The notes below the pieces were generated by a model. That model was not told where the DNA came from, made no database searches, and saw nothing but the letters and a program-made list of their open reading frames with translations. Position numbers and translations under genes: made by a program. DNA of 64,000 nucleotides from Karstenula rhodostoma CBS 690.94 (Eukaryota; Ascomycota; Dothideomycetes; Pleosporales; Didymosphaeriaceae): NCBI GenBank assembly GCA_010093485.1, contig MU001515.1:267518-331517 (forward strand), written 5' to 3'. Below, in pieces: positions 1 through 64,000 of the stretch. Numbering within the stretch: the first letter of the stretch is position 1; each line of letters begins with the position of its first letter.

Positions 1-737
1 ACGTGCTTCAGGTTGTCACAGCCAAGCATCGGGCGCAACTTCCACCAGGACAAGAAGCGGTTCAGCGCCATCGGGTTCCACTCGTCGTAGGGGTGGAAGA
101 AGGCGATGCGCTTGAAGTGGAACGTCATGCCGATACGCTCCAGGTTGGGGCATTGTAGCATGAGTTCCACGTCTGGGTTGGGGGCGAGAGTCATCCCGTC
201 ATCATTGTAGTTGTACCAATGGATATGGGGGAAGTTCAAGTTCCGCACGGCTTCGAAACCCTCGTTCGCGGGGAAGGTGGCTAGGAACTTGCTGAACCAG
301 GGTGCGATCTTGACAGGAAGGTCCTTGTCGTACTTGAGGGTTACGCAGTCGGTCGTCTTCAGCATGTGGACTAGGACTTCGCCGCGCATCTGGTGGTTCG
401 TGAGTGCGAGGTGAGGCAGCCACTTCGGGAACATGGTGTTGGGGAGGTCGGACTCCTTCTCCTTGTCGCAGATGATCAGTTGGTCGGGCCAGTTCCAGAC
501 GCAGCACGGGTTGCTGAAGTCGTCGTGGTGCATGGCCTTCTCCAAGGTCCCCGAATCGAGGTCGCCGAGGAGGCTGTAGTCGATGATCTTGCTGCGGATC
601 TCAGGGGGAAACTCCAGGAAGTTGATGCGGGTAGCAGGGGCGTCGAACTTGGGATCAAAGGTGTGCGTGATTGCGTCGAAGAGGTGGGAGAGTGCATGAA
701 CTCCCTTGTCGGTGGTGATCATGCTGTTGCTCGCCAT
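1..737 (-). CDS. F-box/2EXR-like hypothetical protein, C-terminus cut by window edge
   Basis: A single open minus-strand frame runs from an ATG at 737 to the window edge, giving about 245 residues without a stop. After a short N-terminus comes an F-box-like segment (F-L-E-F-P-P-E-I-R-S-K-I-I-D-Y) near residues 40-55. This is the usual opening of the large fungal families of F-box/2EXR-type proteins of unknown target. The rest is rich in Trp, His and Leu and looks like a repeat-bearing substrate-recognition region. No intron is needed in the visible part. Seen: intact frame and the LPxEI-like motif. Inferred: possible adaptor role in ubiquitin ligation. The C-terminus is outside the window. 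Confidence 0.7.
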   Translation of the reverse strand, partial: MASNSMITTDKGVHALSHLFDAITHTFDPKFDAPATRINFLEFPPEIRSKIIDYSLLGDLDSGTLEKAMHHDDFSNPCCVWNWPDQLIICDKEKESDLPNTMFPKWLPHLALTNHQMRGEVLVHMLKTTDCVTLKYDKDLPVKIAPWFSKFLATFPANEGFEAVRNLNFPHIHWYNYNDDGMTLAPNPDVELMLQCPNLERIGMTFHFKRIAFFHPYDEWNPMALNRFLSWWKLRPMLGCDNLKH

Positions 738-1477
738 TTGATCGGCAAGGAAAGGTACTGATAAAAGTTCGGGTAAAGTCGACGAGAATTGGTCTGAGGA
801 TTGTCGAAATCGGAGAGATTGATTCGAGTAGACTTTGTGCAATGGAGTGGTTCTGGGCCAGTTTGGAGTGATCTGGGGGAGGGTGTAGTGTTTATATACT
901 CTCGAGTGCGGAAGCATTGTGCGCTAGGTCAGCTATGACCCAGGTTATGTGAATGCACGATGCACGTCTCGAGTTGGAAGGCGATAGGACCTCGGTCAGT
1001 TAGCGCTGTGCTTTTCCACTCGGACGCAAATCTACCTTTCTCGGTTGATTTATACGACCGCCCCTTGGATTTGTTCTGTTCCATGGTGGTTGAGCAGTGT
1101 TGAGATGGTTGAGGCGACGATAATCCCAGAGCCACGGTCATACGTGACTCACCCCACCGATCACCCTAACACTCCCCCTCGCGGGCGCCTCCCTGTTGTC
1201 TTTCACGGCTCCGGGATCCCCACATGTTATGCGACCGCATGTCTTTCACTCGGCTTAAGCCGTCAGAGCTTTGAGTAGATATATATGGGATGGAAAGAGG
1301 TAGTTGTTTCATTGTAAACCTGGTCTTGCAGGACTTTCATCAAGTATTTAAATAACGGTATATGATTGCTGTTTATCATTTGTTGTGAGATGTAAGACAG
1401 CAATCGAGAAGCGCAGCCAAATGCCTATCTTCGTTTTCCATCCGATTGAGGTGGCAACCATTGAAGGTTAACAAGGC
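738..1477. other. Intergenic region between two minus-strand genes
   Basis: No convincing gene. A TATA-like run (tttatatact) sits near 890, upstream of the 737 start. A 45-80 bp stretch at about 1178-1262 resembles two sequences at 54.06 and 54.34 kb and is listed separately as a dispersed repeat. Confidence 0.5.
1178..1262 (+). repeat. Dispersed repeat copy 1 (related copies at 54.06 and 54.34 kb)
   Basis: The segment beginning cgggcgcctccct and continuing through ccgggatccc resembles 54,058-54,140 on the plus strand and 54,330-54,378 on the minus strand. The differences are mainly C/T and G/A transitions. Identity is obvious over about 45 bp and fades after that. No coding function can be assigned. 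Confidence 0.5.
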
Positions 1478-2005
1478 TCAATCATCCTCGTTTTGCTCTT
1501 CGCTCGCGACCTGCTTGCAGAAATCCGCAAAATACTGCAGCACCTGTGGATCCAAGTCCAATTCATCAACTAGCGGCTTGGTCTTCAGCGGTGAGAGAAT
1601 CAAGACGACCTTCAGATGGATGTAGTGCAAAAGCGCAATTATCTGATCGTATGTTGTTGCCTTATTGAAAGGGTATCTAATACCGATGTGTGGAGAGCGG
1701 GGAAACTGGGGAATTTGTCGCATAATGTATTCTCCGAGCTCGCTATCGGGATACTGGGCGTAGAAGATGTCTTCGCAGTAAGGGAGTTTGCCCCCATCTA
1801 CGAAGGCCCAGATATTGCCGCCGACGCCAACGCAGAACTTTTCAACGGTTGTACCATCGAGTAGCGATACATCATGGTTATTGGCAACATATTTAACCTT
1901 GGAGATGATTCGAAGACCCTGGGAGCTGCCAGCGCGTCCGTGAATTTCGAAGTCTTGCAGGGTTAGGCGTTGAGTGGGACGCTGCACATCTTTTGGGGCA
2001 GACAT
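1478..2005 (-). CDS. Small hypothetical protein, 175 aa
   Basis: Intact intronless frame from an ATG at 2005 to a stop at 1478. I recognise no family. The protein is compact and mildly acidic with a very acidic C-terminus (E-E-Q-N-E-D-D), and has no signal peptide or membrane segment. The central part has mixed hydrophobic/aromatic composition typical of a folded globular domain (residues about 10-160). It sits in tandem with, and 300 bp downstream of, the hydrolase gene on the same strand. It could be a lineage-specific fungal protein. I judge it real from its length, ATG start and protein-like composition. No function is proposed. Confidence 0.55.
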   Translation of the reverse strand: MSAPKDVQRPTQRLTLQDFEIHGRAGSSQGLRIISKVKYVANNHDVSLLDGTTVEKFCVGVGGNIWAFVDGGKLPYCEDIFYAQYPDSELGEYIMRQIPQFPRSPHIGIRYPFNKATTYDQIIALLHYIHLKVVLILSPLKTKPLVDELDLDPQVLQYFADFCKQVASEEQNEDD

Positions 2006-2306
2006 TTGGGATAACTCTTAAAAATACTATCGGCGAAAAAAGGTCGTACTGTTTCTGACAGCAATATTTCAAACAGATTCGGCGGGAATTTTCAGTGCAG
2101 GTAGATGTCGATAGAGAGTAATGAAGTAGTACAAGAAGCGTCCAGTAAGGCCAAGAACCTCGGATTCTGGGAAACATGTACTCAGCACACTATGCATTGA
2201 TAGAAGGGGAATATAGGCGGGCTGGAGGTTTTTGAGACAAGTCTCAACTACAGTTGACTCATGTAAAATCAAGACAAGCTTCGAGAGATCAGCAGCTTGA
2301 TTGGTA

Positions 2307-3515
2307 CTACGTTTCCTTCGATCCGATGTTCGTAAACGCTCTGGCTATGGCCAGACTCACAACTGGATAGCTCATGATACGGTCGTGAAGACCATGTTTC
2401 ACAATATGTTCCCTAACAACACCATTCTCACCGTACCATTCAACTACCCACCCACCAGCGCCAAGCGTTTTTTTCTTTTTTACTTTCTCTTCCTCGAAAA
2501 AATCCTTCGGAAAGGTAGCGTTATCATGCATTGCTCGAACAGCATGGGCAAAGAGAATCTCTGAGTGTATCCATGGCATATCCCAGTCGTCTTCAGCATG
2601 GATAAGCGTTATATCGTAATTGTTCTTGCGACCGTTTCTGTCCACAGTGTCGAGATGGCGAATAAAATCTGCGATCTTGGCTTTGGAAGGCCATTTACTG
2701 ACGATAAATTTGTTGAAAAAGGTAAGGAGCGGGGGATAAATTGCCACAGGTGATAGCAATGGGACAGTCCCGGCGATTTTATAGGTCTGCGTAGACGTTT
2801 CGACATCAGCCATTGGAGCTACAAGAACTGTACCGGCGAAAAGAGTGGGTGGAGTTTCTAGAGCCAGCTTATGTGAAAGGGAAAGGGCTACGGCTGTTCC
2901 AAGTGACTGCGCAAATACAACAATGCGTTCTGGAGGTATTCCTGCAATTCTCATTGCGAATTCGGCCAAGCTCAGTGCATCGGTAAGCATACCGCTTTCG
3001 GAGGGCCATCCAGAACTTGATCCGTATCCACGATAGTCGATCGCAAGGACGTGCAGATTCGGGACCGCCGCAGACAAAGCACGATAGCTTTGTGGTCTCC
3101 AGCCTGAACCCAAAGTGCCGGCTGCACCGTGGAAGTAGATTACAAGCTTTGCGGTAGGGTCGTCCCTCAGTAGTTCGAATGATAGTCTCTTTTCGATATC
3201 CTGGCATAAGCCGGCCGGTTCTGCGATCAACTCCGATTCGTGTTGCTGATATATATCGAGAGGTAGGACGTGCCATGCGTGCAACGTCTCACCGTCGGAT
3301 GTTTTGAGGTGGAAAGGCGTAACCTGACTTCGAAGGAAGCCCCATTGCTCTGGAATGTTGACATCTTGGAACCATGTCAAGGTAACCTTATGTAGGTAGA
3401 TTACGTGGTCTTGCAGCTTTGGAATCGTGAGGAGTGAGATAAAACCCAGGTAGATGCCTAGAAGCCCGGCGACGGTGCCGAAAAGTGGCTTCAACACTGC
3501 TGATGCAGATAGCAT
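2307..3515 (-). CDS. Alpha/beta hydrolase, ABHD12-like, membrane-anchored
   Basis: The 402-residue protein starts at an ATG at 3515 and needs no intron. A hydrophobic N-terminal segment (about residues 7-32) predicts a single membrane anchor. The hydrolase core follows: an oxyanion motif H-G-A-A-G near 129-133, a nucleophile elbow A-Q-S-L-G with Ser204, a catalytic acid in H-A-E-D-D-W (Asp309/310), and a C-terminal His in K-H-G-L-H-D (His374 or 377). This arrangement matches the ABHD12/ABHD13-type lysophospholipase or monoacylglycerol lipase group, although the first Gly of the usual GxSxG is Ala. A lysine-rich insert lies at 343-349. It probably acts on lipid esters at an internal membrane. 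The substrate is inferred only at family level. Confidence 0.85.
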   Translation of the reverse strand: MLSASAVLKPLFGTVAGLLGIYLGFISLLTIPKLQDHVIYLHKVTLTWFQDVNIPEQWGFLRSQVTPFHLKTSDGETLHAWHVLPLDIYQQHESELIAEPAGLCQDIEKRLSFELLRDDPTAKLVIYFHGAAGTLGSGWRPQSYRALSAAVPNLHVLAIDYRGYGSSSGWPSESGMLTDALSLAEFAMRIAGIPPERIVVFAQSLGTAVALSLSHKLALETPPTLFAGTVLVAPMADVETSTQTYKIAGTVPLLSPVAIYPPLLTFFNKFIVSKWPSKAKIADFIRHLDTVDRNGRKNNYDITLIHAEDDWDMPWIHSEILFAHAVRAMHDNATFPKDFFEEEKVKKKKTLGAGGWVVEWYGENGVVREHIVKHGLHDRIMSYPVVSLAIARAFTNIGSKET

Positions 3516-4268
3516 CTCGCCCGCAGTGATAACTGTTGGTTTATGAAGACGGTCAGAGTGAAAAGAACCGTGTCGAGATTGGTGGATGCAAATTCAGTGG
3601 TTTACGAGCCAAACGGCCCGCGCACAGTTGAGGCAATCAAGAGGCTAGCTGCATTCGATGGCATACCCATTGCGTTCGCCAGCGTTTGCCTGTGGCGACG
3701 CTCGCAAATCTGAGGCACGGTTAAGCCAGCGCACGTGCGCATTTGGGGCACATCGTCTTTCGGCATATTTGAGAACCCTAAGCATCAACACTGTACCGCA
3801 AGCGACCATCTAATGAACAAAGCGCAATTTTAATACTTTTTTCTTTAAGAAGATAATTAAGAAAGAAGCGCGACTGCGAGGCCTCGAAACAACGACACGC
3901 TAGCGCCTTGAGACGATGACGTCATCCATCAATAGCAAGCGATTTTGCTCTTGACTGAACAGAATACCTATCATGTCGATTTTCATTTGATAATCTTCGC
4001 TCGACGGTTTGAAACCCCATATACAGTTCCAATATGCCACTCAAGTACTCCCAAGGTGGCTGGGGGGCCGGAGTCCTTCCGTAAGACCCACTTATCCAGG
4101 CTGGGCAAGCGGCCTGCGCAGACACCAGCCCTCTTCGCTCATCAACAACACACCACAATCGGCATTTCATTTGACTAAATCACCATTAGTCTGTGTGTTT
4201 ATGTGCTGACTGTTTTGCACCGTATTGCCACCCTTGTTGTGTTTTTGTTACCTAGGTGAGCTCCATCG
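3516..4268. other. Divergent promoter region
   Basis: This lies between the hydrolase (-) and the large unknown gene (+). It contains a CT/TA-rich stretch near 3830-3870 and a TGACGTCA palindrome at about 3916-3923 (tgacgtca), a perfect CRE/ATF-type bZIP site. No gene is supported here; the short open frames overlap each other and lack coding character. Confidence 0.45.
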
Positions 4269-7200
4269 ATGGCGTCAGCTGCTCTGGACCCTCGAATCCT
4301 TCGGTCCTCCCCGGCTCACAAGGTGACCGAACATCTACGAGATGTCTTCCAGAACTCCAGTGAAGAATCGATTACTCGAGAGATTCTAAACTTGATCGAA
4401 ATAGACTCCATAGCTCCGGCAGCGTTCGCTCAATGGCTTGGGATCGCACAGTTACCAGAAACACTCCGCGCAGCTCTCACGCAGACCGCGTCTATCCAAG
4501 TTCGAAGATTCGCATTCAAGAAGTTGAAGAAGTCACTCTCAGGGGTTCAATGGCAAGAGACGTGGGATGCTCTAGGTGGTGTTTCTGGCTGGCTCAGCCT
4601 GCTGAGCGAGTTCTCGGTGCAAGACGTGAAGGAAGCATGTCACGTCCTCGCCCGAAGTGCGAAAGGAGCCGATATCGAGTTGAAGCGAGAACGCATCACA
4701 AGGTTGTTCATTGGTATTCTTCCACAGCTATTTCCAGACGAATCCTCAGATGTCTCCTCGAACAAAGATCGCAGGCAATTGCGCACAACATATCAGAGAT
4801 TGATTCCGGCGGGCACAAGCGATGTTGTCTCTGACATAGTGACAAAGCATTGGAATGCGTTCAAAGAACATCGGTATCCCCTGTTGTTATCGCACGCAGA
4901 AACACTGCAGGGTTTAGCCATGCGGTATGTGTTCGGAAATCACCCTGCGGGTGAGATATGGCTCTCACCGCTTCTATCGAGATACCCAAATGCTACAACA
5001 ACTATCCCAGGCGTTTCGGCGTCAATGCAATTCTCACTCAAGCTCCTTGAGAGACTCACCAATGAAGACGTAAGTGCGTCCATGGAGAAAGACATGGTCA
5101 TCAAGGAGCTAGCTGAGCCACTCTTGAAGAGGGCTTTGAAGAAGAAGATCTATTGGTCTCTCACACAACATATCGTCGACCTTTGTCTTTTATACTTGAA
5201 CCGACATCCCGATATAGCCGAGACTTTAGACATGCAACGGGGCAGCTTTGTCTGCCTGGTGGGAAGATGCTGGTCCAGCAAGTCTGATATGTTTACAGAC
5301 CAATTCGAACGCATCCTCGCACTACCATTTGCGAAAATAGAAAAGGAGCAGATGTTCAGTACCTTGGTCAGAGTAGGCCTGTTGGGCGTTTGGAAACCTC
5401 GGCGCTATGCTCTGCTCCGATTCTACTGCCAATGTCTGTACCAATGCGACCTAGACAACGAGGCCGACATCAAAGCTGCCGAACTACCTCCGTTGACCAA
5501 CACTCTGCTCAACAGTGTACTATCTTCCGAAGATGCTCTGTCATTGTTCACCCGAATTCGCTCTGCCAAGGGAGGCTACATTCTTGTCGATCGGGGTCCT
5601 TATTTCTACGGGGACTCAGATGACAGCACCAGTGTCGACGTCGACATGTGGCATGCTCTCCTGTTGTTCAGATCCTCTCGTCATTCTGAAGCAGCAAAAG
5701 TCGCCAGGCAATGTTTCGAAGCCCGCAAAATTGCGACTGAGTCCAGCGCTGTGCAAGAACGCAGAGCGGCCAATGCTCGTTCTGCAGTCGATTTTGCTAC
5801 CCTCAGTGGATCGCTTGAACTATATATGGAAGCTCACCAATGGGCACGACGCTTCGTGCGGGACCCTCTTACAGCATGCCAACTATATCGCACAACAAAC
5901 CGCGAGGGCATGACTTTGCTTTCAGGGATCCCGAGGTACCTAAACAAAACGATGTCGTTGTCAGAGCTGCGAAACCGTGTCGAGTACGCGAATAACATAA
6001 TGTTATACATGTTTGAGACAACATGCATAGCTTTACGAGAGCCCTCATTTAACAAGCTCCATTTCCGGGGGGTTCTGGCCTTATTCGCTAGTATTGTTCG
6101 AGAACGTATGATAGAGGCCGCACGATTGAAAAAATACGTTCGCATGTCGGACGAAGAGGTGTACCATGTTCTGTGGGCGGACACTCTGAAGTTGCTGCTA
6201 ACGGTCGAAGAAAAAGGGCTGTCACCTGGCCACGAGGCTCTGTCCCTGAATACTGTAAGAGGTGTCCTGAACTACCCGGGGAATGCTCATGTCGATTTAA
6301 AAGACGAAGCACCTCCGACACTTCGTTTTTTCGACGAGCTTGCAGAAGCACGCGACGCACTGTGGAAGAAGCATCGTTTGTCTGCATATCCAGCAACTAC
6401 CGCTCTGCCGGCGCCGTTCCCGCAAGGTCTTCCAGTACAGCACCTCACCGAGCCTTATATTTTATCTCTGCACACTGCACAATCTGGCGCACCATATATC
6501 GCCGCCCGCATAAATGCTGCTGTGTTCCCTGAGCGTAGAGCAGCACTGGTACCATTCCCAGAAGACCAAGAGATAAGAGAAGCCATTGGAGTGTTCGTGG
6601 ACGATTATATTTTTGCCTTGCGCGTGTTCACGCCAAATTGGCTCAACAAGGAAGAGAGAACGAGATGTGCGCATGAAGCTTGGTCTTACGCTGTTGGCCC
6701 GCTCAGCGAAGGGCGTTTTACCTCTGATGAAGCTGACCGCTACTGGAGCACGGGAGAAACCTGGGATAGTGTCTTTCCCAAATCATGGCACGAGGCTTTC
6801 AACACGAAATTGCCAGACTGGCCCCTGGTGCCGGACGTGGAACATCCTGGGAAAATCGAGGAATGGGATCCCAATCCAGCCATGCTTAAACATGTGTCCG
6901 AAAAGAAGCTGGGTACAGTGACGTACATTGACGTATCTAAACAATTGTTAGGGCGCTCGAACAACGCGACAGTGTCTACGAGACTCCAGCTGGTCGACCC
7001 TGTCATTCCCGCAGCAAGTCATACTCCGGCGTTCTCACTTACACGCATACATCAAGCGAAGGCGAATCCGGCAATAAGGGAAGGACAAATCATGTTAGCT
7101 TTGTTGTATATCGACAACTTGCTGCTGAAGCTACGACTCCTCAGCATACCCTTTCCTGACGCCGCTCAAGGATCAATCTCTCGCTATCCCGCGGTCTATG

Positions 7201-9167
7201 TTGATGGCGAGTTCTTGTCGAGAACTTCTCTTGAACATTGCCGTGACGCAGATGTCTTTAGCTTTCTAGGTGCTCATCTAACCAGTGTACCGCCTTCGCT
7301 GTTAGCTCAGGCAGCTTACAACGCATATGAAGCTCTGAATACAACACGTGAGAATGAAAGTGGATATGTTGACTTGGAACACCGCACCTTCGGACTTGTT
7401 CGACTGCTCATTCGTTGCGATCGACCTACCCTCGCTTCGAATCTAGTCGTGCGCATAGTTCTTGATCGACCTCAAAACAGTTCCTGGCATCGACTATTGC
7501 TCTCTAGATCTTTCCTCCATCGGCTCCCAGCGGCTGCTGCACAGGACTGTGTTAGCACATTCTCAAAAGCAATCATCTCAAGAATCAAGCAGCAAGCCGC
7601 CACACATACAAACAGTTCAAGCGCATTCGAGCCAGATCAAAGTACAGAGAAAATAGAACACTTGCGAGGTTCAGTCAAAGTTACAACTGCTAAGCTTCTT
7701 GCAGAACTGCTTGGCGATACGGCGTGCCTACCTGAGCAGTTCACTCTATCGATCCTCTCGGAGCTTGTAAACAATGCGACCCACGTTGACATTCGCTGTG
7801 CCGCTCTAAGTAGTCTGCTTGATCTGTTGAGATTCGTGTCTTTCGAAAAAACCGACAAGATCTTGACGGCACTCCAAATCATAATTCCGATCGCCGGTAA
7901 CCTTCGAGAGCGTCGTCTCATCACAGGCGCAGAATGGGCGCACGCTGAGAACACACTCGAACTCCCTGAATTGGACGACCAAGGTTCTCTCAACGAGTCA
8001 GCACCCATGCTCTGGTCTCTGTTTTCCTTTCTCAACTCTAACCCACCCGGCTGTTCTCAGTTCCTTTATCAGGCTGCATTCGTCACGCGTATAATCCTTC
8101 CGGTCATCACGAGTCTGAAGTATCAAACCGCAAAATGGACGTCACTCTTCCTCAAGAAACAAGGCTTTGACTTTGCGGCGCAACAAGATCTCGATATTCC
8201 ACAGATTCCTCGCGACCAACAGATCCTGTACGAGCTTCTGCGCTGCGCAGCACCATTCCTGCCTATCTCTTTTCTTGATGAATTTGTAGCACACTGTACC
8301 TTCAACATTGCTCCTCCCAAGGACATCGCAAAGCTGAACAAGAGACTGAGGGAAGATGTCACGGCAACAAGTGATCCCACGTCAAGGGAGTGGCTCGCTC
8401 GCTATGCCCTCGGCATGGATGTTTCCGGACGTTCGTTCCAAGTCACGTCGTTGCTGGATAGATACGCGAACAACTCGTTGACGGGCGAGATCACAACCAA
8501 GGCGGTTCAAGCAGCTTATTTGAAGCTGTACACCGTAATACTACTACACGATACCGAGAACTTGAAGGGTGTCCACCGAGAACAGCGACTTCTTTGGCCA
8601 TATTCCCCATCTTCCAAAATCGACAAGTCCTGGGAAATTAAGTACAAGCCCCTCGTCGAAGCCATCATTATGTATGTCGAGTCATTGCACACACGCGAAT
8701 GGGAACGTGATCCCAATCGCCGTCCGCCCGTGCTGCCTAACACGTTCGTTCTGCGCACGCACCTCCTACAGTACGCCGCACAATACTCGGACCATCCTCC
8801 CAATTCCGATGAGCACTGCGCGGCCTTCGCGACACGCGTCGCCAAGCTCACCGATCAGATCTCGAATGGACTCTACCATCACAAATTCCTGGAGCTAAAG
8901 GCTAGTCTCAAGTATGTGCAGGGCGATAATCGGTTGCGAGTGGCCTGCCTCTTGGGCGATATCAGCAAAACGCGATTGTCATGGTTGACGCTACGAGACC
9001 ATCTCCGGGTAGAGCTTGCGGCGAGCCTCTTGTACGATGGGACAAGAGAGGGCGGTCGAAGGGACGCTTTGTCGGAGAAAGTGGAGGCGCTGAGGCAAAG
9101 CTGGAGAGCGAGCGAAAGCGAAGAGGTAAGGAAAGTAGGGTTTAGGCAATGGGTTCGAGGTTGGTGA
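4269..9167 (+). CDS. Large conserved-looking fungal protein of unknown function, 1632 aa
   Basis: A 4.9 kb intronless frame opens at an ATG at 4269 and closes at 9167. No signal peptide, membrane segment or catalytic motif is evident. The sequence is almost wholly built of amphipathic helices with Leu/Ala periodicity, from the first 130 residues (E-H-L-R-D-V-F and similar) to the end. This is compatible with an armadillo/HEAT-like alpha-solenoid scaffold, but I could not define repeat units by eye. It has no strong low-complexity tracts. A divergent promoter is shared with the upstream hydrolase. I do not recognise the family and assign no function. An intact frame of this length is itself strong evidence of a gene under selection. 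Confidence 0.85.
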   Translation: MASAALDPRILRSSPAHKVTEHLRDVFQNSSEESITREILNLIEIDSIAPAAFAQWLGIAQLPETLRAALTQTASIQVRRFAFKKLKKSLSGVQWQETWDALGGVSGWLSLLSEFSVQDVKEACHVLARSAKGADIELKRERITRLFIGILPQLFPDESSDVSSNKDRRQLRTTYQRLIPAGTSDVVSDIVTKHWNAFKEHRYPLLLSHAETLQGLAMRYVFGNHPAGEIWLSPLLSRYPNATTTIPGVSASMQFSLKLLERLTNEDVSASMEKDMVIKELAEPLLKRALKKKIYWSLTQHIVDLCLLYLNRHPDIAETLDMQRGSFVCLVGRCWSSKSDMFTDQFERILALPFAKIEKEQMFSTLVRVGLLGVWKPRRYALLRFYCQCLYQCDLDNEADIKAAELPPLTNTLLNSVLSSEDALSLFTRIRSAKGGYILVDRGPYFYGDSDDSTSVDVDMWHALLLFRSSRHSEAAKVARQCFEARKIATESSAVQERRAANARSAVDFATLSGSLELYMEAHQWARRFVRDPLTACQLYRTTNREGMTLLSGIPRYLNKTMSLSELRNRVEYANNIMLYMFETTCIALREPSFNKLHFRGVLALFASIVRERMIEAARLKKYVRMSDEEVYHVLWADTLKLLLTVEEKGLSPGHEALSLNTVRGVLNYPGNAHVDLKDEAPPTLRFFDELAEARDALWKKHRLSAYPATTALPAPFPQGLPVQHLTEPYILSLHTAQSGAPYIAARINAAVFPERRAALVPFPEDQEIREAIGVFVDDYIFALRVFTPNWLNKEERTRCAHEAWSYAVGPLSEGRFTSDEADRYWSTGETWDSVFPKSWHEAFNTKLPDWPLVPDVEHPGKIEEWDPNPAMLKHVSEKKLGTVTYIDVSKQLLGRSNNATVSTRLQLVDPVIPAASHTPAFSLTRIHQAKANPAIREGQIMLALLYIDNLLLKLRLLSIPFPDAAQGSISRYPAVYVDGEFLSRTSLEHCRDADVFSFLGAHLTSVPPSLLAQAAYNAYEALNTTRENESGYVDLEHRTFGLVRLLIRCDRPTLASNLVVRIVLDRPQNSSWHRLLLSRSFLHRLPAAAAQDCVSTFSKAIISRIKQQAATHTNSSSAFEPDQSTEKIEHLRGSVKVTTAKLLAELLGDTACLPEQFTLSILSELVNNATHVDIRCAALSSLLDLLRFVSFEKTDKILTALQIIIPIAGNLRERRLITGAEWAHAENTLELPELDDQGSLNESAPMLWSLFSFLNSNPPGCSQFLYQAAFVTRIILPVITSLKYQTAKWTSLFLKKQGFDFAAQQDLDIPQIPRDQQILYELLRCAAPFLPISFLDEFVAHCTFNIAPPKDIAKLNKRLREDVTATSDPTSREWLARYALGMDVSGRSFQVTSLLDRYANNSLTGEITTKAVQAAYLKLYTVILLHDTENLKGVHREQRLLWPYSPSSKIDKSWEIKYKPLVEAIIMYVESLHTREWERDPNRRPPVLPNTFVLRTHLLQYAAQYSDHPPNSDEHCAAFATRVAKLTDQISNGLYHHKFLELKASLKYVQGDNRLRVACLLGDISKTRLSWLTLRDHLRVELAASLLYDGTREGGRRDALSEKVEALRQSWRASESEEVRKVGFRQWVRGW

Positions 9168-9440
9168 AGCTATCCAGTATCAGCAATCACACGGTTGTTC
9201 ACAATTTTTATTCTGGGCCGGCATGTCATCTGCGGTGCCTGAGAAATTGGCGCACTACTATCCTTTGTGTGTTATCGCACAGGATGGACTATCTGCACAA
9301 CCTTCCTCTTCGGGTAAGGCGATGCGCTAGTCCAACGCCTATCTCGTCATGGCTTGCGCAGGTCCAGGTAAGTTTAAAACGCTTATCCCCGCCTTGTAAT
9401 CTATGGCACCGCGCTGCTGGGTCTCGTTAGACTTTTCAAG

Positions 9441-11513
9441 ATGCTCAAGGCTATTGTTCTCCTCGGTCTTGCCACGGGCGGATTTGGTATTCCTACCACG
9501 ACCCATCTCACGGAGCGCGGCAATCACAATGGGTTAAACATTGATATCTCCGTCGCACGAGGTCTGCTGAAGTCTCCGACCGATGGCCGCATCGTGTTGA
9601 TGTTCGCACCCAATGGGACCGACCCTCTCGACGACACAGATGTTACCTCTTCGCCGAATTACATCTTTGGAAAGAATGTGTTTGATTTCAAGACGGGTCG
9701 GACAGTTAGCCTTTCGGGAGGAGGCAACCAAAGCACTGAGACAGGGGTGTATGGATGGCCGAACATCAGTATCAATGCAGTTCCACCGGGCACCTACTCA
9801 GTCCAGGCCTTCCTCACGAAGTACGAAAAAGTCAAGCGGAGTGACGGCTCAGTGGTCAGCGTTCGCTTTCCCTGCGGCGACGGAGCACCCAACGTTAACG
9901 GCTTCGGAAGCCTGACCACGAAAATGGCGGACTACACGGTCTCGGGAGGCCAGCAAACTCTCAAGCTCGTCTTTAACAATGTGACGGCTACCGAGCCTTT
10001 CAAAGGCAGGGAGATTGGTGGCTGCAACCAAGCCAACTACAAGGACACCGAACTTCTGAAATACGTCAAGATTCGAAGTAAGAAACTGAGCGCGTTCTGG
10101 GGTCGCGATATGTATGTTGGTGCGAATGTCGTCCTACCCGCTGGATACAAGGCCAGCGACAAGAAAACGCGTTACCCGGTCATCTACTCGCAAGGACATT
10201 GGCCTGCAGACTCGGGTGCATTTGACTATCCGTCGGATACGGAATTTGCGGACGCCTGGAACAAAGGCACCATTCCCGCGACAAACACAACTGAGGCGCG
10301 GCCCGCGCCGAAGATGATTCTTGTCACTTTCCGCCACGAAGCACCGTTCTATGACGATTCATATGCCGTCAATACCGCCAATCTTGGACCCTACGGCGAT
10401 GCCATTAACGACGAACTCATTCCTCACCTCGATAAAACGTTCAACACCATCCGTGCACCGTACGCACGCATCCAGGAAGGCGGATCCACGGGTGGCTGGG
10501 AGTCGATTGCCAACGTGATTTACAGGCCTGACTTGTTTGGTGTCTGCTTCTCATCGTACCCGGACTCCCTGGACTTCCATCGGCACCAAGACATCGAGCT
10601 CTACACCGCCGCCAATGCATACCAGCGAGCCGACGGCAGCTTCGTTCCATCCATCCGAACGCACCGCAATGGAAAGGAAGTTGTTCTTGCGACTACTGCG
10701 CTGGAAAACCACTGGGAGCTCACCTTCGGCACAGCGTCGCGATCTTTCAACCAGTGGGACATTTGGAACGCAGTCTTCGGTGTGCAAGGTTACAACAACT
10801 ATCCATTGGAACCGTGGGACAAGGTCACCGGTGAAATTTACCACGAGGCAGTGGAATACTGGAAGCCGTTTGATCTGAGCAACTACGTCACCAGCAACTG
10901 GAACAACGCCCGTAACCTTGGCAAGACACTGGCTGGACGCATCAACATCTATGTCGGTTCATGGGATAACTACTACCTGAACGAAGGCGTTCAAGAATTC
11001 CAGAAACGCACAGATGCAGCGGGCGGAGCAGGCTGGGCAAACGTTACTATTCTACCGGAGAAGCCGCATGGTGGCAACTACCAAGATCGCGAGATCTGGG
11101 ACTACCTCACGCTTGTAGATGGCTGGATCAAGGACCATGCCCCCGATGGCCCCTCGCCGCTGCCTTCCAGTGTCACAGCGCCATCAACGCGAGGGAATGA
11201 GTGGAAGGAGGTCATCAAGCGAGGCGGTCGACAGGCCGCTGTCGCGCGACAGGCGCCACCTGCAATCAAGTCCAAGGCTGTGCGCGTGGGAGCCGAGGTC
11301 AAGGCAAGCGTTGGGCGCTGGGACCCTGGCGTGGTTTTGAAGGCACAGTGGACTTTCAATGGCAAGCCTGCCAGCCAGCAATTCAACGTCAAGCAGGGTG
11401 CGACTGTCGCGTACAAGCCGAAGGCGAAAGGAAAGCTGCAGCTTTTGGTCACTGGATCGAAGCGTAATTATGCCACGGAGACCAGGAAGAGTAGCAAGGT
11501 CGTGGTACAGTGA
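9441..11513 (+). CDS. Secreted esterase with S9/Esterase-D-type alpha/beta-hydrolase fold, 690 aa
   Basis: The protein begins with a signal peptide (M-L-K-A-I-V-L-L-G-L-A, cleavage likely around residues 16-18). Residues 25-200 form a beta-rich N-terminal domain. Residues about 220-570 are the hydrolase domain of the putative-esterase type (PF00756-like), with nucleophile Ser349 in G-G-S-T-G-G-W and a likely catalytic His in K-P-H-G-G-N near 565. The C-terminal 100 residues are basic and resemble a small immunoglobulin-like or lectin-like tail. Several N-x-S/T sites suggest glycosylation. A GTAAGT...TAG pair at about 9367-9430, just upstream of the ATG, could be a 5' UTR intron. The extracellular role is inferred; the substrate is unknown. 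Confidence 0.85.
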   Translation: MLKAIVLLGLATGGFGIPTTTHLTERGNHNGLNIDISVARGLLKSPTDGRIVLMFAPNGTDPLDDTDVTSSPNYIFGKNVFDFKTGRTVSLSGGGNQSTETGVYGWPNISINAVPPGTYSVQAFLTKYEKVKRSDGSVVSVRFPCGDGAPNVNGFGSLTTKMADYTVSGGQQTLKLVFNNVTATEPFKGREIGGCNQANYKDTELLKYVKIRSKKLSAFWGRDMYVGANVVLPAGYKASDKKTRYPVIYSQGHWPADSGAFDYPSDTEFADAWNKGTIPATNTTEARPAPKMILVTFRHEAPFYDDSYAVNTANLGPYGDAINDELIPHLDKTFNTIRAPYARIQEGGSTGGWESIANVIYRPDLFGVCFSSYPDSLDFHRHQDIELYTAANAYQRADGSFVPSIRTHRNGKEVVLATTALENHWELTFGTASRSFNQWDIWNAVFGVQGYNNYPLEPWDKVTGEIYHEAVEYWKPFDLSNYVTSNWNNARNLGKTLAGRINIYVGSWDNYYLNEGVQEFQKRTDAAGGAGWANVTILPEKPHGGNYQDREIWDYLTLVDGWIKDHAPDGPSPLPSSVTAPSTRGNEWKEVIKRGGRQAAVARQAPPAIKSKAVRVGAEVKASVGRWDPGVVLKAQWTFNGKPASQQFNVKQGATVAYKPKAKGKLQLLVTGSKRNYATETRKSSKVVVQ

Positions 11514-11554
11514 TAGATTGGACTTTCGAGTCTATTCTTTGTATATATATATAT

Positions 11555-11655
11555 ATATTGTATACGATCACTATGAGGGCGGGCAAATCAATGAAGGGTG
11601 GATAACATAAGGTGTCGCGCTTTGCCAATGCACGAAGGGACCAAAAAAGATTCTT
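11555..11655 (+). repeat. Repeat fragment shared with 39.54-39.64 kb (possible solo LTR piece)
   Basis: Immediately after the esterase stop, a stretch containing cactatgagg, ctttgccaatgcacga and ggaccaaaaaa recurs in the same order at 39,535-39,645 beside the decayed gypsy element. Spacing is similar with small indels. A (TA)n tract at 11,540-11,554 precedes it. It is best read as a fragment of a dispersed mobile element lodged in the 3' flank of the esterase gene. Confidence 0.55.
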
Positions 11656-12358
11656 TGTATAAATATAATCAATATACAACAACTAACCTAAAATGTCATG
11701 TATCTTGTTTGACTTTTCGCATGCCTGTCTATTGTATCCGTGGTTCTGTGCGCTCCAGCGAGTGTTCGATTGTGCTGCTGGCTGTGCCGCAATTTCATAC
11801 ACCGCCTTATGGTAAATCGGCACCTCCGACTTTAGCCTTTTCTGCGAATCCCTATGCATTCGGGTGGCAAACTCGATGTCGCTTAGAAGAGACTGTTGGG
11901 CCTTATCGACATCGACGACACGTTGGTTTGAGAGCGGCTACGTGAGCGCATGGTGATTGAGAATGGTCCGGAAGACAGGGTTGCATCACTGTATAATTGG
12001 AGCGAGATGTTTGGAAACGCAGCAGAGAGGATGATATCATTGAAGAAGTTGTTGATCTTGCGTTCGTTTCTTGTTTGTTCCGCAGTCCTTTGTGGATTGT
12101 GGATCAGTGTAGCACTGGAGGACAGTATTACATCGAACAGTGGCTGGCAAGTCAAGCACGAAAGTGATAATCTTGCGAGGTGGTTTCAGGCTTGTGATAT
12201 GCGCGTCGCGCCTTGCGTATTCGGTCATGTCTATAGCTAGACGCTAGGACACACTATATACTGGTCCTATATCATCAAATCGTGATTCCATCCATACATG
12301 CTCAAATCCGATGCACTTCACATCATACCGACCACCCGCGCTATCGCTCGCCTCCTGC

Positions 12359-14164
12359 TTAGTAGACGTAGAAGTTCCCGCTCTCGTCATTCGACTCCCG
12401 CAGCGCCTTGTTCCTCTTTTTCATGATGATCTTCGCCACCCACGCAAGCGCAGCAGTAGCGACAGAGAAGCCAGCCGACGAGCCAAGCGCAATAGCATAC
12501 CGCGGTTCGTCAGTCTTCGGCCAAAGGTACGGCGTCCTGCCTCGTGTATTAGCCTCGATTGCAGTTAGACGCAAAAGCGAATGAGGGCGCTTACCAGATG
12601 AACGACGCGTTCATGATCGTCGTCACAATGCCAATTGCGACGGCCTTCTTCTCCTTCGTCTGACCGCACGTACTTCCGCACCACTCAAGGATGAGCGAGT
12701 TGACGCCGTACGTGCCAATGGTGAAGATGACCATGGAAACATAGCGGCCAGCCAGGTCCATAGTTGCACATGCAGACACGAAGCCAATCGTGGCTACAGC
12801 CTTTGAGATTGTGATGTGCCAAGTGCGCTCGTTGAACCTTCCGCTGCTCCACGAGACGGCAATGGTAACGGCGCCGGCGATGAGATAGGGCGGGCATGTA
12901 AGGACTAGGGTGATGGTCTGATTGAAGCCCAGGGTTTGTACCACAGTGGGGAAGAAGTTCTTGAAGCCGTTGGCGGCGAGACTGGTTGAAGTCAGTGATA
13001 AGGCATGCTCAGAGCGTATCAAGTACGTACTGCATGTGTGCCATAAACGCAAAGATCCACACCATCGGATCTTTCGCAGCCTGCATAAAACCTTTCCGAG
13101 TGGAGGTCTCACCCTCGTTGCCAACAGTGTCGAGTTCCATGCGGCTAGTCGCGAGTAGACGCTCTTCCGGCGTCAACCACTTTGTGTTGTGGGGAAAGTC
13201 AGGCAAGAGGGAAAATCCAACGATGGCGATGAAAAAGGTGACTGCTCCCTGGAGGATAAAGAGCCATCTCCACCCGCTAATGCCTGCGACGTCGTCTAGA
13301 CCGTGAAATATGCCCGCAGCGATTAGGCCTGCGAAGGCTGTTGCGAGAATGTTGCCCGTGTACAGGATAGCGATGCGTGTGGCGACTTCCTTGCGTGTAT
13401 AGAAGATGGACAGGAGATAGACGGCACCAGGATAGTAAGGTGCTTCTGTCAATCCTAAGAAAAAGCGGGTGAGGAGGCCAGTGAAGTTCTTGGACACAGC
13501 TGTCAGACCGCTGACGATTGCCCAAAGCATCATGGCGGTGCCCATGTATCGACCTAAACTTTTGTCAGTTCAATGATGCGAACCATGTGTTGGGTTGTTC
13601 CTGTCCTAAAAGTGACAAACATACTGGGGCGGGTCCTCGTTAAGAACATGTTTGACGGGATCTGACCGAGTAGATACCCGACAAAGAGGATGGACACGCA
13701 AGTCTGGTACTGGCACTGGTGAGGTTGAGGTCTTCTTCGAGATCGTTGATCCTGGCGAGAGCAATCGCGTTTCTGCGAAGATGGTTGTGTCAGCATGCAT
13801 AATCCAATCACACTAGGAAGTTTATTGTTGTTATCTTACCTGTCCAAGTAGTTAAGCCAGTACATGGACCAAAGCATAGGCTACAAAGTATCAGGTACTG
13901 ATTTTCTCGTTGATGTCGATGAGCTCACCATGATCCATCGGTCTAGCTTCTTGACCAATGCAATCTCACGAGGGTCGGTTTTCTATTTGAGGAAGTCAGC
14001 AATCTATGAGCGACAATTGTGTGAGCTGAAAGACCAACCTCGTGGGCCCCTGAGTAATCCTGCTTTCCGACAATAGGCACAGGTTTTTGAAAGTCAGGCT
14101 CATTCGTCATCTGCTGTTCCAGCATGAGGACTTCATTCTTCTCAACCGGAGTAGTGGAGGCCAT
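12359..14164 (-). CDS. MFS transporter, anion:cation symporter (allantoate permease-like), with apparent frameshift
   Basis: Seven exons fit (minus strand): 14164-14039, 13982-13929, 13880-13840, 13772-13625, 13553-13031, 12981-12595, 12536-12359. Each junction has GT..AG ends and matching phase, giving a product of about 485 residues. Recognisable features are M-Y-W-L-N-Y-L-D-R followed by A-R-I-N-D-L-E-E-D-L at the end of TM1, G-Y-L-L-G-Q-I-P-S-N in TM2, R-F-F-L-G-L-T-E-A in TM4, and a C-terminal P-Y-L-W-P-K segment. This is the Dal5/TNA1-type family that imports small organic anions such as nicotinate, allantoate or pantothenate. Exon 4 is 148 nt and changes frame internally: the upstream frame (DLEEDLNLTSA) and the downstream frame (YQTCVSILFVGYL) differ by one missing base near 13,711-13,716. 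It could be a sequencing error or a genuine inactivating mutation. Confidence 0.85.
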
Positions 14165-14817
14165 CTTGAACTCTCCTTCTCAACGGACTTGTGAATAGAT
14201 ATGGAACTGGGCGACTACGCGGATGTCGCTGTGGAAAGTGAGCCCCAGGCGCATGGTTTATATATCATCCTCGCGTTATATTCCTCTACCCGAGAGAAGG
14301 TGCCAAAGTCCGCAGGGAGAGGCTGCGTTAACGGCATGGATGCTCACATCATTGGCTGACTAGCAGCTCGGCTCATACCAAGAAGTCATCCAAGAAGGTC
14401 CAAGGCCCGTAGGTCTACGACCCGATCGGCTGAGCCTCGTCTCGGGTAGCTTAGTCGTGTCTTGGGTTCGGAGCAGAACGGTTTGTGGTGCAATTGGCGA
14501 GTTATTTTTTCGGCCGTTGAAGGAACGCACGGGTAAGGGGCTTTAGGTAGGGTTTTGTGGAGTCTGGGGTAGACCTCGTGATGCAGTCGTGTCATGGTGT
14601 TGGTAGTTCACGACCACGCGCAATCGACCCATTCACGCGGCGGGTCCTCTTTCCTTCCATCGAGTCTGGGGTAAAGCGAAGATACTTGACTTCGCCGCTG
14701 TTGTAGGTATGCTTTCATACTGCCGCGCGAGAACTCCCGACAAACGCGGCCGGGAACTTCAAGCCATCGGATGAGGATTCCAACAGCTAAACGCCACCAG
14801 CCGCCGAGCCTCTAGCC

Positions 14818-15300
14818 ATGGTCTCGAGACGATGCTTCCACTCGGCACGCTTCACCGCTCGAGAGCTTCCCCGCTTTGTCGTGTCTTGGTTGGTCGCGCG
14901 AGGAAGGAACGACAAGAAGTTGGCAAGCCACAGTCGCGGCGCCAATGGCTTGAGTCTCGTTTATACCTATGTAGGCGCCGCAAAAGAGCCGAAGAGGAAC
15001 GGGGCAGAACCGGGGATGTGGGGGATCGCGCGCGGGGAAGGCGATGCTAGCGCTAGCGTGGGACGACCTGTGCATGATGATTTTCCGATTGTTGAGACGA
15101 ACTACGATGTGGTGTCCCGTAAGGTGGTATACAGAAATATGGAATGTGACTGCCGCCCAAAAGTAACAGAAAATGAGACCTGTGCATCAAACCTACATGA
15201 TTCGATCGTGGTTCCAATCGGGACAAGTGCCTTCAACACCAATGTGGCGATACGGAAGATCCTGTACGGCCTCAAATTCCGGCGTACATATCCTGGGTGA
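14818..15300 (+). CDS. Doubtful ORF, 160 aa
   Basis: An ATG-initiated open frame (gccATGG context) sits alone in the 14.2-16.4 kb intergenic region. No domain, signal peptide or membrane segment is recognised and the composition is only weakly protein-like. It may be a chance frame in GC-rich DNA. It is recorded because it is the only sizeable ATG frame here. Confidence 0.2.
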   Translation: MVSRRCFHSARFTARELPRFVVSWLVARGRNDKKLASHSRGANGLSLVYTYVGAAKEPKRNGAEPGMWGIARGEGDASASVGRPVHDDFPIVETNYDVVSRKVVYRNMECDCRPKVTENETCASNLHDSIVVPIGTSAFNTNVAIRKILYGLKFRRTYPG

Positions 15301-15829
15301 AGCAGCAATGGGTGTTGGATCACGGCGCCACCTGCATTGGCGAAGACGGCGCAATTCTGGGTGGGTCTGAATCTAGGCCTTGTGACCCACAATTGGCGTT
15401 TGTCTGGACTCCGAGATCGAACATTGCATTCTGGGTAAGGACTCCATCTTTTTGGATTTATTGCCCACGGGCCTGTTAATTTACGACGTTCTGTCACCGT
15501 TCTGACGCCCTAAATGGAAGCATCCTTGAACACGGAGCTACTGGGGGAAAGCGACATGCGCAAAACTGTCGAATCCACCGGACACAAAGGGTCCGGAATA
15601 TACGCTCGTGCATTTGAGCCCCGTGGAGACGCGCACCAAGCCCAGCATTGGACGCAATCTCTCTCCTCACGGAAAGAGTCATCGTATAACCCTAACAAGT
15701 CCATGATCGATCCATCGTTTGCCTACTTACTTTTCCTACATCTGACACTCGGTGCTGCGTTAGTCCTTGGCCTGGCTCGCTCTGCTACCTGTACATATGG
15801 CTTTGCATTGTCTAAAAACACAAAAGGAT

Positions 15830-16123
15830 AGACACAGCTGGGTTCGAACCAACCTCTCCCCCAATCCCAGCCTTCTCAACCGCGGCTCCGTGGTGATCTC
15901 TCTCAACTTCCATGATCTCAGGGTCTCGGCTCCGTGGGTCTCTAGTCTCAAATCTTGGTGTCTCGATTTCATGATCTCTCAGTCTCATGGTCTCTCGGCT
16001 CCGTGATCTCGCTCGAATCTCGGTGTTGCGATCTCTTGTGGTCTCGGAATCTTGATCTCACTCCACAAGGGCGGTCTCGAAGTGCTTTAGGGTGAGGGCG
16101 CCTTACCACTGGGCCATGCGTCC
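15830..16123 (-). tRNA. tRNA-like element with long interruption or tRNA relic
   Basis: On the minus strand, GGACGCA (16123-16117) is followed by an exact A-box (TGGCCCAGTGGTAAGGC, 16116-16100). About 250 nt later comes a T-arm GTTGG-TTCGAAC-CCAGC with a B-box (around 15850-15841), then TGTGTCT (15836-15830), which pairs with the 5' acceptor strand over 7 bp including two G-U pairs. A TTTT pol III-type terminator follows at 15825-15822. The stretch between the boxes is GAGA-rich and repeats CACGGAGCCGAGA-like units. A normal anticodon arm is not evident and a second weak B-box-like site lies near 16,075. It is either a tRNA gene with an unusually long insertion or a decayed copy. Confidence 0.35.
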
Positions 16124-16395
16124 TGGACGTTTTGATGGAATAACGACGGCTCAGTGAAATATATATACCTGGCTGGTATTTGGAAGAACAGGTGAGAGAA
16201 TGAGCTGGTAATATCTTGTGGGAGAAGTGAAGTAAACGAACGGGGTATACACAGTTTACGACCAGTCCTCTATAACAAGAAAGTAAATAATAACTTCTCA
16301 CGTACCGAGTAAACACCGGTTATATACTACTGACGACTTCACTAAGTATACCATGTCCATTATTCCTCCTGCTCACTCAACCGCTCACTTCCAAC

Positions 16396-17498
16396 TCAAA
16401 ACTTTTGCAACACATCCTGCGTCCACTTAAACAGCTTGCCCGCCAAGTTCACATCCGTCGCGGTTTTATCCAACTTATCAGGCGCATGTAGCCCAACAGG
16501 ATAATAAAACCCCCCATTCACAAGCTCCTCCTTCTTCGCCACCGTCGCACAGTATACCTGATTCCAGCACCCCTGATGTGGCGTCAAGTACTTCAGTCCC
16601 GACAGCCAGCACGTGATATGGATGAACCATCGCGTCTGCCAGTGCTGGTTGTACACCAGGTCCGTCCCGACAACGCCCGGGTGTATCGATAACGAAGTGA
16701 TCTCCGGGTAGCGTCGCGCGAGCTCGGCGGGGTACAGGATGTTGGCGAGCTTGGAGTGGCCGTAGCGGACCCAGGCGCCCAACATGAAGCGCGACATGGG
16801 GTTGCGGGAGTCGAGTTCGGCGAAAGAGATGCCATTATTTGGGTGGAAGCCGTAGCCCATCGATGTGGTGCTGAGGATGCGGACGTCGGAGGAGGGGGCG
16901 CGGGCGGTGCGAAGGAGGGTTGGGAGGAGGATGTCGATGACCATGGCGTGCGCGAGGTGGTTTATGGCGAATTGGATCTCTGCGGTATCATGGTTAGTTT
17001 CATGGTGATTCATATTCCACTGCTTAAGGCGAGCCATGGGTCGAGATGTTTGTCGGGAGACAAACAAATGAAAGCTTACCGTAACCATCTTTGCTGAGTA
17101 CCGCCGGCTGCGCCATCACACCCGCCGTACACATCAAGACATCCAGTCTCTCATGCTTGAAACCCTTCTGCACACCTTCTTTCACAGACGCCAAAGAAGT
17201 GAAGTCCACTTCAATGAACGTCATGCCGACCGAAGCATGCCCCCCCTGGATCTCACCGATAAGCGTATCTGCGGCCTTTCGGTTGCGGCCAGTGATGTAT
17301 ATATGCGAGGGCCCATGAGGTGCCAAAGTACGAGCGGTTTCAGCTCCTATGCCAGCGGTACCTAGCAGTGGTTTTAGTATTCCGCCATCAAATGACCAAT
17401 TCGTTCCTCATACCGCCTGTGATGAAAAGAACTTTGCCTTCGAGAGAAGGGACTTCCTTCGCCGGATCGAAATCCGCACGCGCCTGAATGTTCTTCAT
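16396..17498 (-). CDS. Short-chain dehydrogenase/reductase, 316 aa
   Basis: Three exons: 17498-17414, 17361-17080 and 16979-16396. The introns have GTATGA..TAG and GTAAGC..CAG ends with consistent phase. The first in-frame ATG after a stop is at 17498. The Rossmann NAD(P)-binding glycine motif T-G-G-T-A-G-I-G is split by the first intron. The T-A-G-V-M segment corresponds to the NNAG motif. The catalytic Ser is in S-T-T-S-M-G and the active-site Y-x-x-x-K is Y-G-H-S-K-L-A-N. The C-terminal half resembles retinol dehydrogenase/WW-oxidoreductase-like SDRs. It is likely a cytosolic or ER-associated NADP-dependent oxidoreductase; the substrate is unknown. Confidence 0.88.
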
Positions 17499-18123
17499 CG
17501 TGTGCTTCAATTTCAGCTAGGCTGGGTATCTCTGATATTGTAACGCGGTGTCTTCCAAAGTTAGGATGCATTTCTGGGGGCAGGCCCGGTCCTATATACC
17601 ACATCAATCTACCATCAAAGCGCCAACGCGTCACTCAGCGGACCTGTCGGTCGAACATTCGTTTGCCTGCTCAGGCGTGGCCATATCGGAGCTTGCACTG
17701 TTGCAGAGTTACACCCTGAACGAGGTTTTATTGCACATGTGCTTATCTCCGATTGGCCTGCCCTTCAGCCAGGCAAAACTAAGGATCTAGGCTAGAACAA
17801 AGGAAGCATTAGCGCGTAAGCACCCTACATATGGACCATTGCCGTCGCGATGCTCGACATCCTCCAGGCTACTCCTAAACGGAGCCTAGGTTCAGTAAGC
17901 AGTCTGCATACAAAAGCCTTTCCATCCCTGGGAGGTGTTCGATTTTTGATTGCTCGTGGAAACGATTGTTTTGCCCGCTCGTATTCGTCCGTCGGAACCC
18001 CCAGAATGTCACGAAGAAAAAATATTACCATCGCGGTGGGACAAAAACCGCAGCTTTGTGATGTCTGTCTGGCCCCCAAGTCGCATCGGTATTAGTTTTG
18101 AAGATGGGCTCACGACTATCAGG

Positions 18124-19341
18124 CCCGAGACGTGAACGAAGACTGGACAGGCAAGGCTTCAGCCCAGGAGAGGAGGAAGTTACAAAACAGGTTACATCAA
18201 AGAGCATGGAGTGAGCCCAACTCCCCATACAGTTCATTGAATCATGGCCAAACTCACATCCCCCAGGACGACGCAAAACCCAAGAAGCCACCCACCATCC
18301 TCCGGACCCGCACCCTTCCACCCAAGATCAATTCCTCACCGACGCCTTCACACAGGCATCCGCAGCATTCCTACCTCTTGAGAAGGAGTCACCCCACACC
18401 TCATTCGAGGACTCCCCCACGACCCTCCTGCGCAACGGTGCCTACGCTACCCCACCCTTCCCCTCCCCACTGTACCATGCCCGGAACAAGCCCTCGCTCC
18501 CCTGGCCCACCCGCGCAGCACCGCACAAGCCCATGCTTATCACCCCCATGATACCGTACCTCGACGCCTCCGGCAACGATGTCGGCTTTAACGCAGACAA
18601 AGGGGTGTGCCCGCCCTTCCACCCCTCGCTCTTCCCCCTCACACCAGACCACTACCTGATCACGCTCATCCGTAAGCCCGCTGTCTTTGAAACCCTCAAG
18701 ATGTGACGCGCTAACACGAGATACGCAAAGAGTACAACACCCTCCGCGGCGTCCTGACCAACCTCCTCCTCGTGCAAGTCCACCTCAACCCAGAGTGCCA
18801 AAACGCCCTCCGCATCCCGCTGCTGCACGCGCCGCCCGACACGCCCCCGCCTACCTTCCGCCGCACCCCCATCCAGCAGTCCGTAGAGTAAGTCCATAAC
18901 CCCGCAGTCTGTTCCCTACCTACGTACCACCCCCTCCCAAGTATCTTCACACTCCTTGATTCCCATCCCGACCCTCACCCCAACATCCCACCCCCCTGCA
19001 ACCTCCCTCACCCTGACAAACCGACTAGCCACGAAGACTGGATCGACTCCGTCCCCTGCCCCACGCTGCGCGATAACCTCATCCTCGCTTCCTCGCCCTC
19101 GACATTTGACCAGGACGAAATGTGCGACGACCTCTGCGGCGGCCTCTACGACGGTTTCGACCACGTGGAGTCGCGCGGCTTGCTGGTCTGGAGCGAACCG
19201 TGGCTAGTGAGCAGCTGGGAGATCTCCCCTGGTTTCGCGAAGAAGTGGGCGTTTTTGCTGAAGGGGTGTGGGGAGATGGTGAGAGCGACGAATGCGTGGC
19301 GGGAGAGGAGGGGGGAGGAGCCGCTTGTTGTGGAGGTGTGA
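18124..19341 (+). CDS. bZIP-like transcription factor with DUF3425 domain; first exon uncertain
   Basis: Exons fit 18124-18210, 18267-18671, 18731-18887 and 18942-19341, with GT..AG introns of 54-59 nt and matching phases. The first exon encodes N-E-D-W-T-G and E-R-R-K-L-Q-N-R-L-H-Q-R-A-W, continued after the intron by R-R-R-K. This is the basic region typical of DUF3425 (PF11905-type) fungal regulators. The rest gives the DUF3425 body (L-I-T-L-I-Q-Y-N; D-W-I-D-S-V-P-C-P; L-V-W-S-E-P-W). The frame upstream of 18132 has no ATG before a stop, so a 5' exon must exist. Candidates are ATG 17850 with donor at 17897 joined to acceptor 18123 (phase fits), or ATG 18061 with a short intron. A nuclear role in gene regulation is inferred from the family. 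Confidence 0.8.
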
Positions 19342-19476
19342 TGTGGCGCAGACGAGAGGGGGTTGGTGGAGGGGTTGGTGGAGGGGTTGTAAATCTCGCG
19401 ACTGGTCGCTGAGACAGTGCTGATTACGAGTGATGACTACGCTGAAGTTGTGTTACGCCTGGTTTGGCTTTCTAGG

Positions 19477-19730
19477 CTAAGCATGCGGCCACCACGCCGT
19501 CCACGGCACCACCTCGTAGACTCTCTCATCCACGCTCCTCAGCCCGACGAAGCTCTCCACTATCACATACGCCCGTGCAAACGGGTAGCACCCCATCGCC
19601 ACCGCTAACACTAGAACTAGCTTCGGGCGAAGCGCGGTAGCACATATAATACGGTTGTGGTGAGAAGCGTTGTGGCATATTGCACTGATACGTTGGGAAT
19701 TACGAGGGTATTAAAATGAAAGATGGGTTA
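19477..19730 (-). pseudogene. C-terminal fragment of a multi-spanning membrane protein, frameshifted
   Basis: Minus-strand reading gives hydrophobic Q-Y-A-T-T-L-L-T-T-T-V-L-Y-V-L-P-R-F-A-R-S ending in a stop. In another frame beginning at the same place it gives K-L-V-L-V-L-A-V-A-M-G, then A-R-A-Y-V-I-V-E-S-F-V-G-L-R, ending W-W-P-H-A-stop at 19477. The two halves join naturally if one frame change near 19,615 is undone. They resemble the conserved last two helices of a common family of fungal membrane proteins. No upstream remainder is visible, so this is a 5'-truncated relic. Confidence 0.45.
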
Positions 19731-20113
19731 AACACATTTCCAACCGGATTTTAGTCGATGAAGCTGTATGAGCGGAAGTTGAGTGTAAGAGTGGTGGAAG
19801 ACCCTGGGCGGGCGGCCCTAGGCTCCTGTTATAATGACCCCAGAAAATTCCGTCTGACAAAATGAATCAACATTTGAAGTTACAAGTGGTATTACAATTA
19901 GGACACGACCTAGGGAACCCAACAGCGCTGCTGTACGATTGAAACAAAGGGAAAAAGGATATGAAATCTTGAATGCTTCATCCATAAGAACGCTTCTCTA
20001 TCAAGGGCATTTTGACCCTGATAAAACGCCGGGGCAGAATTTGAAAAATGGGGATATCAAAGCGGCAATGGAGCATGCGAGGAGAAAAATGGTGGACATC
20101 AAATACGCGACCG

Positions 20114-21021
20114 TTAGCGTCGACTGCTCCTGGTGTTGTTGCGGCTCGGTCGGTCATCGCGTCTTTCGCTGCGGCCATAGCCCATCTCTTCGTCGGCAAT
20201 CCTGTCACGGCGTCCAGAGTATGCGCGGGCTGGCTGGCGAACTGCCTCGCGGTCGTCGCGGTCGTCGCGGTTGTCGCGGCCTTCTCTGATGATGCCGGCG
20301 CGCTCGTATTCGTCGTCGGAGAACTCTTCGTAGACGGTAGCAGGCCTCCTTCGGCGCCCCGTCACATCTCTCTCCTTCCGTTGTTCGTCTTTGACTACCT
20401 GCGGCTTATATTTCTTGTCGAGATGCTCCTCTAGGAGACGGACGTTCTTGGAGTTGGCGCGGAAGGCGGCATCCACAAGATCACCAACGAAGGGAACAAG
20501 GCCAACGAAAAAGTCCATGAGCACATAGAGGATCATCATCAAAAGAACACGCCCCGGCAGACCACCCTCGACTTTTCTCATGGTATTGACAAGTTTGAGT
20601 GAGAGGGCGGTATCAAGGGCGTCGCCAGCGGCGGGAACAATCCCAATGACGGAAGACCAGCCAAACCGGATGCCAAGGAAGTTGAAGAGGCAGCAGTCGA
20701 GCCTGTAGGCCGTCTTGCGGGCGCGGGCAAGGATATTGGCATCGTGCTCTGGGATCCAGGCGGGGACTTGCTTCTTGACCTTCTTCTTCTTGCCAGGCTT
20801 CCTGGGGTGATCTATGAATTCATAGAAGGGATCCTAAAGCGGTTAGCTTGGAGATCAGGAGGCGGAAGGTGCAACACCTGGTCGCAGACGACGTGGAAGA
20901 ATGTTACGGGCTAGGGTTGGTGATGACTTACATATTCACCGACAGGGGCCTTCTCCTTGTACTTTTCCATCTCGCTGGACAGCATCTTCCGGGCGGCGTA
21001 CTTGGCGATGGCTTGCGTCAT
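20114..21021 (-). CDS. DUF4112 family membrane protein, 269 aa
   Basis: Two exons, 21021-20932 and 20833-20114, joined by a phase-0 intron (GTAAGT..TTTAG). The ATG at 21021 begins M-T-Q-A-I-A-K-Y-A-A-R-K. Residues about 30-75 are basic (K-K-K-K-V-K-K). The DUF4112 core follows, with L-D-C-C-L-F-N-F-L-G, G-I-V-P-A-A-G-D-A-L-D and F-V-G-L-V-P-F-V-G-D-L-V-D-A-A-F-R. These are two hydrophobic helices bearing the family's P-x-x-G-D repeats. The C-terminal 90 residues are hydrophilic, with an R-D-D-R repeat encoded by a short CGT-rich tandem run. Its function is unknown in general. Membrane location is inferred from the hydrophobic segments. Confidence 0.88.
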
Positions 21022-21793
21022 GATTGCGGTGGTGTCGTTCTCCTGGAATGCGACGGAGGGAGTTGTGTTTGATGAGGGTTGAGACGAATAGCACACTTGG
21101 TGCAGAGATGCTCGACTTATAAGACAAGCAACGAGCCAAGTGGTTCGTGGTGGGCGGCTCGTTGCGCGGCTGTCTCAAGGGCTGGGGCAGACGTGGTTGG
21201 CGGGCGGCTCTCCTCGTGTGGAATTCTGAAACGGGCGCGTCGCTGCCAGCTATGTATAGCAGGCGGGGCGAAGCAGTGAAATGCGACTCTGGCGAAGCGT
21301 AATAGAATTAGAGAGCGACAAGAAGACGACGGCAGCTAATAAAGCATAGCTGGCGGTGTGCTGGCGATGAGCTGTTGCATGGGCTTGACCCTGATCTCGA
21401 CTCGCCCCAGCCGTGTAAAGACGTCACACGGCCGTTTTCTGGACATGCACCGCCACACGCTAGCGCCACAACGCCACAACGCCACAGTGCCACAGACCAC
21501 GCGCTGCCCGACGTGCATCACTGGCAGCTCTCTCACCACAAACACCACACGAATTCACGTGCCTATCTCTCTCCCATTCTTCGTGCCGCGGTGCACCTTC
21601 TAGCCCTCCGCCCCCAGACGCGCCCGCTCGCTCCCGTGCCTCGTCTCTCGTCTCTCGTCTCTCGTCTCTCGTCTCTCGCCACGCATAGACTACCTACCGT
21701 CATTGCTTTGGGCCCACGAGCCCCCCCTCCCCACACGGCCCCTGCCCTCGCTGCACCCAGGCATGCTGCGCGACACCGGCCAAGCAACACACC
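21022..21793. promoter_or_regulatory. Divergent promoter region of DUF4112 gene and DCP2 with short tandem repeats
   Basis: A 772 bp region between opposite starts. It holds a gccacaac tandem run (about 21,469-21,500) and a perfect 7-bp tandem (gtctctc, about five units, 21,641-21,680) giving a pyrimidine-rich plus strand ahead of DCP2. Pyrimidine tracts are common in fungal core promoters. No gene is seen. Confidence 0.5.
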
Positions 21794-24700
21794 ATGACAT
21801 CCCCGAATCAGAGCCTGCTTGACTGGCTCGACGACCTGTGCGTGCGCTTCATCGTGAACCTGCCCCACGAAGAGCTGCAGTCCGTGGAGCGCATCTGCTT
21901 CCAGATCGAGGAGGCGCAATGGTTCTACGAAGACTTCATCCGGCCGCTGGACCCACGCCTGCCCTCGATGAATCTGCGCATGTTCTCACAGCGCATGTTC
22001 CAGCACTGCCCGCTCTTTGCGGGCTTCTCCGAGGACCACTTCCTCGAGGCTTTCCAGCACTTCCTGCAGTACAAGACGCGCGTCCCCGTGCGCGGCGCCA
22101 TCATGCTGAACGATGATATGACCCACGCGGTGCTGGTCAAGGGCTGGAAGAAGGGCGCAAAATGGAGTTTCCCGCGCGGCAAGATCAACAAGGACGAGCC
22201 CGATCTCGAGTGCGCCATACGCGAAGTCTACGAGGAGACGGGCTACGACCTGAAGGAGGCGGGCCTGGTGCGCCCGGAGAGCGAGATGAAGAGCATCCCC
22301 GTCAGCATGCGCGAGCAGAGTATGCTCCTGTACGTGTTTCGCGGGGTGCCCATGGACACGTACTTTGAGCCGCGCACGAGGAAGGAAATCTCGGTATGTG
22401 GCCTCAGCCCGTCTGCGTGATGCGTCGCTAACGAGCACAGAAAATCGACTGGTACAAGCTCAGCGACCTCCCGACCCTCAAGCGCAAGAACCAGGTCCAG
22501 CAGGGCGCTGGCCAGGACCTGCTCAAGGACAACAACTTCTACATGGTTGCGCCCTTCCTGGGCCCGCTGAAGGCTTGGATCAAGCTCCAGCGGAAGCAGG
22601 ACAGGCACAGGGCGCCCGTGGGCTCGTATTCAATTCCGCCGCCGGCTGCAGGCATCACCGACACAGAAGGCTTGGAGGCAGATCTGGGCGAAACGACGGC
22701 CGACGAGTCTGCTGTGCCCGAAAGGCTGTCCGAGGAGGCGAGCTTCGCGGCCCTGGTCGCAAACTTGGGCAGGAATCAGCGTGCGAGCGATACACTTCCC
22801 GAAGTCTCGACGCACGCGCAGACCCAGACGCAAGGCGTCGTCGACCCCGCAGCGGAGCTTAAGCGGCTGCTCAGCGTGGGCATTGGCTTCCCATCCCAGG
22901 CTCAGCCAGTCGAGGCACCCCAGTCCATCCAAGAACCGCCGCCACACCCGCTGTTCGCGATGCTGCAAGGGAACAACGGACCGTATCCAGACAAACTGCC
23001 CAGGACGCCCTTCGACCAGATCATGCCAACCCCTCAACCGCCGCAGAGTCCACACGGCCAGCATCACCCAAGACAGCCGCACCTGGGCCAAATGCCGCCA
23101 CCGCCTCCGTTTCCCTTCCACCAGCACCAGCACCATCAGCAGGGAGGCCCTTTCCATGGCCAGCACCATCACCACATGCCCCCTCAACACCACAATGGCT
23201 TCCCGCCTCCACCTCCGAGTCACTTCATGTCACCGCCCGCCTCTCAGCATGCCAATCCCGTCTTCTCGCCGAATGTTCAGCACACGTTCAACGATTCAGC
23301 ACCACCGCCATACCAGCGCACCGGAGACCCGCAATTCACCCAACCGCCGCAGCTTCCTGGCGCGCATGGTCCTGCCATCCCACCAGCATCAAACCTTCCG
23401 CCGCCAAAGCTCACAGCACATACGCTTGGCCTGTTGAACGCTTTCAGGATCAGCGAGAAGCCTGCGATTTCATCACCCGTCTCACAGGCAACAACGATAG
23501 CAACAAGGCCGCCGCCCCTCCAACGTCAACCCGACACTTTCGTCTCACCACCGCCTGCGCAAAGTGCCCGCTCTTTTGCGCCGAGTCCGCCCACGTTCCT
23601 GTCGCCTCCGCCGAATGCTGACTTTGAGCCCGCACAGCCGAAGCCGAGAAATGCCCACCAAGATTCTCTGCTGAACCTCTTCCGTTCGCCCTCGATCTCA
23701 GCAGCGTCCCCGGTCCCGGCAAAGACACCAGAGCTGCCAGTGGAACTATCCGCCTACCCTTCAACTCCTGGATACATGAAGCTGAATACAGCGGCAGAGG
23801 CTGGCCCGCCCATGCCCGACATGCATGCGAAGCCTAACCTACTGTACGCTTTTGGTGGTCAACCAAAGCCAGGTTTGACTACGGCTACTGTCCGTGGACC
23901 CGTCAACGCACCTGATTTCGACACCGTGAAGAAAAACGCTCAACACCCTCCGAACGGAAACTCCCGAGGACCGTCGCCTTCGTTCATGAAACCAGAACCG
24001 AGGATGTTTGTTCCACAGCAGATTCTCCGACGAGACAGCTCTGTTCCGAGAAAGAATGCGCCATCCACAGAGCAAAATCGAAGCTCAAATGCAAGTCCGG
24101 CTGCGGCGTTACCTCCCGCGGCTCCTTTCAAGCCGCAGATTTTGAAGCGCCCACAGCAGCTGCCGAGTGAGGAGCCTGTCCCTGCTCCTTCTGCACATGC
24201 ACAGGGCCTTTTGGGCCTGTTCAAACCTCAGCTCTCTCCTCAGCCCCAGGCTGTGTCTGCATCGGCTCCCCCCTCGCGCTCACCAGCTCCCGTTGTCCCG
24301 GTTTCTGCGTCCTTCGACCGCAAAGACAGCATACCCGCAGATCAAAGGAGCGCACTGCTGTCTCTATTCGGCAAGCCTGCACCGCTCACTGCATCGCCCA
24401 CTCAAGCCGTGGACTCTCCTCTGGCACCATCGGCCGCAAGTCCCATCCCACCAGCTCGATCACCGCACCCGCCGACTCCAAAGACCTTCATGTCCGGCGT
24501 TATCAGCCCCGTGAGTCCTCTCCCGGGAAGCCAGGCCGACAGCCCTGCACAGCTCAACTCGCGATCACGCATCTCGAGTATCGGTGATACGATGCCGCCC
24601 AGTATCGTGATTCCGCCGACCAGCGCGCCCACGCTTTACCCTCAAATACCTTTCTCACAGCAAAGCAATGGCTTTGGTACCTCTATGGACGGCAGCTTCA

Positions 24701-24849
24701 TGAGTGCTACGTCTGCTTCGGCCTCGGAACTAGGGATGGGCGTCGACAAGGGCAAGGGAAAGGCAGGACCGGACAGTGCCGGCAAGAGTCCGGTGGACAA
24801 AAATTTCTTATTGGGGTTTTTGAACGATGTGGCAAGGAAAGGCCGCTGA
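21794..24849 (+). CDS. DCP2: mRNA-decapping enzyme Dcp2
   Basis: Two exons, 21794-22393 and 22441-24849, separated by a 47-nt phase-0 intron (GTATGT..CACAG), encode 1001-1002 residues. Residues 1-95 are the Dcp2 regulatory domain (Box A; W-L-D-D-L, W-F-Y-E-D-F-I-R-P). Residues 96-245 are the Nudix domain. The catalytic Nudix box runs from Gly129 (G-K-I-N-K-D-E) to R-E-V-Y-E-E-T-G near 143-150, with the metal-binding glutamates present. Box B follows the intron (K-I-D-W-Y-K-L-S-D-L-P). The C-terminal 700 residues are Pro/Gln/Ser-rich and disordered, with repeated short Leu motifs such as L-L-N-L-F, L-L-G-L-F and L-L-S-L-F. These match the helical leucine-rich motifs that bind Edc3 and Pat1 in other fungi. 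It removes the 5' cap of mRNA in the cytoplasm and P-bodies. Confidence 0.97.
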
Positions 24850-25159
24850 GGGAGCTTTTCGCTATGGATCGACTGGGTCATGGGTAGCTTGGCGATCTAG
24901 GATCAGATCATTGTGGAGTTTGGGAACATGTAGGGTTTTGCTTTTTGGATTATGCATGGCCACGCGGGATGCTTCATGAGCGGGTATGTTTTCGTTGGTC
25001 GTGTGTGCGCTTGTCAGATAGGGGATGCAAAAGCACGGTCGGAGCATCATTGATAGTACAACAGCATCATCTACCAGACGCCTCCACAGCGCACAATAAA
25101 AGGGTATCGACATCTCAAAGGCAGCTACATCGAACAATCAACGCGCGCGACATGTCGCA

Positions 25160-26434
25160 TCACCCCGCAGCCTGGTTCTTTCCCACGCCCCCGGCCTTGC
25201 CCTTCCCCCGCACGTTCCGCCGTTGTTTCTCCCGCTCCTCGTGCCCAATGTTGATGTTGAAATGCTTGCCGCGTATCTCCTCGTACATCTTCCCCGCCGT
25301 CACGCCACTCACAGGCTCCGCCCACGGGCCTGTCACGGCCGTTTCCAGCTCCGCGCTGTTCACCACGACAGGCTCGTGCGCGCGCAAAACAAACACGATG
25401 CTGTGTCTGTACCTCTTTTCCTCTTCTCCTCCCGCCGTAGGCTGGCATGACGAGGGCGGAGTCGCCCCATACGACACCACGCGATGCCCGCCCGCGGGAT
25501 ACCTCCCCGCGCTCAACCGCTCCAGCGTCCGCCCCACCGTATACGTCGCCTGCGCGCCCGTATACCCGCGCTCAATATCCACCCACCCGTCCGCCCCGCC
25601 CCAGACCTCCAGCCCCGGGACATCCCCGACCACCGCGGACAGCAAGCCCAGATCCGCATGCGGCTCCGCGACGACTTTCGCATCCCACCCCTCGTACCGA
25701 AAGATCCGGAGCATGGTAGCCGTCTTCTCAGCCTCGGTGGCGCCCATACGTGCACACGGGCCGACGAACTTCCGCAGCCCTTCCCCCTCGCCAGCGGGCA
25801 GGCCAAGGGAGGCGGATATGCGCCCCAGCGTCCCCTCCAGATACTCCCCCATAAGCCCCCAGTACCGCTCCGCCGGGTCCCGCAAGCACTCCGGCGTATA
25901 CGCCAGCGTCCGCAGCGTGATGAACTCCTTCTCCCCTGGGATCTTGCTCCAGCCTTCTTCGCTGCCGAGGCGGTGCTTCCACTTTTCCTTCTCGGCGGTG
26001 GGGCTGTCGAAGAAGTTCTGGGCTGCGGCGAAGAGGGCTTCGTAGGCGGATTGGAGGGGGTGTGCGGGGATGGAGGGGTCGTGCGTGGATGGTTGGGGCA
26101 GCGTGATGGTGGTCCAGCCGTGGGTGGAGAGGAGGTGTTGGTGATGGGGGAGGACGAGGGGTAGGGGGGAAGGAATAAGGGGCGGACGGGTGTCGAGTGG
26201 AGGCTGGGGGTGTGACTTTGATTTCGGTTTTCTTTTTGAGCGGAGCCGGGATATGAGGTTGGAGAGGGTGGATGTGGAGGCGGCCATGGGTGGCTGCCGC
26301 TGCGACTGTGATGCGGTGCGGTACAGATGGTTGCGGGTGTAGCTGATGGGACACTGGCAAGGGGTATGCTTCGGTGGTCGTTGGGCGGAAAGGCGTGATA
26401 TGTAGTGAAGCATAAGACGCGGTTGAGCATTCAT
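25160..26434 (-). CDS. 2-oxoglutarate/Fe(II) oxygenase-like protein, 424 aa
   Basis: An intronless frame starts at an ATG at 26434; a second in-frame ATG at 26287 (M-A-A-S-T) may be the true start. The isopenicillin-N-synthase-like fold is indicated by H-x-D (E-P-H-A-D-L-G, His259/Asp261), a distal His in G-G-H-R-V-V (His317), and R-x-S (R-H-S, Arg343) for 2-oxoglutarate binding. An insert of Pro/Ser/Glu-rich residues separates the last two. The C-terminus is lysine-rich. The extended N-terminus is basic and could act as a mitochondrial presequence if the upstream ATG is used. The gene lies head-to-tail 114 bp downstream of IBA57. The reaction is unknown beyond the family-level hydroxylation or desaturation. 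Confidence 0.75.
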   Translation of the reverse strand: MNAQPRLMLHYISRLSAQRPPKHTPCQCPISYTRNHLYRTASQSQRQPPMAASTSTLSNLISRLRSKRKPKSKSHPQPPLDTRPPLIPSPLPLVLPHHQHLLSTHGWTTITLPQPSTHDPSIPAHPLQSAYEALFAAAQNFFDSPTAEKEKWKHRLGSEEGWSKIPGEKEFITLRTLAYTPECLRDPAERYWGLMGEYLEGTLGRISASLGLPAGEGEGLRKFVGPCARMGATEAEKTATMLRIFRYEGWDAKVVAEPHADLGLLSAVVGDVPGLEVWGGADGWVDIERGYTGAQATYTVGRTLERLSAGRYPAGGHRVVSYGATPPSSCQPTAGGEEEKRYRHSIVFVLRAHEPVVVNSAELETAVTGPWAEPVSGVTAGKMYEEIRGKHFNINIGHEEREKQRRNVRGKGKAGGVGKNQAAG

Positions 26435-26548
26435 TCAAGTAGGAGCGAAATGACGTCACGTGGACCAAGCCACACCAGCACAGCCCCCACCCCACCGTTC
26501 CACTCCCGTGGAATACGAGGCAGTTTCGTATCACTTCGTAACGTATCT

Positions 26549-27946
26549 TCATATCCTCGCCCTCTTCTTATCCCAAATATCTCTGACCCGCGTGACCCAC
26601 TCGTCCCGCAAAAACGGCTTAACCCCGACGACACGCCCCTCTCTATCCACGACTCCAAACTCCATGCCCGGCATCCAAGTCCCGCCTTCAGCGCTAATCT
26701 TCATGCTCGTCATCATCTCCAGCCTGCACAGCGCAAGCCCGACATTCCCACACACACTAACTAGTTTCCCCGCAGCCCGGCCCTTCTTGATGCCCCCGTC
26801 CTGATCCAGCTGTTTGATATCCGCGCTGTCAAACTGCGCAGGGTCTACTGTAAAACTGCCCCCGTTGAAGGCGGGAATCTGTGCGTGGGCGTTGTCTGAC
26901 TCTGTTTGCGGGGCATCGGCATTGAAGAGCTCGACGGGCAAAATGCGCTTCCGCACCACGCCGGTGTGCTTTGTGCGGATGGTCAGTTCCTGCCCGACGT
27001 AGCACCCCTTCTTGAAGTCGATGCCCTGGCTCAGATCAACGTTGTACTCCATGGGCAGCGCGGCCTCGCGTGGTATCTCGGCCTGGCCTTCGGGGATGCC
27101 GTAGGTGTGCCGCAGGCGATGGTACTCTTCGAGAGGCGCATTTCCCGTCATCTGCGTAGGCGAAGTCGTGTTGAGCGGGCGAACTAGCGAGCGGCGCATT
27201 GCTATCTTGTCGCCGATGAACCGGGGATCTGGAATAGTCGCAAGGTTTTGATGAGACTCGCCGGTGGGGGCTTCCGAGCCCCAGCTAGCCCACACCTGCA
27301 CATTCTCAGTCCCATCCTCCCTGTCCGGGTTGTCTTCCATGATCTTGATGGCGATCTTGCTCCTGAGTTTGTGTCGCTTGAGATGCTTGGCCAGCGCTTC
27401 GACTTGGCTTGCATCTACCTCGATATAGCATGCCCAATCGCCGCCTGCCATTCCCTCCTGTTCCTGCAGTCCGGGATAAGTCCAGATGAAAACGTCCCAC
27501 AGCATCCTGCCGCGTGCATCGAGGAACGCTGCACAGAAGGGCGTTTCTCTTGACGGGTCGACGTTGTTCGTGATGAGCCCTTGAAGGAACTTGGCCGTGT
27601 CGGGGCCGGAGAGAGCGATGAGGCGTCGATGGGGGAGTCTGGCACATGTCGCGCCAGTTGATGCGGGTGGCGCACGGGAGAGGAACGGGGGCTCGGACGT
27701 AGGCGGTGCATTTTGGGTTGAGTTGCATCTTCGCAGTGTGGGTGGTGCACTGCGGAGGTTGGGGCGAGGTCCGGGGCGCTGGTAGGAAGGGCGTCCGCTG
27801 TCGACGGGTCGCGCCGTACGCGTCGTGACGGAGAAGAAGCGGAGCGAGCTGGGGGCGCGTGTGCGCCACGCTGCCAGATGGCTCAAACACGCTTCACAGA
27901 TGGTGGGTGACCATTGGGGCCAGCCGCGCCCAACGACTGAAGCCAT
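26549..27946 (-). CDS. IBA57: Mitochondrial iron-sulfur cluster assembly factor IBA57 (CAF17)
   Basis: The 465-residue intronless gene starts at an ATG at 27946. The first 80 residues are Arg/Ser-rich and lack acidic residues early on, as in a mitochondrial targeting sequence. The folate-binding YgfZ/GcvT-like domain follows: A-L-S-G-P-D-T-A-K-F-L-Q-G-L near 111-124, F-L-D-A-R-G-R near 141-147, and the diagnostic K-G-C-Y-V-G-Q-E at 313-320 with Cys315. In yeast and human, IBA57 acts with ISCA1/ISCA2 to form [4Fe-4S] clusters on aconitase-type and lipoate synthase targets in the matrix. Length and motif order fit the family. Confidence 0.95.
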   Translation of the reverse strand: MASVVGRGWPQWSPTICEACLSHLAAWRTRAPSSLRFFSVTTRTARPVDSGRPSYQRPGPRPNLRSAPPTLRRCNSTQNAPPTSEPPFLSRAPPASTGATCARLPHRRLIALSGPDTAKFLQGLITNNVDPSRETPFCAAFLDARGRMLWDVFIWTYPGLQEQEGMAGGDWACYIEVDASQVEALAKHLKRHKLRSKIAIKIMEDNPDREDGTENVQVWASWGSEAPTGESHQNLATIPDPRFIGDKIAMRRSLVRPLNTTSPTQMTGNAPLEEYHRLRHTYGIPEGQAEIPREAALPMEYNVDLSQGIDFKKGCYVGQELTIRTKHTGVVRKRILPVELFNADAPQTESDNAHAQIPAFNGGSFTVDPAQFDSADIKQLDQDGGIKKGRAAGKLVSVCGNVGLALCRLEMMTSMKISAEGGTWMPGMEFGVVDREGRVVGVKPFLRDEWVTRVRDIWDKKRARI

Positions 27947-28337
27947 GATGGCGATGCGAAGAGTGACGCGCAGCTGTGACGAAAAGCTCGGGAAGCTTCG
28001 CGGTGTTTAGCGACGGACTTAGTACCGGTACATCTGATCCCCTGCACAAGATGATCACAACTACTGGTAATGCGGCACGTCACGACACGGACCCATGGAG
28101 AATCGCACATTCGATGGAATGTTCTTTATGCTGATATACCTCCTTATGGTACTTGCGGCATTATAAGAGCTTCGAAAAAAAGTCAACGGAACAAAATCCC
28201 ATCACCGGTCCAAAATCCATACCGTTCCCTCTTGCCATCATGACCGTACACATGCATCAGGTCAGCATGTCGAGGAACAGTGTCTTACCCACCGTGCTGA
28301 GGCGGTACGGTCCAAAGACGACATGTAGCGCTCAAGC

Positions 28338-29797
28338 TCATCCAAGGTAGCCCTTCTTGAGGAGGTCGACGAGCAACTCGGCCACTTCCTCTGGACTGGC
28401 ATTGTTTACCGACGTGCGGGGTCTTTCTGCGGTGTGCTGCTGCTTCAGACGATCCCATACAGCTAGGTAGGGAGCCCATGGCACAGCCTTGAACCCAATA
28501 TCTGCATATGCTGTGGGCGTCTTGGGCACGCTGTCCTTCTCAGTGCTATACTTCGCGCTCTCGGTCATGACTAGCCTAAGAGCAGCAACGTGGGCGACGT
28601 CATAGGCGAAGGCGTTGCTGATGTCCACACCCTTTCTACCCGTGGCGCCCTTGCCTTTTGCGACCTCGTTGTCAAAATACATCCGCATCCTGGAGACTTG
28701 CATTGCATTGTTGGGGACGTTAAGTCCTGGTCATGGTCAGCCTGATCACAAGCCTCTCGGCAACCCCTCTGGCATGGTCGGCTCGGTAGGACATGTTCTG
28801 GAGTAGCACGGCGTACGCAAGTGCCCATATCAGTACTGTGTTGTGGGAAGGGAAGGTCTGGCTCACCCTCGTTGGCGGCCATATTCCTCTTCTTCTCGTA
28901 ACGTGTTTGGCTGCCCAGCTTGAGCGGTGTTCCATTCTGGTAATCGAACGCCGCCATCTTAGCCTGGTCGAGTCGCTCGTACATGAAGAGGCAACTGTCC
29001 CAATTGGCCTTCATCCAGCGACGGTGCTTCCGCGAAAGCGTACAGCCAAGCTGCATGGCAAGTAGACCCAGCAGGAAGATGTAGTACCGCGGCGAATCCA
29101 TCATAATCGCCTTGTTGAGCCTGGCTTCGATTTTGATGACCTTGTACTTCTGGAGCATGCCGAGATACTTCTTGAACACCCTGTCAAGTTCGGTGGGCTT
29201 CTGTATATGCTGAGCAACGAAGTTACGGTCCTTCGGGTTGAGCAGTGAGTCTCGCATTTTGGGGTCTGGGGTTGGGGCATCAGCAAACAGCGTCTGTATA
29301 CCTTCCATGTTTGTGTTCCCAAGCACGATAGCGCAAGATACGCAGCTCACATTTTCTAATCGGAGCAGGAGTGGGAACGGTAGGAGAGTAGGAGAGGCCG
29401 AGCACTGACTTGGGTTGGATGCGCACAATCCCATTTCCACTGAGAGGCGCCCGGCAATAATGTAATCATGGTCGCTCTCGAAGAACTTGAAGCCCCATGC
29501 TCCTGTCATGCAGCCAAGACGATCCTTGATGGGCACGCTGGCTGTTCAATGTCAGTTCAAGCACGGAGGAGAACCGATACTCTGTGCTGGCGTGGGGTCC
29601 TAGGGATACTTACAATCCATGCTGCCGTTTGTAATTCGCTCGAAGCGTCTTCTGGACCGGCGCCTTCGCAGGTACTCGGAGCCATAGCTACAAATGAGGT
29701 GGGCGCAGAGGGTGCTGAGAACGACAGCTGGGTAATCGTAGATGATACATTCGATAAACAGCCATACGAGGTCGATAATGATAATGAGAGTAGCCAT
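28338..29797 (-). CDS. Hypothetical membrane-associated protein, multi-exon
   Basis: Exons fit 29797-29614, 29541-28867 and 28726-28338 with GT..AG junctions in phase, giving about 415 residues. A further intron inside the middle exon (around 29,290-29,415) is possible, since that part reads poorly as protein. The N-terminus holds two hydrophobic segments (L-I-I-I-I-D-L-V-W-L-F and V-V-L-S-T-L-C-A-H-L), and a third lies near Y-Y-I-F-L-L-G-L-L-A-M. The C-terminal exon is soluble and ends in a helical E-E-V-A-E-L-L-V-D-L-L-K-K segment. I do not recognise the family. The splice consistency and membrane topology support a real gene. Confidence 0.6.
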
Positions 29798-30332
29798 GGC
29801 GCCGTCACTTGATGAAGTAAACTGGAGGCGACGAAAAGCGGGGATGTGAGGCGATGGTTCGGCGAGGATATGGCAGGAAGGTACGCGTGGCCAGCTGCTT
29901 TGCGTCCGAGGCAAGAGCGAGCTGGATGCGGAAAGGGGATCCCAAATCGCATATATCAGCATAATCTTCACACCCCGGAGCACCAAGACGACCCCGCGGT
30001 AGCTTCACATCAAAACAAAGCACTCCCCTGCCAAGCTCATGTATATGCTCCAGCAGGAAGTGAGCCACCCCAGAACATCTCAGGCAGCACCTCTACGATG
30101 CACAGAAACATGCCCGCAAGAACAATATCAATCGTCATCCCAGCTCCAGCTTTTTTACTTTACTGTTGCGTGCAATGCCAGTTCACTCTCACTCTTCCCC
30201 TCCGTGCAGGCATCAGCATCCATCCTCTCTCACCTCCCGCCCTCTCAGACCGGTATCTAAACACCCAACCCGCCCAACCTCTCCTCTTCTACAACTCACA
30301 TCCTCCTCCCAGACCCCGACACACCAACAACA

Positions 30333-30404
30333 ATGGCCCATGGAACCGAGTGGACCCGTGAGGAAGACCGCGACCTCCTCATCGCACTACTCGACCAGGC
30401 ATAA
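30333..30404 (+). pseudogene. 5' fragment of a SANT/Myb-like gene, truncated by repeat DNA
   Basis: An ATG in good context (caacaATGG) opens M-A-H-G-T-E-W-T-R-E-E-D-R-D-L-L-I-A-L-L, which looks like the first helix of a SANT/Myb-type DNA-binding domain. It ends at a stop after 23 codons, exactly where the composition switches to AT-rich repeat sequence. I read it as the head of a gene cut by an insertion. Confidence 0.4.
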
Positions 30405-30600
30405 AGACTGGATATAAGCCTAGGCATTTACTAGTCAGATATAGAATAGTTAATACTAGAGTAACTTGGCTTACTATAAAAGTTTATTTTCTTAATATAT
30501 AAGCTGTTTGAAATATTTGTGTTTTGGCACCCCACCGAGTTCCTTTATCGAGTTTTGCCGCGGCTTGCCCAAGCTCGCGAAGTATCATATTTGATTATCT
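30405..30600. mobile_element. AT-rich decayed repeat with LTR-like end
   Basis: An AT-rich tract (about 30,410-30,520) is followed by a segment at 30,529-30,605 that aligns with 45,893-45,968 (both begin ttggcaccc, share gccgcgg and gcgaagt.tca). Read on the minus strand, both end regions start with a TGTGACA/TATGATA-like sequence, as in fungal gypsy LTRs. It is likely an LTR remnant with transition mutations. Confidence 0.45.
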
Positions 30601-30930
30601 TAGTATAATACTATATCGCCGGTGTTCACCTCCCCGCGAGAGCCCGCCTTGCCACATATCCAATAGAGGTTTGACTCGCTGTGCAGCCAAACATGGAGAT
30701 AGCACAACTCCCTGTAAATAACGCATACAAGACTTTTCCGCAGGAACAAAGATGTACTTCTCATCCTGTAGGCCAGCGACGGTAGCACCCAGAAGGCCCT
30801 GGGGTGCTGTGGTGAACTCGAACCAAGAAGGCACGAAAACTCTTGTGCCAGGTTCGCCTCCATCAAGCGTTGGGGTGGAGTTTCTCATGGAGAGCCAAGG
30901 CCTTTGCCAGTCAGACATAGAAAAAATCAT
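30595..30930 (-). pseudogene. Truncated ORF abutting the repeat, 111 aa
   Basis: The minus frame from an ATG at 30930 reads as convincing protein for about 95 residues (S-W-F-E-F-T-T-A-P-Q-G-L-L-G-A, then D-E-K-Y-I-F-V-P-A-E-K-S-C). It then runs into the repeat boundary near 30,600 and stops. The family is unknown. It is probably a gene fragment truncated at its 3' end by the same insertion. Confidence 0.35.
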
Positions 30931-31108
30931 GGTAGAGAATAATGGAATTCAGTAACGCCGAAAATGCCTCCAAACGACGCCTACATGGTACAGATACTGA
31001 TATCAATGTACACAGCCCAACGCCTTCGCTGAACCCCTCAGCACCTCCAAGCACACCGGCAACCCTCTTGGTACACGTGACGCTCTTTTCGTTGTTCCAC
31101 CTTTGCCC

Positions 31109-32915
31109 TCAATCGTTCTTCCTCGTGTTTGTCGTCAATCTTTCCTGCTCATCATCGCCGCTCCCGGGCTCCATATCCTCGTCATCGCTCCACTTGTCGT
31201 CTTCGCCCACTGCGAAAATGGTGTCACCGTCCAAGCTTTCTCTAGGCGGTACAACAGGTTTTTGGGGCTTGGGAGCGGGTAACGGCGAGGCATCGCGGTT
31301 GAAGGGTGGAGGGCTGCGATGCCTCGGCGCCGGGTCATATGCGGCTGGTCCGTTTCCTTCTTCTTCGTCCAGAGAGTCGCGCAACGACGCGATTTCGAAA
31401 CCTTCGTCATCTTGTGCAATCTATGATACTGTCAACAGGTGTGCCATCGCTTGCGAAAATAGGAACTCACCTCGTCACTCATGGCGAATCGCCTGTTGTT
31501 TGCTGTTGGCCTCCACATGTAGGCGACGAAACATACATCGGCAAAGTATACCAGATTCAGCCAGCCGTCCAAAACAAACCACCTAGTTTTCCAGTGCGAC
31601 GGCGCGAAGTCGGGGCTGGAGACGCCAGCAAACGTGAAGCTATTCAGGAAGAAGAAGCCGAAGATGACAACAATGCTTGTAAGAATGCACCACCACAGCT
31701 TCTTGTACATGTCAGCCTTGACGTGTTGCTTGCGCTCCATGAGGTCCTTCATGGTGAGGTTCAATGAGTTGAGCGTCCAGATATAGAAAGCCGTCAGAGT
31801 CGCAGAGAGTGGAAGAATGACCAACAAAACAAGCGGGCCCGCGTCGTCTGGTCGAATGGTGAGAGAGGCAACGGCGTAGATGACACCGAAGACAAAGTGT
31901 GCCACGGCCAGCCATCGGACGATGACCATCGTCTTGCCCAAGGTGTGCTTGACCACACCGTATCCCATGCACACGATCAGGAGCAGGAAAAACGAGAAAG
32001 AATTCCGGAAGGCGTTCAAAACGGCAACCACGATCATGAGAACCTTGGCGCCCAAGTTGTTACCATGGCGGTTCTGGAAGTCGTAGAAGCCCCATGTCAT
32101 GAGCATTTCCAGGACGAGGAACGCCAGGATAGCCGTGATATAGTTCTGCACGGCGAGGATGTCGTGCCGATGCTGAAAGTACAAGAATGCCCAGAAACAG
32201 CTGACGACAAAGTATGCGATGGTGATGCCACCGTAGAAGGGCAGTTTTGGTATCTGAGCGGCGGGCAACTCTCCATAAGCGTTGCGGAAGGTCACGATAG
32301 CTTCGTACTTGACACCCTCGGTGAAAGGCAGAGTGGCCACGCAGTAGTAGCCCGTTTTCAGCGCCACCTTCTCGGCATTGTCCTTGTTTGGGTAGTTGAT
32401 GGGCTTCTTCTTGTCGAGGTGGATTGCTTCGGTGCGGATGAGGTTCTTGGACTTGGCTGCGTAGTCGTCGGCGAGAATCCACTCTGCTTTGTGCGTCTCG
32501 TTGCACAGTTTCGACTTTATGCTCTGGTCGTCGCAAATGTATACGAGCTGTGGCAGGGTCAGCTTGTGCGACAGGTTCAGGCGGCGCAGCGCAACGGACC
32601 TCGTCGCCCGTCTGCGTCCCCAGGAGCGTCGAGTCCTTCCACTCCCACACGATGACGCTGACGGTGGGGTCCTTCAGCTCCTTGTTCTTGTCCGTGTCCA
32701 CGAATTTGACCTCGATGAAGGGATCAATCGGGCCGCCCCAGGACTTCTTGCTGTACATGCCCGAGCATTTCTGCTGGTCATCTTGCGTCTGCAATTCGTG
32801 AGCGAGAGGGTCAAGCGCGGAAACGAACGGGGCGCACCAATACTACGTCGACGGCTGCCACCGCAGTCAGTGTTGACAGCAGCAGCAACCCGGCTGTCCG
32901 CAGCGACAGCTTCAT
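31109..32915 (-). CDS. PTM1: Ptm1-like GOST-family seven-transmembrane protein
   Basis: Four exons: 32915-32844, 32788-32600, 32547-31471 and 31420-31109. All have GT..AG introns and consistent phases, giving 549 residues. A signal peptide (L-R-T-A-G-L-L-L-L-S-T-L-T-A-V-A-A) leads a lumenal domain with paired cysteines, including C-S-G-M-Y and Y-I-C-D-D. Seven hydrophobic helices follow between about residues 175 and 430, starting with Y-G-G-I-T-I-A-Y-F-V-V-S-C-F-W. The C-terminal 100 residues are acidic and cytosolic (D-D-K-W-S-D-D-E-D). This is the layout of the lung-7-TM/GOST family, represented in yeast by Ptm1 in Golgi and early endosomal membranes. A trafficking role is inferred from the family. 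Confidence 0.9.
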
Positions 32916-33278
32916 GGTGGCTCAGAGCCTGGAGGCCAGCTGGCGGAGGGGGCGGAACCGCGGCGGGGCGCGGGAGGGAAAGAGCGTGGTGTTTCTGCAA
33001 CGGCGACGAAAACTACGTGTCGGTCGGCATGGAATCGCATGCGCATGCGCTGCTGTCGTGGACGGAGACGGAGAATGTGAGCGGAGCTTGACGCGGCCTG
33101 CTGGAGCCACCTCACCGAGCGTTGGCGTCGGGTGGCGCCTGCCTGGTTGCCGAGTGTGGCGCAGCGCGCTTGCCGTGTGAAATCATCCACCAAATGATTC
33201 AACCCACAGGAAGGCCGTGCAGCCCATGCCAACACCGCGGACCGCCTCCTCTTCTCTTCACAGGCCAGAGCCGCGAAC
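32916..33278. promoter_or_regulatory. Short divergent promoter of PTM1 and NCS2
   Basis: The 363 bp between the two opposite ATGs must contain both promoters. It includes a gcatgcgcatgcgc alternating purine-pyrimidine stretch near 33,037-33,050. No other gene fits. Confidence 0.6.
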
Positions 33279-34485
33279 ATGCCAGGCAAGCACATCGCAG
33301 ACGTCGCAGAGCAGCTCTGCCGGCGCTGCAAAGAGAGCCAGGCCGTCCTCGTCGTGCGCAGGGACCCGCTCTGTCGGTGAGTGCGCATTTTCGACAAGGC
33401 GAAATGCACCCGCCCTCCTGCTAACGAGCCAAAGGGACTGCTTCGTGAGGTATGTCCACACCAAGGTCATCAAGCATATGGAGTCGTTTCGCGTTCGAAA
33501 CGCGCATCCCAACCGTCAACGGAAGCTGTTGCTCGCACTCTCCTTGGGCGCCTCGTCCGTGACGCTCCTCCACATCCTGGACCATCTGCTCGAGACCCAA
33601 ACGAGCAAGAGTGGCCGGACCGGATTCGGACTCAGCGTAGTCTTGGTTGGAACTGAGAATGACGCCTCCCACCAGGATCGACTCGCCAAAGTGCGGCAAG
33701 CGTACCCAGACTACGAGATAGCATCGCTGCCGCTCCATGATGTGTTCCGGTTAGTATCGAACCAAGGAAGCCTGTCTGGTCTATTGCCTGAAACGGCGAC
33801 TGCGGCCGAATTGTCTCCCGCGGACAAGCTTGCAAGCTTGTTTGGCTCACTCACCTCTGCCACAGCGCGAGCAGACGTTGTCACCACACTCAGGACAAGG
33901 CTCGTGGTGGAATACGCCAGGTCGTCCGGTTGCGAGGGCGTGCTTTGGGGCGACAGCACCACGAAACTTGCCGAGAAGACCCTGGCTGAGACAGCCAAGG
34001 GACGCGGATTTGCTCTCCCGTGGCATGTGGCAGACGGCGAGACCCCCTTCGGTCTGTCCTTCAACTACCCTCTTCGAGATATCCTCAAGAAGGAACTGGT
34101 CGCGTACGTGGACATAGTCGGCAGCCCTCTTCCATCCTTGGTGCTTGACTCCGCGCCGACCCAGGCTTCCATGAGCTCAAAAAACACTACCATCGACGAC
34201 CTAATGAAGCAATATTTCGAATCGGTCGAGGAGAACTTCCCGAGCATCGTTTCGAATGTTGTCAGGACTACGGGAAAACTGGAAGCGACGTCGACTACAA
34301 ATGATACATCCATTTGCGATCTATGCAGTATGCCCGTAAGCGACGGTCGCTTTGGCATCCACGGATGGGGTGGCGATCAGCATGGTGTTGCTGTGCCTGT
34401 TAGGGCAAGTAGCGAGAGGCGTCTATGCTACGGCTGTACCCGGTCAATCCCCCCCTTACTGAATCCTACGAACGGAAGCACATGA
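33279..34485 (+). CDS. NCS2: Cytoplasmic tRNA 2-thiolation protein 2 (Ncs2/Ctu2)
   Basis: Two exons, 33279-33376 and 33435-34485, are joined by a 58-nt intron whose removal gives L-C-R-D-C-F-V-R-Y-V-H. The product is about 382 residues, at the short end for the family. The N-terminal C-R-R-C-K and the following D-C-F motif, together with C-D-L-C and C-Y-G-C near the C-terminus, form the expected zinc-binding cysteine pairs. The middle is the PP-loop-like ATPase fold typical of Ncs2, with degenerate nucleotide motifs (L-A-L-S-L-G-A-S-S-V-T-L-L). With Ncs6/Ctu1 it thiolates the wobble uridine U34 of Lys, Glu and Gln tRNAs in the Urm1 pathway. It is divergently paired with PTM1. Confidence 0.92.
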
Positions 34486-35317
34486 TTTTCAAGGATAGTC
34501 CGCTTGCTTGATTGCATAAACTAGACAGTGTGCCCCTCGTCGGGCAGAGCATGAGAGGGGTTCGTCGGCGCAAAGCAGACAACTCACCAACGAGCCGATA
34601 GTTCTCAAAGGATTGCCGCTGGAAGCCGGGCCACGGCCTCATCGGTTCCTCGGCGCCACCGTCAGTACTTTGTAGCTGGCCAGTATGTCAACATCTACAA
34701 TTGACAATCGAGGCGACGATGCAGATGTCTTCCGGTACAGGATACCGTACAGACGTGACCACCAACTTGCCACGACGCGTGGAGAGCGATTTCAATTTCT
34801 GGAGAAACGATTGTGAAAGTCGCGCGGTGCAAGATGGATCAGGTTGAACTAGGTTTTAGTGGGTGCCCGAGGTACGAGGTATTAGACCCAAAATGACCGT
34901 CTGTATTACTTGCTACTTTGCAAAGCACTCAACAGTCGTGCATGTACCTGCAGTCGACACTTCGAGGGCGTGTGGTTACGCACATCGTGGTTCGCCGGTC
35001 TCGCCGAGCAGCCTGGGGACCTTCCAATTCAAGCAGACCAACAGCGGCCGACCGGCTAGAAGCGAACAAGGCGCATGATCGCCATGCTTGTTTCGTATAC
35101 ACGGTTTTTTCTACCGTCTCCCAAAATGCGCCTTCGACCAATCGTCTTACCACGAGTCTTCTTCCATCGGCGCACCGCCCTCGGAAAACACTAAGACCCG
35201 CACGTGTGGCTGCCGAGGCGTGGATATTTAAGACCATGATGCTGAGCTTCTCGCAAACCCACCGAGCTTCTGCTGGTCGAGAATAGCGTTACGCTTCGCT
35301 GCCGTTGCTCTTTCATT
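34486..35317. other. Intergenic region, no gene seen
   Basis: 832 bp between NCS2 and the acid phosphatase, both on the plus strand. Open frames here are short and overlapping, without coding character. Nothing else is recognised. Confidence 0.5.
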
Positions 35318-36972
35318 ATGGTTGACATCTTCGCGTCGATGAAGGCGTTCCCGCTTTTCGCGGCGTGCGTCCTAGCAGCCGCTAGCTATCCAGCTATTCC
35401 ATCGGACAAGACCACCCCAGTGCAGCAGCGCCTTGCTGTCAACGGTCCGGATGGTAAACCAAGATTGTAGTTTATGCCTTCGCAACAAGCTGACATGTTA
35501 ATAGCCGTCTCCGTCGGCTGGAACACCTACCAAAAAGTTGCACAACCATGCGTTCAGTACGGAACGTCAAAGACCTCTTTGACGTCGAAGCAGTGCTCGA
35601 CCAGCTCAATCACATATCCCACTTCGCGCACGTACTCCAATGCTGTGACTCTGACGGCACTCAAGCCAGCTACCACCTACTATTACAAGATCGTGTCGAC
35701 GAACTCATCTGTAGAGCACTTCCTCAGCCCACGTGTGCCTGGTGACAAGACTCCTTTTTCCATAAATGCCATCATTGATCTCGGTGTGTACGGCGCAGAC
35801 GGGTTCACTATCCAAGGTGATCAGACGAAACGCGATATCATCCCAACTATTGACCCATCGCTCAACCACACGACCATCGATCGTTTGGCACGGACGGTCG
35901 ACGACTATGAGTTCATCATTCACCCGGGTGATTTGGCGTATGGTGAGCTTGCTACGTGCTCGAGTCCACCGCATGCCTAACCTTTTCTTAGCGGATGACT
36001 GGTTCGAAAAGCCTAAGAATCTTCTTGATGGAAAGAACGCATATGAGGCTATCCTGGAACAGTTCTACACCCAGCTTGCTCCTATCGCTGGCCGCAAGCC
36101 GTACATGGCCAGCCCTGGAAATCATGAGGTTGCCTGCCAGGTGAGAATGTCCAAATGCATTCTGTCCATCCCACCCGCTAACGGCCGTCTAGGAAATTCC
36201 CGTGCTCACTCTCGCTTGCCCAGAAGGCCAGAAGAATTTCACAGACTTCATGAATCGCTTCGGACAGACCATGCCTGTTTCTTTCGCCTCAACATCCGCA
36301 GATCAGGCAGCCAAGGTAAACGCGAACAAAGCCGCAGCGCTCGCAAAGCCCCCGTTCTGGTACTCCTTCGAGTACGGTATGGTGCACGTCGCAATGATCG
36401 ACACGGAAACGGACTTCGCCAACGCACCCGACCAGCCGGGCGGCTCTTCTGGCTACCTCAACGCCTCCCCCTTCGGCACCGCAAACCAGCAGCTCGACTG
36501 GCTCGCCGCTGACCTCGCGTCCGTCGACCGCACCATCACCCCTTGGGTCATCGTTGGCGGACATCGCCCCTGGTACACCACCAAGGGCAGCTCTCCCTGC
36601 GATTCGTGCCAGAAGGCGTTCGAGCCCCTGCTCTACAAGTACGGCGTCGACCTCGCCATCTTCGGCCACGTGCACAACTCGCAGCGCTTCCTGCCTGTCA
36701 ACAACAGTGTCGCGGACCCAGCTAAGCTTAACAACCCCAAGGCGCCGATGTACATTGTCGCTGGTGGTGCGGGCAATATCGAAGGTCTGTCGAGTGTGGG
36801 TGGGAACTACACGACTAATGTGTTTGCATATGCCGATGATTTTAGTTATGCAAGTGTGTCGTTTCAGAGTGCGAACAACTTAAAGGTAGAGTTCATCAGG
36901 TCAAGCACGGGCGATGTGTTGGACTCTTCTGTGCTGTACAAGAAGCATGATCAGCAGTTTGTGGTACAATAG
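35318..36972 (+). CDS. Secreted purple acid phosphatase, 500 aa
   Basis: Exons 35318-35453, 35505-35942, 35992-36140 and 36193-36972 join with consistent phases through introns of 49-52 nt. A signal peptide covers about residues 1-22 (F-P-L-F-A-A-C-V-L-A-A-A-S). A fibronectin-III-like N-terminal domain (V-S-V-G-W-N; T-T-Y-Y-Y-K-I) precedes the metallophosphoesterase domain. The metal-ligand motifs G-D-L-A-Y, G-N-H-E, G-G-H-R-P and G-H-V-H appear in order, as expected for an Fe(III)-M(II) centre. Multiple N-x-S/T sites suggest glycosylation. It hydrolyses phosphomonoesters outside the cell, probably in phosphate scavenging. Regulation by phosphate is likely for the family but not visible here. 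Confidence 0.95.
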
Positions 36973-37215
36973 GACTGACAATTTTCTTAACGAACAATGG
37001 AGAAAATACCACATGCATAGCAGAAGGCTCAACGCAGTCCGATAAATGTAAGATTGTATTGTTGGCGTTCTACACTGGCAATCTTACCACATCACCGCAC
37101 GACCAGAAGCTTTTCGTTAATATTCATTCGTCCTGTATGACACCATGAGATTCAGCTCAGCCGCATCGCATTCCCATCATTCAAGGTCTCCCTTACACAT
37201 TGCTCCCTCAACACA

Positions 37216-37455
37216 CTACCCCCTACGCACAAACTTGACCAGTGGATATTCCTCCAAATGAATCACGTGGAATCCACTCCCCTTATACGGATTTATAATC
37301 GCCCGCTTCCCACCTGCTCTCTCGCCCACGCCTCCCACAACCTCCTTTCAACAGCCTCCTTTATGTATTCCTTATCATCCACCTCAAACTTATTAAAGTA
37401 CTCGGGGAATGTTACCGCCAACACCGCTGCCATGAGAACCTCTACTCAAATTATA
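37216..37455 (-). pseudogene. 3' fragment of a host gene with a frameshift
   Basis: The minus strand reads V-T-F-P-E-Y-F-N-K-F-E-V-D-D-K-E-Y and V-E-R-R-L-W-E-A-W-A-R-E, then continues after a frame change at an AGAGAG run (near 37,325) as K-R-A-I-I-N-P-Y-K-G-S-G-F and H-L-E-E-Y-P-L-V-K-F-V-R-R-G, stop at 37,216. Upstream sequence is lost at about 37,455, next to the decayed plus-strand gene. It looks like the tail of a conserved gene cut by insertion. Family not recognised. Confidence 0.4.
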
Positions 37456-37490
37456 CTCTCCTCTTACCATTCGTGCTTTCTTCTGCTGTG

Positions 37491-39470
37491 ATGACCAAGG
37501 CCCTCCTGCAGTCGCCCCTCCTCCTTCTTACTGTTTGCATCGCCACACTTTCTGCTGTTCCTTCCTTTATCGCTCTATTGTCGGGGGCAGTTTCCTTCCG
37601 CTCAGCTTGCGGTCATTCCACACCTTTTCCTATGTAAGGAAGGACATCCCCTCCTTTAGTTATATCCCTACAGCCCCTTTACCTCTCCCTTCTTACTCCA
37701 CTCGAACCAGCTCTTCCTCTCTTAGCCCCCGTTGACTTCTCAGTCATATCTACCAATCTTCCCGCCATTGACTTCTCCATCGGCGGTACTACTACAGGTA
37801 GTACTAGTAGGGACGACAGCGACAGCAACAACCATTATAGCGGCAAAGGCGCCTCCCAACCCATCGCGGACCCTAAACCGTTCCGAGTCAATGCCATTAT
37901 GGCTCTCCAAACCCTCTATTCCTGTTGTAAGTTTCTCTTACTTGTAAATCGTCCGCTACCCTCTTAGGACGATTTCTCAATTCTTTCTAGTCCGCACTCT
38001 CCTGCACATGCGTCTTGACTTGAAGTGTGCTGGCGACTTTCTCGCTCTGCTCGGAGAGCTCAATGACAACGACCTCCGCTTTGTAGGCGACATTGCGCCC
38101 TGCGTTCACTATCGATCCTTCCATTCCTGGTACCCAGGTCATTACTCATAATCGTAACGGTCCTATCCGTCTGTTCGATGGGTTCTTTCGTGACAAGGCT
38201 GCTAGGGCGGCCTCTGGCTGAGAGGACACTCGCAACGCGTTTTGGGATGCTCGCGAGGATCAGAAAGCCACGACTCACTACTGATACCTTCTCGGCGTCC
38301 TCTACGCTATTTGCCGTAGTCGCATTAACTACATCGGCCAGGCTAATGCAGGCGAGGACGACTCTTACAATATTTGCAGCAGTGCTCGCGCTTGCTTCCA
38401 GTTCGTGAATAACAACAACAAGCTGCTACTCAATATTGCCTGTGTGCCTTGCTGGATAACCAACAACCGCTCCGCCTGCTCTTTCTATCGTGGCTGTAAG
38501 TGTCCGGTGGCTTCTCAGAGCGGTTTCTATTATTTGCTAACTTTGAGGTTGCAGCTTCCGCTCCTTCCGCTGCTGAAACCTTCAAAGGTGGTCGTGAAGC
38601 TCGTGCGACAGAAGCAGCGTGAGGCCCAAGAACTGGACACTCGCATCCACCAGGCTTTGAGTACTGCCTTTGAAGACATAGGCATAAATCTGACTCCGCG
38701 CCGTCGTGGCGATGCGCGTCCTTCCGCCAGTTCCCCTACTCCTCGCCTTCCCTCTGACAGCCCTACGCCGCTGCGTCCGTCTGCGAACATTCGAGTTCTG
38801 TGTTCTTCTTCCGGTAGCCCTGCTCCCTTGCCCTCTTAGACTAGCTCTTCGTATAGTAGTTCTCATTTATTAGCCTTTGCTCGCGTTGGGCGATATTAGC
38901 GCGTCAACCACACAACCTATTCGCCTTCTCTGTCCGTGTCTTCGGATTTTCCAATACAGTCTTCCCCGCCGCCTACCTTTAGTTCTGGCTCTCTTTGTAG
39001 CGGCATGGTCGCTTCTACCACTCCTCCTATCTATTCCCCTCTCGACCATCCCTTATGGAGCCCCATCACTATCGCTTCCCCTCAATCTTCCCTTCTTTCT
39101 TCGCCTCTCTCCGATCTCGGTGCTAAACGCCTTCTGGCCTCGATTCTTAGTCCTTCTAATAACCCTCATACCCCTAGCAGCGCGCATTCTCTAGGTTCTC
39201 TTTCTTCCGATGAGCGTCGCCGCCTTGCATCCCAGGCTGGTGTCTCTTCCACCAGCAGCCCTCTCGCTGGCCCTCCCGTTTCTTCTACCGTCCGTTCCCC
39301 TAAGGATAGTCCGCTAGCTCATCGCATCCGTTCTAGAGGAAGGGCTTAACCTAGATTCTATCTCCCTTCTCGTGGCTCTGGTTATGGGCCTCCTTGTTTT
39401 AGTAGTTATGGTAGCGGCAGTGCTGTATGATATCCTGGTTGTCCGCTGGGTTCTTAAGCGTAGAGGTTAG
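37491..39470 (+). pseudogene. Decayed gene for a signal-peptide, Cys-containing, C-terminally anchored protein
   Basis: The ATG at 37491 opens a strong signal peptide (L-L-Q-S-P-L-L-L-L-T-V-C-I-A-T-L-S-A). Downstream, coding segments are linked by good introns: 37927-37990 (GTAAGT..TTTCTAG) and 38496-38554 (GTAAGT..TTGCAG, with TGCTAAC branch site). They encode M-R-L-D-L-K-C-A-G-D-F-L-A-L-L, I-C-S-S-A-R-A-C-F-Q-F and I-A-C-V-P-C-W-I-T-N-N. A Ser/Pro-rich region (38.7-39.35 kb) and one C-terminal membrane helix with a basic tail (W-V-L-K-R-R-G, stop at 39,468) follow. The frame is broken by TGA codons at 38,219 and 38,282, where Trp would fit, and by at least two frame changes (near 38,095 and 39,320). 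Possibly carried by, or caught in, a transposon. Family unknown. Confidence 0.5.
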
Positions 39471-39534
39471 TGGTTGGTTTTTCTGCTCTGGTTTCTATCT
39501 ACTGTTCGACAGCCTCTCAAGTCTTCTATTTCCT

Positions 39535-39645
39535 TTATATTGTAGAGATTCACTATGAGGTAGGGTGACTTGATAAAGTAGGGGGGACAAAAAGGCGCGT
39601 TGTGCTTTGCCAATGCACGAACAAAGGGGGACCAAAAAAGCGGCT
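39535..39645. repeat. Repeat shared with 11.56-11.65 kb, possible LTR fragment
   Basis: It shares cactatgagg, ctttgccaatgcacga and ggaccaaaaaa in order with 11,555-11,655. It lies directly between the decayed plus-strand gene and the minus-strand gypsy relic, where an LTR of that relic would be expected. Confidence 0.5.
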
Positions 39646-39752
39646 AAGGCGCGCCCCTATTTCCTTTTCTTGTGTAGTGTGTATATGACAGTGTTCCTAT
39701 CTGTTCCTAAAAGATCTCCTCCCACCTTTCGTTATGTTAGTTGTCCCTTGAC

Positions 39753-41630
39753 TCATTTGTACAGCTTGTAGCTGGCCCGGTCAAATATCGCGGGTTCCTT
39801 CAGAATCTCTACTCGAGGTTCCTGCCTTGGGATGTCCTGCCCATAAGACCTTCGCAAACGTTGCAATCGCCTGCAGAGTACAAGGTCTGATGGTTCGTTA
39901 CACTCAGCTACGACTTCCTTGATTTCCTCCTGCAGTAGCGGCGCCCCTCTTTCCAGCACAACCTCCGCGTCCAATCCTCTCTCAGCCTCTAGCTCCGATA
40001 CCGCTTCTTCGTCACTGACCTGTTCGGTGTACGCCGTAGATCTAGGGCCGGAACTTCTTCAGCGCAAGGACAAGTGCCTTGCATCCGTACTTGCTGGAAT
40101 CCCAGTTCCTTTCGCTTATGGGCCAAACTCCTAATTCGAATCGGATTGGGTGTACTAGGCCGTTCTCTCCTTTCTGCTGCAGTATTGCTCCCCAGCCTTT
40201 CTTGCTGCTGTCCACCATAATAGTGATCTCGCGAATTGGCTCTGGGTATTCAACGGACAACGGACACCAAGGCTGGCGCTTGTAATCCGGTCTTCCATAA
40301 GTTTTTGCGGCCAGGATGCTTCCATGGTCCAAACAAAGTCGGCTCGTTTTCGAAGCAGGTTGAAAAGCGGCGATGCCACTCTAGTAAAGTCCCTCACCCA
40401 GATTCTGCAGTACATCTTTCGCGCAGTTTGGCGCATACCAGCTAACAATCTTCTAGACTTTCTTGGCTGCTGGGTGTCGGCCGTTCTTGTCAATCACGTA
40501 CCCTACAATGCCCATGGATATAAAGCACCTGTCCAATCTCTTCGCAGACGCCGTTACACCTACCAGCTCTATATAGGCAAGTACGCGGTCTAAGTTAATA
40601 ATATGCTCTTCGCCGAATTCTATGCGCAATAGGCTCTCTGTCGTAGTCTGTCTTTAGTCCTTTAACCGTAATACTATCTATGTACGGTATATACCGCGGG
40701 GCGATCTGGTCGTGAAGGATCTTAGAAACCGCTCGAACGAGTTTTGCCAATGAGTTGGTGGTGTCTATTAGAAGGGGGAACTGCTCAACGAAGCTGAGAG
40801 GGGTTGCGAGCGCTGTGATTGCCATATAATCTTCATTCCGGGGAATCTGGTCGTACCCCGAGAAGACGTTGATTAAGGAAACGATATGACACCCTGCAAA
40901 CTCCTCTGAGAACTCATTAGGGTTCGGCGGGAGGTTAGCGTCCCAAACTGTCAAAGTTGATACTTCGTGCGCTCGGGCAAGCCGCGGCAAAACAGCGTCC
41001 CGAAACTGTAACCTTGTTGATCTTCTGCGCGTTGTTGATGAGGCTGTAACTAGCGTCCTTCTTTCTAACCAAGAACCACGGATTCCCGTAGGGACTGCGA
41101 CTGTACCTGAGAGTCCCTCAGTCGAGCTGCTGCTGTACCAATTCAATAACTGCATCACGCAGTATACTTGGAACTGGGAATTATGCTTCCTTCCAGGCTT
41201 CATGAGGGACCGTGTGAGTCTACACCAGCGGTGCCACGCCTGTATGAACCCGCCCGCTCTCTAAAAAGCCAAAGGAGATTCCAGGTTCGCGCTGATTGAG
41301 TATTTCTTCTAGCATTTCCCGTTACCTTAGAAGGAGTTCTGGACCGAAGTTCAGTTCCGCTAGTCACTCCTTCGTAAGCTATTGGCCTCCCGGCTATTTT
41401 ACCCATCGTGGCAGGAAGTACTAGTCGAATGGCTGTTCGCTACTATCGGTGGGGCTGCGGGCGTTAAGTGCCCTTTCCTTCCAGTCGCTCCTTCCTTCAA
41501 TGCCGTGTAGTTGAACGTTAGAATTATATACTGGTGGCACCTTCTTATCTTTGGCCTTATATATAGTAGCCACTTCGAATCCGATGCCCTCTCGCTCGGG
41601 AATCCTAGCCTGTTTCTTTTAGAATACTTC
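39753..41630 (-). mobile_element. Decayed Ty3/gypsy retrotransposon, RT-RNase H portion
   Basis: Minus-strand frames, broken by stops and shifts, encode recognisable pol segments. From about 41,630 to 41,210 there is pre-RT sequence (K-A-K-D-K-K-V-P-P). From 41,200 to 40,600 there is reverse transcriptase (S-G-Y-D-Q-I-P; T-N-S-L-A-K-L-V-R-A-V). From 40,490 to 40,330 comes the connection region (F-T-R-V-A-S-P-L-F-N-L-L-R-K). From 40,330 to 40,042 comes RNase H (V-D-S-S-K-K-G-W-G-A-I-L-Q; E-R-N-W-D-S-S-K-Y). No integrase or intact LTR is visible. The aspartate pair of the RT active site is degenerate. It is a dead element. Confidence 0.8.
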
Positions 41631-41639
41631 CACGCGCCT

Positions 41640-41870
41640 TACTATGTGTTCTTCTAAATTTATTTACACTGCTATATTATAAGAGATAGGTATATAACTA
41701 CTATATACTACTACTCTAATTTATAGTATATATATTATATAAAATAGGATTATCTACTATAAACACTATTAGGTAAGGGGTAGGTAATAAATTTATAGTA
41801 AATATTATCCTTTATAATAGGCTCCTATTTTAGTAAGACCATTAGAGTTAGAATTCTAGGAGTGAATATT
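41640..41870. repeat. Extremely AT-rich tract beside gene A
   Basis: About 230 bp dominated by TA-rich words (tatagtatatatattatataaaa). It contrasts sharply with the GC-rich gene that begins 90 bp later. The composition is what repeat-induced C-to-T mutation leaves. No coding content. Confidence 0.6.
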
Positions 41871-41963
41871 CTACTAGAGGTTACCTTTGCCTTAGTATTA
41901 CGATGTATAGGCTCTTTAGAGAAGAGCGGGTTTCTCGGGACGGGAACTAGTTTATGATATTGG

Positions 41964-43685
41964 CTACGAGAGATCCTGTACATACTCGTTATAGCGGCGC
42001 CGCAGCAGTGCTCTTCCCTCTTTAGTATGCATTAGCTTGTTGAAGCGGTCGCTACCTAGGGTCCTGCTCATCTCCTCCTCTTCCTGCGTCGATAGCTCCA
42101 CGTGCAGCTCCGCGAGTTGGCGCTCAAGCTTTGCCAAAAGCTCTAGGCCTGCGTCCGAGTTTCGCATCTGAGCAATGTAGATTGCTATTACAACCTCGTT
42201 CAGACACTGCATTTCAGCTGGGACTCCAAGCGTGAAAGGGCCATTTTCATGGATAGTGGCAAACTCGTCCTCGCTTGTGTGCTCATCGCACACGATACTG
42301 TTCATGTTGGTAATGTACGCCAAGTAACTGTTGGTGTAGGTAGCGACGTTGACGAAGAACTGGTCGTGGTTCAAGGCAAACATGATATGTCTGTGACGTG
42401 TAACAGGAGTGTGGCTAGCATCGGAGGCTGAGATAGGTGCGGGCTGGTGCTGGAGCGACCTAGGTATATCCTCGAAACCTTGAGCAGGTTGGCATTGATG
42501 CCGTTGCTGGAACAACTGGTCTGTGATACAGACGAATTGCAACATTTCCTCGCGGCGAATTCTATGTAGCGCGTTCTGCCGTCGCACAGGCTTCAATTCC
42601 GCCGAGGCGAACAGAACCATTTCAGCCTTTTGGTTCTTTGACAAGAAGACGCCGTCTGGCCGTGCCTCAAAAAGATACTTCTTCTCGTCTTCGTGCAGAA
42701 GACCAAAGCGATAGCCCTTCTCCTGGGGTACAAAGCGTACAATCTCCTGAATCCTTTCGCCGAGAATTGACGCAGGATGAGTGCTGGAGTAGCCGCCAAA
42801 CAAATGCGAGCTTTGCACCTCGAATTGGGACCTAGGCTCTTGCGGAGGCTCTCGGCGGACGGGTGGGAGAGGGTCCTGGTGATGGGCAGCAGGGTGCACC
42901 GGGGTTAGTGGATACGCGGGGCCCGCGTTGGAAGGCTCTCGCGACCTGTCCGCAATGGCAGTCGTGTGTGACGGCACCAGAGGGCGCCGTCGTCGCGAGC
43001 TGTGTGCCGCCTGCAGCAGGGGTGCCAGTCTATGTGCGAGGACGGGTCTTTGGGTAGCACGATGGGTGGGCGTATCAATGGGCTCGGGGTCTTCCTGGTC
43101 CTGGCTGGTCATGCGTGCGGTGCGGCGCAACGGCTCTAGGGGGTCGGGCGCGGCAAGGTCTGGGGCGCGCACTGGCTCGACGTCGAGTAATTGTACGGAC
43201 CGAAGGGCCTGCGGCGCGTCGGTAATGCTGGAAATATATTTTGGATCCTCGGGCGTGCCTGCGCCCGCCGGGCGCAGGTTGTTATACGCGTGCAGGATGT
43301 GGGTAAAGATGCCGACTGGCGTAGGGGACATGAAAGAACTGGCGTGAAGGGGCGGGTTGGGCGCAGGGCCGCCTTCGGTTTCGCAAATTTTGGCCAGCAG
43401 ATGTCGCATTTTCGGGCTCGATTCAGCGGCTGCGATGAGTTGTCGCGCAAGGCGGACGTCGGGTGCCGTCACGATGCCTTCTGCGACCAAGTAGTTCAAC
43501 GTCGCTTCTGCGCTGCGTCCAGATTGCTGGAACACATGGAAGGCGGGGGCGACTCGCTCAGGCGCAGTGGATGCGGAGAAGGGCAGATGGTCGGCGATGG
43601 CGCGTCCCAGCGTCGTAAGGCGGCCGTTGGGGAGGCGGGTGTTTGTGCGCCAGGCGCGCATCCGGGCGCTCTCTAGGGACGCCAT
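41964..43685 (-). CDS. Module gene A: PD-(D/E)XK nuclease-like protein, 573 aa
   Basis: An intact intronless frame runs from the ATG at 43685 to the stop at 41964. Residues 1-105 are helical and include F-S-A-S-T near 36-40. Residues 105-300 are Pro/Arg-rich and probably disordered. The core (about 305-520) holds P-D-G at 343-345, E-L-K at 363-365 and I-R-R-E-E at 376-380, then F-F-V-N-V-A-T-Y-T and a helical end. The P-D...E-x-K arrangement is the hallmark of restriction-endonuclease-fold nucleases. Core, motif spacing and N-terminal F-S-A-S-T are shared with A' at 47,979. It is divergently transcribed from gene B with 337 bp between the ATGs. Its 3' end lies 90 bp from the AT-rich relic. 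Nuclease activity is an inference; it could be a catalytically used or a binding-only fold. Confidence 0.8.
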   Translation of the reverse strand: MASLESARMRAWRTNTRLPNGRLTTLGRAIADHLPFSASTAPERVAPAFHVFQQSGRSAEATLNYLVAEGIVTAPDVRLARQLIAAAESSPKMRHLLAKICETEGGPAPNPPLHASSFMSPTPVGIFTHILHAYNNLRPAGAGTPEDPKYISSITDAPQALRSVQLLDVEPVRAPDLAAPDPLEPLRRTARMTSQDQEDPEPIDTPTHRATQRPVLAHRLAPLLQAAHSSRRRRPLVPSHTTAIADRSREPSNAGPAYPLTPVHPAAHHQDPLPPVRREPPQEPRSQFEVQSSHLFGGYSSTHPASILGERIQEIVRFVPQEKGYRFGLLHEDEKKYLFEARPDGVFLSKNQKAEMVLFASAELKPVRRQNALHRIRREEMLQFVCITDQLFQQRHQCQPAQGFEDIPRSLQHQPAPISASDASHTPVTRHRHIMFALNHDQFFVNVATYTNSYLAYITNMNSIVCDEHTSEDEFATIHENGPFTLGVPAEMQCLNEVVIAIYIAQMRNSDAGLELLAKLERQLAELHVELSTQEEEEMSRTLGSDRFNKLMHTKEGRALLRRRYNEYVQDLS

Positions 43686-44022
43686 GGGAGCGTCGGCGAT
43701 CCTGGCTTGGTGGCTTGATCAGGTGTACCGTGTGACGCGGGCGAGCGCGAGCAGGCGCCGGGCGATGCGACTAGCCCACGACTAGCCTAGCGCGATCAGG
43801 CGGGGTCAGGCCGATTCGTTAGCGCACGCCGGGCGAACGAGCAGAACGGACAGCTCTCTCTGGGCGATGTAACTAGCCCGCAGCTAGACTAGCGCAAACG
43901 GGCGGGTCGTGCGTCGGATCCTTGGCAGGACAGGGGTGCGCCCCTCAACAACAAACACACACACGACCGACAGCGCTCTGCATCGCTCTGCATCGCCAGT
44001 CTCGCCGCCCATCCTCTTCGCC
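43686..44022. promoter_or_regulatory. Bidirectional promoter of genes A and B, with direct repeat and GCGCTAG sites
   Basis: The 337 bp between the A and B ATGs contains an imperfect direct repeat of about 48 bp (43,760-43,807 and 43,862-43,909; both begin gggcgatg and contain actagccc and ctagcgc). CTAGCGC occurs at 43,787-43,793 and 43,889-43,895, with a one-mismatch copy at 43,819-43,825. Read on the strand of gene A these are GCGCTAG. The same word is tandemly repeated in the promoter of A'/B'. Confidence 0.6.
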
Positions 44023-45122
44023 ATGGCAGCCGAGGAGGCTGCGTCCCATGTCGTCTTGTACGCCCTGGACGCCCTGTACGCCGCTACCCACGCCATTGAT
44101 CCGCAGGTCGCCGTTAAGCCTGCTCTCCTCGCCCAGCACAACATCGTCGTCACCGACGACACTATGCGCCGCCCCCACCCACATCGCACCTCGCTCGATG
44201 CCATCGTCGCCCACATCGCCGCCCACCCGCAGCACGACCTCCACCCGCTGGGCCCGTCCGCCAACATCGCGCGTCTAGCATGTCCGGGCCACCAGAGCCC
44301 TCGCGAGCTCGTCGCGCTTCTCGCAGGCAGTGCACGCGACATCACGCACGCCGTCCAGGATCCTCCGCCGCCACCCACGACCGTGGAGCAATTCGGCGCT
44401 TGTCCACGAGACTGCTGGCTGTCCCTGCTACGCACGCCGCCACTGTGGGACTGCTCGGCTGCATGGGGGGTCGAGTGCATCCTCGGGGTGGGCCAGCAAT
44501 GCAGCGGCGAGTGCGGCGGCGAGCTGCCCTACTGCCACGAAAATGCCGTCGGATGCCTGCTGCCAATCCGGACCCAGCTTGCCACCGATCAGCCAATGCA
44601 TCTGGGCGAGCTCCTCTGCACGCTGGTGCTGCTGCATCGCCAGCTCGCGTGGAACTGCGACTTCGCTCATACTGTACGTCTCCTTTGCCCCTGCATCTAC
44701 CTAGCTAACGTGTATAGATCACTGTTGTCTCCGTTACCGCTGATGCCGATGTGCGAGTACACGAAGCCTCCGTCCACCCATCGCCTACCGATGACGGTCC
44801 ACCTCGCATTCGCATCGTCAAGTGCCTTGATCTGAACATCGCTGATGCAGATGGCAAAGACAGCACTGCACGGGAGAACTGGCTCGACGTCATATCATAT
44901 ATCGCCTTCACCTACGAAGCCAACCTGGACCCTACCGAGCCTAACGAGCAGCCGCTCAAAGTCAGAACCACACAAGAGAACAACCAGGATATCATTGCGC
45001 CTGAACAGGAGAATATACAACCCAGTGCTCTAACTCCAGGCGAAAAGGCGGCCACCAAGACGACTACAAAGGGTGAAACGCCGCGCAGGCCACGAACGCC
45101 GCTCGCACCAAAGAATGTGTAG
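44023..45122 (+). CDS. Module gene B: unknown partner protein, 351 aa
   Basis: Exons 44023-44673 and 44718-45122 flank a 44-nt phase-0 intron (GTACGT..GCTAACG..TATAG). The N-terminal half is Ala/His/Pro-rich. A conserved block, also present in B', spans the intron: E-L-L-C-T-L-V-L-L-H-R-Q-L before it, and after it T-V-V, V-R-V-H-E-A, a hydrophobic I-R-I-V-K-C-L and W-L-D-V-I-S-Y-I-A-F. The last 50 residues are basic with S/T-P motifs (T-P-R-R-P-R-T-P-L-A-P). Cysteines are frequent in residues 130-185. There is no signal peptide or membrane helix. I do not recognise the family. The divergent pairing with a nuclease-like gene, found twice here, suggests that it works with it (partner, inhibitor or targeting subunit; undetermined). 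Confidence 0.75.
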
Positions 45123-46411
45123 GCAAGCTTAGCAGGATAAGGCATTGAACTGGCGTTAATTCTTTGGGGCAAGGTCGGCGTAATGGATAAGCTCTGTTTA
45201 CATTCGCAAGCCGATAGCCTCTTTCGATATTCCGTAGATTGTTTTACTCCACTGCCGCGTGCCTCGAACACCGGCATAGCACAGACTTAGGGCAGTTAAA
45301 CCATTGCCGAATTCATCAAGTTACCTTTTCAAAGACATGTTCAGCGACAAACGCACCTTTAGATACTGCAGGTCCTACAGGTCCAACCAACTTCTTACAT
45401 CTTCAGGGTAGCTCCGACAAACCACCATACGGCAAATACACCTGGCCCGGGACAAGACAAGAACACGCTGGCCAGGTTCAACAGCTATAATGTCGAATAA
45501 CCATATTTAGAATGGCCTGCGGAAGACCTCCAGAAGCAGTCTCCCAAGGAAGCGGCTTACCCGCTAAAAGGACGTGTGGATCGATGTTGTCGCGGTTCCA
45601 AGCCGCCCATGCAGCATGCGGAGACGATCCGGAGACATGCAGACGTTGACAGGCTGGTGCTACTCTTCTTGATCAAAGCGGCGACAGCCTTGACTGTGCT
45701 TGTTATTGCTTACTCGACGACCTTCAGCAGCGACCCGATAACCTGTCGCGGCAGTGCCCCGCCCAAGTCTCGGACGGTCTGCAAGATGGACTGCCACTCT
45801 TTAAACTGTAGCTAGAAGGCTGCACTCTCGTTGTACAGATCTGCCTTCTAGGTTCCAGATCTAGAGTTTATTGGCCTTGGTAACCCGAAGAGTTGGCACC
45901 CTACTGCATTCTTGTACTGCGGTTCGCCGCGGTCTGCAAAAGCGCGCGAAGTGTCACATTTCTTAATCTAAAGAGTTGGCGCCGGCGCCGTAGGTGAGCG
46001 GCGCGCTGAACCTTCGGTCGGTACCTATGGTAATGGCAATCCCCACGACCTGGGATTTGGAAGTTAGCCGGCGTCGGGAAGGACAGTTCTTATAAAGACT
46101 AGGAGAGGAAAGATGGACACAAGCGGGTGGCGCCGCCTGCGTCGAGGGACATTTTATGGATAGAAACAAGCTAGAGACAAGATTTATTGCTATGAGTAGA
46201 AGACCGCGTGCGCAGGAAAGCCGTAGCAGCGATCAAGCGCCTGTGTGCGCCAACCCCAGTCCGAACAAACTCCAAGCCAATGCAAATGGTCATAATGAAT
46301 CCGCTACCGTGACTTGCTCCTGATCCCACCCAACCCCTTCGCATGGCCATATGGTGTCGTTACTCGTAAATCGTTCCGACTAACATTCTCCGCGCGCAGC
46401 GTGCCACTGCA
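45123..46411. other. Convergent spacer between B and B' with repeat relics
   Basis: No intact gene. On the minus strand, 45,640-45,820 gives a protein-like stretch (E-W-Q-S-I-L-Q-T-V-R-D-L-G, then Q-V-I-G-S-L-L-K-V-V-E) that then meets a stop or a GTAAGC donor-like site. It may be a gene relic. An LTR-like segment at 45,893-45,968 matches 30,529-30,605. A gagttggc word flanks it at 45,889 and 45,971, followed by the palindrome ggcgccggcgcc. Confidence 0.45.
45893..45970. mobile_element. LTR-like fragment matching 30.53-30.60 kb
   Basis: It aligns along its length with 30,529-30,605 (ttggcaccc, gccgcgg, gcgaagt.tca.att), mostly with transition differences. On the minus strand it reads TGTGACACTTCGCG, a start typical of fungal gypsy LTRs. 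Confidence 0.45.
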
Positions 46412-47651
46412 TCACTGGTTAGGAAGGGGGGAAAGCGGCTTCCTTGGGGATGATTGCGGGGTCCGCTTTGCGCCGCGGGGAGTGAGATGCGGTGCGTTCT
46501 CTGCATCGTTGACATCGAGAGCGAACGGCTTGCCTTTGGCGCGGATAGGTAACGGGGCAGTGTTCTTCGCGTCGGCGACATGCTCGGGTTTGTCCTGGGA
46601 GTTGATGTGGCCAACTGCCGTCACTTCTGTCGTCACCTCTGTCGGCACCTCTGTCGTCACCTCTGTCGTCACCTCCTCGGCAGCGTACTCTGGGGCAGAG
46701 CGGATCGCTGTGGGAGTTGCGTGCTTGTGCAGAGCGGCATTGTCTGGGCGGGTGAAGCACAGGTAGGAGAGGACGTCAAGAAAGCTGTCGGTGGGCTGGG
46801 CGTTGCGGAGAAGGTTGTGGGTGGGCTGGACGTCGCAGACAAGGTCCTCGAGCGGGCAGCTGAGACACTTGGCGATGTGGATGACCGGCGCATCGTCTAC
46901 CTGGTCGTCGGCGCGGCAGTCGATATAGGCTTCATGAACTCGGACGCACGTATCGGTGAAGGTAACAACGGTGACCTGTTCAGGATGGCACATTAGCCAA
47001 AGTGTGTGTGTGGTAGGATACCGAAACGCGACTTACAGTAAAGCGACCGCCAGGCAGGCGGTAGTGCTTGGCGAAAACAAGTTGGCGATGCAGTAGGGCA
47101 AGCAAGCAGTACAGCTCGCTGGCGAAGATAACATTGCCAGCGGCGGATTTCTCCGTCCTCCAGTCATACAATGTGCACCCAACAATGTCGGCATGGTCGT
47201 CACCCGTAATGACCTCGGACATCTCCCACCGAGGAAACGCTCTATCCGGAAGCTGCATGTCGGCGCCCTTCACGAGGTAACGCTCCCACTGATCAGCAGA
47301 GGGACCCGGATCACGCAGCTGTAGTGGAGAATGTGACGAGAGGTGCTTGAAACGCGAGTCCGTGAGCTTCCATGCAACCCCTTCCAGCAGGCCTGCCCAG
47401 TTGTCGCCCCAGCCCTTGGGGGGAATGGTCAAGCGACTCACGACGCTGCGGAGCGGGTCTAGATGTCGGCGCGCGGCTGGCATGTCAGGTGTCTGCGTAT
47501 CCATGGTGATGTCGTTGCGCGTGAACAAAGCGTGGCTACCTACGCTCCTGAGCAGTCGGGAAACGCGCTTGCAGCACGACGCCAGGCGTCCTGAGACGGG
47601 GGAAGCATTGGCGACGTCGAAGTCGGCCAGGCGCCTGCGTTGGTAGTTCAT
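46412..47651 (-). CDS. Module gene B': paralogue of B, 392 aa
   Basis: Exons 47651-47037 and 46975-46412 flank a 61-nt phase-0 intron (GTAAGT..GCTAAT..AACAG) at the same codon boundary as in gene B (Thr before, then x-T-V-V). The ATG at 47651 is the first plausible start; the frame upstream has only non-ATG starts. The block shared with B is E-L-Y-C-L-L-A-L-L-H-R-Q-L, T-V-V, V-R-V-H-E-A, I-H-I-A-K-C-L and F-L-D-V-L-S-Y-L-C-F. The C-terminus has a V-T-T-E tandem repeat and a basic S/T-P tail (S-P-R-K-P-L-S-P-L-P), like B. The N-terminal third is basic and Arg-rich. The family is unknown. It is divergent from A' with 327 bp between the ATGs. Confidence 0.75.
46619..46680. repeat. 12-bp coding tandem repeat in B'
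   Basis: About four to five units of a 12-bp repeat (gtcacctctgtc on the plus strand) encode a V-T-T-E run in the B' tail. The repeat keeps the reading frame, so copy number could vary without breaking the protein. Confidence 0.7.
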
Positions 47652-47978
47652 GGCGGCGGTGGCGGGGCAGTGGTTGTGGTTGCGGTTGCGGGTGAGGTGA
47701 GCTGGCGGGAGCGCGTGTCGTGATGTTCGTATTTGTTGTTGTTCGCTGCCGGCGCGGGGCGGGCTTACTAGTCCTGATTTGTGCAAGTGGCGCACACAGC
47801 GCTGGAAAATTGCCCGACGCGCGAGGAACTTGCGCTAGGATCTGGCGCTAGAATCTGGCGCTAGACTTCCACCGGGTCCCTGGTCTATATATATATATAC
47901 ATACACTGCACAACTTCTACACCAGTCGCCACTTCCACACCAGTCCCGTCGCCTACCAACGCCCACATACCCGCTGCC
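47652..47978. promoter_or_regulatory. Bidirectional promoter of B' and A', with 13-bp GCGCTAG tandem repeat
   Basis: Three tandem units of 13 bp place GCGCTAG at 47,832, 47,845 and 47,858 (unit GCGCTAGAATCTG with small changes). They are followed by a TATA run (ctatatatatatata, 47,885-47,899) about 80 bp before the A' ATG. GCGCTAG points toward A', as it points toward A in the other module. Confidence 0.65.
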
Positions 47979-49994
47979 ATGGCGCCGCAGTATGTGCCCC
48001 TGCAAGGCATGGACAACGACGCCTGGCATCGTGAGGTCTGCGCCACCGAACACGAATTTCAAGGCCAGCTGCTCAAAGACCGCCCCCTCGGCACTATTAT
48101 TTCGCCGAAGCAGTTCTCAGCGTCGACGATGCCGAGAGCTGCCTTCTTACAGCATCGGGCCAAGTGGACAGTCCCTCTCAAACCTACCGACAACGACGAC
48201 AATGTGCGTGCCGCTATGATCGAAGCGGGGTTCTTCGCCCAGCACAATTTAGACCGGGCTATTGTTCGGCTCGCCCGTGCTGATTTGTCTGCCCAGCATG
48301 ACGCCTATGTTGCAGCTATGGGCGACTACGGACGTAAAGACCAACCAACCACATCTGTGCAACAGCACCTACAGACGGGCATATATGAAACACCCCTCAC
48401 CACATACATGCTTATGACCGAGTTCCCGTCCGGCGCCGATCGCCCCGATCTATCTCGTGTCCAGACATGCTCAGTCACTAAGGATGATGATGCGGACGAC
48501 AGCTCCCTCGCTACAGATACTGCTGCAGACGATTCCTCCCTCCCTCCGCAAGGCCCAATCCCTTTTCGGGGTTTCAAGTCTGAGCCAATCTTCGATGATA
48601 TCGATACAAGCCTTACCGACGAACTTAGTGACATGGCGCTTAGTTCATCGACTACGGATTCATTTACCACAGATTCGCCGACGGCACGTCGACACCAGAG
48701 TAACCCAGCCATCCCGGCAGGCAGCTCACGCTCATCTTCCCCAGACGATGACCTAAACCCTGACAAGAGTCAACAGTACGTTCTGAAGAAGAAGTCTGGG
48801 TATGAGGTACAAACCTCCACTCATAACGTCGCGCATTGTGCTACAGTCATGACACATGCATTCTCCCGTCGCGTGCACAAGATCATCCGCTTGGGAAATG
48901 AACAAAAAAAGTACGTGTTTGGACGGCGCTTGTCAGAGTTCTTTCCAGGAGATGCGGAAGGAAATCCAAACCCGAAGGACTATCTGTATGCGGCCATCCC
49001 TGATGGTTCGTTTTCAGTTTTGCTCGACGATGGGACCACCGATGCATTTGCGCACATAGAGATCAAGGCCAACCGGCGGAATAGCACGGCACAAGGAGAC
49101 GCGATACGTCGAGAAGAGACTGCTGAGCTTGCATCAGTCCAGTACACCAACCGGAATCTCAACTGCCCAGATACTCAGAATCCGATTGATCCAAACGAAG
49201 TCCACCACAGCTTGTTCATTAACCTTGACCATGACGGTTATTGGTTCGTGGTCGCTACGTATACCGGAAAGTGGCTCGAGTATCTCTCAGACATGAAGGC
49301 CACAACGGAAGTGCCGGACATGACGGAAGATGATTTTGCAGTGTTTCAAGAGATTGGATCGTTTAGTCTGAAAAGGATTGCGAAGATTACAGAATTCGAT
49401 ATTATCTTCTCAGCCATCATCGACGCACAACTGGAACGGACTGAGGCGGGACGGCAACTACTACGTGATCTGGAGGCCGATGACCGGAGACGTCGCCAGC
49501 TGAGCGCAGACGAGCTCGCGAAACTGAAAGAGGTGGAGGCAGACATAGTGGATACCCTTTCAAAGACCCAAGCTGGGATTGCGTCACTTCGCGATCTACT
49601 CAGACACAGCCAACGTACCCCTGATAAAGGAAATGGTGTGGTAGACACTGCAGCTGGAGAGACATCTACGAACACCGAGGTGGGTCGAAAAGATTCCGAC
49701 GACAAGGGACTGGTAGAGTCTAAACTGCTGCAAAACCCCTTCGCCGGAGAGCCTTCTGAGCGACACAGCGACGGGAACAACACGCTGCAGCCCCCCGTCC
49801 GAGATAATCGTCTTACCAGGTCAGTTCGAAAGGTTAAGAACTTCTTTGGTCTCTTCCGCAATGGGGGCGAGAAAGCTGCAGAAAGCGCAGAATCACCGCG
49901 CGTTCGAGCATCGCGATCGCGCTCGTCCAGGCCAGCCATGGCGAACGCTGCAGACCAGCAGAAGGTGTTCGGCGCCCCCAAAGATGGCGAGTAA
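47979..49994 (+). CDS. Module gene A': paralogue of A, PD-(D/E)XK nuclease-like, 671 aa
   Basis: An intact frame runs from the ATG at 47979. The N-terminal 110 residues carry F-S-A-S-T near 46-50 and a helical region matching A. Residues 150-265 are Asp/Ser-rich and disordered. The core (about 280-500) has P-D-G at 341-343, E-I-K at 361-363 and I-R-R-E-E at 376-380, then the F-V-V-A-T-Y-T strand and the T-E-A-G-R-Q-L-L helix. The distance from Asp342 to Glu361 (19) equals that in A. A coiled-coil-like stretch follows at 495-540. The tail is basic with R-S-R-S-S-R. The stop lies inside GGCGAGTAAGTC, a good donor sequence, so the annotated C-terminus could be extended by a further exon. Function unknown; nuclease chemistry is inferred from the motif. 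Confidence 0.8.
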   Translation: MAPQYVPLQGMDNDAWHREVCATEHEFQGQLLKDRPLGTIISPKQFSASTMPRAAFLQHRAKWTVPLKPTDNDDNVRAAMIEAGFFAQHNLDRAIVRLARADLSAQHDAYVAAMGDYGRKDQPTTSVQQHLQTGIYETPLTTYMLMTEFPSGADRPDLSRVQTCSVTKDDDADDSSLATDTAADDSSLPPQGPIPFRGFKSEPIFDDIDTSLTDELSDMALSSSTTDSFTTDSPTARRHQSNPAIPAGSSRSSSPDDDLNPDKSQQYVLKKKSGYEVQTSTHNVAHCATVMTHAFSRRVHKIIRLGNEQKKYVFGRRLSEFFPGDAEGNPNPKDYLYAAIPDGSFSVLLDDGTTDAFAHIEIKANRRNSTAQGDAIRREETAELASVQYTNRNLNCPDTQNPIDPNEVHHSLFINLDHDGYWFVVATYTGKWLEYLSDMKATTEVPDMTEDDFAVFQEIGSFSLKRIAKITEFDIIFSAIIDAQLERTEAGRQLLRDLEADDRRRRQLSADELAKLKEVEADIVDTLSKTQAGIASLRDLLRHSQRTPDKGNGVVDTAAGETSTNTEVGRKDSDDKGLVESKLLQNPFAGEPSERHSDGNNTLQPPVRDNRLTRSVRKVKNFFGLFRNGGEKAAESAESPRVRASRSRSSRPAMANAADQQKVFGAPKDGE

Positions 49995-50363
49995 GTCTTG
50001 TAACCTCTCCCTGTGCGACGAAGAAGTACAGCTGGTACGTACCTCACCCCTATCTATCGCGTAACAGGATCGCAACTAACATAGTAAGGATTTCACATTA
50101 AACCCTTTAGAGGCTGGGTACTGGAGTTACCTTACACAACTCCCACGACTTTTGCGAGGATGAGGATTGCATCAATAATGCTTTGGTAAGGCTCTGCACA
50201 TTCGTGAAATCAGATTCTCGGATAGTGATGGGCCCTTCACTACATCGGCAAAGGAAAGTGGGCAATACCTCATTCACAAGCACGTTGACACTATGGGAAA
50301 GTCTTGGTTGCAAATTCTATTGGGGAACTAGTAGATACATGCCCGAGTGTACATCCTGTAGAT

Positions 50364-50526
50364 CACATAAAAACAATACCATAATCGTGAAGCGCATGCC
50401 GGCATCTCGTGAGCCACCTCACCGTGGTCTCATCGATGCCCAAGCGCAGATCATATGAAAACAAAGTCTATAACCGTGAAGCGTCTGGCAGTATCTTGTG
50501 AGCCACCTCAACGTGGTCTCATCCAT
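50364..50526. repeat. Diverged tandem duplication, about 75 bp, offset 89 bp
   Basis: Two copies share cat.a.aaaaca, ccgtgaagcg and gtgagccacctca.cgtgg (second word at 50,409 and 50,498). This fills most of the space between A' and the membrane-protein gene. Confidence 0.6.
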
Positions 50527-50543
50527 ACCTATCCATACCGAAA

Positions 50544-51254
50544 TCATCCATCCAGTGCTTGGAGGGCCCAGCGCTGGACTTGCCTCATTTTCAAGAACCG
50601 AATCCAAAGATCGCCCCTTGAATGAAGTCCGGGGTCGTTTCCGTTCGGGCTGTGGTCGATCTGGGTGTCGAAGAGTACCTTCAATTGATAGAAGTAGTCA
50701 TTCCCTTCCAAGATGGCCAGGACGACGCCGATGAATGTGAGGATAGATATCTTCACCCGCCTTGGCAAGACGTCCCACATAGGCCGACTGATGTCCAGGA
50801 GAGCTATGGTGATATGGGCGACGGCGTGTCCAAGAAGCGTGGGCTGCATGTACAGTAAGACGAGAAACATGCCGCCAATGAGAAGAAGGTAGCGGTGGTC
50901 GTAGCAGCGGCGGAAGAAGGATATGAAGCCGGTCCACATCTTTGCTCCGATTTTGCGAAGAAGGGAGAGGTCCTGAGCTCCGTTGCTGGCATCGATATTG
51001 GCAAGGGCGGTCAATGCGCGGGTAACTTGTTGCTCGAGTTTTGCAATGTGCTCGTTCTGCGCGCGAACTGCTTGAGCCATGGAATCTCGGACCAGATCCC
51101 TGAGAAACGTAACTTCGTCATCTTTGGTGCGGATGAGTCGATTGAGATACACCCTCTGCACGTCGCTAAGCGTCCCTTCAATGTCCTCTTGGTCGGCCTC
51201 GGGATGGTGGATTGGCGTAGGATGGATTCCGGCAGCGGAACTGGGACGAGACAT
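50544..51254 (-). CDS. Coiled-coil membrane protein, 236 aa, unknown
   Basis: The ATG at 51254 sits in a good context (ccaccATGTC) and the frame ends at 50544. Residues 30-95 form a heptad-like helical region (E-H-I-A-K-L-E-Q-Q-V-T-R-A-L). Two or three hydrophobic segments follow: Y-L-L-L-I-G-G-M-F-L-V-L-L-Y-M, A-V-A-H-I-T-I-A-L-L and I-S-I-L-T-F-I-G-V-V-L-A-I-L. The C-terminus is hydrophilic. No family is recognised. An acidic/Pro N-terminus and no signal peptide suggest a cytosolic N-terminus with a C-terminal hairpin in an internal membrane. It is near the nuclease-like module but separated from it by a repeat. Confidence 0.65.
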   Translation of the reverse strand: MSRPSSAAGIHPTPIHHPEADQEDIEGTLSDVQRVYLNRLIRTKDDEVTFLRDLVRDSMAQAVRAQNEHIAKLEQQVTRALTALANIDASNGAQDLSLLRKIGAKMWTGFISFFRRCYDHRYLLLIGGMFLVLLYMQPTLLGHAVAHITIALLDISRPMWDVLPRRVKISILTFIGVVLAILEGNDYFYQLKVLFDTQIDHSPNGNDPGLHSRGDLWIRFLKMRQVQRWALQALDG

Positions 51255-51394
51255 GGTGGCAAGTGGTAGGCACACACGTGCTGTTAAAGTGATGTGAGAA
51301 GGTAGCGTTGTGCGATAGGTGGGGAGTTGTGCTTTCGTTGGTGTGGGTAATGGAATTGTTATACATGAAGCAATTGCCTCACCGGAAGCCGCTT

Positions 51395-51504
51395 ACTAAC
51401 TTCAACAAAGAGTTTGCTACTTCTAAACAAGTATTTTGTGGAACCCAAATAAGGAGCTTGCCAATTCCAAACAAAGAGCTTGCTAATTCCAAACAAAGAG
51501 CTTG
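51395..51504. repeat. 22-bp tandem repeat
   Basis: Units of the form aattccaaacaaagagcttg recur at about 51,460 and 51,482. A diverged copy with ttctaaacaa and caaagagtttgc lies at 51,400-51,430. It lies upstream of the membrane-protein gene. Confidence 0.65.
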
Positions 51505-51606
51505 ATGCCTTAGTGTTGTTTGCCGCTTCCTTTGGGGGCGCCTACCCTGCCCGCGCAACGTCCCAGAATTTGAGGAGCATTAAATTAATGTTATGAGAAT
51601 TGAAAA

Positions 51607-51645
51607 AAGATCAGCAGTCTACCACTAAGCTATCTGAGCAATAAC
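51607..51645 (-). pseudogene. tRNA 5'-half relic
   Basis: The minus strand reads GCTCAGATAGCTTAGTGGT then AGACTGCTGATC, which looks like the acceptor/D-arm half of a tRNA with an A-box. It then stops at a TTTTTT tract with no T-arm. It is a truncated tRNA copy or a pol III-derived relic. Confidence 0.4.
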
Positions 51646-51798
51646 GTGCAGGCGCAAACAGCAGCCGCAACTGCAAAGATAGAGTTAACTTCTGCCAAGA
51701 TCCCAAGTGCGATGACTGACTGCAATGAACGACTGCTCTTTTTAGTCAAGGTGATTCCCCTTCAATTGATTCGTCGCAGAGCATTCAACGTTGTAGAT

Positions 51799-52128
51799 CT
51801 ACTTATTGATTACTTTGCTGACTTCTTCGCCGGCCACGGTGGCAATTGAAGATCCATCACGAAAACTCCGAAGTAGTACTTTCACGATACCGGACAGGTC
51901 TTTTCCCAGCGCGAGGTTGAATGCGGAAACGAGAGTGTAGATGTCGCTGTCTCTGTTGTAGCCACTATTATAGTATCGCATATTTGCCAGTCCCCATCCG
52001 CCAGGCTCAGTTGTTCCTTCGATACAGACACCCTGCAACTCACAACTTACGTATCTAGAGCAGGCATGATCTCCCGCATAAGAGTCACAGTTGATGACAT
52101 TACGTTCCGAGCAGTCGTGAAGATACAT
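51799..52128 (-). pseudogene. Cys-containing C-terminal protein fragment, 109 aa
   Basis: The minus frame carries D-C-S-E-R-N-V-I-N-C-D, C-S-R-Y-V-S-C-E-L-Q-G-V-C and then P-G-G-W-G-L-A-N-M-R-Y-Y-N, ending in a helical A-F-N-L-A-L-G-K-D-L-S-G-I-V-K segment. This is real-looking secreted-protein sequence. An ATG at 52128 opens it, but the usual upstream domain is missing. It resembles the Cys-rich C-termini of some large fungal chitinase-type proteins, though I cannot confirm this. Probably a 5'-truncated relic; a small intact gene is the alternative. Confidence 0.4.
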
Positions 52129-54055
52129 GACCCATATCCGGATGTTTGATGCAAAGCACCACAAGTTGGTTAGTGGTTAGTGTGGTCCAGCCCAAGCAAT
52201 CCGAGGATTGGCGACCACTTGTTATGTTTCTGCAAGAGAACACCCCCCTGGAGCCCAGATTTAAACCAAACTAGCTCCCGATGAAGCGCGCCAGGGTCCC
52301 TTGCTTCTACCAAGGTCTGCGGGGCGAGGTGCCCCTATTCAATCTTGCAAGTTGCTGCGAAGGGATGCTTGCGTCGTGGACGCGATATTGGTCTGCCTCG
52401 GTTTCGCGCTCACAAAGTTTGGCGTTGCCTGGGGACGCACTGCCGAGGGTACATGTGCCGCTATACGCGCAATCATGCGCGCTGTCCATGAAGGCCAACA
52501 AACGTAACATTATCGCCGAAATCACGACTGTCGAAGATTTCACCTTTGTTGGCGTGAGACCCTGTGGATTCGAGATGAGTTCGCAACGCTTCGGGTGGGA
52601 ATAATCAGGGGTTGGTGCCTCGGGCGAACGCGACGCCAACACTTATCTTTCGTGGTGGGTCCATGCACACAGGCATCGGCGGGCTCATTGCGATACTAGG
52701 CTTACAAAGCTGCGATCTAATAGCGCCGTCGTCGCGATCGAATTGACACTGCTTCTTTTATCAAAAGGAGTGCCAGTCGCAATTCGATCTCTAGTAGTTC
52801 GGCTTTCTTCAACGGGTAACGCAGTCCCATCTCAAGCTTCCAGGATCCGGCTGTTCTTGGTGGGAGAAGCCCTCAGTGTGCGCAGCAGCCGAATCAAGTC
52901 ATCCAGAGGTAAGAATGCCACTTCTTGCATTTTTGGCATAGATCATGGCTATTTCCTTCAAGCAGAGCTCTGCGAGCCGAACGCACTCTGCGCAAGGAGC
53001 CTTACCCGTACACCGTCTTTTTGTTCGTGTATGGAAGTGGCATGCTTGCCTTTAGCACTGCATTTCGTCCAGCCGAGCCAAATCTCAGCTATTTATAGTC
53101 CTGGTCAAACTTCTGGATAAGGTAGGTTATGCCCCCGGGCCGACATCAAAACAGCGGGAACTACTTATAACGGCTCTACCAGTCCAGCAACAGTGCGACG
53201 CTGATGCATGCAACGCCAAAGATGTCTATAATAAGACCTGGCGTAAGCTTCTAGTGGCAAAGGCGAGGATAGTGAAGTCAGTATTATTTGTCTTTTATTT
53301 AGGTTCAACTGGCCGCTCACCTCATGTTCGATGCGACGTCTACCTTGGTTCTCCTACGCAATAGGGAGGTGACTTGCCGTTGATACCGTAACAGGGACGG
53401 TGACGGTTACTGACGATAACCATTACAAGAAGAGAAGAGCGGCGACAGGAACTCAGTGCGGTAACAAAGCGATACCATGTATGTCCATACAGGTTGCGTG
53501 CACGCGACATATCCTCGTTACTATCTAAGCTTGGGTGGTAGAATCCTTCCTAAAGCTAGAGATTAGTAGGTTGCGAAGGCACGATATGTCGGATCCCCAC
53601 ACAAGAAGGCACTAATCAGATACTGGTTAAGAGTGTTAAGGGCAGAGCATAAAACTGTCGCGTCGTGATCGCGTTGAAGGAGATTCAGCCAACAATAGCC
53701 ATATAGAAGGTATTTGTGTCTAGAGAAGGTATTGGCTTCGTCTTTACAGATTGTTGGGAAGTTTGCGGGCATTTGATAGAAGGTAGACAAGAAATGTCAC
53801 AAGACAAGAAATGCCACTATACGAAAAATGTCCTAGGAAGCAGAACATATTATGTGCAGAGCTAGGCATTAGGGGTGGCAAGAACGGTGTAAGCAGCGTT
53901 ACGATTAGGGATAGGGTAACTATAGGATCTGGAGCGCGCTGGCCTGCAGCGAATATTAGAAAAATAGCCGCTTTATACAGCGTTATTCTACAATCCTAAT
54001 ACTACTCGGAGTGGAAAGTTAAGTGATCGATATTGTTGTAGTGGTGCCTGGCTTT
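52129..54055. other. Gene-poor stretch
   Basis: Only short frames, mostly without ATG starts. A Cys-containing minus frame at 52,307-52,620 (C-A-Y-S-G-T-C-T) may be another relic. Nothing else is supported. Confidence 0.4.
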
Positions 54056-54378
54056 ACGGGCGCCTCCCTATTGTCTTCCCCGACCCCGGGATCCCTATAT
54101 AGCCTGTATACCTGACTATAGCTTCTCCATTCGGCACTCAATATCGAAACCAGGAAAATCTTGGGCAGCCTAGGGAAACATGTCGTTTAAGAGTCTGTTG
54201 GGCTATGTAACCCAGGTAGCCGGCTCTGTAGAGGAGTGGCGCGTTGCTGATGTTTGGATTAACAAGAAGTATGTCGTAATAACGGGTTACTAAGCTGATA
54301 ATCTTCTAATATCGCGGGGAACCTAACCGGCGGCATTTAGGGATCCCGGGGTTGTAGAAGACGATAGGGAGGACCCAT
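54056..54378. repeat. Inverted pair of a dispersed repeat
   Basis: 54,058-54,100 (+) and 54,330-54,378 (-) are related copies of the sequence also seen at 1,178. Both contain cctcccta.tgtctt and ccccgggatccct. They flank about 230 bp of AT-rich DNA. Confidence 0.55.
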
Positions 54379-54689
54379 GGGTGCGAGGACGCAGGGCGTA
54401 GGTACAGCTTCCAGATAGAGTAATTATTGTTGTGCTCGGTTGGTTGAGCTGATTGCTTAAGTCGACGGCGTAGGTACTGAAAAGCCTTTCTCCGCGGTGT
54501 CTCGTTCAGCCCCTGGCTGAAATCGACGCCAGGTAGTCTTGTAACCACCCATTTATTCTATATAATAAACCCACGAGATTTGGCCACAGCCTTCCCGTGT
54601 TAATTCGTCCGGTGGATGATATTACCTGTGAGAGTCCCGATTAAAGGAGACAGCTTCTCCTATAGACTTAGAAACTTGGATAATTTGCG

Positions 54690-55095
54690 GCGGAAACGTG
54701 CTGGACGAACAGGTTAAGCTAGAAAGGGCATGGCTACATCTGAATAGAAAGTAGATTAACACGGTGTTGTATATTGGAGGGCCAAGCGTGTGGTATGATT
54801 CGGTGCTTCCAGGGTGTAGGGCGAGGAATGTGAGTCAGTGGGTCGTTTAAGTTAAGGGGTGAAGAGACGGAGGAGCTTAGAAAGTTCCAGATCTACGGCG
54901 CATGCGGATATGGTGTGCATGGCTGAGACCTGCTTTCGATGATACGTCGTCGTTAACCTATAAGTTACCCAGAGGCCTATCATGTCCTTGATGAGCAGAG
55001 CGGAATTGACGGACCGACACCTATTAAGCGGTAGGGTATTATAGCGAGCGAGCGCAGACTTGCGTAGATTACTGATTGCAAGTCCGTCACCTTTA
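54690..55095. repeat. Relic copy of the 56.7-57.2 kb segment
   Basis: It aligns in order with 56,735-57,180: aacacggt.ttg, ccaagcgtg.ggtat, tggctgagac.tgctt, acgtcgtcgt, ccagaggcc.atcatgt, ttgatgagcagagc and gcgagcgagcgcagact. It is richer in A/T at differing sites (for example gggtattatag against gggccattgtgg), as expected for repeat-induced mutation. No coding frame is preserved. Confidence 0.6.
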
Positions 55096-55807
55096 TCGAC
55101 TTGTTTCCATAACGGTCACGATGTGTAGCCTACGATCATTTCCAAAGTTGGGTTGTTCAGTCCTTTCAGTTTTCTATGCTCAGGAACGTTGTCTTGTAGA
55201 GGCAAGCAGATAATGCCACTACAGTAGCCTGCTAAGCCTGAGATAGGTGTTGAACACTGCCCTAAGTGCAATTCAACTGAAGCGCAAGCTCTACGACGTG
55301 GCGGTCGAGATAATGGAGTCAATCATGCCTAGTTCGATCCACGTTGATTTAGCAAACCGAGCAGAGCGAAATGACTGGTCCATTGAGAGAAGGTGTTACC
55401 GAGCGGGGTTATATCACAAGGCTGTATGATAGAAGATTGCGGATAGTGTGCCGTACTCTTCGTTGACATAGCCAATCGTCCAATCAAGGTCCGGTTGTGT
55501 TCTAAATAAGTCTTAGGCGATTGCTGTAAAGGTTCTCTTGTAATATCCACACAACCTCGAGCTGGGCGCACATGATCCAATCCATCAGAACTGGCATAGA
55601 GGGCGGTTCAAATGTCACTTCGCGAAAGCTGGCTGCAAAGGTGTGCTCCAAATCACCCAGGAAACAGGAACTACTGGGGAATGGCTGTATGCTGTGACCC
55701 GACCGGAACCAGTTCCAAGAAGAAGACTGATAGAGTCTTTCGACGCCGATGATCCTGATGGTGATAGGTTCCATGTAGGCAAGGGACGGGGTTGGATGCT
55801 TCAGTCG

Positions 55808-56345
55808 CGATATGGCTGGTGAGCCGGCGCGACTGCCAAAGACTTGCCCGCTGTTATTGTTCCAAGATGCTCCGAGGTAAGGAGTAAAATAGCAGGCAGC
55901 GAAGGCGTCAAGGGGACAATTGATTGAGGGCGTCAAGGGAGATGAGTCGGTAGCGCAGAAGTTGATGGCACAGAATTCGGTAGCAGAGGAGTCGGTAGCG
56001 GGGGAGTTGGTCGTGTAGCCAAAGGCATCGCGAAAGGACTGCATAAATAGGGAGGTTTGTTATTACGATTGAGCTGCGACATGGCAGGTGAGCTGGTGCG
56101 ACTGCCGAAGAATCGTCCGATGTTATTGTTCTAAGACCCTCTGCAGTAGCGCCCAACTCTTCCTCTATGCGAGCGCGTCTCGCTACTCCAGGATTGCAGT
56201 ACCTGAACGCATTATCTGGGGTGGCATGTATAACAGTGAGCAGCGAAGGCGTTAAGGGAAGAATTGCATGCGGGACTTGTGCGGAGGAATATGTAGCATG
56301 GAATTCAATAGCAGAGGTATCAGCAGAGGATTTAGCAGCCAAAAG
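55808..56345. repeat. Two diverged tandem copies of a 230-270 bp unit
   Basis: 55,808-56,040 and 56,076-56,345 share gcga.atggc.ggtgagc, gcgactgcc.aag, gatgttattgtt.. and gcagcgaaggcgt.aaggg, then a run rich in tcggtagcgcaga-like 9-12 bp words. On the plus strand the second half reads as Ala/Glu/Val-rich short repeats (A-E-V-S-A-E-D-L-A-A). Confidence 0.55.
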
Positions 56346-56869
56346 TTAGAAGCCAAAAAGTCAGGAGCGGAGAAATCAAGTGAGAGACTTTGGCGGAGGA
56401 GGAATTGGTAGCGCGGAAGTCGGCAGCGGAGGCGGCAGTAGCGGATAATCGGCAGGGTAGCTAAAGGGCCCAGCGAAAAAGGTGCGCGAACGGGATCGCC
56501 AGGGTCGCGGAAATAGCGGCACGCCTGATGACTACTGGAAATGGGCCCATCCCATTTATAATGATGGAATCGCATGGAGCTGTAGATTTGTTATATGCAG
56601 AGAGTTCTTGGTGTTGCGCTCTAGGCATAGGCGAAAGTATTACGGCGCTAGCTTGTGCCACTTTCATAGTAACGCTGGCGAGAGCCGCGCCGCCTAGATA
56701 AAAGTTAGGACAGCGCCGAATATGGCCGGACGAAGCGCCAGATAGCAGGGATATGGCTGGACCCGAGGAGAAAATAGATTACTGTAGAACACGGTATTGC
56801 GTATCAGAGGGGCCACAAGCGTGGTATTGTTGGGTGGTTTAAGTGTGTGGTATGGGGGTCGTGATTCGG

Positions 56870-57292
56870 TCACTCGGTCGGTCTTTCAATTTGGGTGGTG
56901 ACCAGAGGGAGTACGGTGCATGAAGGGTGAGATGCAAGATAAGTGGCATTACTACTTTTACTGCCAGCGCAGAAGATGTGGTGTACCTGGCTGAGACTTG
57001 CTTGCGTTAGCACGTCGTCGTCGTCGTCGTCCAGAGGCCCATCATGTTCTTGGTAGACACTTCTTGATGAGCAGAGCAAAATCGACGGTCCGAGACCTGT
57101 CAAGTGGTGGGCCATTGTGGAGACGTCAGCGAGCGAACGCAGACTCGTATACAGTCGTGAGCGTGAGTCTGACGCCTCCATAGTCAGATATGGGACAATT
57201 CCGCGTGTTGAATGGTTGCTCGTCCTGTGAAAAGACGTAATGACGGTGACCATGATCTTGCAGGATTCCGCCCAGCTTCTTGTTCTCGGCAT
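56870..57292 (-). CDS. Possible small protein, 140 aa, on the better-preserved repeat copy
   Basis: The ATG at 57292 (M-P-R-T-R-S-W-A-E-S-C) opens a frame with a D7 run encoded by a CGT microsatellite and several Ser/His-rich stretches. The same segment is present but broken at 54.9 kb. It may be the coding part of a repeated element or a chance frame. Nothing is recognised. Confidence 0.25.
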   Translation of the reverse strand: MPRTRSWAESCKIMVTVITSFHRTSNHSTRGIVPYLTMEASDSRSRLYTSLRSLADVSTMAHHLTGLGPSILLCSSRSVYQEHDGPLDDDDDDVLTQASLSQVHHIFCAGSKSSNATYLASHPSCTVLPLVTTQIERPTE

Positions 57293-57371
57293 CCTCTTCC
57301 TCGCGTCGCCAGCAGCGCCGAACAACTCAGTGAAGAGGCCGTCCTAACTGTATATAGGAAGGTGCCGGGCC

Positions 57372-59422
57372 ATGACGCCTTGCATCAGGCGGCGGCCAAG
57401 CGCTGGTTCTGAACAGGCCGGTACAGCCGCATCGTTGCGTGCCGAATCGTTCGCACACGCACTGCCCTTTCGTGCGGCTGCCAAGTGGTCGTACAGGTCC
57501 CATGCTGTCGTCGAGATGGCATGTTATCCTGGCGCTGCAGGCTTCGGAGTTGTCGGTTCGAGCAGCGTGGTGGAGAGGCTGCGGCGTGGCAGTGTCGAGA
57601 CCGAGGTTTGCAATACCCCAAGAAGCTCCTGGTCCTGTTTGAAGCTGCGGTTCCAGAAGACTAATATTGGGCAGACTGACACGTCGCTAGATGCCAGAGC
57701 AGCCATGCTTCGTTATCGCCCCTATTGCAATCGGGCGTATCGGATCTTGACCCGTCACCCCGTTATTGTGGCAGTTTATGCTGAGGTACGGCATCGAGAT
57801 CGTGCTTTGGTGACCGGTTCGACGTCTGTGATTGTGTCCTCGACTCCCCCCTGTACGAATGGGCGATTACTTTGACGCGTAGACGATCCGCTGTCGTTCA
57901 AGTCTACGTGGTAATGTTAGGGCATGGCGCGCAATCGTTTGGAAGCTAGCATCGTGTTAGTAGGCTTCTATCAAGTTCGAGCGTATAGCCTATAGGTGAT
58001 TTGAAGTGGTACGCTGACTTACGCAAGTATCGCAGGCTGTAATGTGGTCGGTTCTATGCAGGTGCTCGATGTGGGAAACTCGCTCGTCCGCAGAAGCTGT
58101 TGTCCTGCGAATGTACCGGGCGGATAGCATGACGCGTCGTTGTCGGCAGTAACAAGCATGGGGGGAGACGGACGAAGGAGTGTTGGTCGAGGCTCCAGCA
58201 GGCTACAGGTGGAATCCTGGTGGTGCAATGGGCGGAACCGGGGGGTTGGCGGAAATAATGCGCAGATATCTACGTGGGATCGGGTTTGGATGGTTGTCGA
58301 GGGTGACGCGCCTCCACGCTAAGGTTGCTGAGTCATTCTGTCCCATCCCATCCCATATAACCACGCGCTGAGACATGCATTCCAGCGATACTGCCAGTGC
58401 GCAGATGCCGGCGCAACGCCTTATTGACGACCGCGGCAGCGCTTTCGCTTACTGCGACTGAGGAGTCTGTTGGACAGGTGACCCGGCGGCGCGTTGCTGA
58501 ACTTTTGGGTGACGATTGTGACGGCGTTACTGCGACTGAGCCACCCCGACCTCGACATCTCGATCGACCGCACAGCGCGTATTGGTGATTCAGAAAGCAA
58601 CCTTCTTACAACAACTGCAACGAGAATCCGGCACCGCAGCTTGTTAAGCTCTTGCTTGGGGCGTAGCAGGAGGTTCCTGGTGTTTTGGGGATGCACAGTC
58701 CAACTTTGAGCGGCATCATGGCACCCATCACGAGTCAGAGGCAGGCGACTTTAGCAGTGGTTTCCGCGGCGGCTTTGGCGGTGGCGGTGATGCTAGTGCA
58801 GATGCAATGCTGGCTCTGCCCTGACGGCCCGTCAGCCTAACAAACAAGTCAACAGAGTACCGCGGCGTCTTTTGCGAACCCGCCATCGCCATCGCCATCG
58901 ACCGCAAATTCGAATCCGAACTTTCAGCGTTTACCACTAATCCCGAGTCCTGGCCGTTCTTCCCGAGCTACCATCATTGGTGGATCGCATTGGAGAGGAA
59001 TCCTGTTAGGAATGTCGGGACAGTGCCACGCCAGGCAAGGGAAAAGGCAACCGAGGCGCGCACTCGTCCGCTACGATACCAAGGCTTCGCGCAGGTACTG
59101 GAAGCGAAGCACATGCAGTTAGATTAGCGAACCTGGGAACATGTATTACTACCAAAGTTATCTCGAAACCATAAAAGCAGAGATGCTAGCCATGTAAGAC
59201 GCCTATCCTGGGTATCTTCGGAACACCAAACGCCTTGTCGTGACACTATCGTACATTCGTTTTGCGAACAGGGAAACAGGAAAAGAGGGAAAGGGGAAAT
59301 GCATCATCGCAGGGGACGTTTATGCGTCCGAAACGCATGTCCAGCTGGTATCAGTGTTGCTGCTCTGATGACAAGTGTCCTCAATTAGTATTGGTAGTTT
59401 GACGGTGCCCCTGGGGTTGGTG
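57372..59422. other. Gene-poor stretch
   Basis: Frames up to 167 codons exist (57,372-57,875, +) but lack recognisable coding character. Repeated GC-rich words (ggttcgagcagcg; ccgcggcagcg) occur. No supported gene. Confidence 0.4.
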
Positions 59423-60571
59423 CTAGCGCACTGGTGCAGCAGCTTGATCGTCTCCTGCAGCGCCCTGCTCAGCCCCAGGCGCAGAACCAGCACTGATGTC
59501 GCTGAGCGCTCTTTTGATTGCATCCAAACGAGGGCCCATGGCATAGTCCTCCAAGTTGCGCAAAAACCTTCGATAGCGCGTCATTGGCTCCTGTTCATCC
59601 ACCACGAACTGACCCACGCGTTCCATGTGGTACGCGCTCTTCTCTGGGTTGTAGAAGTGTACCCAGAGAATAACCAAGTTGCCTTCGAAAGTGGCCGAAA
59701 AGTGCATCGTGAGCACTACGTCCGATTCGTTTGGATTGTTGGGACCCTGAGCGGCGCTGTAAAGAGAGCGGAGGTGTTCGTTGATAACTGCGCCATCACA
59801 AGCTCCTTGGGCGGTGGCTTTGTACATGGCGTCGTTGCTCTTCCACTGGATCGTGTAGTAGGGGAAGAACATGCGAGGTGTCACATTAAGTGGGCAAAGC
59901 TGACCAGTCCGAGGATTTCGTACCATCTCCAACATGATCTGGGCTTCCTCGTCTCGGTTGAAGGGAACCGTGGCTCCAGCCGCTTCACGCCTTGTGAGGT
60001 AGCCGTTAGCGACATCCGGTTGAGCTGGTTTCAGGCGCATATCTTGACGGGCCTTGGGTGAGTTTGGGAGGAAAGAGTCGTCCAGGCGTATGTTTGGGTG
60101 ACGGGTTGAGAGGGCGTAGCCTCCATCGCGGAAACATTCGAGGCCGATGCCTTTCGCGAGCAGCTCCTTTGCAAGCTCTTTGCCGCCTTGACGGGCCGCG
60201 TGAGCATTTGCAACAACGTACGCTGCCCTAGGCGACGGATGGTCTCGTGCTCTTCCGAAGAGGTCGTTGATGAACTGCCGAACAGGTGGTGACATCGGCT
60301 CCTGGTTGTCAACAAGCACGCCGGCTATGGCCAGTTTATCGTACTCGCCTGGTTGGCTAGCCATCGATTCAGAAATATTGCTTCTGTAGTCGAGATCTAG
60401 CTCAGCAAGGCGGGAGGGGTCTTCGACTCGGGAAAGGTTTTCTGCCGTCAGAGGCCAAGCTGGGGCGCTGTTGTCTGCAAGGGCGGGCGTGAGGGTTTCG
60501 CCAAGTCTGTGATGTTTTGGAGGGTGAGGACGCGAGTCGACGGTCTTGCGCTTGCGTGTGGGAGGGGACAT
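59423..60571 (-). CDS. DUF7924-like protein with PD-(D/E)XK-type core, 382 aa
   Basis: An intronless frame runs from the ATG at 60571. The N-terminus (M-S-P-P-T-R-K-R-K) is basic and could be a nuclear localisation signal. Residues 30-160 are helical. The core has Q-P-D-V-A-N-G-Y near 180, then F-F-P-Y-Y-T-I-Q-W-K-S near 240, Q-G-A-C-D-G-A-V-I-N-E-H-L and H-F-S-A-T-F-E-G-N-L-V-I-L-W-V-H. This order (PD, then x-W-K after a hydrophobic strand, then a Q/A-rich helix) matches the fungal DUF7924-type family of restriction-fold proteins. Gln stands where the classical Glu of E-x-K would be; I recall that as possibly normal for the subfamily. The C-terminus is Ala/Gly-rich. Function unknown. Confidence 0.75.
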   Translation of the reverse strand: MSPPTRKRKTVDSRPHPPKHHRLGETLTPALADNSAPAWPLTAENLSRVEDPSRLAELDLDYRSNISESMASQPGEYDKLAIAGVLVDNQEPMSPPVRQFINDLFGRARDHPSPRAAYVVANAHAARQGGKELAKELLAKGIGLECFRDGGYALSTRHPNIRLDDSFLPNSPKARQDMRLKPAQPDVANGYLTRREAAGATVPFNRDEEAQIMLEMVRNPRTGQLCPLNVTPRMFFPYYTIQWKSNDAMYKATAQGACDGAVINEHLRSLYSAAQGPNNPNESDVVLTMHFSATFEGNLVILWVHFYNPEKSAYHMERVGQFVVDEQEPMTRYRRFLRNLEDYAMGPRLDAIKRALSDISAGSAPGAEQGAAGDDQAAAPVR

Positions 60572-61400
60572 GAGGAAATTGGTGGGTTGGTGTTGTGAGA
60601 AAAGCTGATTAGCCTGCGCGAAGCAGCGCCCTATGCAGACGTAAGCCAGGAGACTCTAGGAATAGTGAGGGTAGTTAGGTACAGCTCCATACCTCGCAAG
60701 AAAGGCTGCCGAGCGGCAATTGAGATTGATAGCAGCCTGATCGTAAGACTGGCGGGGTCAGGCTTAGTAGGCGACTGGCTTCGAAAGCACCCGGCAGAAT
60801 TAGGCAGCGAGCTCGTGGGCGCAATTCGACGAGCTTGGAGGGAAGACTTGGTCAAGAAGCGGTTGTGTTGATCGAGGACGCTGCGTAGTATCGATAAGCT
60901 GGCCCCGCGATACGTCAATCTAACCCTCTTTTGACAGATCGCGCACAGCCGCCAGCAAGCCTTCTCCCGAACACCAATACCATTAGTAGCGAATCGTTGG
61001 CGAAGGAGCGGTGGTGGAGCTGATAGCGGAGGCGTTAGTAGCGGAGGATCAGCAGCGTAGCCGGAGGCCTACATAGCGAAAAAGGTGGCTGCGCCTATGA
61101 GTCGCGTGCCCAGCAGGGGTCAGGAGTCATGACTCAAGACGGCGAGTCAGGTAGTGTCGGGATGGAACGCGCACCACCGACCGCCTACTAAGCATCACAC
61201 CTCACCCACCAACTTCATTTCACATACAGCGACATCATCCCAAATTCCGGTAAGACCGTATTCGGCTCATTGTATCGTACAAGTCGACCCCAACTCTATA
61301 TGTGAAGCTATACATTGATTCCCGAACCCCATCCGTTTCCCGACTCGCACCCAGACCCGCGCTGCATTGTAATAAGGCGTCCCCCCGCGTTCCATCCCAG
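60572..61400. other. Gene-poor flank
   Basis: A plus-strand frame at 60,665-60,871 (C-R-A-A-I-E-I-D-S-S-L-I-V-R-L) has some protein character but no identifiable family. A run of ag.agcggaggcgttagtagcgg at 61,005-61,060 echoes the 56.4 kb repeat words. No gene is assigned. Confidence 0.35.
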
Positions 61401-61552
61401 AAGAAGTCGCAGAACACATGTACTTCTCCACTTCTTCCAAGAAGCCGCAGAACACATGTACTTCTCGACCTCTTCGAAGAAGCCGCAAAACAGATCCACC
61501 ACTCCACCTCGTAGAAGAAGCTGCAAAACACATCCACCCCTCCACCACGTGC
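61401..61552. repeat. 38-bp minisatellite, four units
   Basis: Units start at 61,401, 61,439, 61,477 and 61,515, each beginning aagaag.cgca.aaca. The period of 38 is not a multiple of three, so it is not a coding repeat. The first two copies are the closest. Confidence 0.75.
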
Positions 61553-64000
61553 ACTTGTCCATCTCGTTGTCGCCGCCGCCCGTACAGTTGTCCTTGTCGT
61601 CGTCGTGGTCGCGCGTGCCGTTAGAGCTTCCAGGTACCCTTGCCACATAGCTGTGCTTCATCCAGTCTATGTATACATGGACGCAGAGATGGAGAACCAT
61701 GTAGCGTGAGCTGACGCGCCCCGCGAAGATAACGCCAGGTAGAGTTCACGAGCCGTTGAAGAAGTTGACGATGGTGCATCCGGACAAGGTGGGGAGAAGC
61801 CGTGGATGAAGGCCGAGGAACTCGCCATCCAGTAGTACCGCTCGACACACCTTCCGAGGCGTAGGTCGAGGGAGCTAGATCTTTCCATCGTTGCAACATT
61901 CGGAGGTATCCAGGGGAAGATGTGGAGGCTATATATATACGGGTGGTCGAACAAAATGCGAAGGCGAGGAAGGCGGACGACGAGGAGATAAAGAGCCCAC
62001 CAGGAGGTTAGGCTTGCCGTTCTGTGTTGTTGCCACGCTTGTCCTGGTGCCTGGTTCTGGGTGTTCGACACAATCCGACAGCGATGGAGCCGAGGAGAAG
62101 AAGCAGCCAAGACAGACATCCCGAGTCTAATACACTGGGGGGGTGTCAAAGCCGAGGACATGACAATTTCGTTGGCAAATCGCATCTAACATCCGGTGAG
62201 GCTGTCGGTGTGGCAACATAGACATGGCAGGAGTGGCCGGCAGAGTATATATATAAGAGAACGACAGGAGGGTTCTCTAAACAGGTGCTGGACTAAGCGA
62301 AACGTCAGAAAGATTCATGTGTCTGGAGCCGTGGAAGCGTACCTTTCTCGATAGTCCATGCAAACGTGAGCTGCGCAACGCCACGTCATCGTCCTTGGAG
62401 TCGATCTAGGGGAGTCCCGAGGCTGGGCGACAGTAGCCACTGCGCGAAGCAGCGACCTGGGTACCAGGAGACCGACGCTCGCATGGTGCTGCGCATGTTA
62501 GCTTACGAGCTGGGCAGTCGTGAGGGATACTTACCGCATATATATATATATAAGTGTGAGTAATCACACGCGTTCCTTGCATTTAGTTCGTCTCATTTGA
62601 GACTTTCCAGGAGACACCGCGGGGAGGTGCAAGGATCCGACTTCTATCTCCCATCCACCTCTTTCTCGTGAACAGCACAACCTCGCTCTCGACGTGTAAG
62701 TGCTGGGATTGGGGTATCCTCAAGAACCAACTCCATGTTCGGACCGAGAAAACGGAACCACAGGCAAATGTCGGAGGCGACACGGTCCTCGATCATTTGT
62801 CGCTGGTTGTTATCGGACCGTTGGTGGAGCGTCGGCCAAGCGGCAGGGGCCATGGATGTTCGCCGAAGCCAAAAGGCGGGTCGCTGGAGCAACATGGGAG
62901 GGGGACCAAGGGCTAAAAGTGCGAGTATGAAGTCAGTATACGTCAGACATTGTGCGGAAGCCATAAGGTGTCAAGACTTACATACTGTGGTCTCCACCAT
63001 GAGCAGTGAGAGGCCGTGATGCAACGATCGGTTCATCGGGCTTTCACGATGGTTGCGAAAACCTCCACAATCTCTCCTCGCTATACAAAGTGTCAGTATC
63101 ATGGCAAGCCGCGCGGGTGTGGAAGGCGAAACCTACAGGTGGCAAGTCGTCTTCGCCGGCTCGCATCGTAGGGCAGATATCCCACGATGAGCGTGCTGAG
63201 CAAAGACGCGAGGCCGACTGCATCGAAACGGAGTCGGTCGACGACGTGTTTCATATATATAGCGATGGTCATGAAGTTGTGAGGGGAATATATATACCAA
63301 CGAAGAAGTGGTCATGCGAAAGATCTCGCCCAGGGCTAGTCTTCACCTGGGATGGAATAAGGATGGACTAGCCCTGAGCGATGAATGTGAGGAGGTTGGG
63401 AGGGTTGGAAGATTGGAGGATCCAGTGTTGGGAATGCGATATGGAACTTCTTATAAGCTTTGGCGAGCCTGGCGGGAAGACCCCGAGCTGAGATCGCCTT
63501 GCCAAAAAAATGTGCTTGCTAGACGAGCGAGAAGGCGAGAACGGTGTTTGTGACCTGTGGCGTCGCGATGGTAGAGATTGTTTCTTTGTGCGGCGGAAAA
63601 CGTCGGGAAGCAGACATGTAACCTTCAAACACGGTGATGGCCTCACCGAAATCAAACCACAGCTACGACCGGATACGAGCTCACGACGGCGAAGGGGAAG
63701 AGGTCAAGTTGGTATGAGAAACAGGTTTGCGGAGCTAGCATGGGGTCGTTCCTGTGCATGTCCCGAGCCATGCGTGCGCCAATGTCTGAGGACTCGCAAC
63801 CACGCTGAGAGGAAAAAAAAAAAACGGATTGGGAAGTGACAGCCGCTGTGGCTTCGCATTGGATTCGGACCCTATACTGCAACGCGAGCTTCTGATTCGC
63901 GGCTGTCGAACTTGGCGACAGTGGAAAGTTTCTTTTTCCAAGCAAACTCCCACAATTCGGTCGCCGAAAGCTGATCGGGTCGAGCTTGCTATGCCCAAGC
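61553..64000. other. Gene-poor end of window
   Basis: Several (TA)n tracts (61,931; 62,247; 62,539-62,552; 63,253; 63,289) and a 12-A run at about 63,813 are present. Open frames up to 172 codons show no recognisable domain. A gene could still be present with unseen introns. Confidence 0.35.

Follow-up and report, generated by a model that had tools for sequence, protein, structure and literature searches.

Organization of the locus

We analysed a stretch of 64,000 nucleotides (the window) from Karstenula rhodostoma CBS 690.94 (Pleosporales), in which two pairs of divergently transcribed genes face each other: A with B (module 1) and B' with A' (module 2). The interval is bounded by two stop codons, that of A beginning at 41964 and that of A' finishing at 49994.

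Gene A (41964..43685, minus strand) is an intronless open reading frame of 573 aa, recognized by its blastp match to A'. Its product comprises an N-terminal FSAS motif, a linker, a PD-(D/E)XK-like core and a tail predicted to be helical from a low-confidence structure model. A motif scan located the catalytic signature PDG-x17-ExK at residues 343–365 (42591..42659, minus strand). A and B are separated by a shared intergenic region of 337 bp (43686..44022) with the heptamer CTAGCGC at 43787 and 43889. The model of gene B (plus strand) consists of exon 1 (44023..44673), a phase-0 intron of 44 nt (44674..44717) and exon 2 including the stop codon (44718..45122), which encodes the sequence TPRR in the protein tail.

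Module 2 is built up in the opposite order. Gene B' (minus strand) is composed of exon 1 (47037..47651), a phase-0 intron of 61 nt (46976..47036) and exon 2 including the stop codon (46412..46975), with SPRK in the tail; the spliced 392-aa product is identical to a K. rhodostoma protein at NCBI. The shared intergenic region of 327 bp (47652..47978) contains CTAGCGC, reading GCGCTAG on the plus strand, at 47832, 47845 and 47858. Gene A' (47979..49994, plus strand) is an intronless open reading frame of 671 aa, recognized by its blastp match to A, with the catalytic signature at residues 341–363 (48999..49067, plus strand; motif scan). Its entry in the protein database is a 528-aa model whose start codon is internal to the 671-aa reading frame.

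A degraded gypsy-like reverse transcriptase, identified by eye and without a Pfam match, adjoins A. A member of DUF7924 (PF25545) is located within the window at 59426-60655.

Homology of the two modules

The preliminary description had regarded this interval as a diverged palindrome. A and A' share 28% identity across 299 aa (blastp E 3e-23), in line with the common core proposed for them, and B and B' share 33% across 132 aa (blastp E 3e-9). The introns of B and B' occupy the same phase-0 site before a (V/I)TVV block, as expected from the suggested conserved block around one intron, and this position is kept in four of the five B genes found in the genome (B, B', B4 and B5). The ATG-to-ATG distances of 337 and 327 bp match the spacing of about 330 bp given earlier. 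Gene order and protein homology thus agree with a palindromic arrangement, but the DNA does not: no inverted repeats of at least 30 nt were detected within 40500-51500 using 12-base seeds, and 9-base seeds gave 10 short inverted pairs of up to 40 nt (75% for the longest).

Copies in the genome and their relationships

Searches of this one genome, K. rhodostoma CBS 690.94, yielded at least five modules, each of them divergent and each on the same contig (C24, 0.79 Mb), which is home to all intact copies found. These counts are lower bounds, as only the best candidates were scored; the genome queries did not include B and B4. Modules 1–4 are intact, and module 5 consists of an open B gene and a 70-codon stub of A. 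The intergenic regions measure 327–434 bp. An intact divergent B lies alongside every intact A found (4/4), and four of the five open B genes are accompanied by an intact A.

Trees of A and of B from the four complete modules, calculated on gap-free columns with poorly alignable parts included, gave the same split, {1,3} vs {2,4}, and each rejected the two alternative topologies. In both trees module 1 falls together with module 3, which lies at a distance of about 75 kb; in the B tree alone it is also joined by module 5, about 295 kb distant. Module 2 groups with module 4. Because both genes give the same tree and the alternatives are rejected, we conclude that the pair was duplicated as a unit. 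The old duplication suggested before is thereby upheld, with gene order kept in five modules, as is the retention of both genes, judged from the divergent order and the narrow range of intergenic lengths. Four complete modules with congruent trees imply at least three rounds of joint copying for this orphan pair. The idea that the two modules of the window arose by local inverted duplication, in contrast, is not supported, since the topology joining them as sisters was rejected (p-AU 0.037 for A and 0.017 for B). As modules 1 and 2 are not closest relatives, the apparent palindrome is, by this phylogenetic evidence, two old module lineages standing side by side. The trees together with the missing DNA palindrome also rule out a recent inverted duplication.

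Identity between A copies is 22–29%. In all eight pairs tested pN was smaller than pS (dN 0.40 and dS 1.13 for the pair of B1 and B5), although pN was possibly lowered because codons were paired via the protein alignment. Degraded relics were observed as well: B on contigs C22 and C10, where A was not detected, and an A tail at C24:652k. Three protein searches returned no relatives outside K. rhodostoma among about 8000 best word-sharing candidates, a set from which distant relatives could escape. The family is apparently lineage-restricted and, among the candidates scored, only partly represented in the protein database.

Protein A

An alignment of the four intact A proteins contains only 34 invariant columns, with P, D, E and K among them. 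The signature PD[GA]-x17-E-x-K is present at identical spacing in all four and in none of the five B proteins; it arose in 3–7 of 5000 shuffles per A protein. The mark of the PD-(D/E)XK superfamily is a bipartite (P)D-Xn-(D/E)XK motif (PMC1189080), which all four intact A proteins contain.

The nuclease fold proposed in the preliminary description is favored by this signature but found no significant match in profile or fold searches. No Pfam family reached the cut-off for the four A proteins and a PDB sequence search gave no relevant match; Phage_cap_P2 (E 0.12, one A protein) and FAP70 (E 0.011, PDB) were taken as chance. A poor AlphaFold model of the A core (pLDDT 39) places a helix, strands, the PDG strand, the ExK strand and a helix in this order, and a fold search with it left no match with an E value of 0.001 or below. 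A hydrophobic N-terminus is absent in 4/4 A proteins by crude hydropathy. For activity and location alike, the likeliest prediction is that A works as a PD-(D/E)XK nuclease inside the cell.

Protein B

The five B proteins did not match any library family (Pfam). A hit of B to PreAtp-grasp (E 0.044) and one of B' to PADLOC E1-E2 (E 0.018) were taken as chance, and the structure model of B' is of low confidence (pLDDT 39). That A and B might be paralogues, with B a degenerate nuclease, was rejected on an hhalign probability of 0.2%. The motif [ST]P[KR][KR] occurs in all five B proteins and in none of the four A proteins; whole-protein shuffles produce it at 1–7% per B. We take it to resemble SPKK or CDK-type nuclear motifs. 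By crude hydropathy, a hydrophobic N-terminus is absent in B' and B4, and the early part of B, B3 and B5 includes a segment of moderate hydrophobicity (means over 11 residues of 1.74, 2.07 and 1.01). Module 5, which combines an intact B with a stub of A, weakens the earlier idea that B is an obligate partner.

The shared intergenic region

CTAGCGC is found in a single orientation: the intergenic region of module 1 has two copies, that of module 2 three and that of module 4 two, and those of modules 3 and 5 have none. Of 5000 simulations, 16 produced a 7-mer with at least two copies in at least three modules. The enrichment is weaker under a looser statistic (15 of 2000), and the 7-mer GCAGGCG likewise attains 7 copies in 3 modules.

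Divergent gene pairs with a common promoter are frequent for co-expressed subunits. A and B could accordingly be an ordinary lineage-specific pair, namely subunits of a nuclear nucleic-acid-processing complex that were amplified on one chromosome through segmental duplications and retained for reasons of dosage or diversification, without a conflict role. This explanation, which agrees with the coding constraint on both genes, the core genes in the window (see below) and the [ST]P[KR][KR] motif throughout B, is possible but doubtful: the fast divergence of the A copies, the truncation and relics, and the lack of relatives outside the species among the candidates scored would all be unusual for a housekeeping complex.

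Genomic setting and mobility

The window contains family matches to DCP2, CAF17, CTU2 and PTM1-like proteins, which we take to be core genes. Their presence in the window argues against an accessory chromosome, and we disfavor this assignment for C24.

A mobile origin, in which the modules would go back to a two-gene transposon, now domesticated or in decay, or to Starship cargo that once moved within the genome, was considered on account of the relics on C22, C10 and at C24:652k, the reverse transcriptase adjoining A, and a short hairpin repeat found close to module 4 and, as an inverted pair, on both sides of module 5. This repeat is, however, scattered over the rest of C24 too, so that we rejected it as a terminal repeat of modules 4 and 5. 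Inverted repeats of at least 30 nt are absent around modules 1–3, near-identical copies were not present among the candidates scored, and no gene-length third element was common to the flanks read; the flank beyond A', the module 4 flank and L041 have only three short matches of 21–35 aa. The DUF3435 captain expected on a Starship was not matched on C24 (the three matches in the genome are on C19, with two, and C4, with one), which speaks against Starship cargo. We regard a mobile origin as quite improbable.

Proposed function of the gene pair

The modules are shown to be homologous, linked and alike in orientation, to have been duplicated jointly, to be constrained in both coding sequences and to carry a conserved catalytic signature; nuclease activity, intracellular location, A-B binding, neutralization and any role in drive or defence are inferred. 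We tentatively propose that A and B form a two-gene, toxin-antidote-like conflict module, an unproven reading that, although our best, we hold to be less likely than not. A, the predicted nuclease, would cut DNA by means of a core that is flanked by the N-terminal FSAS segment and the C-terminal tail predicted to be helical. B, as a dedicated partner, would bind and restrain its own A, and a short bidirectional promoter common to both genes would fix the dose of both products. As module lineages diverge, each B would come to fit its own A.

The genes are linked and divergent in 5/5 modules, although A of module 5 is a 70-codon stub, and the congruent trees of the four complete modules fit joint inheritance. 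Module 5 is the only unbalanced one (n = 1): B is retained and A largely gone, as an antidote function of B would predict. An intact A without B was not observed among the four found (0/4, a small number). The B relics without detected A, the missing CTAGCGC in modules 3 and 5, the core genes on a contig where a Starship captain is unmatched and hence no sign of mobility is seen, the nuclease fold without profile support and the dissimilarity of B to any library family all speak against a conflict module.

Several old lineages kept in one genome, with A and B lineages matched, would also suit an allorecognition or genome-defence pair, that is, a repertoire for non-self recognition or nucleic-acid restriction with each module tuned to its own trigger. 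Adjacent gene pairs such as HET-S and NWD2 are a familiar layout of fungal incompatibility loci, and the nuclease signature of A fits such a role. This alternative appears distinctly unlikely, as the four A and five B proteins gave no Pfam match to domains of this kind and a PADLOC scan of six of the nine proteins reached no better than the E 0.018 mentioned above.

In its most specific form, the toxin-antidote proposal would make the modules a new fungal family of selfish (spore-killer-like) or conflict units, in which one promoter serves both a PD-(D/E)XK toxin and, as a protein of its own, a novel type of antidote, with several diverged specificities on a core chromosome, and module 5 as an antidote-only resistor that shed its toxin. 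This form we consider unlikely. Even otherwise, the locus holds a jointly copied orphan pair in which order and intergenic length are kept at A identities as low as 22–29%.

Comparison with known systems

Repeated divergent pairs of unlike genes with short shared promoters are known from the basidiomycete HD1/HD2 mating-type loci, which the modules resemble in their repetition and short shared intergenic region; neither A nor B has a Pfam homeodomain match. The DUF7924 member of the window shows by eye a PD...K layout resembling A, and a relationship was rejected because hhalign of the A alignment against this member, the one compared, gave a probability of 0.1%.

Divergent effector gene pairs, of which AvrLm10A/B is one, provide another comparison. 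Further pairs are SIX3/SIX5 and SIX8/PSE1, fungal genes that are divergent from a common promoter and encode products acting together (PMC10942635). A and B are likewise fungal and divergently transcribed from a shared region. The known pairs are secreted effectors; A and B are 351–671 aa long and show no clear signal peptide by crude hydropathy, the early stretches of B, B3 and B5 being moderately hydrophobic.

Wolbachia CifA/CifB are described as linked lethal and counteracting genes that vary in copy number and diverge rapidly, with CifB carrying nuclease domains (PMC11342252). The nuclease types resemble A-B as two linked genes, by description rather than sequence, but are bacterial whereas A-B is fungal.

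Spok genes of Podospora and Fusarium are multicopy and intracellular, and their killing needs a PD-(D/E)XK signature (PMC6660238, PMC12693581). A-B resembles these spore killers, by descriptions rather than direct sequence comparison, in being fungal and multicopy, in the signature and in the inferred intracellular location of A. Spok combines nuclease, kinase/resistance and a cysteine cluster in one protein, in contrast to the two genes observed here, and no kinase match was found in the four A or five B proteins. If the toxin-antidote proposal is correct, the modules would divide between two separable proteins the killing and resistance that Spok unites in a single gene, and the restraint of fungal nuclease killers would become directly testable.

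Gene models of the two modules

The window was described preliminarily as holding four genes in two divergent pairs, each with an A-type gene and a partner B-type gene, and this layout proved correct. A (43685..41964, minus strand, 573 aa) and A' (47979..49994, plus strand, 671 aa) are intronless. B (44023..45122, plus strand, 351 aa) and B' (47651..46412, minus strand, 392 aa) are interrupted at an identical position by a single phase-0 intron of 44 nt and 61 nt, respectively. The ATG-to-ATG gap is 337 bp in module 1 (A, B) and 327 bp in module 2 (B', A'). Protein alignment gave an E-value of 3e-23 for A versus A' (28% over 299 aa) and of 3e-9 for B versus B' (33% over 132 aa).

B' is identical to a hypothetical protein that NCBI lists for Karstenula rhodostoma CBS 690.94. 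Only three protein-database matches were listed: B' and B3 (the B protein of module 3), both in entries named K. rhodostoma, and, from the window's own contig, a model of A' with 528 aa. None of the matches listed was A, A3, A4, B, B4 or B5, although all six formed part of the query alignments, so the database apparently lacks models of them. Among the papers listed in literature searches, none describes such a family by title or abstract opening.

Further modules and relics

When the window's genome was searched with A, A', B', A3, A4, B3 and B5 as protein queries, all intact relatives found lay on the window's contig (C24, 789,831 bp), of which the window covers 267,518–331,517. Reading the matched places yielded three further modules: module 3 (A3 of 605 aa, B3 of 398 aa) spans about 385.5–388.8 kb, module 4 (B4 of 428 aa, A4 of 612 aa) about 593.1–596.7 kb, and module 5 about 607.0–608.7 kb, with a B5 of 356 aa and A5 reduced to an N-terminal stub of 70 codons. 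Their start codons were chosen by us; that of B3 is consistent with the NCBI model. All five modules are divergent, with intergenic gaps of 337, 327, 350, 382 and 434 bp for modules 1 to 5. The intron position is common to B, B', B4 and B5 (lengths 44, 61, 51 and 47 nt); B3 has no intron there, and its NCBI model likewise reads through. An intact divergent B lies beside each of the four intact A genes found, and an intact A beside four of the five open B genes.

The fraction pN was below pS in all eight pairs tested. For A pairs, pS was saturated at 0.78–0.84 and pN was 0.475–0.535, compared with a random-codon expectation of ~0.73 for both; codons were paired via the protein alignment, which somewhat lowers pN. 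The pair B1–B5 (B1 being B of module 1) gave dN 0.40 and dS 1.13. Long open frames, together with the matching intron position and gene order, also speak for a function of these genes.

A piece of the A' tail remains at 652 kb of C24 and a short B piece on contig C10. On contig C22 (727501–729900) we found a degraded pseudogene resembling B3, with stops and shifts in frame; its position off C24 suggests that the family was formerly more widespread. The four A-type searches listed no match at the C22 and C10 relics, where 2.4 and 3.1 kb were read.

Sequence signatures of the A and B proteins

The four intact A proteins all share PD(G/A)-x17-E-x-K at one and the same spacing, with (Y/F)EV(Q/S)xS lying 53–66 residues upstream. 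A further invariant element is FSAS, close to the N-terminus. The PD-ExK motif is absent from all five B proteins and appears in 3–7 of 5000 shuffles of the A proteins. It matches the bipartite motif of PD-(D/E)XK nucleases as outlined in PMC1189080. The A proteins gave no profile match to Pfam or PDB sequences. An AlphaFold model of A, built from two sequences, had a plausible order of elements at a pLDDT of 39, and a fold search with it returned zero significant matches. Of the nuclease fold first proposed for A, the catalytic signature holds in four of four proteins, while profile and fold searches did not recover the fold itself. Since the motif is present and the fold evidence weak, A is predicted to be a nuclease at motif level only.

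The B proteins matched no Pfam or PDB family, and structure prediction gave no confident model. E-x4-L-x-L-L-x-R-Q-L, T-x4-T, R-x-H-E-A and L-x3-S-Y-x2-F are invariant in all five. Each carries one [ST]P[KR][KR] motif, located at residue 17 in B4 and in the tail of the other four, which may have a nuclear or CDK-site meaning and which occurs in 1–7% of whole-protein shuffles. No relatedness between A and B was detectable. Judged by hydropathy, none of the nine proteins has a strong membrane segment (best 19-residue mean 1.57) or a clear signal peptide; B, B3 and B5 show a moderately hydrophobic stretch early in the protein.

Duplication history and intergenic regions

Trees were calculated from gap-free columns only (421 for A, 252 for B) using LG+G4 and ultrafast bootstrap. 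The A tree was ((A1,A3),(A2,A4)) with a support of 98, A1 and A2 being A and A'; the B tree separated B2 (B') and B4 from B1, B3 and B5 with a support of 100. Among the four complete modules, A and B favor the identical split, and the two alternative topologies were rejected for A (p-AU 0.037 and 0.027) as well as for B (p-AU 0.017 and 0.004). On this tree evidence the A-B pair is duplicated as a unit, as had been supposed. By the same trees modules 1 and 2 are not sisters, and their facing layout is best described as two old lineages side by side. No inverted DNA repeat of at least 30 nt is left between them. The inverted duplication at this locus put forward in the preliminary description was not borne out by these two results.

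The 7-mer CTAGCGC occurs in the intergenic regions of module 1 (two copies), module 2 (three) and module 4 (two), with a constant orientation relative to A and B, and is absent from those of modules 3 and 5; as background, it occurs 24 times over 214 kb, window included, when both strands are counted. In 16 of 5000 simulations, some 7-mer was present twice or more in three or more modules. A looser statistic, by which GCAGGCG ties with CTAGCGC, gave 15 of 2000. The module 5 region (4306–4525 of stretch L040) is partly filled by imperfect tandem repeats spaced 22 and 88 nt.

Genomic setting

Because the window matches the families DCP2, CAF17, CTU2 and PTM1-like, we rejected the idea that C24 is purely an accessory chromosome. 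A Starship captain match was absent from C24, and the module flanks share no third element of gene length, just three short matches of 21–35 aa. An origin of the modules as a mobile-element remnant is the least probable reading considered here.

A short MITE-like hairpin repeat is dispersed on C24, near module 4 and, in inverted orientation, flanking module 5. Copies lie at 1182–1230, 54056–54095 and 54333–54384 of the window and, in stretches read outside it (own numbering), at L039 1095–1237 and 8425–8482, L040 2510–2544 and 5224–5258, and L037 3514–3608.

About 9 kb from A', the minus strand (59426–60655) encodes a DUF7924 protein whose layout is of the PD...K kind. A genome search for DUF7924 gave seven matches, two on C24, and a relationship to A was rejected by profile comparison. 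Two minus-strand frames without a Pfam match were noted by eye: a degraded one resembling a gypsy-type reverse transcriptase beside A (40595–41260), and one with long hydrophobic stretches just past A' (50544–51392).

Proposed mechanism and comparison with known systems

Based on the nuclease signature, the strict A-B pairing, the congruent lineages and the sole unbalanced module, we tentatively favor a two-gene, toxin-antidote-like module as the most likely reading. A would act as a nuclease and B would keep its own A in check; in the unbalanced module 5, B survives and most of A is gone. Against this reading stand the profile and fold searches of A without a significant match, no sign of mobility, and the coverage of a single genome. 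An ordinary complex of A and B is only slightly less likely, and an allorecognition or defence repertoire is unlikely.

The modules may be compared with three known systems. CifA/CifB share the two-gene logic (PMC11342252). Divergent effector pairs have the same promoter layout, but the effectors are secreted (PMC10942635). Spok killers have a nuclease signature with a role in killing, and one Spok protein, which has a kinase domain, provides both killing and resistance (PMC6660238, PMC12693581). The nuclease signature is common to Spok and A, whereas the single protein and its kinase domain are particular to Spok.
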